Assembly: GCA_014240275.1 (NCBI GenBank)
Contig: JAAZXH010000025.1
Span: 1 to 38,482, forward strand
From: Candidatus Peregrinibacteria bacterium
GTDB taxonomy: Bacteria > Patescibacteriota > Gracilibacteria > UBA1369 > GCA-2718715
DNA: 38,482 bases
Direction: 5' to 3'
The position numbers and the translations under genes were made by a program. Shown here one piece after another: positions 1-38,482 of this stretch. A model generated the notes under the pieces. The model had not been told where the DNA came from. It was given only the letters and a program-made list of their open reading frames with translations, and made no database searches. Each line of letters begins with the position of its first letter. Within the stretch, counting starts at the first letter, position 1.

Positions 1-110
1 AGGTGTATAAGAACAAAAAGATGATATTAGCCTAATGTTAATAAAGAAGATTTAAATGTTATAGTCAAGAAAAACTAAAAGGATAGAAAGCTTTTTTGGG
101 CTGATTAAGT

Positions 111-116
111 TATAAT
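111..116 (+). promoter_or_regulatory. predicted -10 box of glyA
   Basis: A perfect TATAAT lies 22 bases before the glyA ATG. No convincing -35 hexamer is seen at 16-18 bases upstream. The rest of positions 1-138 is AT-rich and shows no gene or RNA that I can recognise. Confidence 0.5.
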
Positions 117-138
117 TAAAACAACTTTAAATATCACT

Positions 139-1383
139 ATGAATCATATTATTGACCAAGACCCAAAAATTTTTAAATTAATTGAAGGGGAAAAAAAAAG
201 AGAGCAAGAAGTTATACGCCTCATTCCCTCCGAAAACTACGCTTCTAAAGCTGTAATGGAAGCAAGCGGCAGCGTGTTTACCAATAAATATTCCGAAGGG
301 TATCCAGGTAAACGTTATTACGAAGGCCAAGAATTTATTGATGAAGTTGAAACTACAGCCTGCCAACGGGCCTGCCAATTATTTCATATGGATCACGCTA
401 ATGTCCAACCTTACTCTGGGTCCCCTGCTAATCAAGCTGCTTTTTTAGCATTACTTGAGCCGAACGATAAAATTCTAGGTTTAAAACTATCCGAAGGAGG
501 TCATTTAACCCATGGTTACAAATTAAATTTTTCAGCTAAATTCTTTAATTCAGAATCTTACACAGTTGACCCTAAAACCCACCAAATTGATTACGATAAA
601 ATTTTAGATCAAGCCTTAAAATTCCAACCAAAATTAATTATTGCAGGATATACCGCTTACCCGCGCACTATTGACTTTGCCAAATTTCGAGAAATTTGCG
701 ATAGGGTAGGTGCCTACCTTTTGGCAGACATTTCTCATATCAACGCTCTTTGTATTAGTGGTGACCACCCACATCCTGCCCCTTATGCCGATATTATTAC
801 AACCACTACCCACAAGGCATTAAGAGGGCCTCGTGGTGGCCTAATTTTATGTAAAAAAGAGCATGCCAGCAAAGTAGACAAAGCTATTATGCCAGGCCTT
901 CAAGGCGGCCCCCACAACCATATTACAGCAGCGAAAGCCGTTGCCTTTAAAGAAGCTTTGTCAGGAGAGTTTCAAACTTACGCTCATCAAATTTACTTAA
1001 ATGCCCAGGCTCTTGCTAAAGCCCTTTTAGGTAGAGGGTTTAATTTAGTCTCGGGTGGAACCGATACTCATTTAATTATTATTAATGCTATAGCAAGTTT
1101 TAAAATTAATGGTAAGGATTATGCCAAAGCCTTATATCGAGCTGGGCTTGAAACCAACTACAATACTGTCCCTTTTGACCCAAACCCACCAATGAATCCA
1201 TCAGGTGTACGTATCGGAACACCAGCAGTTACTACCCTAGGGATGAAAGAATCAGACATGGAATTTATAGCAGCCAAAATGTTACAAGTTGCCCAAAACA
1301 TCAACGATGAAGGAGTCTTAAACCATATCCGCCAAGAGGTCCAAGAGTATATGAAACAGTACGACTTTAGCCGCTTTATCTAA
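139..1383 (+). CDS. glyA: serine hydroxymethyltransferase
   Basis: PLP enzyme that interconverts serine and glycine while charging tetrahydrofolate with a one-carbon unit, in the cytoplasm. At 414 aa it has normal family length. The N-terminal substrate motif IPSENYAS is at about residues 29-36. The PLP-lysine motif TTTTHKALRGPRGG is intact, with the Schiff-base Lys at 226. The Asp/His pair of the usual 'DMAH' motif is present as DISH (197-200). The following loop is diverged from the common IAGLVA form (INALCI). The ATG at 139 has no Shine-Dalgarno but sits just downstream of a TATAAT. The 5-formyl-THF cyclo-ligase at 4037-4594 belongs to the same folate pathway. Confidence 0.97.
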   Translation: MNHIIDQDPKIFKLIEGEKKREQEVIRLIPSENYASKAVMEASGSVFTNKYSEGYPGKRYYEGQEFIDEVETTACQRACQLFHMDHANVQPYSGSPANQAAFLALLEPNDKILGLKLSEGGHLTHGYKLNFSAKFFNSESYTVDPKTHQIDYDKILDQALKFQPKLIIAGYTAYPRTIDFAKFREICDRVGAYLLADISHINALCISGDHPHPAPYADIITTTTHKALRGPRGGLILCKKEHASKVDKAIMPGLQGGPHNHITAAKAVAFKEALSGEFQTYAHQIYLNAQALAKALLGRGFNLVSGGTDTHLIIINAIASFKINGKDYAKALYRAGLETNYNTVPFDPNPPMNPSGVRIGTPAVTTLGMKESDMEFIAAKMLQVAQNINDEGVLNHIRQEVQEYMKQYDFSRFI

Positions 1384-1384
1384 C

Positions 1385-1413
1385 TTGAAAAAATCTATAA
1401 ATTATGTTATATT
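1385..1413 (+). promoter_or_regulatory. sigma70-type promoter for the 467-aa gene
   Basis: TTGAAA (1385-1390), a 17-base spacer, then TATATT (1408-1413). It overlaps the end of glyA and predicts a leader of about 20 bases before the ATG at 1440. Confidence 0.65.
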
Positions 1414-1439
1414 AACTTAATGTAGTTTAGTTCCATTCC

Positions 1440-2843
1440 ATGATTTACAAAAAAAGTAATCCTTCAGTTTCATCAGATTCTTTAGGACCAAATGAAAATA
1501 CAGGCGAAATTAATGAAAATTACAAACTACTGACCAGGCTAGAGGAACAACGGGAGGAGATCGAAAGTATATCAAGGGTTTTTACTGAACAAATAGAACA
1601 ACTTACATCGCCAGACCTTAGTAATCTAGATAGTTTTTTTCAGAATGTACAAGGTATTGATCAGGAAAAATGGAAAGGTTTTGCAGATTTAGCTAAAGGC
1701 CTTTTGGAAAAATATGATACGTGGACAACGCAGTACATAGATTTTGAAAACCGAATCGGTTTATTAGAAGCAGTCAATGAGGATAGGGTTCATGAATTAT
1801 TTGCATCCAATCAGACTATAAAATTTCCTACAGTTCCAAATTTAGCAATCCTTATCAAGGCAGCCAAAGCTGATCTAGCAGGTTTTCAAGAGTTAATTCA
1901 AGTACAGCGTATGGATAGTTTGGAAACTCAAGCTCATTACTTTAGTCGAGAAATTATTAGTCAGCAACTTGTTGGCAAATATCCGCATTTATTTGATCCT
2001 ATGCAAGCAGGTCAGGCAGAGCGTGAAGTGGTGAATATCGCAGCGCATATTTATAATTTAAATCATGAGGATTTTTCCAGGCAACTTGCAGAGTTTAACT
2101 TTCTGAATACTCCAAACGATCTATATAACTCTATTCAAAATGTGGTTGTAGCTATTTTACTTCAAGGTCAAACGCCAGTATTTGAATTTAGTTTCAGACA
2201 AGCTCAAGATCCATATAATGATTTTGAATACCTGCGAATACCCAGCTTACGAATTTCAGATTCTACCAACAAAAAGCTATTATCTCTAGATTTTTCTGAT
2301 TATTTTGTACCTAGGTTGTTTGATAGCGAGCGCTATGAATTTGAGAACGCTACTATTTTTGATGCTTACGATAAAAAGTCATCTGAAGCCAAGCAGCATG
2401 CTAAAATTCTTGCATATAATAAATTAAAACAAAAACAAAAAGAATTTTATGAATCCAAATTTGTAAAGCCAATGTTAGAGCAGTGTTTTTATAATTTTCA
2501 TAGCACATTATATAGAAATATCGAAAGTGCTATTGGAGATTATCCAGTTGAACAACGTAAGTCATTAATGAAAAAAATCCTTCGACATATTGTGTCTCTC
2601 AACCCTTCCCAAACAAAATTTAGCGCTTGGGCTTTAGAAAATAAAGAACCACAATCCATGTCTAAAGAAGAATTAAAATCTACCATAGGCATTTTAAGTG
2701 ATATGCATTTTGGATTAGGTAAAAAAGAACAAAAGCAACCTGATGCCAAGCAAGATGGTTATCATCGCACTTATGATGAACTAAATCAAAAAAAATATGC
2801 TATCACCCAGTTGTTGGTTGACAGTCTTAATCTAATGGACTAA
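1440..2843 (+). CDS. hypothetical protein, 467 aa
   Basis: I do not recognise this family. The protein is acidic and polar with no signal peptide or membrane segment, so it is probably cytoplasmic. Residues about 25-60 are Glu/Gln-rich and look like a short coiled coil. The middle (about 150-290) is mixed alpha/beta-like. Residues about 320-360 are Lys/Gln-rich helix. The C-terminal tail (about 420-445) is Lys/Gln/Asp-rich and probably disordered. It has its own promoter. Its TAA shares bases with the TAG of the convergent htrA gene (2840-2843), so no terminator lies between them. Confidence 0.8.
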   Translation: MIYKKSNPSVSSDSLGPNENTGEINENYKLLTRLEEQREEIESISRVFTEQIEQLTSPDLSNLDSFFQNVQGIDQEKWKGFADLAKGLLEKYDTWTTQYIDFENRIGLLEAVNEDRVHELFASNQTIKFPTVPNLAILIKAAKADLAGFQELIQVQRMDSLETQAHYFSREIISQQLVGKYPHLFDPMQAGQAEREVVNIAAHIYNLNHEDFSRQLAEFNFLNTPNDLYNSIQNVVVAILLQGQTPVFEFSFRQAQDPYNDFEYLRIPSLRISDSTNKKLLSLDFSDYFVPRLFDSERYEFENATIFDAYDKKSSEAKQHAKILAYNKLKQKQKEFYESKFVKPMLEQCFYNFHSTLYRNIESAIGDYPVEQRKSLMKKILRHIVSLNPSQTKFSAWALENKEPQSMSKEELKSTIGILSDMHFGLGKKEQKQPDAKQDGYHRTYDELNQKKYAITQLLVDSLNLMD

Positions 2844-4033
2844 GAGCTAAGATCCACCTCAAATAATTTTACTTGGAATTTCAATCTCTGCTTGTTTCTC
2901 AAAACTGTCAGCTCTAAACTTTCACCCACGGTATATTGTTGAATTAATTGAGAAAGAGTTTGGTTTTCATCAATACTTTTTCCATCTACCTCTAAGATGA
3001 TATCGTTAGCTTTAATTCCAGCTTTAAAAGCAGGCGAATCTGTTACTATGGCAGGAATTTGTTTCACAGGATCATCAGAGAGTAAAGCACCGTTTTCAAC
3101 AGGCAGATTTAAAGTTTTAGCGAGTTTTGGTGTTATTTCCACATAACGCACTCCAAGCGCTGGGCGAATGATACGACCGTGTTCCAAAACAGAATCAACA
3201 ACGGTTTTAGCTTCATTAATAGGAATAGCAAACCCAATGCCATCCGCACTTTGAGCTACCGCGGTATTAATACCAACCACTTGACCAGATAAGTTAACTA
3301 AAGGACCACCTGAATTACCTGGGTTTATAGAGGCATCAGTTTGTAAGAGGTCTGAAAGTTTGGAGGATTGTCCTCGTCCATCCGAAGCTTGTATGGTTCT
3401 TCCTAGGCCAGAAATAATTCCAAAGGTAGTGGTGTTTGAAAATTCACTAAGGGCATTACCAATTGCAATTACCCGGCTACCAACTTTTAAGGCTTTCGAA
3501 TCACCAAGTTTTGCAATTTGCAGGTCACTTGGTTTTTCGTTACGTTCTTCGTTAAGGTAGAGCTGGATCACAGCTAAGTCAGATACAGGATCTAAAGATA
3601 CAACCGTTGCATAAAGTTTAGTACCATCCGCTAAAATCACAGTATACTCTGCGTTGCTATCTACAACCACATGCTTGTTAGTTAACACTAGGCCATCTTC
3701 TTTAATAATAAACCCAGTTCCACCACCAATTTTTCGTTTAACCGGGTCTGGACTCACTGGTGCTTGCTGAAAAGGTCCAAAGAAGTCAAAGAACCCAAAA
3801 GGAGACTGCATTTGCTGAAACTCTTTTGAAGCAACTATGCTTACAACAGCCGGTGTGACTAGTTCTATGGCATCAATTAAATTTGATGATTCATAAACAA
3901 TAGTTTCAGTTTTAGTTATTTGTGCATTGTCGATCTGTTGGATTTGAAAGTTCCAGAATGTGAAACTCACTATCAAAGAAACAGCTATAGAAACTCCTAA
4001 GGTACTTAAAATCAATTTTAATTCTTTTGACAT
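2840..4033 (-). CDS. htrA: HtrA/DegP-like serine protease
   Basis: Membrane-anchored S1C-family quality-control protease. Residues about 8-28 form a single hydrophobic N-terminal helix that should anchor the enzyme outside the membrane. The trypsin-like catalytic triad is complete: His121 in TNKHVV, Asp152 in SDLAV, and Ser241 in NPGNSGGP. One PDZ domain follows (about 292-385, beginning RPALGV, with GIKANDIILEVDG near its end). At 397 aa it is the usual length for single-PDZ HtrA. It is the last gene of a leftward run, 3 bases after the cyclo-ligase stop, with which it is probably co-transcribed. Confidence 0.95.
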   Translation of the reverse strand: MSKELKLILSTLGVSIAVSLIVSFTFWNFQIQQIDNAQITKTETIVYESSNLIDAIELVTPAVVSIVASKEFQQMQSPFGFFDFFGPFQQAPVSPDPVKRKIGGGTGFIIKEDGLVLTNKHVVVDSNAEYTVILADGTKLYATVVSLDPVSDLAVIQLYLNEERNEKPSDLQIAKLGDSKALKVGSRVIAIGNALSEFSNTTTFGIISGLGRTIQASDGRGQSSKLSDLLQTDASINPGNSGGPLVNLSGQVVGINTAVAQSADGIGFAIPINEAKTVVDSVLEHGRIIRPALGVRYVEITPKLAKTLNLPVENGALLSDDPVKQIPAIVTDSPAFKAGIKANDIILEVDGKSIDENQTLSQLIQQYTVGESLELTVLRNKQRLKFQVKLFEVDLSS

Positions 4034-4036
4034 ATT

Positions 4037-4594
4037 CTATAAATTAAATCTATAAACATTTTGATTGGTAACCAGAATATCTACCTTTTGATCGTGCGGC
4101 TCGGCCTCAAAGTTGATATTGTATTGATATTCATAGGCGACTCCAACTTTTAAACCTGTAATGTTTGCTAGTAGTTTGTCGTAAAAACCTCTACCAAAAC
4201 CCACTCTATCACCATGGATTGTAAAAGCTAAACCTGGTACTAAAATAACATCAAATTCAGTTTGGTCAGTTACATGAAAGTGCGGTTTAGGTTCAAAAAC
4301 CTGGAGTTGATTTTGTTCTACATCTTCTAGGTCTCGGATTTCACAAATATCCAATCTGTCTCCATTAATTCTTGGCAAGAAAAGGCGCGCACCTCTTATC
4401 AAACACTCTTTCATGTAGTTCTGAATTTGAGGTTCAGAAGCAGTTGGGTAAAAAGCAAGTACAGACTTCCCTTTGTGCATACGAGCCACCTCAAAAAAGT
4501 TTTCTGCAATTTTTTCATCCCAAACAGTTTTTTCTATTTTCGATACTTTTGTACGTTGTTTGATGATCTGACGACGGATTTCTACTTTATTCAT
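4037..4594 (-). CDS. fau: 5-formyltetrahydrofolate cyclo-ligase
   Basis: Converts 5-formyl-THF to 5,10-methenyl-THF using ATP, returning stored folate to the one-carbon pool. At 185 aa it fits the family. The N-terminus begins with the typical R-x-x-hydrophobic helix (IRRQIIKQR). The family signature PGLAF...GDRVGFGRGFYDK (about residues 130-150) is clear, as is the FYPTASEP segment (64-71). It lies between the exonuclease (4-base gap) and htrA (3-base gap) in a leftward operon. Functionally it pairs with glyA about 3 kb away, because SHMT can produce 5-formyl-THF as a side product. Confidence 0.92.
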   Translation of the reverse strand: MNKVEIRRQIIKQRTKVSKIEKTVWDEKIAENFFEVARMHKGKSVLAFYPTASEPQIQNYMKECLIRGARLFLPRINGDRLDICEIRDLEDVEQNQLQVFEPKPHFHVTDQTEFDVILVPGLAFTIHGDRVGFGRGFYDKLLANITGLKVGVAYEYQYNINFEAEPHDQKVDILVTNQNVYRFNL

Positions 4595-4598
4595 AAAT

Positions 4599-5813
4599 TC
4601 AAATTATATCTTTCCATATTATATTTTCTTTTTTTAGAAATGCCAAGTGGTTTAAAATAATTTTAACAGTTCTAAAATCTACAGTCTGGTTTGTGATCAA
4701 GCCTGAACTAACATAGTTCGCACTATGCACAAACCCCAGGTAGGTATAGTTATATAATACTAAAAATTTATTCCCAGAGGGAATTAACAGCATTTTATTT
4801 GGCCAAGATGGTAAGCTGCCCTCCCATTGTAAAGGTAATGTAGTTGCCTTAAACAAATCTTCAAATTCCTGGCCAAAACTCATATCGGAACCTTTGTTAT
4901 TAGTAAAGATTCCAGTTACTGTTTGTTCTACGGGATGTTCAGGAGCTGGAGAATCTAGTGGATGAGACACTGAAAATTTTTGTACTTTATGGTGCGCATA
5001 TTTGGGCTTGAGTTTTTTGACTGCTTCAATTTCTCTGAGCTTAGCCTCCAGCTCAGAATTACAAACTTCATATACAATCTCTGACACTGTACTGTAGATT
5101 TGCTTTTTATCAGACCTGTTGGCTTTGTAAAAAATTTGCTTTACTCTATTGTGTAGATTTTTACTTCTACCTACTATCAAACATTTCTGGTTGATAAAAA
5201 ACTTATAAACACCAGTTTTACGGGGTGCTTTCTTAATTTGTTCTACAACCTTTGTATGTAATTTGTTTTGCTTGAATCTATTCACAAATTTATTAATGTC
5301 GGTGTCTGCAAATTGATTTTCAAATTCAGTCCATAGCTTAAAAATTACTTCGCAGTCTCCCAAGGCTCTGTGTCGCCTGTCATTATCAATCGCTATATTA
5401 AGGTTGTTGATAACTGCATCTAAATTGTGTTTTGTTGCATTTGGAAAAAGCTGCTTAGATACTTGAATTGAGCAAAGTTTATCTGTGTTGAGATTAAATC
5501 CATGTACTCCTAAGTGGTGCTTTAAAAAATTATAGTCAAAACCAACATTATGGGCTACAAAAGTAGCGTCTTTAATTAAGTCATATATTGTACGAGCTTG
5601 CATTTTAAAACGTGGTTGTTGACTTAGCATTGACGGCTTTATACCAGTTAGGTTCTGAATGAAGTTTGGTATTGCTTTAAAAGGTTTAAAGAGCTGGTTG
5701 TAAGTTTCTTTGAGTTTTCCATCTTGGTAAATTAGGATCCCAACTTCAATAATTTCATCATTGGAGTAACTAGAACCGTTAGTTTCGATATCAACAAATG
5801 CAATTTTATTCAT
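4599..5813 (-). CDS. DnaQ-like 3'-5' exonuclease fused to GIY-YIG domain
   Basis: Two nuclease domains in one 404-aa protein. Residues 1-165 are a DEDDh exonuclease of the DnaQ/Pol III epsilon type: DIE (Asp8, Glu10), the HNVGFDY segment (Asp93) and HRALGD (His148, Asp153). Residues about 197-275 resemble the UvrC/Cho GIY-YIG nuclease: GVY (201-203), IVG (213-215), a basic NLHNRV helix, and a Glu at about 261-263 before LKPKY. The C-terminal 120 residues are not recognised. Such fusions are known in bacteria and are thought to act in DNA repair. The gene starts inside the end of bcp (8-base overlap), implying coupled translation. Confidence 0.88.
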   Translation of the reverse strand: MNKIAFVDIETNGSSYSNDEIIEVGILIYQDGKLKETYNQLFKPFKAIPNFIQNLTGIKPSMLSQQPRFKMQARTIYDLIKDATFVAHNVGFDYNFLKHHLGVHGFNLNTDKLCSIQVSKQLFPNATKHNLDAVINNLNIAIDNDRRHRALGDCEVIFKLWTEFENQFADTDINKFVNRFKQNKLHTKVVEQIKKAPRKTGVYKFFINQKCLIVGRSKNLHNRVKQIFYKANRSDKKQIYSTVSEIVYEVCNSELEAKLREIEAVKKLKPKYAHHKVQKFSVSHPLDSPAPEHPVEQTVTGIFTNNKGSDMSFGQEFEDLFKATTLPLQWEGSLPSWPNKMLLIPSGNKFLVLYNYTYLGFVHSANYVSSGLITNQTVDFRTVKIILNHLAFLKKENIIWKDII

Positions 5814-6234
5814 GAATTGAGTTTAGTACATCTTGAGCAAAACTATTAACCTTAATCTTATCAAAGATTTTAATGATTTTACCACTTTCATCTATTAAAT
5901 ATGCGATTCGCTTCGTTCTAAGAAGGTCTACTGCATTATACTTTTTATGTAGTTCTAATTCAGAATCAACAACTAAAGGAAAATTTAACTGGTATTTCTC
6001 AATAAAATTCAGGTGACTTTTAGCACTATTTTTAGAAACACCTAATACAGAGATATTGGCACTCCTTAAATCTGACATCGTATCTCTCAAGCTGCATGCT
6101 TGTTTGGTACAACCGGGAGTATTGTCTCTGGGGTAAAAATACAAAAGTAGTTTTTTCCGGTTATAATCGCTAAGCTTTACGGAATCGCCATTTTCTATTT
6201 TAGTTTCAAAGTCTGGAGCTAGTTGATTAAGCAT
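5806..6234 (-). CDS. bcp: peroxiredoxin, Bcp/PrxQ type
   Basis: Thiol peroxidase that reduces hydrogen peroxide and organic hydroperoxides in the cytoplasm. At 142 aa it is slightly shorter than typical (about 150). The peroxidatic Cys42 lies in NTPGCT and the resolving Cys47 follows five residues later (TKQAC), the PrxQ arrangement. YPRDNTP and the conserved Arg in LLRTKRIAYLI are present. It is the first gene of the operon bcp > exonuclease > cyclo-ligase > htrA and overlaps the next gene by 8 bases. Confidence 0.95.
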   Translation of the reverse strand: MLNQLAPDFETKIENGDSVKLSDYNRKKLLLYFYPRDNTPGCTKQACSLRDTMSDLRSANISVLGVSKNSAKSHLNFIEKYQLNFPLVVDSELELHKKYNAVDLLRTKRIAYLIDESGKIIKIFDKIKVNSFAQDVLNSIHE

Positions 6235-6258
6235 AATTGCAAGTCTTTAAACACAGAA

Positions 6259-6287
6259 ATCCTATCATTTTTTTTAAAAAAAAGCAA
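6259..6287 (-). promoter_or_regulatory. predicted promoter of the bcp-htrA operon
   Basis: Read on the minus strand: TTGCTT (6287-6282), a 17-base spacer made almost wholly of T8/A8 runs, then TAGGAT (6264-6259). The leader to the bcp ATG would be about 18 bases. The T/A tract could add bending; this is inferred from the sequence only. Confidence 0.5.
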
Positions 6288-6329
6288 TCGCAGTACAGTT
6301 GAGATCAACTTCCTGTCAAAAGAAAAATC

Positions 6330-6358
6330 TTGCCCAAAACTCAAGAACTTTGAATAAT
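6330..6358 (+). promoter_or_regulatory. predicted promoter of the 250-aa gene
   Basis: TTGCCC (6330-6335), 17-base spacer, AATAAT (6353-6358), about 22 bases before the ATG at 6381. Confidence 0.45.
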
Positions 6359-6380
6359 TGAAACGAATTTAAAATACTTT

Positions 6381-7133
6381 ATGCCAAAAGATCCAAACTG
6401 GAACAGTGCAGAGTTACTTACAATATTAAGAGACACTCCAGACCCAGTAAAAATTCATCAAGGGTTGGTTGATCAAATAAAGTCCAGCACTGAGGAAGCT
6501 TTAAATAATCCAGAGGTTTCAAAAATCAACTTGCAAATTAATAAACTAGCAATAGCAGAGGAGTCAAAAGATTACCTTAAAGGCAACCCTGATGTATTTA
6601 ACAGCCCACAATATGCAGAACTAATTATCAAACTACTAGAATCATTTCAAAGCCTAGAGTACGTTATGAGTTTACATAACAAAAGTAAGGGCGATTTGAA
6701 TATTTTATCTTCATTAGTGAGGTTGTCTAATCTTTCAAAAAAGCAAGATCGTCATATGTTACCACAGTTAATTTCTGAAATTTTAAGGCTATATTCAACT
6801 AGGCTATCTAATATTCAAGATTACGAGGCCTTTCTTGCTAAAAACTTAGAGGCAGTTTGTATCTATGAAAATTTTGAATTGATTCAGACTTTAGTATTTA
6901 AATTCAAAAGAGATATAGAGCATATTGCAAACTTATTTATGAATCACGAGGTGAATTATATTAAGGCCAGGGTACTAGAAGAGCAATTACAAATTACTCC
7001 CTTTGGATTTAGGCCAGAAGTAATTTTTGAGCAAAGCTCTTATGAAATATATTTAAGTACAAACCGCCTGTCAGACACCTTACTTGCACGATGCAGTTTT
7101 ATAGGTTTCTGTGTCGATCAACTAATAAAATAG
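6381..7133 (+). CDS. hypothetical protein, 250 aa
   Basis: Family not recognised. It is a soluble, mostly helical protein by composition: long runs of Leu/Ile/Lys/Glu, no signal peptide, no membrane helix and no recognisable catalytic motif. It is flanked by a plausible upstream promoter and, 2 bases after its stop, the 3' end of the convergent tRNA-Leu gene. It is not visibly related to the other unknown proteins in the window. Confidence 0.75.
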   Translation: MPKDPNWNSAELLTILRDTPDPVKIHQGLVDQIKSSTEEALNNPEVSKINLQINKLAIAEESKDYLKGNPDVFNSPQYAELIIKLLESFQSLEYVMSLHNKSKGDLNILSSLVRLSNLSKKQDRHMLPQLISEILRLYSTRLSNIQDYEAFLAKNLEAVCIYENFELIQTLVFKFKRDIEHIANLFMNHEVNYIKARVLEEQLQITPFGFRPEVIFEQSSYEIYLSTNRLSDTLLARCSFIGFCVDQLIK

Positions 7134-7135
7134 AT

Positions 7136-7222
7136 TGGTGCACCAGAGAGGACTTGAACCTCCACCTTCTAACGAAGACTAGCCCCTCAAGCTAGCGCGT
7201 CTACCAATTCCGCCACTGGTGC
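7136..7222 (-). tRNA. tRNA-Leu (GAG)
   Basis: Folds as a class II tRNA with a long variable arm. The 7-bp acceptor stem is GCACCAG/CTGGTGC, followed by discriminator A and an encoded CCA. The anticodon stem CTAGC/GCTAG encloses the loop TTGAGGG, giving anticodon GAG. The T arm contains GTTCAAGTC. The CCA is genomic. A TATAAT lies upstream at 7233-7238. Confidence 0.96.
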
Positions 7223-7232
7223 AAAATGCAAA

Positions 7233-7238
7233 ATTATA
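7233..7238 (-). promoter_or_regulatory. predicted -10 box of tRNA-Leu
   Basis: Minus-strand TATAAT ending 10 bases before the tRNA 5' end. No good -35 hexamer is found at standard spacing. Confidence 0.5.
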
Positions 7239-7274
7239 GTAGACTTATATTAGTTAAAATGCAAATCCAATTTT

Positions 7275-8225
7275 ATGGGCATTCAAAGCAATCCAAATTT
7301 ATCTGATTTTCTTGATAGCTTAGCAGCTAACCTCAAAAATCCAAATCAAATTAGCCAGCTAGAAAAAACTTTTATCCACCGGCCAGCTAGCTTTCGAGTT
7401 AACACCTTAAAAGCTAAAGAGCAAGGGGTGATTAACAGTTTAGCAAAACAAAAAATTAAAGCCCACAAATGGAGGTTTCCAAATTCCTACTATATTGATT
7501 ATAAACTTACTAAAACTCTGCAAAAGACCAAAGAGTTCAAACAGGGGCTGCTTTATATGCAAAGTTTCGCATCTATGCTACCGGTTATTATTTTAGATCC
7601 AAGAGCTGGTGAAAACATCTTAGATGTAACCGCGGCCCCAGGCTCTAAAACCTCACAAATTGCGAGCCTTACTCAAAACCAAGGCAGTCTTGATGCTGTA
7701 GAGTTAGATTTTAAAAGGCATCAGCGTTTATTAAAAAACCTAAAGTTACTAAACGTAGACTTAGAGAATTACTGCCAAACCTATCAACAAAACGCTTTAC
7801 ACTTTTTAGAAAACAATCCACAGAAAACCTACGACAAAATCCTACTTGATGCACCCTGTAGCTCAAGTGCCAAAATTATATTAAACGATTCCAGTAGCTT
7901 TCAACACATTACTCCAAATTTTGTAAGTAAGTTGGCTCGATTGCAAAGCCAGCTTCTTCAGGCGGCCTTCAAGCAACTCAAACCTAAGGGGTCCTTAGTT
8001 TACTCTACCTGTAGCTTAGACCCCCTAGAAAATCATTTACTTATTAGTGATTTTCTAGCCAACGAACCAAGCGCTAAATTACAACAAGTAGCAATGCCTG
8101 CAGTTGAAGGCTTAGAATATCAACTTGAGGTACCACAGAGGGTTATAGACCAAACCTTACAGGTGATGCCGAATAAATTTATTGAAAGTTTTTACGTCGC
8201 TCATTTAACTAAAATTCATGCTTGA
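7275..8225 (+). CDS. RsmB/NOP2-family RNA m5C methyltransferase
   Basis: Probable SAM-dependent cytosine-5 methyltransferase for rRNA or tRNA. SAM motif I is LDVTAAPGSKTSQ (residues 116-128). Motif IV is DAPCSSS with Cys195, and motif VI is STCSLDPLEN with the catalytic Cys246. These are the two cysteines of the RsmB/RsmF mechanism. The N-terminal part keeps the R-x-N-T-L element (41-45). At 316 aa it is a compact form without the NusB-like domain of RsmB, nearer to RsmF/YebU-type cores, so the exact RNA target cannot be read from sequence. It overlaps the next gene by 8 bases. Confidence 0.9.
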   Translation: MGIQSNPNLSDFLDSLAANLKNPNQISQLEKTFIHRPASFRVNTLKAKEQGVINSLAKQKIKAHKWRFPNSYYIDYKLTKTLQKTKEFKQGLLYMQSFASMLPVIILDPRAGENILDVTAAPGSKTSQIASLTQNQGSLDAVELDFKRHQRLLKNLKLLNVDLENYCQTYQQNALHFLENNPQKTYDKILLDAPCSSSAKIILNDSSSFQHITPNFVSKLARLQSQLLQAAFKQLKPKGSLVYSTCSLDPLENHLLISDFLANEPSAKLQQVAMPAVEGLEYQLEVPQRVIDQTLQVMPNKFIESFYVAHLTKIHA

Positions 8226-8769
8226 GATCCTTTGTTTATTAGGAGTTTTTATTTGCCTACTCTTTATGCCATTACCACCTTTATTGTTATTTCTGGTAGC
8301 TGTTTGTACGTTACCCGCAATTTATATGGCAGCTCAAAACGCACCATTTTTACCTTTTCCAAGAAAAAATCTGCAAGCTATTTTTTGCTATTTACAAGAA
8401 AATCATAAGTTAAAAGATAAGCACTTCGTAGACCTAGGTTGTGGCGATGGGAGAGTACTGCAATTAGCAAGTCAGGCCCAGCTGAAAGCCAGCGGATACG
8501 AGATTTCCTTTCTAACTTATTTGTTAGCAAAATTCGTAACTCGGAAAGATCCAAATATTAGTATATTTTTACAAGATTTTTGGAAGGTAGATTTTCAGCA
8601 GTGCGACATTATTTATACCTTTGCTCAAAAAAAACCAATGCTTAAATTTGCCAAAGAGGTTTGGCCAAACTTAAAAAGTCAGACGGTAGTAATCAGTGCG
8701 GCATTTCGTATGCACGGAGTTAAGCCTGACCATATTGGCGATGGGTATTTTGTGTATATTAAACCTTAA
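8218..8769 (+). CDS. membrane-anchored class I SAM methyltransferase (FAM173-like)
   Basis: 183 aa. Residues about 3-40 are strongly hydrophobic and form one or two membrane segments. A short linker ending in PFLPFPR follows, then a Rossmann-fold methyltransferase with motif I VDLGCGDGRV (about 72-81). A membrane helix, then a 'P-F-x-P-x-P' linker, then D-L-G-x-G-D-G-R is the arrangement of FAM173/ATPSc-KMT lysine methyltransferases and of many CPR proteins. A protein-lysine substrate is therefore possible but unproven. It overlaps the RNA methyltransferase upstream by 8 bases and is convergent with trhO, sharing 11 bases at the 3' ends. Confidence 0.82.
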   Translation: MLEILCLLGVFICLLFMPLPPLLLFLVAVCTLPAIYMAAQNAPFLPFPRKNLQAIFCYLQENHKLKDKHFVDLGCGDGRVLQLASQAQLKASGYEISFLTYLLAKFVTRKDPNISIFLQDFWKVDFQQCDIIYTFAQKKPMLKFAKEVWPNLKSQTVVISAAFRMHGVKPDHIGDGYFVYIKP

Positions 8770-9787
8770 GCTCATTCAACTTAGGACGTAAGCGGCTCTT
8801 GTATACCGCCAAACAGTCTTGTTTGTCTTTTCCTGTTCTGCGGAGCTCACGTTGTTTCTCAATTGGTAGGCTGGTTATTTCATGGCATTTTTTTGTACAG
8901 CAATTATTGAATTTTTCTTTGCATGTTTGGCATTGAATAAAAAGTAGGTGGCAGTCATCGTTAGCACAGTTGGTATGTTGATCACATGGCTGGTCACATT
9001 GATGGCATTGTGAAATTACATCACTGGTGATTTTTTCACCAAGACGTTCATCAAAAACAAAGTTTTTACCTTTAAATTTGATTTCTAACCCCTCTTTTTC
9101 ACATTGGTGCTTATAATCAATAATTCCACCATGTAATTGGTTAACGTCATTAAAGCCTTTGTGCTTAAAGTAAGCAGAGGCTTTTTCACAACGTATTCCA
9201 CCCGTACAATAAAGAAGTATTTTTTCACCCTTTTTATTTTCAACCATTTTTAATGCTGCGGGTAAAACTTCCCGAAAGGTATCTCCGTCTATAGTTAAGG
9301 CAGAATCAAACAGACCCACTTCAGTTTCATAGTGGTTACGCATATCTATCACTATTGCACCTTCATCGATGGCTTTGTTGAATTCAGCTGCGCTTAAATG
9401 ATTACCAACGTTTTGGGTGTCAAAACTTGCATCTTCTAACCCATCTGCAACAACTTTATCTCGAATTTTAATCGTAAGTTTGTAAAAGGATTTTCCATCA
9501 TCTTCTACAGCTATTTTAAAAGGAATATTCTTTAAATTATCGTTTTGCTGCAAAAAGGTGTGTAAGTCTTTAACACTCTCAGATGGAACAGAGATTTGGG
9601 CGTTAATTCCTTCGTAAGCCACGTATGTCCTACCAAGTACCTTTAAGTCTGCAAAACCTTGCATTAACCAATCTTTAAAAGCTTGTAGATCTGTAATGTT
9701 AAAATATTTATAAAAAGAAATAGTAGTCCGTTTATCCGTACTAGCTTGCATTTGAGACTTTAAAACTTCACGTGGAATAAACTTCAT
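8759..9787 (-). CDS. trhO: tRNA uridine-34 hydroxylase, rhodanese family
   Basis: TrhO (YceA) performs oxygen-dependent 5-hydroxylation of wobble uridine in tRNA. The order is an N-terminal alpha/beta domain (about 20-115, containing YVAYEGINAQ), a rhodanese domain (about 130-225) with active-site Cys194 in YCTGGIRC, and a Cys-rich C-terminal zinc-binding tail (about 262-310) with many C-x2-C pairs. 342 aa is normal. The start at 9787 gives the family's usual N-terminus. It fits a window rich in RNA-modification genes. Confidence 0.95.
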   Translation of the reverse strand: MKFIPREVLKSQMQASTDKRTTISFYKYFNITDLQAFKDWLMQGFADLKVLGRTYVAYEGINAQISVPSESVKDLHTFLQQNDNLKNIPFKIAVEDDGKSFYKLTIKIRDKVVADGLEDASFDTQNVGNHLSAAEFNKAIDEGAIVIDMRNHYETEVGLFDSALTIDGDTFREVLPAALKMVENKKGEKILLYCTGGIRCEKASAYFKHKGFNDVNQLHGGIIDYKHQCEKEGLEIKFKGKNFVFDERLGEKITSDVISQCHQCDQPCDQHTNCANDDCHLLFIQCQTCKEKFNNCCTKKCHEITSLPIEKQRELRRTGKDKQDCLAVYKSRLRPKLNELKV

Positions 9788-9837
9788 ACATAGGCTTAAT
9801 TTACCTAGAATCTAACATGTTTTACGCAAGTTTGCAA

Positions 9838-10986
9838 CTATAGTTTCGAAAGTGTATCTTTAATATTATTTATTAAATTATTGTCTTTTAGTTTGCGAGC
9901 AATTTTTAACATTCTTTTATAGGTTGCCTTATGTCGTTTAGCATCTGATATAGTTTTAACATTTTTTAATTCTACCACAAGTTTATTATACATTTGGGTG
10001 TAAATATGCTTGGTTTGGCCAGAGTTATGAGCGATGTTTGCATAGTACAGTGATTTTTTAAACTTGTTTTTCTGCAGGTATAAATCTGATATTTGTCTAA
10101 TAAACTCAAGTCGGACATTTTTATCGATAATTTTTTCGATAAAAAATAAAGCGTTTTTAGGAGCAGATTTATGAATATAAAATAGAGACATTTTTTTATA
10201 AGCTGTTTGCATATTGTCCTCAATTACTGGGTTTTGTGAAATACGTTTTGCAAAACTCATCATTTTATAAAAGGCTTTCGGTGAAATCGGAGTAGTATGA
10301 TAGTTTAAATCTGAAACATCCAGTAGGTTAACAGCTAATAACTCTGTTATTGGAAAGGTTTTAGTAGTTTCATTATCAATCAAAAACTCACCATTGGTAG
10401 CTTCAATATCAAGACCTTTAAAATGTAGGCAAACGTGATCTTTAGGCAACTTAATACGCAAATCATTTGCATCATATTCCAAACAATATAAATGTAAGTA
10501 TAAAGTACATATTTGATTACAATCATACGTCTTTATAGCGTCTTCAGGTTGTAATAATTGGCCAAAAGCTACTCCAGCTTCGTACACAAGTTTCGAACCT
10601 GGTTTTAAAAATAAAGAGATTTTTTTAAGGAACATTAAACGGTTAATTTCATCTTGGTTAAAACGAATACCAAATTTTGCTAAAATATCGTTAGCATTTA
10701 GTTGGGTTGATTTAGAAAACTCTAAAAAACAGGATTCGATTTCAGCTAAATTCCTATGCATTATCAAGCGGTTACCGCGAGTGTAATTTGAATAACCATG
10801 ATAGTATTTTTCAATCAGCAGAGCTAGTTTTGCTGTATTAATATTTAGTAATTCTAAGGATTGCCTACGTATTTTAGAGTTTGTTGTAAAGAACCTTCCA
10901 GAAAAGAAAAACTTTTTACACCGTAGTTCAAACTTGTCAGTCAGTCCAAGAATGTAAAGGTAAAATTTATAAATTTTATTTAGCAT
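9838..10986 (-). CDS. putative transglutaminase-like/TPR-like protein
   Basis: 382 aa, basic, no signal peptide. Residues about 130-205 carry a spaced Cys-His-Asp pattern. Cys156 (in DCNQIC) is followed by the helical segment TLYLHLY, then HVCLHF (His184 or His188), then DIEATNG (Asp193). This is the order and spacing of the transglutaminase-like (SirB1-type) cysteine-protease fold. Residues about 260-350 look like paired helices resembling TPRs (for example YLQKNKFKKSLYYANIAH). The N-terminal 120 residues are Lys-rich and unassigned. It overlaps the upstream Nudix gene by 11 bases, so the two are probably translated together. The enzymatic function is inferred from motif spacing only. Confidence 0.55.
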   Translation of the reverse strand: MLNKIYKFYLYILGLTDKFELRCKKFFFSGRFFTTNSKIRRQSLELLNINTAKLALLIEKYYHGYSNYTRGNRLIMHRNLAEIESCFLEFSKSTQLNANDILAKFGIRFNQDEINRLMFLKKISLFLKPGSKLVYEAGVAFGQLLQPEDAIKTYDCNQICTLYLHLYCLEYDANDLRIKLPKDHVCLHFKGLDIEATNGEFLIDNETTKTFPITELLAVNLLDVSDLNYHTTPISPKAFYKMMSFAKRISQNPVIEDNMQTAYKKMSLFYIHKSAPKNALFFIEKIIDKNVRLEFIRQISDLYLQKNKFKKSLYYANIAHNSGQTKHIYTQMYNKLVVELKNVKTISDAKRHKATYKRMLKIARKLKDNNLINNIKDTLSKL

Positions 10987-12181
10987 ATATTACGTAACTA
11001 AGTCCAGCAAGAGTGAGCGAACATTGAATCTCACCCTCACTAATTATATCATGTAATTCTGCTTTAGTAAACCATTGAAAGGTCTTGATATGCTCATCGG
11101 CTTGAAGCCTTAAATCAAACTTACTAGCATCTAATTTAATATGTACTAGGTGCATACTGCTCACATCAATAGCTGTGTTTGGTATGAGGTTTTGTAAATA
11201 ATGGGTAGATACAATTGCTGTTTCTTTCAGGTTAATTTCTTCCTTGCATTCACGCACGGCTGCTGCAATCAAGTCGACATCTGTTTTTTCAATACCACCG
11301 CGAACTAGTTCCCAGTAATAAGAGCCAAGATCTGCCATATCAGGAAACACAGGGAAGATATTCGGTACATCTTTTTGCAATGGGGCGTGTCTCCATATTC
11401 GAATAAGTCCAAATTCACCCTTTTGATTTTCCAACAAGGTGATCACACCGGGAGTCCAGAAAACTAGAGGTTGTTTATATTGTTTGTCCGACTGAATTAC
11501 GCCTTCATAGACTTGAATTACGGTATTTTTCTTTTGAAAGGGGGCTCCAAGCTTGCTTACAAAGGAACGGTTCTCTAATTTATTGGCTTTATGAACCCTT
11601 TGTAGTTTGAATTTTGCTAGTTTTGAAGGGTAATTCCCATTATTTAAAAAGTTTCTAAACTGAAATTTAAATTTAAAGGCTTTAAGTAGCATAGCTAACT
11701 TATCACTAAATTTTTTAGACTGTTTACGTTTTTGGACTTCCACTTTGAAATTCCCAAAATAAATTACTTTAAATCCAGCCTCCCAAGTCAGAGCGGCAGC
11801 TTTTACATCAGCTCCAGCTTGACTAAAATCAAGATTCAAAGATTGGTAGTACTCAGCTGGCATAAATAGTAAATCTGAAGTTAGCCAGTCTACCTCTTGT
11901 CGTTTCTTGACATCTAGATCCCATAATAAATAGCGACGCATTCTTTGGGAGAAGCGTGTTCTAAGAAAGCTAAAGTTTTTCACTATTAGGTCTAATAGGG
12001 CTGGGAAATTACGAAAATTATCAAGGGTCTTTCCTTTGTGGGTAATCCGAACCGAAGCAATTTTGATCTGAGGGTCAGCCTCCATAGCACTCAGAAGTTG
12101 AGCTTGCACTTCATCAAGTTTACACTTTAATGTATTGATGACTACAAATTTTTGTTCTTTGTGTTCTAGAAATTTTAACAT
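10976..12181 (-). CDS. Nudix hydrolase with large N-terminal extension
   Basis: 401 aa. Residues about 235-395 form a Nudix fold. The Nudix box runs from about 295 to 318 with the catalytic R-E-x-x-E-E core intact (RECKEE, 310-315). The box is imperfect: the first Glu of G-x5-E is Val302 and the Gly near its end is Asn317. The upstream ELVRGG (291-296) is typical. About 235 N-terminal residues are Lys/Phe-rich and unrecognised. Substrate cannot be predicted. It sits 2 bases after the DUF2130 gene and overlaps the transglutaminase-like gene, so the three appear to be one transcription unit. Confidence 0.82.
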   Translation of the reverse strand: MLKFLEHKEQKFVVINTLKCKLDEVQAQLLSAMEADPQIKIASVRITHKGKTLDNFRNFPALLDLIVKNFSFLRTRFSQRMRRYLLWDLDVKKRQEVDWLTSDLLFMPAEYYQSLNLDFSQAGADVKAAALTWEAGFKVIYFGNFKVEVQKRKQSKKFSDKLAMLLKAFKFKFQFRNFLNNGNYPSKLAKFKLQRVHKANKLENRSFVSKLGAPFQKKNTVIQVYEGVIQSDKQYKQPLVFWTPGVITLLENQKGEFGLIRIWRHAPLQKDVPNIFPVFPDMADLGSYYWELVRGGIEKTDVDLIAAAVRECKEEINLKETAIVSTHYLQNLIPNTAIDVSSMHLVHIKLDASKFDLRLQADEHIKTFQWFTKAELHDIISEGEIQCSLTLAGLSYVIYAK

Positions 12182-12183
12182 TC

Positions 12184-13383
12184 TTATTCTGGTAACTCTA
12201 ATAATTCAATGGTAGGTAAGCTCCCTCCAATAATACCTTGCATATCTCCATAAAGTCCAGCGGTGTTATCTATAACTTTTTCAATTTCTTTCTCACGCTT
12301 ATTCCAAATTCTTTGCATCGCACGTTTTTCAGTATCGAGTCCTTCTTTCAGAGATTTAAAGGCATATACAATGTTCTCGATACGATTTTTGAATTGTGGG
12401 CCAGACAAGTACTTATACAAAAACTGAATTTTCTCATCTCGATTTTCAAGTGAATTTGATAAGCGATAAATATTTTCAAGATGAAAACGTAATGCTGAAA
12501 CCAAAGGTTTTAAATGTTGAAAACTCACTACAAACACTCCCTCAATTACAGTAAAGTGTTCTACTTCTTTTGGTAAAGATTTTGAAACTAAGATTGCAAT
12601 ATCTGCTTTAACTAAACCTTGATCATGCTTGAGTTTACCTATCCAGGCCGAGGACCATTCTTTGGTATTTTTTGACTCAAACACAATCTTACCCGATTCC
12701 ATTCCCTCAGAATATACGGTTTGGATCAAGTCAGCTCCTTTGATCCCAGTTGGAACATCGGTAATAGTATCTGATGGGAACCAGTCGCCTAGCCAGGCCT
12801 TAATAGTGTTTTCAGAAGCATCTCCCTGCAGCTGCATAGAACCCTGCTCTAGCTTTCTTTTTAAACTTAATATATCACTTTCCATTTGTTTGGTTTTTTG
12901 CTGCTCTAGTCTAGTTTTTTCCCGCTCCTGCTCAATTTGGTTACTAAACTGATTCTTAATTTGCAGCTCCATGAGATCGCGCTCTTGTTTTAAGTTTTCA
13001 GTGAGTTTTTTTTGCATGGCGGCTTTTTCTTCTTCTAGCTCTTTACGGGCCTCAAACTGAAGCTTTAACATTTTTTGTTCTTGTTTTTGCAGTTTGTCTT
13101 GCAAGCTTTTTTCACTATCTAATTGAGCTTGAAATTGTTTCTTTAAATTTAAATTTGTTTGATTCATTTCGGTGAATTTTTTTTGATTAGCTTCTTGAGC
13201 TTTTTCTAAGGCCATTTTCCAGGCAACGAGTTTTTGTTCTTGAAGCTTTTTGTCAAATTGAGCAGTTAGGTCTTGCTCTAGTTTAGAAGATTTTTCTTGA
13301 AAGTTCTTTTCTAATTTATTGTAAAGTATTTTCGAAATTTCAATCATCTGACTACAGTGAGGACAAGCAATTTTTTCTAACAT
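12184..13383 (-). CDS. DUF2130 protein, coiled coil plus PD-(D/E)XK-like nuclease domain
   Basis: 399 aa. The N-terminus CPHC (Cys7, Cys10) is a half zinc-knuckle. Residues about 20-185 are an almost unbroken Gln/Lys/Glu coiled coil. Residues about 186-330 match the DUF2130 core: GADLIQ (Asp218), then IVFESKN (Glu236-x-Lys238), a D...E-x-K arrangement typical of restriction-endonuclease-fold nucleases. Biological role is unknown for the family; an action on DNA is inferred from the fold. First gene of the leftward unit with the Nudix and transglutaminase-like genes. Confidence 0.88.
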   Translation of the reverse strand: MLEKIACPHCSQMIEISKILYNKLEKNFQEKSSKLEQDLTAQFDKKLQEQKLVAWKMALEKAQEANQKKFTEMNQTNLNLKKQFQAQLDSEKSLQDKLQKQEQKMLKLQFEARKELEEEKAAMQKKLTENLKQERDLMELQIKNQFSNQIEQEREKTRLEQQKTKQMESDILSLKRKLEQGSMQLQGDASENTIKAWLGDWFPSDTITDVPTGIKGADLIQTVYSEGMESGKIVFESKNTKEWSSAWIGKLKHDQGLVKADIAILVSKSLPKEVEHFTVIEGVFVVSFQHLKPLVSALRFHLENIYRLSNSLENRDEKIQFLYKYLSGPQFKNRIENIVYAFKSLKEGLDTEKRAMQRIWNKREKEIEKVIDNTAGLYGDMQGIIGGSLPTIELLELPE

Positions 13384-13419
13384 AAATGAATTTAAGTAAT
13401 TACATCATAGCATACATAT

Positions 13420-13444
13420 AAAAAAAATCACCCTATGCGGATGA
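13420..13444 (-). terminator. intrinsic terminator of tRNA-Val
   Basis: On the minus strand the stem TCATCC/GGGTGA (one T-G pair) with loop GCATA is followed directly by eight T residues, starting 3 bases after the encoded CCA of the tRNA. Confidence 0.65.
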
Positions 13445-13447
13445 AAG

Positions 13448-13524
13448 TGGTGGGCGCAGAGGGATTCGAACCCCCGACCTCCTCGGTGTAAACGAGATGC
13501 TCTAGCCAACTGAGCTATGCGCCC
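13448..13524 (-). tRNA. tRNA-Val (UAC)
   Basis: 77 bases including a genomic CCA. Acceptor stem GGGCGCA/TGCGCCC, discriminator A. The D arm has AGCTCAGTTGG. The anticodon loop TTTACAC gives anticodon TAC. The T arm has GGTTCGAATCC. It has its own predicted promoter and terminator. Confidence 0.97.
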
Positions 13525-13542
13525 TAACAAAAAAGCTTTATC

Positions 13543-13570
13543 ATTATAGCGAAAAAAAAATATGAATCAA
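13543..13570 (-). promoter_or_regulatory. promoter of tRNA-Val
   Basis: Minus strand: TTGATT (13570-13565), 16-base spacer, TATAAT (13548-13543), 18 bases before the tRNA 5' end. The -35 lies over the last codons of the sigma4/HARE-HTH gene. Confidence 0.6.
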
Positions 13571-14616
13571 GACTTTTTTAAATCAAAGGAGTTTTTTCCG
13601 ATTCTTTCAAACAAATCTTTGTTTTTAAGGTTAAGTAAAATAGTAATCCGTTTCACTTGTCTTTTTTCTAGTACCTTTGCTACGATTTCATTTCTAGTCA
13701 GTGCTCCGTGCTCTTTTAATACTTCGGTAATTACATCTGCTACTGTACCTGTTTTATAGCCCCATTCTTTCAGAGCGTAAATACCACGGCCAATCAAAAC
13801 AAAATCTTTAAAGCGAATTAATTCATTATGTACAGCTTGAGTATTTACTGTTTTACTATCAAATTTGTGCATACTGATTCTATCCGCAATCTCAATATAG
13901 TGCATTGGTTTATTGAATTCTCTAAGTACGTAAAATATTTTATCTCTCAAGGTTTTTGGATTGATATTTCTCCAGCTAGCTAAGCCTAGAGTTCCGTCAT
14001 CTAAAACCTTTAGTCTTCTATCTAGGTCAAAGCAAGAAATTGCAAAGGCTTGAGTTACTTTTACCGATAAATCTTTAATTAATTTAGAGGCAAGTGTATT
14101 AGTCTTTGTAATTTCACCAGACCCGCTAAGAGCTTTGTAGGCAGCTTGAGCAACTAGTTTTACATTTGGGCCTTTTACGTGACTCAGTTTCCAGTAAGGT
14201 CGAAACTGAATAGTGTTATGGACGTGAGCAATTTCTTTAGTAAGGTCGATAGTAAGTTTTAAGGCATTGATATGAAAATCTGTACTGAGTTTTGACTTCT
14301 TAGCAATTAAAGTAATTACACGTCCTTCTTCACCAATTCCACCTAGCTCTTGTAAAACTTCAATGGCCAAATCCGTAATTTCAGAAAGTTCAGTGTTATT
14401 GACATTTCTTTCTAATTTTTTGAGCGCATTTTTTTCAATTTGACGAATTCTTTCACGTGTAACATTGAAGGTTTGACCGATTTTTTCTAAAGTGATTTTG
14501 TTTTCAGAAGTTAGGCTAAAGCGGTTTTCGATAATATACTTCTCTTTATCAGATAAGACAATCATTAAGCCACTGATCAGTTCTTGAACTTTGGCTAGAG
14601 TTTCTTGATGGTTCAT
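13567..14616 (-). CDS. sigma-70 region 4-like / HARE-HTH regulatory protein
   Basis: 349-aa DNA-binding protein. Residues about 43-70 (LEKIGQTFNVTRERIRQIEK) are a canonical sigma-70 region 4.2 helix-turn-helix, the element that reads -35 boxes. Residues about 220-287 match the HARE-HTH domain of the RNA polymerase delta subunit (starts NPKTLRDKIF, ends RGIYALKEWGY). A second winged-helix-like segment follows (291-345). Sigma regions 2 and 3 are absent, so it is not a complete sigma factor; an RNA-polymerase-associated transcription modulator is likely. This combination is frequent in CPR genomes. A TATAAT on the minus strand at 14645-14650 could serve it, about 30 bases before the ATG. Confidence 0.82.
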   Translation of the reverse strand: MNHQETLAKVQELISGLMIVLSDKEKYIIENRFSLTSENKITLEKIGQTFNVTRERIRQIEKNALKKLERNVNNTELSEITDLAIEVLQELGGIGEEGRVITLIAKKSKLSTDFHINALKLTIDLTKEIAHVHNTIQFRPYWKLSHVKGPNVKLVAQAAYKALSGSGEITKTNTLASKLIKDLSVKVTQAFAISCFDLDRRLKVLDDGTLGLASWRNINPKTLRDKIFYVLREFNKPMHYIEIADRISMHKFDSKTVNTQAVHNELIRFKDFVLIGRGIYALKEWGYKTGTVADVITEVLKEHGALTRNEIVAKVLEKRQVKRITILLNLKNKDLFERIGKNSFDLKKS

Positions 14617-14703
14617 TTATGTTTTAATCTTAAAGGACAATATGATTATAAAAGTTTAAAATCATATTAAAAAGTTGAAATTTGATTTTAAAACCCTACA
14701 CAT

Positions 14704-14736
14704 AAAATCTGAAAACTGTAAACAGATTTTTTTGGC
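14704..14736. terminator. possible hairpin terminator after ruvA
   Basis: AAAATCTG (14704-14711) pairs with CAGATTTT (14723-14730) around an 11-base loop. The T run is longer on the plus strand, where no gene needs it. On the minus strand it lies just after the ruvA stop. It is a weak, AT-rich stem. Confidence 0.35.
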
Positions 14737-14744
14737 TTGCTTAT

Positions 14745-15305
14745 TTAATTATTAATGTTTTGTAGGAAATATTTAATAATGGACGCTGTATCACTTATAT
14801 GTTCTGGCTTTTTATTTAGAAAATCTTTTATTGTTTTGTCCCTATAACCAAGTTCACTTAAAGCGTAAATAACGTCTTGATTTTCAGTTGAGCCACTTGA
14901 CTTTTGAAAGAGAATATCTTCTAGGGCACCATTGCCAAATTCCAAAATAAGACGTTCCGCATTCTTTTTGCCAAGACCTTTTGCTTTTTGCAAAAATTTG
15001 ACGTCATTATTTGCAAAAGCTTGTAAGATATCTTGCATTCCAAGCGCTAGAATATTCAAGGCAGTTTTTGGACCAATCTTAGATAAACTAATTAGTTTCA
15101 AAAATAAAGCCTTCTCTGATAGAGATTGAAAGCCAAACAACGTTTGAGTATCGGAACCGAAGTGGTGGTAAATATAAATCTCTATTTCTTGGTTTACGTG
15201 CCAGCTAGCTCTAGTAAATATTTCGTAACCAACACATTTGTTGATCAGGAGATTAATAGAGTTTTCGTGGACTTCTATAATATTACCTTTTAGGTAAGTT
15301 ATCAT
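14745..15305 (-). CDS. ruvA: Holliday junction branch migration protein RuvA
   Basis: 186 aa. The N-terminal OB-fold (1-62, beginning MITYLKGNI and containing VGYEI) is followed by the tandem helix-hairpin-helix domain (about 70-130, SKIGPKTALNIL and AKGLGKKNAERLILEF). A short C-terminal domain III should bind RuvB. RuvA tetramers hold Holliday junctions for branch migration. Its ATG overlaps the tgt stop (ATGA), so translation is coupled. ruvB and ruvC are not in the window. Confidence 0.96.
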   Translation of the reverse strand: MITYLKGNIIEVHENSINLLINKCVGYEIFTRASWHVNQEIEIYIYHHFGSDTQTLFGFQSLSEKALFLKLISLSKIGPKTALNILALGMQDILQAFANNDVKFLQKAKGLGKKNAERLILEFGNGALEDILFQKSSGSTENQDVIYALSELGYRDKTIKDFLNKKPEHISDTASIIKYFLQNINN

Positions 15306-16462
15306 AAATTATCAGGCTTAAAATCAGCCCATCTATTATAGAATTCTTTTCGAAATTCTACAAATTTATTTTCTAAAATACTTTCACGAATTTGTTTCAT
15401 AAAGTCGAATAAGAACCATAAGTTATGCATGGATAAGATCCGCATCCCTAGCACTTCCTTCTCTTTCAATAGGTGCCTCACATATGCTTTAGAGTAGGTG
15501 TTTAGACCAAAGTGAGGACATTCTGAGATAGGAGACATATCTCTTTCATATTTTTTATTTAAGATATTTTTACGTCCAGTTTCATCATAAAAGCATCCAT
15601 GTCTGGCTAGTCTGGTTGGTAGTACACAGTCGAACATATCGACTCCTCTGTATACATTTTCTATAAAGTCTTCTGGAGTTCCCACCCCCATTAAATACCT
15701 TGGTTTATTTTTATCGATTTCTGGCATTATGTGATCTACCATTTCGTACATCACAGGTTTAGCTTCTCCTACTGACAAACCTCCGATAGCCACACCAAAA
15801 CTCCCTAAAGAGTTAATGAAGGCCGCCGATTGTTTACGTAGTTTTGGAAAGGTAACACCCTGAATAATTGGAAACAGGGTTTGCAAATTAGCATTACATT
15901 GTTTTTGATGTTCTCTCATGCATTCGTAGGCCCAGTTGTGAGTTAAATTCATAGCTTTGGTAGCAGCAAAAACGTCTGAGTCTGAAGGGGCACATACATC
16001 AATTGCCATCATGATATCCGAACCCAAGTTTTTTTGAATACGCACAACCTCGGCAGGCGAAAAAAAATGGCGGCTTCCATCTAAGTATGAGCGAAACTCT
16101 ATTCCATTATCTTTGATTTTTAAAGTATTCGACTTATTGTTTCCAAAACTCATGTTTTTTAAAGAGAAGGCCTGATAACCACCACTATCTGTTAAAATTG
16201 GTTTATTCCATTGCATAAAGTTATGCAGCCCTTGGTGTTCAGCAATCAGCTCAGAGGATGGACGCAAATGTAAGTGATAAGTATTTCCTAGTAAAATTTG
16301 ACACCCAAGTGTTTCTAGTTCGTGAGAGTTTAAGCCTTTTACAGAGGCTTTAGTTCCACACGGCATGAAAACTGGAGTTAGCACTTTTCCGTGCGGTAAT
16401 GTCAAAACTCCAGCACGAGCACTGGAGTTTTGACTTGTATTTTTAACTTTAAAATCAAACAT
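15302..16462 (-). CDS. tgt: tRNA-guanine transglycosylase with altered zinc site
   Basis: Exchanges guanine-34 for preQ1 in tRNAs with GUN anticodons. TIM-barrel enzyme of 386 aa (normal). Asp92 lies in DSGGYQ, Asp278 in the catalytic VDMFDCVLPTR loop, and GVGTPED is at 259-265. The usual C-x-C-x2-C zinc motif is not complete: the corresponding segment is CPHFGL (315-320), so only Cys315 remains, with His317 and Leu320 where cysteines are expected. The fourth ligand, His346 in MHN, is kept. The gene follows rpmE by 3 bases and overlaps ruvA by 4. Confidence 0.93.
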   Translation of the reverse strand: MFDFKVKNTSQNSSARAGVLTLPHGKVLTPVFMPCGTKASVKGLNSHELETLGCQILLGNTYHLHLRPSSELIAEHQGLHNFMQWNKPILTDSGGYQAFSLKNMSFGNNKSNTLKIKDNGIEFRSYLDGSRHFFSPAEVVRIQKNLGSDIMMAIDVCAPSDSDVFAATKAMNLTHNWAYECMREHQKQCNANLQTLFPIIQGVTFPKLRKQSAAFINSLGSFGVAIGGLSVGEAKPVMYEMVDHIMPEIDKNKPRYLMGVGTPEDFIENVYRGVDMFDCVLPTRLARHGCFYDETGRKNILNKKYERDMSPISECPHFGLNTYSKAYVRHLLKEKEVLGMRILSMHNLWFLFDFMKQIRESILENKFVEFRKEFYNRWADFKPDNL

Positions 16463-16465
16463 GAA

Positions 16466-16726
16466 CTAAGCGTCTTTATTTCTAGAAGCTGCAGCTGCTT
16501 GAACTTTGTTAAAGCGGTCCGCTCTACCTTCGGTATCGATGATACGTCTTTTACCAGTGTAAACTGGGTGCGTATCAGCTGTTACTTCCATACGGAATGC
16601 TTGATAAGTAACACCATCGATATCCATTGTTTCTTTAGAGGTTTGAGTACCTTTAGTGAAGTATTGTTTTCCTGATGAGGAATCAATATAAACTACATCA
16701 TGTTTTTTTGGTTGATCTTTTTTCAT
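16466..16726 (-). CDS. rpmE2: ribosomal protein bL31, type B
   Basis: 86-aa large-subunit ribosomal protein. The C-terminal part (HPVYTGKRRIIDTEGRADRFN, in two segments about 53-75) is the L31 signature. There is no cysteine, so this is the zinc-independent (C-) paralogue. It lies between gyrA (55-base gap) and tgt (3-base gap). The minus-strand leader shows only a weak TTGTTA element and no clear -10. Confidence 0.93.
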   Translation of the reverse strand: MKKDQPKKHDVVYIDSSSGKQYFTKGTQTSKETMDIDGVTYQAFRMEVTADTHPVYTGKRRIIDTEGRADRFNKVQAAAASRNKDA

Positions 16727-16781
16727 ACTTTCTTATTTAATCATATATCTTTTAACAAATTTTCGACCTTAATGCAAGCTT

Positions 16782-19307
16782 TTATTCAGAACTAGCAATT
16801 AAAGTTTGGGCTTGCGCCACTTCTTCCGATTCGGCTTGTTTGGTCTCAGTGCAGGGGATGAAACTTAGAGTTACAACTTTGTCATCATCAGATAAACGCA
16901 TTAAGTATACACCTTGAGTCGAGCGACCTTGGTTTGGTACAGAGTCTACGCTAAGTCTAAGTGTTACTCCATTTAAACTCATCATGAGAATATCTCCTTT
17001 TTGTCCACTTAGAGCAACCAGTCCCACTACCATACCAGTTTTAGGGGTCACATTGGCAGCTTTAATACCAGATCCACCTCTTTTTTGTATCCGGTAGCCG
17101 GTGATTGGAGTGGATTTACCAAGACCATTTTCCATTAGTACAAGGACTTTGTCTGACTTTTTATTAGACGCTATCATTCCAACTACTTCATCATCTTTTT
17201 TAAGTTTAATTCCAGTGACACCGGAGGCTACTCTTCCTTGGCAACGTACATCAGATTCCATAAATCGGATAGATTTTCCGTGTTTACTTGCAATCATAAT
17301 TGAATATTCATCCCCAATTACATCAACCCATTCTAATCTATCTCCATCACGCAGTTTTATAGCAATCATGCCGGTTCTTCTAACTTTTTCAAATGCTTGG
17401 ATGTCAACTTTCTTTACATAGCCATTACGAGTTGCCATCATGAGATATTTGGAATCTTCGTCATTGTGTTTTATTACTAGTACTGAAGTTACATTTTCAC
17501 CTTTTGGTAGGTCCAATATATTAACGATTGCCTGACCTTTTGCATTTCTTGAACCTTGAGGTATTTCATAAACTCGTAGGTTGAATACTCGACCACGATC
17601 TGTGAAAAATAAAACTCTATCATGATTATTTGCAAATTCAATCAGCTTAACAAAATCATCTTCCTTAGTACTCATGCCAATTTTACCTTTACCTCCTCGG
17701 TTTTGTACTTTAAAAGTATCCGGTTCCATACGTTTAATATAGTTGGAGTTGGTGAGCGTTACTACCATAGGTGCATTTGGAACGGTATCCATAGTAGTGA
17801 TTTTCCCTATACCATGTGGTACTACTTCAGTTCGGCGTTCGTCACCATATTTGTCTTTTAAGAAGGTTAATTCCTCTAAAATAAGGTCAGTAATTCTTTG
17901 CGGGTTAGCTAAAATATTTTGTAAGTCTAAAATTAACTCTAGCAGTTTCTTATATTCATCTTCAATTTTTTGTCGTTCTAAACCTGCTAAAGTTTGCAGA
18001 CGCATATCTAGAATAGCTTTAGCTTGAATTTCAGTAAGTTCAAATTTGTTCATTAATTTGGTACAAGCATCTTTTCTATCTGATGAAGCTTTAATAGTTT
18101 CAATTACAGAATCAATATTGCTTAGTGCGATTCTTAATCCCTCTAAAACATGAGCGCGTTCTTGGGCTTTTTTCAAATCAAATTCTGTTCTACGTCGAAT
18201 GACTACTTTCCTGTGAGTCAAAAAGTGGGCTAGAACTTGCTTTAAATTCAAAAGTCGTGGTTGTAGACCATCTACTAAGGCAATCATATTCATATTAAAA
18301 GAAGACTGCAATTGAGTCATTTTAAACAACTGTTGTAAAACTTTGTTGGGGTATGAATCTTTTTTTAGTTCTATGACAACACGGATTCCATCTTTATTGG
18401 ATTCATCACCAAGGTAAGAGATTTCTGTAATTTTTTTATCTCTTACTAGTTCAGCTATTTTTTGAACTAAATTAGCTTTATTAACTTGATAAGGAACCTC
18501 GGTAACTATAATTGCAGATTTTCCTTTTGGTAGTTCAACTATTTCCGTTTTAGCCCTCACTGTAATACCACCTCTTCCTGTTATATACATTTGGCGAATA
18601 GCTTCTGTGTCATAAATAATACCACCTGTCGGGAAGTCAGGGCCTTGAATATGTTCAAGTAGATCTTCGATAGTCGACTCAGGGTTTTTACATAATGTAA
18701 TTAGAGAATCACATAATTCTGTTAAATTATGAGGTGGAATAGAGGTGGCCATTGCTACCGCGATCCCAAGTGTTCCATTTAAAAGTAGAGTAGGTACAAT
18801 TGTAGGCATCACAGTTGGCTCCATTTCTTCTCCATCGTAATTTGGTTTAAAATCAACAGTATCTTTGTCGATATCAGTTAGAATATGTTCAGTAATAGGC
18901 ATCATTTTGGCTTCTGTATAACGCATAGCTGCGGCGCTATCTCCGTCGATAGAACCAAAGTTACCTTGCCCTTTTACCAGCATATACCTTAATGAGAAGT
19001 CTTGAGCCATACGTACCATAGAGTCGTACACTGCAGTATCTCCATGTGGATGGTACTTACCAAGCACCTCACCAACTACTTTCGCTGACTTAGAATATCT
19101 AGAACTATGCTTGAGGCCTAGCTCGTTCATTGCGTATAAAATACGGCGGTGTACCGGCTTTAAACCATCTCTCACATCTGGTAGTGCCCGAGTTACAATT
19201 ACACTCATGGCATAGGTCAAATATTTGTCTTCCATTTCTTGGCTAATATTCTTTAGCTCTTCTCTAGTATTATCTTCTGGATCGAATAATTGATTCTCTG
19301 TATTCAT
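16782..19307 (-). CDS. gyrA: DNA gyrase subunit A
   Basis: 841 aa, DNA cleavage/rejoining subunit of gyrase. The catalytic Tyr130 lies in [10 protein letters not shown]. The quinolone-determining region reads [11 protein letters not shown], with Thr91 at the position of E. coli Ser83 and Asp95 at Asp87. A GyrA-box-like motif, QNRGGKG at about 535-541 (consensus QRRGGKG), supports gyrase rather than topoisomerase IV. The C-terminal beta-pinwheel repeats follow to an acidic tail. gyrB is encoded about 5 kb away on the other strand. It is divergent from the VirB4-like gene; a weak TTGGTG-16-GATAAA promoter is possible on the minus strand at 19331-19358. Confidence 0.97.
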
Positions 19308-19366
19308 AAAAAAATTTAAGGCAGAAACAATTTATCATAAATCTCATTAAAACACCAATAAATTCA

Positions 19367-19395
19367 TTGAAAAAAATCAAAAAATTTGGTACAAT
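19367..19395 (+). promoter_or_regulatory. promoter of the VirB4-like gene
   Basis: TTGAAA (19367-19372), 17-base spacer, TACAAT (19390-19395). The ATG at 19419 follows after a leader of about 17 bases with no Shine-Dalgarno. Confidence 0.65.
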
Positions 19396-19418
19396 ATATA
19401 GATAATTAAAGATAAATT

Positions 19419-21491
19419 ATGGCCATGTTTTCATTTCTGGATAAAATTTTTGATAAAACTATTGGTGCCTTGCGAAACAAACAGTTAGACAAAGGGTCTA
19501 AAAATAAGGCTGGAAAGGCTGTTTCTAAAGAACAGGTAAAAGAAGTTGTGATACAAAAAGCCGAGGATTTAACTAGTAAAGGACACGATTTTTTAGACAA
19601 AATTTCAGAAGAAAGTAAGAAGGTTGGTAAAAAAATGGAGCCGCAACTTTCTAAAGTAAAAGAAGTTATTGAGCAAAAAGCCAAAGACGTCAAGTTAAAA
19701 AAAGCTGAAAAAGATGCAAAGCTGAAAGCTGAAAAGGAGAATCAAGCAGCTTATAAACAGGCAGAAAAAGAATATCAAAAAGGGCTGGTGGCTCTGCGCG
19801 ACCTCTTGGCGCCTTCTGATATGCAGGTGACATTCGGAGACTACAAGCTTAGTGGGGTTTCTTCCAAATCATTACTAGTTACTTCTTATCCAAGATTTCT
19901 ACATAGCAACTGGATGTCTCCAATAGTTAACTTTGATTCAACCCTGAATGTGTCGCAATTCATTTATCCGTTCAATTCTGAACAAATCCTAGGGGTTTTG
20001 AAAAAGAAGGTAACTCAAATGCACGCTACCATGCGTATGAACCAAGAAAAAGGTTTAGTGCGTGATCCAGCTCTAGAAACTGCCTTGCAAGATGCCGAAG
20101 AGTTACGGACCAAGATTCAGCGTGGTCAAGAAAAATTCTTCCACCTAGGTTTTTACATGTCAGTTTTAGACGAAGATCCAAAAAAACTTGAACGTAATAC
20201 CAAGCAGCTGGAGTCGGTTTTAGGTGGTCAGCTAATTACCACGCGTCGTACCAACTTACGAGCGGAACAAGCTTACCATACCACCATGCCACTTTGTCAG
20301 GATGAGATCGATTCAACAGTAAATATGAATACCTCGCCACTTTCTTCTAGTTTTCCGTTTACTTCTGCCACTCTAACTAGTGACGAAGGAATTTTATATG
20401 GACTTAATCGTCACAATGATAGTTTGGTGATTTTCGATCGTTTCAGCCTAGAAAATGCCAATAGTGTAGTATTCGCTAAGTCGGGTGCTGGTAAGTCTTA
20501 TGCCGTAAAGCTAGAGATACTAAGATCCCTGATGATTGGAGCCGATGTAATTGTAATTGATCCGGAAAATGAATACGAAGACCTCGCTCACACAGTAGGT
20601 GGGACCTATATCAAAGTGTCTTTAAATGCAGACCGCAGAATTAATCCGTTCGATTTACCAAAACCTTTAAAAGATCAAGACCTAAAACCTGGTGACCTAC
20701 TAAGAAGTAATATTATTTCCTTGCACGGATTATTAAAACTCATGTTGGTCAACATAACTCCAACCGAAGAAAGCTTGCTAGATAAAGCCTTGATCGACGT
20801 ATATGCACTGAAGGGGATTACTATGGATCTAATCGATCCATCGGACCTAGAACCACCAACCTTACCAGATTTACAAAATGTGTTAGAAGGTATGAAGGGT
20901 ACCGATGATTTAGTTAAGAAGGTTGAAAAATACACAAAAGGGACCTTCTCAGGTATTTTTAATATGCCAACCAATATTAATTTGCAAAATGGTTTGGTAG
21001 TCTTTTCTATTCGTGATCTAGAAGATGACCTAAGACCAATTGCGATGTATATAGTCTTGAATTATATTTGGAATAGAGTACGCAGCTCACTACGTAAAAG
21101 AATTCTAGTGGTAGATGAAGCCTGGAACCTAATGCAGCACGAAGATAGTGCCAAGTTCTTATATGGACTTGTGAAAAGGGCTCGTAAGTATTATCTAGGT
21201 ATTACTACTATTACTCAGGATGTAGAAGATTTCTTGAAGTCAAATTATGGGAAACCTATTATTACCAACTCCTCAATGCAGTTATTGCTTAAGCAAGCAC
21301 CAACAGCGGTTGAGGTTCTAAAGAGCACCTTTAATCTAACAGAAGGTGAAAAATACCTATTGCTAAACAGCGGTATTGGACAAGGCTTGTTCTTTGCAGG
21401 GAACCAACACGTAGCTATTCAGGTTATCGCTTCATATACTGAAGACAAAATTGTTACAACCAATCCAGAAGATAAGTTAAAGGCCGAGTAA
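19419..21491 (+). CDS. virB4: VirB4/TraE-type ATPase with Lys-rich coiled-coil N-terminus
   Basis: 690 aa. Residues about 1-125 are an amphipathic, Lys/Glu/Ala-rich helical region with two similar segments (KEVVIQKAEDL and KEVIEQKAKDV, about 41-92). Residues about 135-330 match the VirB4 N-terminal domain. The ATPase has Walker A SGAGKS (355-360) and Walker B ILVVDEAW (Asp566, Glu567), then a QDVEDF segment and a late TSMQ/SSMQ-like motif. VirB4 ATPases drive type IV secretion/conjugation, and related proteins occur widely in CPR. No other secretion gene (VirB6, PrgI-like, VirD4) lies beside it, so its role here is open. Either ATG 19419 or 19425 could be used. Confidence 0.88.
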   Translation: MAMFSFLDKIFDKTIGALRNKQLDKGSKNKAGKAVSKEQVKEVVIQKAEDLTSKGHDFLDKISEESKKVGKKMEPQLSKVKEVIEQKAKDVKLKKAEKDAKLKAEKENQAAYKQAEKEYQKGLVALRDLLAPSDMQVTFGDYKLSGVSSKSLLVTSYPRFLHSNWMSPIVNFDSTLNVSQFIYPFNSEQILGVLKKKVTQMHATMRMNQEKGLVRDPALETALQDAEELRTKIQRGQEKFFHLGFYMSVLDEDPKKLERNTKQLESVLGGQLITTRRTNLRAEQAYHTTMPLCQDEIDSTVNMNTSPLSSSFPFTSATLTSDEGILYGLNRHNDSLVIFDRFSLENANSVVFAKSGAGKSYAVKLEILRSLMIGADVIVIDPENEYEDLAHTVGGTYIKVSLNADRRINPFDLPKPLKDQDLKPGDLLRSNIISLHGLLKLMLVNITPTEESLLDKALIDVYALKGITMDLIDPSDLEPPTLPDLQNVLEGMKGTDDLVKKVEKYTKGTFSGIFNMPTNINLQNGLVVFSIRDLEDDLRPIAMYIVLNYIWNRVRSSLRKRILVVDEAWNLMQHEDSAKFLYGLVKRARKYYLGITTITQDVEDFLKSNYGKPIITNSSMQLLLKQAPTAVEVLKSTFNLTEGEKYLLLNSGIGQGLFFAGNQHVAIQVIASYTEDKIVTTNPEDKLKAE

Positions 21492-23087
21492 TTGGAGCGC
21501 TTTATTTAGGGTCGGATCATTCCCATTCTGTAAATCGATCAAAGAGGTACTTACCGGAAAGTCAGGGAGTAGTCCAATGCCTTCAACTTGGGTTTTGTCT
21601 GAACTGGTCCAGTTTCCAATGGTTATTTTTAGAGCAGAAGAATTTTTAAAATACTTCAATTCTTGAAAAGTCCCTTTGCCAAAGGATTTTTCACCAACTA
21701 GTTTTGCTCCAAAGTGATTTCGTAATGCGGCAGCTAATATCTCTGAAGCCGAGGCAGTACCCCGATTTATAAGTATATACATAGGTTTTTGAGGGAGGGA
21801 GTCAGCGTTCAGAGTGATTTTGTCTTGTTGTAAAGAGCGGTAATTTAACTTCAAAACAGATTTATTCGCAGGTAAAAATAAGTCGGCTATATCTACTGCT
21901 GATTCAACGTATCCACCTGGGTTAGATCTTAGGTCTAAGATATAACCACTTAAATTATTAGTATTCACTTGATCTAAAATAGATTGCATTTGGGAACCTA
22001 TATTAGGAGTAAATTTATTCAGACTTAGGTATAATACTTTTTGTTCTATGAGTTTAGACTCTAAAGCGGGGACATTAATTGTGTCTCTGCGTAGGTTGAA
22101 ATTAAGTAGCTTGTCTCCACGTTTTACCTCTAGGTTTAGGTAAGATCCTTTTGGTCCTTTGATCAAGTTAACTACTTGGTTACTATTTAAGTTTAAAACT
22201 GTTTGTTTATCTGCTCGCATAATTTCATCACCCTCTAAAAGTCCAGCTTTTTTAGCAGGTGAGTTTGGAATTACCGACATTATTATATAGCCGCCACCTT
22301 TAATGCGCATAAAACTAATCCCAATACCTTCGAGTTGATTTTGCGTACTATTTACAAATTGGGTGAATTCATCCGGAGTCTGATATTCACTATAAGGATC
22401 TTCTAAGGCATTAACCATTCCTTTAATGGCTCCTTCTAAGATCTTTTGTTTGTTAATATCAGCAGGTTTATAGTATGACTTTTGGATAGTTTGATAAACA
22501 TCGTCTAGTACTGCAAAATTAGGTATTTGATTCACAGCAAAACTGGATGCATTTGAAGTTTTTTGGGGTAAGCCAGAGTTTTTATAAGTTTGATCTTTAA
22601 TATCATTAAACCAGGTTTGAAATGTTTTAGAGTCAACAGGTGCAAAAGCAGAAGTATTGGTAGTGGTTAAGCCTAATTCAAATGCACGAGCCATGATTTT
22701 GGCATAATAAGCCTTAGGTGCAATACCCATGTTTTGGATCTGCTCAGCAGTAAATCTATCTAAATTTGGTGGTATATTAACACCAAAGTTTTTAAATAGA
22801 ATTTTTAAGGCTAAATAATTGCTTACTTTCTTATTTTTACCAAAGTATGGATTGTATTTATTAAATGAAATCACACCAAGATCATAGAATTTCTCAGCTA
22901 ATTGATTTTGTTGCGTATCTAAATCTTTAAATTCTACATTATTAACAGTCTCATATAGTGGGAGTTCAGATTCCTGCCAAAGATATAAATTTTGTAAGAG
23001 TTCAATCTTAGAAAGAGGGGCGGCTAGACTTGTAGAACAAAAAATTAAAATAAACGGGGTAACGATTAGTTTTTTCCAACTTAACAT
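21477..23087 (-). CDS. ctpA: secreted S41 carboxy-terminal processing protease
   Basis: 536 aa. Signal peptide (about 1-23, ending SLAA). Residues about 65-165 resemble a degenerate SLH-type pair of repeats (LGVI...YNPYFGKNKKVS). A PDZ domain occupies about 250-330. The S41 protease domain has its Ser/Lys dyad, Ser446 in NRGTASASE and Lys471 in GEKSFGKG, 25 residues apart as in CtpB/Prc. It trims or degrades extracytoplasmic proteins at their C-termini. It is convergent with the VirB4-like gene (15 shared bases) and divergent from the membrane protein at 23135, with a 47-base shared leader. Confidence 0.93.
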   Translation of the reverse strand: MLSWKKLIVTPFILIFCSTSLAAPLSKIELLQNLYLWQESELPLYETVNNVEFKDLDTQQNQLAEKFYDLGVISFNKYNPYFGKNKKVSNYLALKILFKNFGVNIPPNLDRFTAEQIQNMGIAPKAYYAKIMARAFELGLTTTNTSAFAPVDSKTFQTWFNDIKDQTYKNSGLPQKTSNASSFAVNQIPNFAVLDDVYQTIQKSYYKPADINKQKILEGAIKGMVNALEDPYSEYQTPDEFTQFVNSTQNQLEGIGISFMRIKGGGYIIMSVIPNSPAKKAGLLEGDEIMRADKQTVLNLNSNQVVNLIKGPKGSYLNLEVKRGDKLLNFNLRRDTINVPALESKLIEQKVLYLSLNKFTPNIGSQMQSILDQVNTNNLSGYILDLRSNPGGYVESAVDIADLFLPANKSVLKLNYRSLQQDKITLNADSLPQKPMYILINRGTASASEILAAALRNHFGAKLVGEKSFGKGTFQELKYFKNSSALKITIGNWTSSDKTQVEGIGLLPDFPVSTSLIDLQNGNDPTLNKALQLLGL

Positions 23088-23109
23088 ATCTTTTTTTTAG
23101 AAAATTTGT

Positions 23110-23115
23110 TATAAT
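23110..23115 (+). promoter_or_regulatory. predicted -10 box in the divergent 23088-23134 leader
   Basis: TATAAT 19 bases before the ATG at 23135. A good -35 is not seen. The same AT-rich 47 bases must also carry the start of the divergent S41 protease gene. Confidence 0.4.
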
Positions 23116-23134
23116 AATAAGATAAATAACATAT

Positions 23135-24472
23135 ATGGTAAAGCTTAGTTTAAAAAAATTAAAACTTCTTAAATTTATAATACTTATATTGAGTTTAGTT
23201 TTTGTATTTAGTTTAGAAACTATTCAGACCTTAGATTTTCAAGCCAATGCAAATCAAATTTGGGTAGAAAAGCAAGCTGGGCAATTACAAATTAATGGAA
23301 AAGTACAAAGTGGGTTTTTGAATTTAAGTCAAGCCAAAACCATTATACGAGCCAGTCAAGACAGCGTATTGCGAGTTCATGATCATGTTTTGCAAATGCA
23401 AAAAGATACAGAGTTACAAAATCTAATATTAAATCAAAATACTTATCACGGAAAGCTACTCACAGGTAGCATGCTAGTACAATCTAATAATTTACCAAGT
23501 AACTTAAGTATTCAGGTTGAAAATTACTTATACACACCGCTTGGCGCAAGTGTTTTTACTGTTCAGCCAAACGGAATCAAAGTGCATCAAGGTGTGGTTA
23601 TTACTCACAAGGTAAACGCAAATGGCAATCTCCTATCTAGCGTAGCCCTGACTAAGTCACAGCGAATTGGCTCGATTCAAAATGCTCAGTTCAAAATATT
23701 CCGTCTTCAGAATTTAGACACATTGTTAAATTTTAAAGTACGCAGTCGGATAGTGGAAGATGCCAAGGGGGCAAATATTTTAAATTTAAATTCTCACCAA
23801 ACCGTGCAAGATCAACTCAACACAGTGCGTTTAGCCCTAAGTCAATTACAAAGCACTAAGCAGTTTAATGATGCTAGCATTACGGAAGTTTTAACTTCTA
23901 TGGCAGGGAACCAAAATTTCAAAGTCCAGTGGCAAAAAATGAGCCAAGACATCCTACAGGCTATATTTATCAATAGTAAGCAGGCTGATTTTGCAAGCTT
24001 CCTAGAATTTTTGCTTCAAAAACATTTCAAGGAGTTGAGCCCTATTAGTCAAAAATATTTACTTGTATATGAATTAGACCGAATCAACACTTTAAGGTTA
24101 AGAAATATTCGCCGTGGATTCAATGAATCTCAAATTAGTCTATTGCAAGCTATCGATAATTTTAAACTGCAAAATGATTATCAATTTAATCACTACTTGA
24201 TTTTAACAGTCAATGCCATGCTGAAAAATCAAAGTTTTTGGACAGTTAACCTATTTGAGATACGTCGTAATCTATTTGAAGCTAATTTAAAACTTAAAAA
24301 AGACAAAACTTTGTACTCTCAAGATTTTGCAAAACAAAACCAGGTCTTTTTAGATTCCTTAATGAAAAATTCTTCTCGTGTTAAAAACGCAAGGGCCATA
24401 GCAGATGTATTAATTAGTAATATGTCACAAGATCTACGCTTAAAATACATTCAAAAAGTTATTGAACTTTAA
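23135..24472 (+). CDS. membrane-anchored hypothetical protein, possible FecR-like domain
   Basis: 445 aa. A basic N-terminus and hydrophobic helix (about 10-30) predict an uncleaved anchor or signal peptide, placing the rest outside. Residues about 40-190 are rich in short beta strands, with the pattern of FecR-like domains (VLRVHDHVLQMQKDTEL, then GKLLTGSMLV). This is weak similarity by eye. The remainder (about 200-445) is helical and Gln/Asn-rich, with no motif I recognise. It is divergent from the secreted protease and upstream of gyrB. A cell-surface structural or regulatory role is a guess from topology only. Confidence 0.75.
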   Translation: MVKLSLKKLKLLKFIILILSLVFVFSLETIQTLDFQANANQIWVEKQAGQLQINGKVQSGFLNLSQAKTIIRASQDSVLRVHDHVLQMQKDTELQNLILNQNTYHGKLLTGSMLVQSNNLPSNLSIQVENYLYTPLGASVFTVQPNGIKVHQGVVITHKVNANGNLLSSVALTKSQRIGSIQNAQFKIFRLQNLDTLLNFKVRSRIVEDAKGANILNLNSHQTVQDQLNTVRLALSQLQSTKQFNDASITEVLTSMAGNQNFKVQWQKMSQDILQAIFINSKQADFASFLEFLLQKHFKELSPISQKYLLVYELDRINTLRLRNIRRGFNESQISLLQAIDNFKLQNDYQFNHYLILTVNAMLKNQSFWTVNLFEIRRNLFEANLKLKKDKTLYSQDFAKQNQVFLDSLMKNSSRVKNARAIADVLISNMSQDLRLKYIQKVIEL

Positions 24473-24475
24473 AAT

Positions 24476-24504
24476 TTGTTTTTAGAAGATAGCTGGTTTA
24501 TAAT
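24476..24504 (+). promoter_or_regulatory. promoter of gyrB
   Basis: TTGTTT (24476-24481), 17-base spacer, TATAAT (24499-24504), 26 bases before the preferred ATG at 24531. Confidence 0.65.
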
Positions 24505-24518
24505 GGGATCACTTTTAA

Positions 24519-26446
<1,928 letters not shown>

Positions 26447-26469
26447 CCTATTGTTTAGTAAAAAAAAAT

Positions 26470-26685
26470 ATGAAAGTACACGTAGTTCGTGATTCAAAAG
26501 AATCTTTCGAAAGAATGTTAGCAAGATTTAAAAAGTTACTTCAAAGAAGTCACAAAGTGGTTGATGCCAAACAAACTTCACGTTTCCACAAAAAACCTTC
26601 TAGACGTCTACAAAGAAACGCTGCATTAGCACGTTCAAGATATAGAAACATCAGAGAGCAACAAAAATTCTATCTTCAATCTTGA
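26470..26685 (+). CDS. rpsU: ribosomal protein bS21
   Basis: 71-aa, very basic small-subunit protein, normal length. The N-terminal helix VRDSKESFERMLARFKK matches the bS21 signature, and the C-terminus is Arg/Lys-rich. It ends in TGA at the expected family length, one of the reasons to read UGA as a stop here. The stop overlaps the TTG start of prmC (TTGA), so rpsU, prmC and prfA look like one coupled operon. Confidence 0.95.
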   Translation: MKVHVVRDSKESFERMLARFKKLLQRSHKVVDAKQTSRFHKKPSRRLQRNAALARSRYRNIREQQKFYLQS

Positions 26686-27494
26686 TCCTAAAAGAATTTT
26701 TAAAACTCACCGAAGGTTTATCCAAATTACAACAAACAATGATCTTAGAGCATGTTCTTCAAACAGACTGCTCTAAGATTTTTTTAGATCTCAATTTTCA
26801 ATTTACTGATTCAAACACGCGTGCAATCCAAGCCATACTCAAAAAACTTAAAACCTTACAACCTTTAGAGTACATATTAGGCCACGCCTATTTTTATAAT
26901 GCAAAATTTCAAGTCAATGCTAATGTACTTATCCCTCGTAGCGAAACTGAAGTTCTAGTAAATTACGCCATCGGCCTTCAACCACAGACCATTTTAGAAG
27001 TCGGGACCGGATCAGGTTGTATTATTTGCACTCTTGCCCATGAGTTAGAGTCTACTCTCTTAATTGCATCCGATATTTCCAAACCAGCTTTGCAAGTTGC
27101 TAAAAGCAATGCCAAACTTCTTAGGGTCAAGAATATTGACTTCCAAGAAGCAAATCTCTTAGGAAATCTAACCTTACCAAAGCAAATAGACCTCCTGATT
27201 GCTAATCTGCCTTATGTGGATCCAGACTCATATGTCGCCAGTTCTACCAAGCTGCATGAGCCACATTTAGCGTTATACAGCGAGGAGGGTGGCCTTAATC
27301 ACATTAGGAGATTGCTTGAGCAGGTGCAAACAAGTATCACTGAGTTTACAAACATTCTCCTTGAATTCGGGTATGGACAAGAGCAGGAAATTCAGGTAAT
27401 CTGTGAGCGAATTCTTCCGCAGTACGATTTGACATTCTTTCAAGACTTCAATTCCGTCACTCGGTTTTGTCACTTAAAACTCAAAAATGTTTGA
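26682..27494 (+). CDS. prmC: release factor glutamine methyltransferase
   Basis: Methylates the GGQ glutamine of peptide-chain release factors. 270 aa from the TTG at 26682, which overlaps the rpsU stop; the next in-frame ATG (26739, residue 20) would cut into the N-terminal helical domain, so TTG is preferred. The N-terminal domain runs to [18 protein letters not shown] motif I is EVGTGSG (106-112). The catalytic tetrapeptide, normally NPPY, reads NLPY (175-178). The substrate gene prfA starts inside this gene's end, an expected pairing. Confidence 0.93.
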
Positions 27495-28554
27495 AAAACT
27501 AGAAAGTCTCATAACCGAACTCCAAGATATCGACCAATCTTTGCTTGATCCAAATGTTGTATCTGATCCAAATCAATACAAAAACATTATGATTCGCAGG
27601 TCTGAAGTAGAAAAAGTAGTAGTCTTATATAAAAAGTATAAAAATCTGACAGCAAATCTTAAAGAAGCAGAGAATCTTTTAAAAACTGAAACCGACTCTG
27701 AAATGAAGAGTTTTTATGAAACCGAAACTGCAGAAGCCAAAGCTGCCCTACCTTCAATTGAAGAAGATCTTAAAATGGAATTAATTCCTAAGGATCCACT
27801 CGACAAAAAGTCTTGTATCGTAGAAATACGAGCTGGGGCCGGGGGAGACGAAGCATCTTTATTTGCAGCCGAACTATCTAAAATGTACTTAAAGTTTTGT
27901 GAAAACCAAGGGTATAAAACTTCTATCTTAAATACACACGAAAATCAAACAGGAGGTTTTAAGGAAATAATTTTTGAGGTAGAAGGTTACGGAGCTTTCG
28001 GAAAACTCAAGTACGAAAGTGGAGTTCACAGGGTACAACGCATTCCGGTAACAGAATCACAGGGCCGTGTTCATACTTCCGCTGCTTCCGTTGTAGTTTT
28101 ACCAGAGGCAGAAGACCTAGATATACAAATTGCAGATGCAGATTTACGAATCGACGTATTTCGTAGTTCAGGTCCAGGTGGACAATCGGTTAACACTACC
28201 GATTCGGCAGTACGTATTACCCACGTTTCATCTGGCATCACAGTTTCGTGCCAGGATGAAAAATCCCAACATAAAAATAAGTCTAAAGCTATGGCAATCT
28301 TAAAGGCACGTTTATATGATATGGAAAACCAAAAGCGCCAAGCAGAACTCGGCCAAGCGAGGCTCTCTAGCATTGGATCTGGTGATAGATCTGAAAAAAT
28401 CCGCACTTATAACTTCCCTCAAGATAGAGTTACTGATCACCGAATAAAGCAAAGCTGGTCAAATATTCCTGCAATTCAGTCAGGTGAAATTGGTCATATT
28501 ATCGATGCTATCATTACTTTTGAGCAAGCCGCTAAATTAGCCGAAAACACATGA
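27487..28554 (+). CDS. prfA: peptide chain release factor 1
   Basis: 355 aa, terminates translation at UAA and UAG. The codon-recognition tripeptide appears as PVT (187-189, in [15 protein letters not shown]; PxT is the RF1 signature, SPF would be RF2). The peptidyl-hydrolysis motif is GGQ (231-233, in [15 protein letters not shown]). The length is normal. It overlaps prmC by 8 bases and its TGA overlaps the ATG of the next gene (ATGA). RF2 is not in this window, but UGA stops in several genes imply it exists elsewhere. Confidence 0.97.
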
Positions 28555-28979
28555 AGCCCAATATTATTTTAATAGGCTTTCCAAAAAGTCTCAAAACCCA
28601 AACTGCTAAATATTATAGCCGAACTTGTAAGCGAAGTTTCTTAGACATGAAGTCTCATATAAACAAGTCAAATTTACGTTATAAAAATAAATTTATAGCT
28701 CAAAAATATACACTTAGAAAGTTTGCAAAACTTGAAGATCATGTCCTCACAATTAGCTCTGGAATTATTTCAAATAAGGAAGTTGAAAAGAAGCTCAAAG
28801 GCAATATCTTTATTTATCTACGTAGACCAGATGCTGCGGAGCAAGACCCAAAACTAGATGCTGTCTATAAATCTTATGCCAAGCTTGAGGTTGAAGTACC
28901 AGAATATGGTGAAGATGACTACAAAGAGATTGCGAAAAAATTAGCTCGCAGTATTAATGAAGGTTTAGACCGCTTTTAA
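28551..28979 (+). CDS. degenerate shikimate-kinase-like protein
   Basis: 142 aa. The N-terminus NIILIGF...KT aligns with the shikimate kinase start, but the P-loop GxxGxGK[ST] has become GFPKSLKT (9-16). The Lys-Thr pair is retained and the glycine before Lys is replaced by Leu14. FLDMKSHI (30-37) corresponds to the F-I-D-x-D-x-x-I shikimate-site strand with the second Asp lost. TISSGII stands where the GGG motif is expected, and IFIYLRRP matches the following strand. The fold is probably kept while catalysis is doubtful. It is coupled to prfA by an ATGA overlap and its 3' end overlaps the convergent receiver-domain gene by 26 bases. Confidence 0.65.
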
Positions 28980-29343
28980 TTAGAAAGTTCTCGATTGGAT
29001 CTTTTCCATCAATCTTACTTGCAAAGTCTACACCTTGTTCTACTTGCTCAGATATTTCATTTAGCACTCTAGCTCTTGAACTACTAGATCGGACTAAAAT
29101 ATCACTTACTCCGAGCTGCACTGCACATTTCACAACTTCAAGACCGGAGGTGGGCATACAGTAATCTGTTATCACAATAATTTGCGATGGTTGGTTAGAA
29201 TCTATCAGTTCATTAATCAAATATTTACCATCTTCAAAAATAACAACCAAATTAGCTAATTTTAATCTTTTAAATAACATTTTATAATACGCTCTTTCAC
29301 TTTGGGAGTCATCCGCGATTAAAATTCTTTTCAAATTGTTCAT
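28954..29343 (-). CDS. stand-alone response-regulator receiver domain
   Basis: 129 aa, CheY-like. The acidic pocket is Asp11/Asp12 (LIADDS) and the phospho-acceptor is Asp60 (VITDYCMP). A Ser-rich segment at about 86-89 (VRSSSS) is at the usual switch Ser/Thr position, and the canonical Lys-Pro is not obvious there. No output domain is present. No histidine kinase is encoded nearby, so the signalling partner is unknown. It is divergent from tatD. Confidence 0.85.
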   Translation of the reverse strand: MNNLKRILIADDSQSERAYYKMLFKRLKLANLVVIFEDGKYLINELIDSNQPSQIIVITDYCMPTSGLEVVKCAVQLGVSDILVRSSSSRARVLNEISEQVEQGVDFASKIDGKDPIENFLIKSGLNLH

Positions 29344-29376
29344 TTGCGAGTAAACTTAAAATTGTTAATATGTCCT

Positions 29377-30117
29377 ATGCAAGATCCATTTTACTTTGAA
29401 ACACCAGTTACAACCACTCAAAATATTTTTTTTGATTCGCATTCACATATACAGTATCCTCTGGATGAAGATATATTGCAAACTATAAACAGAGCCAAAA
29501 AAGTAGGTTTGAATTACCTGATAAGTGTAGGAACTAATCTTGCAACATCCATAGACGCACTCAATCTTCATGCAAAATACCCCAAATACATCTTCCCAAC
29601 AGCTGGATTACACCCCTATGAAAGCGACAAATAATTTCAACCAATTAAAACACTTTTCGAAAAACATCCCGAGCTTGTAGCAGTGGGAGAAACAGGTTTA
29701 GATTTCTATAATTGTAAAATTCCAAAAGATATTCAAATAAATAGTTTAAGGATGCATGCTAAGCTGGCAACTAAACTTGATTTACCTATAATTTTACACC
29801 TTAGACCTTTTGAGGAATGCTTTGATTTGATTTGGCAAATTTTAGAGCAAGAGCAAGTCAAAAAAGCTATTTTTCACTGTTTTTCAGGTAGTCTAGAGTA
29901 TGCTCAAAAAATATGGGCCAAAAATTTTAAGACTTCCTTTGCCTGTAATGTAACCTATCCTAAAAACAAAGAATTACTAGAAGTTATGCAACAATGCCCT
30001 TTACAAAACCTTTTAATCGAAACCGATACCCCATACCTAGCTCCACAAGGTCTTCGAGGTCAACCCAATACCCCAGCAAATTTAGAATATTTAAAGCCTA
30101 TTTTAGACAATTTATAG
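29377..30117 (+). pseudogene. tatD: TatD-family metal-dependent nuclease, broken by one in-frame TAA
   Basis: Read through, this is a 246-residue TatD protein (plus the internal stop), close to normal length (about 255). The in-frame TAA is at 29632-29634 (codon 86), right after AGLHPYESDK, with the same frame continuing for 160 residues. All metal ligands survive across the break: HSH (22-24), GETGLD (Glu), ILHLR (His), IFHCFSG (His) and ETDTPYL (Asp). The preferred start is ATG 29377; an upstream TTG (29344) adds residues unlike the family. This is a recent nonsense change, a consensus error or readthrough. The second half alone would lack the HxH motif and should be inactive. Confidence 0.85.
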
Positions 30118-30188
30118 TATAGTTGCATTATCTGCCAATTTAAATTACTTGTTGATATTTCTAGTCTCATCTAATCTGATTTTAGAAA

Positions 30189-30194
30189 TATAAT
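30189..30194 (+). promoter_or_regulatory. TATAAT close to the start of the HPPD-like gene
   Basis: TATAAT ends 8 bases before ATG 30203, so transcripts would be leaderless or nearly so if it is the -10 box. No -35 at standard spacing. Positions 30118-30202 contain nothing else recognisable. Confidence 0.35.
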
Positions 30195-30202
30195 TTTTAT
30201 AT

Positions 30203-31429
30203 ATGGCAGCCCCTTTAGAGAACCAACCTTTCAAACGCAAAGGAGATAAAGAAAACTCGGAATTTTTTGAAAAATATTTATTAGAAATTTATAAAAAACG
30301 TAAAGCCCAAGGTCTAGAAAAATTGATTGGCCATATTCACCATTTCCTAATTCAGGTTGAGCTTGGTAATGCCAAAGATCTGATTGCTGAAAAACTTTTG
30401 CATACTCCGTTTTCATACCATAGTTCTTTTGAACATGAAGCCTTCCGTTATCATATTTTAAGAGTGTCGGAGCAAAACCCAGATTTATTAATTCGTGAAC
30501 CTAAGGTGGAATTAAACGATAATTTTTATCATTTAAATATGATTGCACCTAAAGGTAGAACTTTACCACACACCCGCTACATCGGGGAAGCCTTTGGGGT
30601 TTCTGATTTAAAACAAGTTTATCAAATTCTATATAACCAAAACCAGGTTCAGTTTCAAGAAGAACTTGCTGAGAATCCGGCCAAACACTCTACTTCTTGG
30701 ACCCATCCCTCTACCTTTACCAATAACTGTATCGGATACATAGAGTACGCCTCAGGTGAAAAACATTATCAAAAAGATAATGATTGGAATTTTGACGATG
30801 AGACAATCGCCAAATTCAAACTCGCCAAAGACATGTTTAAAACCTTCAGCCTAGAACAGTACGTTGGTCCAATTGATCACTTTGCAACCCGTGTTTACTG
30901 TCACGACCGAGAACACGCCATTTTAGAATACTTGAGTTTAAGCAATTATTGGTTTTGGGGAGCCTACAACATAGGAGACCAAAATTCCTCTACCAATGTG
31001 TGTAGAAACTTACAAGGTTTACCAGAAAGTCAGTCACCAGCCAAGGTTTTTACCGCCAACAATACTCCTTTTTATGTAAATCATATTGATAATCTACCTT
31101 GTCCTACCGAAAATTTTGTACGTAATTATGGCCGCCGCTTACACCACATAGCCTATGGAGTCAAAGATGGATTTATTGGAGCTGAAGAAAATAACTACAA
31201 AAATGTAGACTACGTAGTAGATCAACTAAAGAAGGCTCATATGAAATTCTTAGACCACGTTATCGGTTCTTGTGAGGAAGGGCTCAAACAAATTTTTTCA
31301 CAAAAATCAAAATCATCTCTTTTGATCACTGAGTACATTCAACGATGTGACCAATTCGATGGCTTCTTTACCAAAGAAAACGTTGCAGCCCTAACTCAAG
31401 CTGCCGGCCTGGATGACTTGATAACTTAA
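30203..31429 (+). CDS. VOC-superfamily protein resembling 4-hydroxyphenylpyruvate dioxygenase
   Basis: 408 aa with two VOC-like halves as in HPPD. The N-terminal half starts with IGHIHHFLIQVELGNAKD (about 42-59), like the HPPD 'DHVEFWVGNAKQ' strand-helix. The C-terminal half carries the iron-ligand pattern: GPIDH (His226), LHHIAYG (His315) and LITEYIQR (Glu377), in that order. The typical end (helix with FFTKENVAAL) is also present. HPPD forms homogentisate from 4-hydroxyphenylpyruvate. This protein is quite diverged, no tyrosine-degradation gene lies nearby, and the substrate may differ. I am fairly sure of the fold and ligands, not of the reaction. Confidence 0.7.
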   Translation: MAAPLENQPFKRKGDKENSEFFEKYLLEIYKKRKAQGLEKLIGHIHHFLIQVELGNAKDLIAEKLLHTPFSYHSSFEHEAFRYHILRVSEQNPDLLIREPKVELNDNFYHLNMIAPKGRTLPHTRYIGEAFGVSDLKQVYQILYNQNQVQFQEELAENPAKHSTSWTHPSTFTNNCIGYIEYASGEKHYQKDNDWNFDDETIAKFKLAKDMFKTFSLEQYVGPIDHFATRVYCHDREHAILEYLSLSNYWFWGAYNIGDQNSSTNVCRNLQGLPESQSPAKVFTANNTPFYVNHIDNLPCPTENFVRNYGRRLHHIAYGVKDGFIGAEENNYKNVDYVVDQLKKAHMKFLDHVIGSCEEGLKQIFSQKSKSSLLITEYIQRCDQFDGFFTKENVAALTQAAGLDDLIT

Positions 31430-32085
31430 TCTATAGCTTTCAACCTAGTCACTGTATCCCAAAATAGATTTGCACCAATAGGATTTGGTCCATAGACCCT
31501 CTCAAGGTATCTATGATTCATATCAAATTTATCATTTTCTTGATTATATAGTCTACAGTATTCAAATAGTTTCAAGCTGGCTTGAAAACCTTGAGTATTA
31601 GTAGAGTCTAAAATATTATCAGGAATATGTATACCAAAAAAGCCTGCTATCCCATAACGCATATCTTTTAAAAGATATGGGGTGTTAATCTGGTAAACGA
31701 TTGGATCACCACCCACAGCTTCAGTATCTGCATATAAATGTAGGTCTTGCCAAAATGCTTCAGCACAAACGAATTTAGTAAGCTCTGATTGATCATAGTG
31801 ATGGCTCAAAAACAAAGGGTTTGCATGTAAAACAAAGAAAGCTAGCTTTCTCCATTGTAAAGCTCTTAAGGCTCTCTGCTTAACACTATCCACCGCATCG
31901 GCTAGTTCTTGCAGGCTGCGATCTGAATGGATTACACGCATCTCACCCAGTTCACAACTGCCAACTCTTGCCAAGGCCTGCAATAGTGCTAACTCGGGTG
32001 AATCATAGATTGTAAACGGGGGAACTAATGAATTTGATTTCGAATCATTTGAACTCATACCAATGTAACCTATCTGATTTGACAT
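31426..32085 (-). CDS. hypothetical protein, 219 aa
   Basis: No family recognised. Soluble, with aromatic and Leu/Ala-rich helices. A short Ser/Asn-rich N-terminus (about 1-22) is followed by IYDSPELALLQALARVG. No catalytic motif stands out. It is convergent with the HPPD-like gene, sharing 4 bases at the stop codons, and about 50 bases downstream of radA on the same strand, so it might be read from the radA promoter. Confidence 0.75.
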   Translation of the reverse strand: MSNQIGYIGMSSNDSKSNSLVPPFTIYDSPELALLQALARVGSCELGEMRVIHSDRSLQELADAVDSVKQRALRALQWRKLAFFVLHANPLFLSHHYDQSELTKFVCAEAFWQDLHLYADTEAVGGDPIVYQINTPYLLKDMRYGIAGFFGIHIPDNILDSTNTQGFQASLKLFEYCRLYNQENDKFDMNHRYLERVYGPNPIGANLFWDTVTRLKAID

Positions 32086-32135
32086 ATAAAATATTAACTA
32101 CATAAATAGTAGCGGGTATTTTATGCTTGTCAAGT

Positions 32136-33392
32136 CTAGATTTTATTAGATATTTTGTAAGCCAAACGTTGCATTTCATTTTTACGGAGTTCGAACAGAT
32201 TGGCCGGCTTGATTTTACCAGTTAGGCTGCACTCTCCTAAATATATACAATCGAGTTTGTTTGGTAGCTTCTTGTATGAACTAATAATTGCTTTCATAAT
32301 GGCAAGATCACAACCGGAATCTTTAATCTTTAAACCACCAGATATATTTACAAAAACATCTTGGTTAGATAAATCAATTCCATAATATTTTTGCAGCACT
32401 GCAATTATCATATTCAGGCGATTTAAGTCATAGCCGACCGCCGAGCGTTTAGGATAACCAAAGTTAGAAGCGATACACAAAGCTTGTACTTCCACAACCA
32501 AAGGTCTATGTTCATTCAATACGCAAGTTAAAGCTGCACCAATTAAAGATTCATTTTTACTTTCCACAAATTCTAAGGCTGGATTGTCAATGGGAGTCAG
32601 GCCAAGCGCTTGCATTTTAAATAACCCCACATCGTTAGTAGGTCCAAAGCGATTTTTGACAGCTTTCAAAAATCGGTACGGGCTTGATCGTTCTCCTTCT
32701 ATATAAAGAACCACATCCACTAAGTGTTCTAGGACTTTTGGGCCAGCCAATTCACCTTCTTTAGTAACATGGCCAATGATGATGGTAGTTATATTTTTAA
32801 ATTTTGCAATTTCAATTAACTTCTCACAAATCTGGCGAATTGTAGAGGTGGTTCCAGCCAAGCTTTCTGCAAATCGCATCACTTGGATAGAGTCAATAAT
32901 CAAAAACTGATACTCGGTAACAATCAAACTAGCTTCAATTTGCTCCACCAAGCAACTCTCAATAAAATCCACTTTATCCAAAGTGCAACCTAACCTATCG
33001 GCCCGAGAGCTAATTTGCCCAACCGATTCTTCACCAGCTACATACAGTGATCTAAAATTCTGATTCAAGTGGCCTAAAATCTGTAAACTCAAGGTAGATT
33101 TTCCAATCCCTGGTTCTCCTCCAAGCAGGTACATACCTCCTTGCATAAAACCCTCTCCCAAGACTCGATCTATTTCGTTTGTAAAGGAAGGGATTTTGAG
33201 TAGTTTAATATTTTCAACACCCGAAAGCTTACGCACCGAACTTGCAAGCTGCACCGATTTTTTAGACTTGGCAGTGACAGTTTTTTCCACAAAACAGTTC
33301 CAAGCCCTACAAGTCGAGCATTGCCCCTGCCACTTTGAAGTTTCCGCCTGGCACTCTGTACATTGATACACAGTTTTCATTTTCGATTTCAT
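32136..33392 (-). CDS. radA: DNA repair protein RadA
   Basis: RecA-like branch-migration ATPase. The N-terminal C4 zinc finger uses Cys11, Cys14, Cys25 and Cys28 (TECQ...CSTC). Walker A is GEPGIGKST (92-100). The RadA-specific KNRFG motif is present (KAVKNRFGPTN). The C-terminal Lon-protease-like domain runs from about 260 to the end (FVNISGGLKI, GECSLTGKI). At 418 aa it is slightly shorter than typical (about 450). Either Met1 (33392) or Met5 (33380) could start it. A minus-strand TATAAT at 33417-33422 gives a leader of about 18 bases. Confidence 0.95.
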   Translation of the reverse strand: MKSKMKTVYQCTECQAETSKWQGQCSTCRAWNCFVEKTVTAKSKKSVQLASSVRKLSGVENIKLLKIPSFTNEIDRVLGEGFMQGGMYLLGGEPGIGKSTLSLQILGHLNQNFRSLYVAGEESVGQISSRADRLGCTLDKVDFIESCLVEQIEASLIVTEYQFLIIDSIQVMRFAESLAGTTSTIRQICEKLIEIAKFKNITTIIIGHVTKEGELAGPKVLEHLVDVVLYIEGERSSPYRFLKAVKNRFGPTNDVGLFKMQALGLTPIDNPALEFVESKNESLIGAALTCVLNEHRPLVVEVQALCIASNFGYPKRSAVGYDLNRLNMIIAVLQKYYGIDLSNQDVFVNISGGLKIKDSGCDLAIMKAIISSYKKLPNKLDCIYLGECSLTGKIKPANLFELRKNEMQRLAYKISNKI

Positions 33393-33416
33393 TTCAAAAC
33401 AATTAAGAGCAATACA

Positions 33417-33422
33417 ATTATA
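33417..33422 (-). promoter_or_regulatory. predicted -10 box of radA
   Basis: Minus-strand TATAAT 25 bases upstream of the radA ATG; no clear -35. Confidence 0.45.
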
Positions 33423-33484
33423 TCACAGCAATTTCTAAAAAGTGTGATTTTCACTAAATTTGATATAAACAAGCAGCCCAAAAT

Positions 33485-33569
33485 AAGATAGTTTTTCAGC
33501 AATTAAAGGTGGATGGGAAAATCTATCTTGACAAAACAAGATCAGGTAGTATAAACTATCGTAAGATAG
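33485..33569 (+). promoter_or_regulatory. promoter with repeated inverted AAGATAG/CTATCTT sites before the upstream LRR gene
   Basis: The promoter is TTGACA (33528-33533), 16 bases, TATAAA (33550-33555). Three copies of one 7-mer surround it: AAGATAG (33485-33491), CTATCTT (33523-33529, overlapping the -35) and AAGATAG (33563-33569, at the expected start of transcription). The first two extend to an imperfect 12-bp inverted repeat (33485-33496 with 33518-33529). CTATC-GTAA-GATAG (33556-33569) is a small palindrome just after the -10. The layout suggests operators for a repressor encoded elsewhere; this is inference. Confidence 0.55.
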
Positions 33570-33596
33570 AATTGAAGAATTTAACAACAGTTAACC

Positions 33597-34064
33597 ATGA
33601 GAAATCCACAAATCCCAAAAGATGAAATTGAATCAGCATTGCAAAATGCAAATGTGCTGGGCCAAGAGCTCAAGCGTGAAACAGCCTTAGAGTCGCTGTT
33701 AAATCACGACCCCAATAAAGAGCTTAGCGCTGGAGTCCAGCGCCGCCAAGATCGGATCTAATGTCTCATGGAACTAGAAAATCCAGACCAAACAAAAGAT
33801 CTCGTCACAATTATACAAGATTTCAAAGAGCTGATGAACCTTGGGGGGAATGAGCTAAGAACCAGATATCTTACAAAACTCGAGCATCAGTACCCAGATT
33901 TTGAATTTGAATTAAAAAACGGTGATATTGATGCAACTCTAATTAACTATGAAGGTGAAACCATAGCGGAGTTCCCACCAAGCTTGGTGGAGTTGAGGAT
34001 TGAGGATTGTCCTAATTTAACCCAAGAGACTCGAGACAGAATTGAAGAATATATGAAAGCTTAG
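33597..34064 (+). pseudogene. short leucine-rich-repeat protein, interrupted by an in-frame TAA
   Basis: Read as one frame from ATG 33597, this is a 155-residue protein with a stop at codon 55 (TAA, 33759-33761). Alignment with the paralogue at 38008 shows no length change: the paralogue has AAA (Lys) at that codon. An ATG six bases after the stop (33768) opens the remaining 98 residues. The N-terminal part is HDPNKELSAGVQRRQDRI. The downstream part is the shared QENPDQTKD-like domain, KYPDFEFELKN-like segment and one LRR-like unit (FPPSLVELRIEDCPNL), then a unique tail. It may be two small working proteins, a pseudogene or a readthrough gene. It has the promoter/operator region just upstream. 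Confidence 0.7.
33705..34014 (+). repeat. direct repeat copy A (LRR gene family)
   Basis: Nucleotide-level direct repeat of 38050-38351, offset 4345 bases in its first part. It includes a 28-base identical run (33776-33803 = 38121-38148) and an 18-base one (TCCAGCGCCGCCAAGATC). One 9-base insertion (three codons) distinguishes copy A further along. Confidence 0.85.
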
Positions 34065-34077
34065 AATAAAAAGATAA

Positions 34078-34109
34078 GCACTTGACATTTTAAATAAAAA
34101 GTGCATAAT
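34078..34109 (+). promoter_or_regulatory. promoter of the VWA-MoxR operon, overlapped by an inverted repeat
   Basis: TTGACA (34082-34087), 16-base spacer, CATAAT (34104-34109). GCACTT (34078-34083) and AAGTGC (34099-34104) form an inverted repeat whose centres are 21 bases apart, two helical turns, overlapping both promoter boxes. This suggests a dimeric repressor site. The start of transcription should fall near 34116. Confidence 0.6.
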
Positions 34110-34112
34110 AAG

Positions 34113-34131
34113 AAACAAACAAACAAACAAA
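34113..34131 (+). repeat. (AAAC)n tetranucleotide tract in the VWA gene leader
   Basis: Four full AAAC units plus AAA, beginning 4 bases after the -10 box and ending 20 bases before the ATG. It sits at or just after the predicted transcription start. Confidence 0.85.
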
Positions 34132-34150
34132 GCGAATTAAACCTAAATAT

Positions 34151-36109
34151 ATGAGTATTGAAATGCCAAAACAATATGAAGAACAAAGTATAGAGGACTC
34201 TAATCAGGTTCTAAAGTCTTTGAAGACAATTTTTAGATCAGTTTATGGAAATAAAATTTCAATTGAGATTACTGATGAAGTACCATCGATGGCTTTTGAT
34301 GCAAAAAATAAAAAGATTCTCTGGGGTGTTTCATTTGCAGATTATCTTTTTAATCAGTTTCCTGATAATGGATTAGACGCTGTAATGTTTGGGGCTTTAC
34401 ACGAGGGGATGCACTACGTTGATTACCTAGACAATCCGAAGTTCTTTTTAGACAACATGCATTCAGAAAAACCAGGCTCAATTCGAGCGAATGCCAAGTT
34501 ATGGTGTAGTGAATTTACTTCAACTAGAGGGGATAAACTAAATGGTTACAGTAACAAGAAAATAGAGGAATTCTTTTTCTCAGTAATTTTTAACTTTTAC
34601 AACTGTATAGACGATATCTGGGTAAATAAGAAAGTCATCAATAGTTTTGGAAAATTTAGCACTGATAAATCAATTATATCCGACATATATAAAGTTCTTT
34701 TTTCAAGCGTAATAGATCCAAATACACATAGTATCAATGTTAATAGCTTACCACTGCATGAGCAGTTTGGGATATTCCCATTGGTATTCGCCATGCTTAA
34801 AAGACGTAGCACACAAAAGTGGACTGTTGCTGAAGAACTCAAAGTAATTTTAAAAGAAACCTTAGACGGAATCATGCAAATTACAGAGCCTCATAATAAT
34901 GCCAAAAAAAGGTATGCATATTATGGCGCAAAATTAATCCCACATTTAAAAAAGTTAATTTTTGCCCAAATCGATGAGTTAATATCTCAGATGGAAGAGA
35001 GCCAGCAAAGCGAACAAGACCAACAAGGCCAACAAGGCGAACAAGGCCAACAAGGCGAACAAGACCAGCAAAGCGAACAAGACCAACAAGGCCAACAAGG
35101 CGAACAAGGCCAACAAAGCGAACAAGGCTCAAGACAAGAAAAGCCACAACCCCTAGATGATATCTTTGGTAAGAATGATTTATCTCACCCTACCATATCT
35201 AAAGAAGAACTAGAAGAACTTTTGGCTGGAAATCCAATTGAAAACGCACAAAATGAATCCAATCAAAAAATAGAACGAGCTTTAAGTAAGTCCAATATTG
35301 GTAGGCCGAGAGTAGTCGAAGATATAGATGAAGCACGTGAATTCTATTACTCAGTTTTAAATGAAATCATTTCAACCGTACGTCAATTTTCAGAGAAACT
35401 TAGATCACAACTAGAGGGCTATTCTTCAGATATTATTATCGAAACAGAGTATCGTCATGCAGGAGCCTTAGACATTAAAGAATTAGTGAAAAGAGCGCCA
35501 CAGGTTTTTATTGGCGAAATTCCTGAAACATTACCACCTATATATAAAAGGGATTTTGAGTCAAGAGACCCAGACCAAATACCATCCATACACGTAGCAT
35601 TTGCCCTTGATTGTTCTGGGTCAATGACATGGAATATGGAGTATGTAAAAAAGTTTTTTATCTGCTTATCACGCTTATTCATTACCTATCAAACATACTT
35701 AGAGAATCCAGACGACATGCTTGTAACCTTAGTGGTTTACGATCATGAAGCTGACAAATTAATGCCAATTAAGTCTCATCTTAATATTCACGAACAATTT
35801 ATCTCAGCCTTGCCATATATTTACGCCAGGGGAGAGAATGAAGAAAACCTAGCATTCGCAAAAATTGAAGACAGTAATCATGATAAAAAGATATTAGTGT
35901 GGATTACAGACGGTGGTACCGAAGATCCTGACTCAAGTAGAGTTCATCTTGAGCCCTTAATCAATTCAGGATGGGAAATGGTGGCTATTGGAATCGGCAG
36001 TGGTTCAAACCTAGAACACTGGAGTGATTTATTTAAAGGGTATCCAGATATCAACGACTATAACACCCTTTTAGAAATTATTTATCAAGAATTAACAAAA
36101 AATATTTAA
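34151..36109 (+). CDS. metallopeptidase-like/VWA protein (DUF2201 type), partner of MoxR ATPase
   Basis: 652 aa. Residues about 20-275 look like the DUF2201 N-terminal peptidase-like domain: a zinc motif HEGMH (84-88, HExxH) followed by NCIDD (151-155), where related proteins (DUF2201, CobT-like) have an acidic third ligand. Residues 285-326 are a Gln/Gly/Glu repeat linker. Residues about 380-470 are helical and linker-like. A VWA domain begins at about 480 with MIDAS motif DCSGS (487-491) and a later WITDGGTEDPD strand. Such proteins work with MoxR AAA+ ATPases, as CobT does with CobS, in metal insertion or remodelling. The MoxR partner follows after 9 bases. The substrate is unknown. No signal peptide, so cytoplasmic. 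Confidence 0.88.
   Translation: MSIEMPKQYEEQSIEDSNQVLKSLKTIFRSVYGNKISIEITDEVPSMAFDAKNKKILWGVSFADYLFNQFPDNGLDAVMFGALHEGMHYVDYLDNPKFFLDNMHSEKPGSIRANAKLWCSEFTSTRGDKLNGYSNKKIEEFFFSVIFNFYNCIDDIWVNKKVINSFGKFSTDKSIISDIYKVLFSSVIDPNTHSINVNSLPLHEQFGIFPLVFAMLKRRSTQKWTVAEELKVILKETLDGIMQITEPHNNAKKRYAYYGAKLIPHLKKLIFAQIDELISQMEESQQSEQDQQGQQGEQGQQGEQDQQSEQDQQGQQGEQGQQSEQGSRQEKPQPLDDIFGKNDLSHPTISKEELEELLAGNPIENAQNESNQKIERALSKSNIGRPRVVEDIDEAREFYYSVLNEIISTVRQFSEKLRSQLEGYSSDIIIETEYRHAGALDIKELVKRAPQVFIGEIPETLPPIYKRDFESRDPDQIPSIHVAFALDCSGSMTWNMEYVKKFFICLSRLFITYQTYLENPDDMLVTLVVYDHEADKLMPIKSHLNIHEQFISALPYIYARGENEENLAFAKIEDSNHDKKILVWITDGGTEDPDSSRVHLEPLINSGWEMVAIGIGSGSNLEHWSDLFKGYPDINDYNTLLEIIYQELTKNI
35003..35128 (+). 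repeat. 63-bp tandem duplication of a 9-bp Gln/Gly/Glu unit
   Basis: Two 21-codon units (35003-35065 and 35066-35128) differ at only two codons near the end of the second. Each is built from 9-base subunits of the type CAA-CAA-GGC. They encode residues 285-326 of the VWA protein, a flexible linker between its two domains. Unit changes keep the frame. Confidence 0.9.
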
Positions 36110-36118
36110 TAAAATACC

Positions 36119-38011
36119 ATGCAAAACAAAAAATACACAATGGAAACGATGCCAAAGTTAGAACATACAGAGCCAAGTAGATCAGCTGATCTAGAAAGCT
36201 TATTACTACAAATGGCGGAAGATGCAGAGAGCGGAAGAGAAAGCACAATTCCAGAAGATCTATATAACGAGTATAAGACCTTTCAAGGAATCAGAGCAGC
36301 ACTGCGCTCAGTAATTGAAGACGAAGAGCAAGAAGCAACTTTACGTTTAAACTTGCACAATTATTTAGTGCATCTACCAAAAAGTAATGCAATCATATAT
36401 TTAGATAATTGCCGTCGTACGCTAAAGCAGTTGAAAAAAGCCAGAACAGAACAAGGTATAGTATTCACAGAGACACGTCAAAAAGAGATACAACAAGTAA
36501 AAGAAATCATCAAACAAGAGAAAAAGCACGTTATTCTAGAAGGAGCAACCGGTTTAGGTAAGACAGTTCTAGCCGAGCATGCAGTAAAAGAGTATTTAAA
36601 AGAGGTTGGTAAATCAGAGTCAGAAGGTTTTATTATGATTAATGCTGGTTCAGCAACATACGAACAACTATTTGGACAAATTCAAATCAAAAAAGATGAA
36701 GGCAGTGAAGTAGCAATTACAACATTTGTACCAGGGATCATATATTTAGCAGCAGAACAAGGGTTACCAGTAATCTTGGAAGAATACAACACAGTAAAAG
36801 ACGCAAGGGTGTTAAAAGGTATGCAAACACTGATGAGTGCAAATTCAAATACAAAAATCACACTTGAAAGAGGAGTGAGTATAAACGTATCAAATGGGTT
36901 CACAATGATCTTAACGGGTAATCCATTCAGTAAGGGTTCAGAAGTTATGATAGGGCTGCAAAGAGATGATGCAGCGATATCAAGTCGATGTGCAAGAATG
37001 GTAATGGATCAATTACCAGCAAATGAGCTATTACAACAGTTTTTAATATCTGAATCCTTAGTAGACGATAATTTAGGAGTAAGACTTCCCGTAGGAGTGT
37101 ATGATCAGATCTTGCAATTAATGAATTTATCAACTAAAACGTATGATAGCAAGAAAGGAAAGCTCATCTTAGATTCTCAGCAGTATGACGACTCAGGTGT
37201 ACATACACAAACGATTCAGTCTAACCTGTTATCCCAAAGGGTACTAAGCGATATACTACAAAACTGGAAGAAGAATCAATACGTAGACAGTATAGAAGAC
37301 GTAATATTGAAGGTATATTTATCTGAGTCAGCAAATGTGGAAGAGAAAGAGCAAGAATTAAAATTATTATATCTGTTATTCTGTTTAGAAGGATTTTTCT
37401 CAGACAAAAAATATCCAGAGCTTGGAGATAGCAAGTTAACACAAAAATTACAAAAGTTAATTTCAGAAATAGACTTATCTCCAATAGATAAGCGCAGGCG
37501 TTCTAATATAGAGCTTGGGCCGGTAAGCCTAATAGAAGGTTTTAATGCGATCATACAAGGAACGTTACCAAAAGAAGGTGAGCAAGAATACACAGCCTTC
37601 ACAAGAGTTTTCGAGGATTGTTTTGGTGCCAAACCAAAAACTGTAATCAGTTTAGAATCGCGAATCAATTTAGATACAGACAAAATACAATATATAATCA
37701 GTATTTTTGAATCAATATTTGCTGATGCAAATACTCAACAAATGTTTTTAAATTTAATAGGTGGGTTTAAAGTTCCAAATCATCCAAATGTTACCATTAG
37801 AGAGTTTCTAATATATATATTGCAATATAATGTTAACCCTAATTCATTAAAGGCAGAAGAATTGAAACAAGTAGATTCGATCCTACATAACGTGGAATAT
37901 TCAAATGAAATAGATTTTGAATCAGGTGAATTCGCAGAGCTTTCAGATGTTAAAAAAGCTCAAATGAGACTAATGTCATTATTTACTAGTAAGTACAACA
38001 AGCAATCATGA
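36119..38011 (+). CDS. MoxR-type AAA+ ATPase
   Basis: 630 aa. Residues about 1-115 are an acidic helical extension. The AAA+ core has Walker A GATGLGKT (142-149), Walker B VILEEYN (Glu221-Glu222, the first acidic residue being Glu rather than Asp), sensor-1-like MILTGNP, and an Arg-containing segment AAISSRCARM. This matches the MoxR/CbbQ/dynein-related AAA_5 group, whose members act with VWA proteins on target complexes. The C-terminal 250 residues are helical and unassigned, longer than most MoxR proteins. It starts 9 bases after the VWA gene, and its TGA overlaps the ATG of the downstream LRR gene. The operon is therefore VWA > MoxR > LRR. Confidence 0.9.
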   Translation: MQNKKYTMETMPKLEHTEPSRSADLESLLLQMAEDAESGRESTIPEDLYNEYKTFQGIRAALRSVIEDEEQEATLRLNLHNYLVHLPKSNAIIYLDNCRRTLKQLKKARTEQGIVFTETRQKEIQQVKEIIKQEKKHVILEGATGLGKTVLAEHAVKEYLKEVGKSESEGFIMINAGSATYEQLFGQIQIKKDEGSEVAITTFVPGIIYLAAEQGLPVILEEYNTVKDARVLKGMQTLMSANSNTKITLERGVSINVSNGFTMILTGNPFSKGSEVMIGLQRDDAAISSRCARMVMDQLPANELLQQFLISESLVDDNLGVRLPVGVYDQILQLMNLSTKTYDSKKGKLILDSQQYDDSGVHTQTIQSNLLSQRVLSDILQNWKKNQYVDSIEDVILKVYLSESANVEEKEQELKLLYLLFCLEGFFSDKKYPELGDSKLTQKLQKLISEIDLSPIDKRRRSNIELGPVSLIEGFNAIIQGTLPKEGEQEYTAFTRVFEDCFGAKPKTVISLESRINLDTDKIQYIISIFESIFADANTQQMFLNLIGGFKVPNHPNVTIREFLIYILQYNVNPNSLKAEELKQVDSILHNVEYSNEIDFESGEFAELSDVKKAQMRLMSLFTSKYNKQS

Positions 38012-38482
38012 CCATTAATCACCAAGAAATACTTAGAATGTTGGAGTCTCACGACCCCAACAAAGAGCTTAGCGCTGCTATCCAGCGCCGCCAAGATCAG
38101 ATCAAATATATTGTGGAACAAGAAAATCCAGACCAAACAAAAGATCTCATCACAATCGCACAAGATTTCAAAGACCTGATGAACTTAGATGAGAATGAGC
38201 TGAGTAATATATATCTAAGGAAAAAGTATCCAGATTTTGAATTTGAATTAAAAAACAGTGATATTTATGCAACTCTAATTAAATATGAAGGTAAAACCTT
38301 ACCCAAGTTCCCACCCGGCTTGGAGTGGTTGCGGATTAGATGTTGTCCCAAGTTAGAGATCTTACCCGAGTTGCCAACCGGCTTGGAAATATTAGACATT
38401 AGTATTTGTCACAACTTAAAGAGGTTGCCCGAATTCCCACCCGGCTTGGAAAGTTTGGAGATCAAATGGTGTGACAACTTAA
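38008..38482 (+). CDS. leucine-rich-repeat protein, 5' part only
   Basis: Open from ATG 38008 to the window end (158 residues, no stop). The N-terminal about 95 residues (HDPNKELSAAIQRRQD, later QENPDQTKD and YPDFEFELKN) are shared with the gene at 33597. Then three 21-residue repeats begin, with the pattern LPxxPxGLExLxIxxCxxLxx: LPKFPPGLEWLRIRCCPKL, LPELPTGLEILDISICHNL and LPEFPPGLESLEIKWCDNL. This is the LPX-like bacterial LRR class with Cys where Asn is usual. The ATG overlaps the MoxR stop (ATGA), so synthesis is coupled. LRRs normally bind proteins, so a recognition or adaptor role is likely but not shown. Confidence 0.88.
   Translation, partial: MTINHQEILRMLESHDPNKELSAAIQRRQDQIKYIVEQENPDQTKDLITIAQDFKDLMNLDENELSNIYLRKKYPDFEFELKNSDIYATLIKYEGKTLPKFPPGLEWLRIRCCPKLEILPELPTGLEILDISICHNLKRLPEFPPGLESLEIKWCDNL
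38050..38351 (+). repeat. direct repeat copy B (LRR gene family)
   Basis: Partner of the repeat at 33705-34014. The two copies enclose the whole VWA-MoxR pair in the same orientation. Confidence 0.85.

What the first reader, a model, noticed from the sequence alone, without database searches (positions are those of the whole stretch)
33597..38482. MoxR-VWA metallopeptidase pair flanked by and coupled to a small LRR protein family
Seen: LRR gene, VWA/HExxH gene, MoxR AAA+ gene, second LRR gene, all on one strand, the last two sharing an ATGA overlap. Known: MoxR ATPases act with VWA partners, and vWA-MoxR modules with a third component (VMAP-type ternary systems) are proposed conflict or regulatory systems. 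Inference: the LRR proteins are the recognition or adaptor part that brings targets to the ATPase/VWA machine. I know of no described system with this exact composition.
Basis: partly seen in the sequence, partly recalled or inferred. Interest (0 to 1): 0.78.

Follow-up and report, generated by a model that had tools for sequence, protein, structure and literature searches.

The report
Swappable sensor on a MoxR-vWA machine
In tiny bacteria of the Patescibacteria, an ATP-driven MoxR motor and a partner protein carrying a protease-like domain are encoded beside sensor-like proteins whose recognition part (leucine-rich repeats here) has been swapped many times between lineages, which resembles a build-your-own immune receptor that, as far as I could find, has not been described.

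Summary
The operon is real: interrupted LRR copy, HExxH-vWA protein, MoxR AAA+, second LRR gene (ATGA overlap). Corrections: the first LRR copy has an in-frame TAA (33759) and about one repeat left. The second runs off the contig, but an exact 87-nt overlap joins it to contig C19, giving 255 aa with seven 21-residue LRRs; no third copy follows there. DUF2201 was not detected.

Reading outward, the pairing is not unique to this contig. About 3% of sampled Patescibacteria genomes carry relatives of this vWA protein, usually beside MoxR; 30 of 42 long relatives keep HExxH and a sister clade has a transglutaminase-like domain instead. Genes within four places of these pairs are enriched for paralogues sharing an N-terminus (57/245 versus 10/178 farther away). 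Their C-terminal parts differ between genomes: LRR, propeller, WG, ankyrin, helical repeats, or regions hypermutated by retroelements. LRR types occur in at least four places on the vWA tree. The LRR protein is therefore most likely the exchangeable recognition part of a MoxR-peptidase-vWA machine, probably surveillance of foreign proteins; that role is inferred. It resembles MoxR-vWA ternary conflict systems, but no described third component was found.

The parts
33597..34064 (+). LRR copy 1, interrupted relic: 54 codons, in-frame TAA, then 98 codons (from ATG 33768) ending in the same C-terminal cap as copy 2; repeat array collapsed
   Evidence: 77 codons compared with copy 2: 82% nt identity, dN 0.18, dS 0.30
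33759..33761 (+). in-frame TAA that interrupts copy 1 (AAA, Lys, in copy 2)
34151..36109 (+). HExxH-vWA protein, 652 aa
34400..34414 (+). HEGMH (residues 84-88), HExxH zinc-site motif; H84, E85, H88 invariant in 15 distant members
34601..34627 (+). NxxDDIxVN motif (residues 151-159), second conserved motif of the predicted metallopeptidase domain, possible third metal ligand
   Evidence: helix in the AF2 model
34997..35140 (+). Gln/Glu/Gly low-complexity linker between peptidase-like and vWA domains (about residues 283-330)
   Evidence: low pLDDT
35594..36010 (+). vWA domain (residues 482-620) with MIDAS DxSxS at residue 487
36119..38011 (+). MoxR-clade AAA+ ATPase, 630 aa
36527..36940 (+). 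AAA_5 domain (residues 137-274), Walker A GATGLGKT
38008..38482 (+). LRR copy 2, 5' part (158 codons): helical N-terminal domain then 21-residue LRRs; ATGA overlap with the AAA gene; continues on contig C19 bases 88-380
34082..34109 (+). promoter-like site before the vWA gene (TTGACA-16-CATAAT)
   Evidence: such sites are no more frequent than in shuffles, so weak

Best explanation
The LRR protein is the interchangeable recognition subunit of a three-part cytoplasmic machine: a MoxR AAA+ ring, a co-chaperone in which a peptidase-like domain (HExxH here, transglutaminase-like in a sister clade) is joined by a flexible linker to a vWA domain, and a third protein made of a short helical N-terminal domain plus a ligand-binding solenoid. 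Proposed working: the LRR array binds a target protein; the helical domain docks the complex on MoxR/vWA; ATP hydrolysis by MoxR remodels the vWA protein; this releases or positions the peptidase-like domain to cut the captured target or a cellular substrate. Shown by sequence: the operon, the domains, conservation of HExxH and MIDAS motifs, repeated exchange of the third component between genomes, multiplication of paralogues with a shared N-terminus, and retroelement hypermutation at sister loci. Inferred: binding, docking, protease activity. Most likely role (about 0.45 on its own): surveillance of foreign proteins such as those of phages or mobile elements. The structural reading alone (the LRR protein is the recognition subunit of this machine) I hold at about 0.75.
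For: Same operon with 9-bp gap and 4-bp overlap. vWA family in 12 of 379 other phylum genomes at E<=1e-5; 14 of 14 hits in the species-genome collection have Patescibacteria-type record titles or an unnamed 'bacterium'. HExxH in 30 of 42 members, including the window; transglutaminase-like core over cut-off in all seven sister-clade members scanned. AAA profile matches midasin, NorQ and CobS. Third components beside MoxR/vWA: LRR over Pfam cut-off in the window, L052, L125 and L110; WD/propeller, ankyrin, WG, helical repeats elsewhere. Paralogues sharing an N-terminus: 57/245 near genes against 10/178 far genes, p=2.6e-7. One N-terminus serves LRR and propeller-like proteins in L125, and CLec-type and WD proteins in L024. 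On the vWA tree the Pfam-confirmed LRR label needs at least 4 changes forced by starred branches; L110 lies in a retroelement-associated clade and L129 (LRR-like) in another. Template/variable repeat pairs with 92-100% of mismatches at template A in eight loci. No transmembrane segment in the window proteins or in the third components checked.
Against: No experiment. The window's LRR N-terminal domain shows no detectable homology to other third components (profile probability under 1%); only its helical layout is similar. AF2 models are of modest confidence (mean pLDDT 61 and 62), and the fold search recovered the vWA part but no zincin among the listed matches, so the peptidase fold rests on motifs. 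The window's vWA sits on a long branch joined to another long branch. Copy 1 is broken and the C25-C19 join is inferred from one overlap. No known defence family nearby. HExxH is absent in some members.
Confidence: 0.6

Rival explanations
1. Targeted proteolysis of the cell's own (or its host cell's) proteins: LRR and other repeat proteins are substrate adaptors, like F-box LRR proteins, that feed chosen substrates to a MoxR unfoldase with an attached metallo- or cysteine-type peptidase.
For: Same parts; many adaptors per locus (L125 has about twelve); peptidase-like domain exchanged for a transglutaminase-like one.
Against: Adaptors for fixed cellular substrates should be conserved, whereas these differ by genome, are hypermutated in sister loci, and the full vWA and AAA proteins are missing from the same-family genomes searched.
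Confidence: 0.2
2. A metal-insertion or enzyme-maturation chaperone of the NorQ/NorD or CoxD/CoxE type, with LRR and other repeats as docking platforms for the enzyme being matured.
For: AAA profile matches NorQ and CobS; MoxR-vWA pairs commonly act so (PMC9976466).
Against: No reductase or cofactor enzyme gene was recognised beside the pair in the neighbourhoods read; hypermutation and module exchange do not fit a fixed client.
Confidence: 0.1
3. The LRR proteins are exported to act on the host cell on which the patescibacterium lives; the MoxR/vWA pair prepares them.
For: LRR units of LPEFPPGL type resemble IpaH/SspH-type bacterial LRRs (weak fold and family matches).
Against: No hydrophobic signal or membrane segment in the LRR-type proteins tested; other third components look like ordinary cytoplasmic repeats.
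Confidence: 0.07
4. Chance neighbours: LRR genes are decaying paralogues that happen to flank a MoxR/vWA pair.
For: Copy 1 is broken; 25 of 207 phylum genomes have LRR_4 proteins somewhere.
Against: ATGA overlap, and three further Pfam-confirmed LRR neighbours among 45 loci found without using LRR; from the background rate p is about 2e-5 to 4e-4.
Confidence: 0.05

Closest known systems
MoxR-vWA-centric ternary conflict systems (VMAP, iSTAND, FtsH, beta-propeller, later iSTAND2 and TERNS3; PMC7159879, PMC8195603)
   Same: MoxR AAA+ and vWA pair plus a further component; peptidase domains and repeat superstructures; association with diversity-generating retroelements
   Different: None of the described third components was recognised here; repeats stand in separate genes rather than on the vWA protein; the vWA protein carries an N-terminal HExxH or transglutaminase-like domain; loci found here only in Patescibacteria, for which that study's multicellularity test had no information
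DGR-diversified putative antigen sensors coupled to MoxR (PMC10907252) and CPR DGR targets with CLec fused to AAA ATPase (reported there from earlier work)
   Same: MoxR beside a variable ligand-binding domain; sister loci here have RT, Avd and A-biased TR/VR pairs
   Different: The window has no retroelement; recognition is by LRRs in a separate gene
NLR/STAND receptors (LRR, WD or TPR sensor with an NTPase; described in PMC8195603)
   Same: Exchangeable repeat sensor coupled to an NTPase and an effector domain
   Different: Not STAND; sensor, motor and effector are separate proteins
NorQ/NorD, RavA/ViaA, CoxD/CoxE chaperone pairs (PMC9976466, PMC3893208)
   Same: MoxR + vWA pair
   Different: No client enzyme gene recognised here; extra peptidase-like domain and third component

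Membership tests
MoxR-vWA pair | MoxR-clade AAA+ (Pfam AAA_5; closest solved relatives in the MoxR/midasin/chelatase group) | tested here: met
MoxR-vWA pair | adjacent vWA protein with MIDAS | tested here: met
VMAP ternary system | VMAP third component; MoxR N-terminal WxhapG and PsWRxa motifs (PMC7159879) | tested here: not met
   no gene other than LRR beside the pair between RadA and the ABC transporter; the MoxR N-terminus (residues 1-136) holds no Trp
beta-propeller ternary system | propeller fused to vWA; P-loop often GxxxTAKS; Pfam bpMoxR | tested here: not met
   window vWA has no propeller match and the P-loop is GATGLGKT; bpMoxR matched only L011, below cut-off
iSTAND / FtsH ternary systems | third component is inactive STAND NTPase or tandem FtsH | tested here: not met
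   no such gene in the operon
iSTAND2 / TERNS3 systems | third component is iSTAND2 or TERNS3 | not tested
   no models at hand; the third gene is LRR
DUF2201 (COG3864-like) metallopeptidase-vWA | Pfam DUF2201 match | tested here: not met
   none of 15 members at E<=0.1
zincin metallopeptidase | HExxH on a helix | tested here: met
   H84, E85, H88 invariant in A5; helix 74-94 in the model
zincin metallopeptidase | zincin fold and bound metal | tested here: inconclusive
   fold search listed vWA matches only; metal not testable
LRR protein | Pfam LRR over cut-off, regular repeat length | tested here: met
   PF25019 32.0 (27), PF12799 28.3 (27); spacing 21 aa
DGR-diversified system | RT, Avd, TR/VR with A-biased mismatches | tested here: not met
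   window: none; several sister loci: met
NLR/STAND receptor | STAND NTPase fused to repeats | tested here: not met
   NTPase is AAA_5 type and in another gene; nSTAND3 match is below cut-off

The most novel reading that the evidence does not exclude
Patescibacteria possess a split, NLR-like surveillance platform: a MoxR motor with a peptidase- or transglutaminase-vWA effector, to which lineages attach LRR, propeller, ankyrin, WG, helical-repeat or retroelement-hypermutated receptors, with LRR arrays exchanged for hypermutated domains more than once in evolution.
Probability: 0.4. Interest if true: 0.88.

Novelty: new variant of a known kind. Interest (0 to 1): 0.74.

Why it matters
MoxR-vWA conflict systems were described mainly in multicellular bacteria and tied to that habit; that study's habit test left out the candidate phyla for lack of information (PMC7159879). 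Here a related but different architecture occurs across reduced Patescibacteria genomes, with recognition parts exchanged between lineages and a peptidase-like domain at the effector end. It also offers an answer to a stated gap: many CPR retroelement targets have no recognisable domains (PMC8144416); at several loci here they sit beside, or appear fused to, the MoxR partner of this machine. Each part looks like a cytoplasmic protein that could be expressed and tested for assembly and proteolysis.

Tried and rejected
Close relatives of the AAA, vWA and LRR proteins were sought and not found: AAA in the species genomes, all three in IMG/VR, AAA in phages and plasmids. The wider vWA family also gave nothing in IMG/VR, phages and plasmids. 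PADLOC gave no convincing defence match. Pfam AAA_3 found nothing in the genome. The LRR N-terminal domain matched one other genome weakly (G205, L061), but its neighbours are ABC transporters, so I took it as chance. A common N-terminal adaptor family across all third components was tested by profile comparison and rejected except for L124 with L125 (94%); L052 and L056 against the Saccharibacteria propeller proteins reach only about 30% (the best negative-control match is 19%). Stop-codon recoding as an explanation for the TAA in copy 1 was rejected: TAA, TGA and TAG all end genes here. The ten-sequence vWA alignment was too diverse for the pattern scan. A promoter scan gave no more sites than shuffles.
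Full report
1. What is in the window. The finding lies at the end of a 38,482-base contig (C25) of an 851-kb, 28-contig draft genome. Four elements stand on the + strand: an LRR-type copy (33597-34064), a 652-aa vWA protein (34151-36109), a 630-aa AAA+ protein (36119-38011) and a second LRR gene from 38008 that overlaps the AAA stop by ATGA and runs off the contig. Pfam confirms VWA and AAA_5 over cut-off. The vWA protein has HEGMH at residues 84-88 and a MIDAS motif at 487, separated by a Gln-rich linker.

2. Corrections to the observation. Copy 1 is a relic: its frame is stopped by TAA at 33759, where copy 2 reads AAA, and its array has shrunk to about one repeat and the C-terminal cap. Copy 2 continues on contig C19: the last 87 bases of C25 equal the first 87 of C19, and the joined frame gives 255 aa with LRR anchors 21 residues apart. 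PF25019 and PF12799 pass their cut-offs on the joined protein. After it C19 holds an ABC transporter on the other strand. A genome-wide search finds LRR copies only at these two contig ends. The join is an inference from one overlap, and a repeat array is a likely place for an assembler to stop. TAA, TGA and TAG all end genes here, so no recoding explains the stop. The DUF2201 label was not met by any of 15 members.

3. Is the pairing unique? Close relatives are absent: 99 related genomes hold no second copy of the vWA or the LRR protein and only remote AAA matches, and species genomes, IMG/VR, phages and plasmids gave none. Remote AAA matches (24-33% identity) led to MoxR/vWA loci elsewhere in the phylum. 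A profile of five vWA proteins then found the family in 12 of 379 other phylum genomes; a broader profile found it in 14 of 258 other genomes of the window's class and 9 of 54 others of G183's class. A pattern scan of the species collection gave 14 loci, with record titles of Patescibacteria lineages (Uhrbacteria, Saccharibacteria, Falkowbacteria, Portnoybacteria, Paceibacterota, Patescibacteria group) or an unnamed bacterium.

4. The core is a family. In 15 distant members H84, E85, H88, N151, D154, D155, V158 and the MIDAS residues D487, S489, S491 are invariant at about 20% identity. Of 42 long members, 30 keep HExxH. In the other main group the region before the vWA domain carries a transglutaminase-like core over cut-off in all seven members scanned. 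The AAA profile matches midasin, NorQ and CobS among solved structures. AF2 places HExxH and the second motif on two helices of the N-terminal domain, with moderate confidence; the fold search recovered vWA structures but listed no zincin. Metallopeptidase activity is therefore predicted from motifs only.

5. The third component. Genes beside the MoxR/vWA pair repeat a pattern: a short N-terminal region followed by a recognition-type domain, often in several paralogues. LRR over Pfam cut-off: window, L052 (G183), L125 (Falkowbacteria, about twelve paralogues on both sides, one apparently split), L110 (G481, same class as the window, order vWA-AAA-LRR). LRR-like by inspection, without a Pfam match: L124, L129, L116, L056. 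Others: WD repeats L024 and propeller-like L051, L058, L120, L123, L128, L130; WG L013; ankyrin and TPR L107; helical repeats L054; retroelement-associated loci L025, L026, L028, L053, L062, L097, L100-102, L104, L121, L127. Eight retroelement loci have template/variable repeats with 92-100% of mismatches at template A. Within one locus, L125 uses the same N-terminus on LRR and propeller-like proteins, and L024 on C-lectin-type and WD proteins.

6. Tests. Paralogues sharing an N-terminus: 57 of 245 genes within four places of MoxR/vWA against 10 of 178 farther away in the same loci (Fisher p=2.6e-7; some of the far ones belong to the same arrays). Background: 25 of 207 phylum genomes have LRR_4 anywhere; three Pfam-confirmed LRR neighbours among 45 loci not chosen for LRR then has p about 2e-5 to 4e-4 under simple assumptions. 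On a vWA tree the LRR label needs at least four changes forced by well-supported branches; L110 falls in a retroelement clade with L099-L102, and L129 (LRR-like) with L025, L026, L121 and L127. The window's own branch is long and its place unsure. A single common N-terminal adaptor family was not supported: only L124 and L125 match (94%); the window's domain matches none. AF2 gives it helices and then strands near 21-residue spacing, at low confidence.

7. How it most likely works. MoxR-vWA pairs elsewhere capture a protein through the vWA domain and remodel it with ATP (summarised in PMC7159879; NorQ/NorD in PMC9976466). Adding a peptidase-like domain and an exchangeable, sometimes hypermutated recognition protein suggests a machine that recognises varied targets and acts on them. 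No signal or membrane segment was seen in the proteins checked, so the site is probably cytoplasmic. Exchange of recognition domains, hypermutation, paralogue arrays with broken members (window copy 1; L125 7200-7768) and patchy distribution are typical of conflict systems. I put the structural reading (LRR protein = recognition part of this machine) at about 0.75 and the surveillance role at about 0.45.

8. Known or new. The nearest described systems are MoxR-vWA ternary systems (PMC7159879, PMC8195603) and retroelement-diversified sensors with MoxR (PMC10907252). The third components described there were not recognised, or not testable, in the window, and the MoxR motifs of the VMAP type are absent, so it is not filed as a member of those subsystems; it works like them. 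Six literature searches found no description of LRR third components with a MoxR/peptidase-vWA pair in Patescibacteria, within the open-access library only.

9. Limits. Everything is from sequence; genomes are drafts; several loci end inside arrays; domain classes marked LRR-like or propeller-like are by eye where Pfam gave nothing. The window organism is placed only by kinship: its class contains genomes in which TGA reads through inside genes, while its own genes use TGA as a stop.

Noticed in passing
window 29344-30117: A TatD-like hydrolase frame is interrupted by a single in-frame TAA at 29632, a second case beside LRR copy 1; decay, strain variant or assembly error.
   Followed up: partly
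L026, L028, L062, L097, L100, L101, L102, L104: Patescibacterial diversity-generating retroelements beside MoxR/vWA pairs, with A-biased template/variable repeats; in L028, L062 and similar loci the variable domain appears fused to the MoxR protein itself.
   Followed up: partly
L125 648-18169: Falkowbacteria locus with about twelve paralogues (LRR and one propeller-like) around the MoxR/vWA pair, including a frame-split copy 7200-7768.
   Followed up: partly
L011, L012, L062, L100, L102, L110, L113, L114: Transglutaminase-like domain in the vWA protein in place of the HExxH domain.
   Followed up: partly
L103-L109, L111, L112: The system also occurs in genomes of the same class whose genes contain in-frame TGA, including ankyrin/TPR third components in L107.
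   Followed up: partly
L025 4646-4891 and L026 7793-7941: Runs of alternating GA/CT repeats near the start of the reverse transcriptase and Avd genes (protein runs of 'ERERER' and 'LSLSLS'); origin or function unknown.
   Followed up: no
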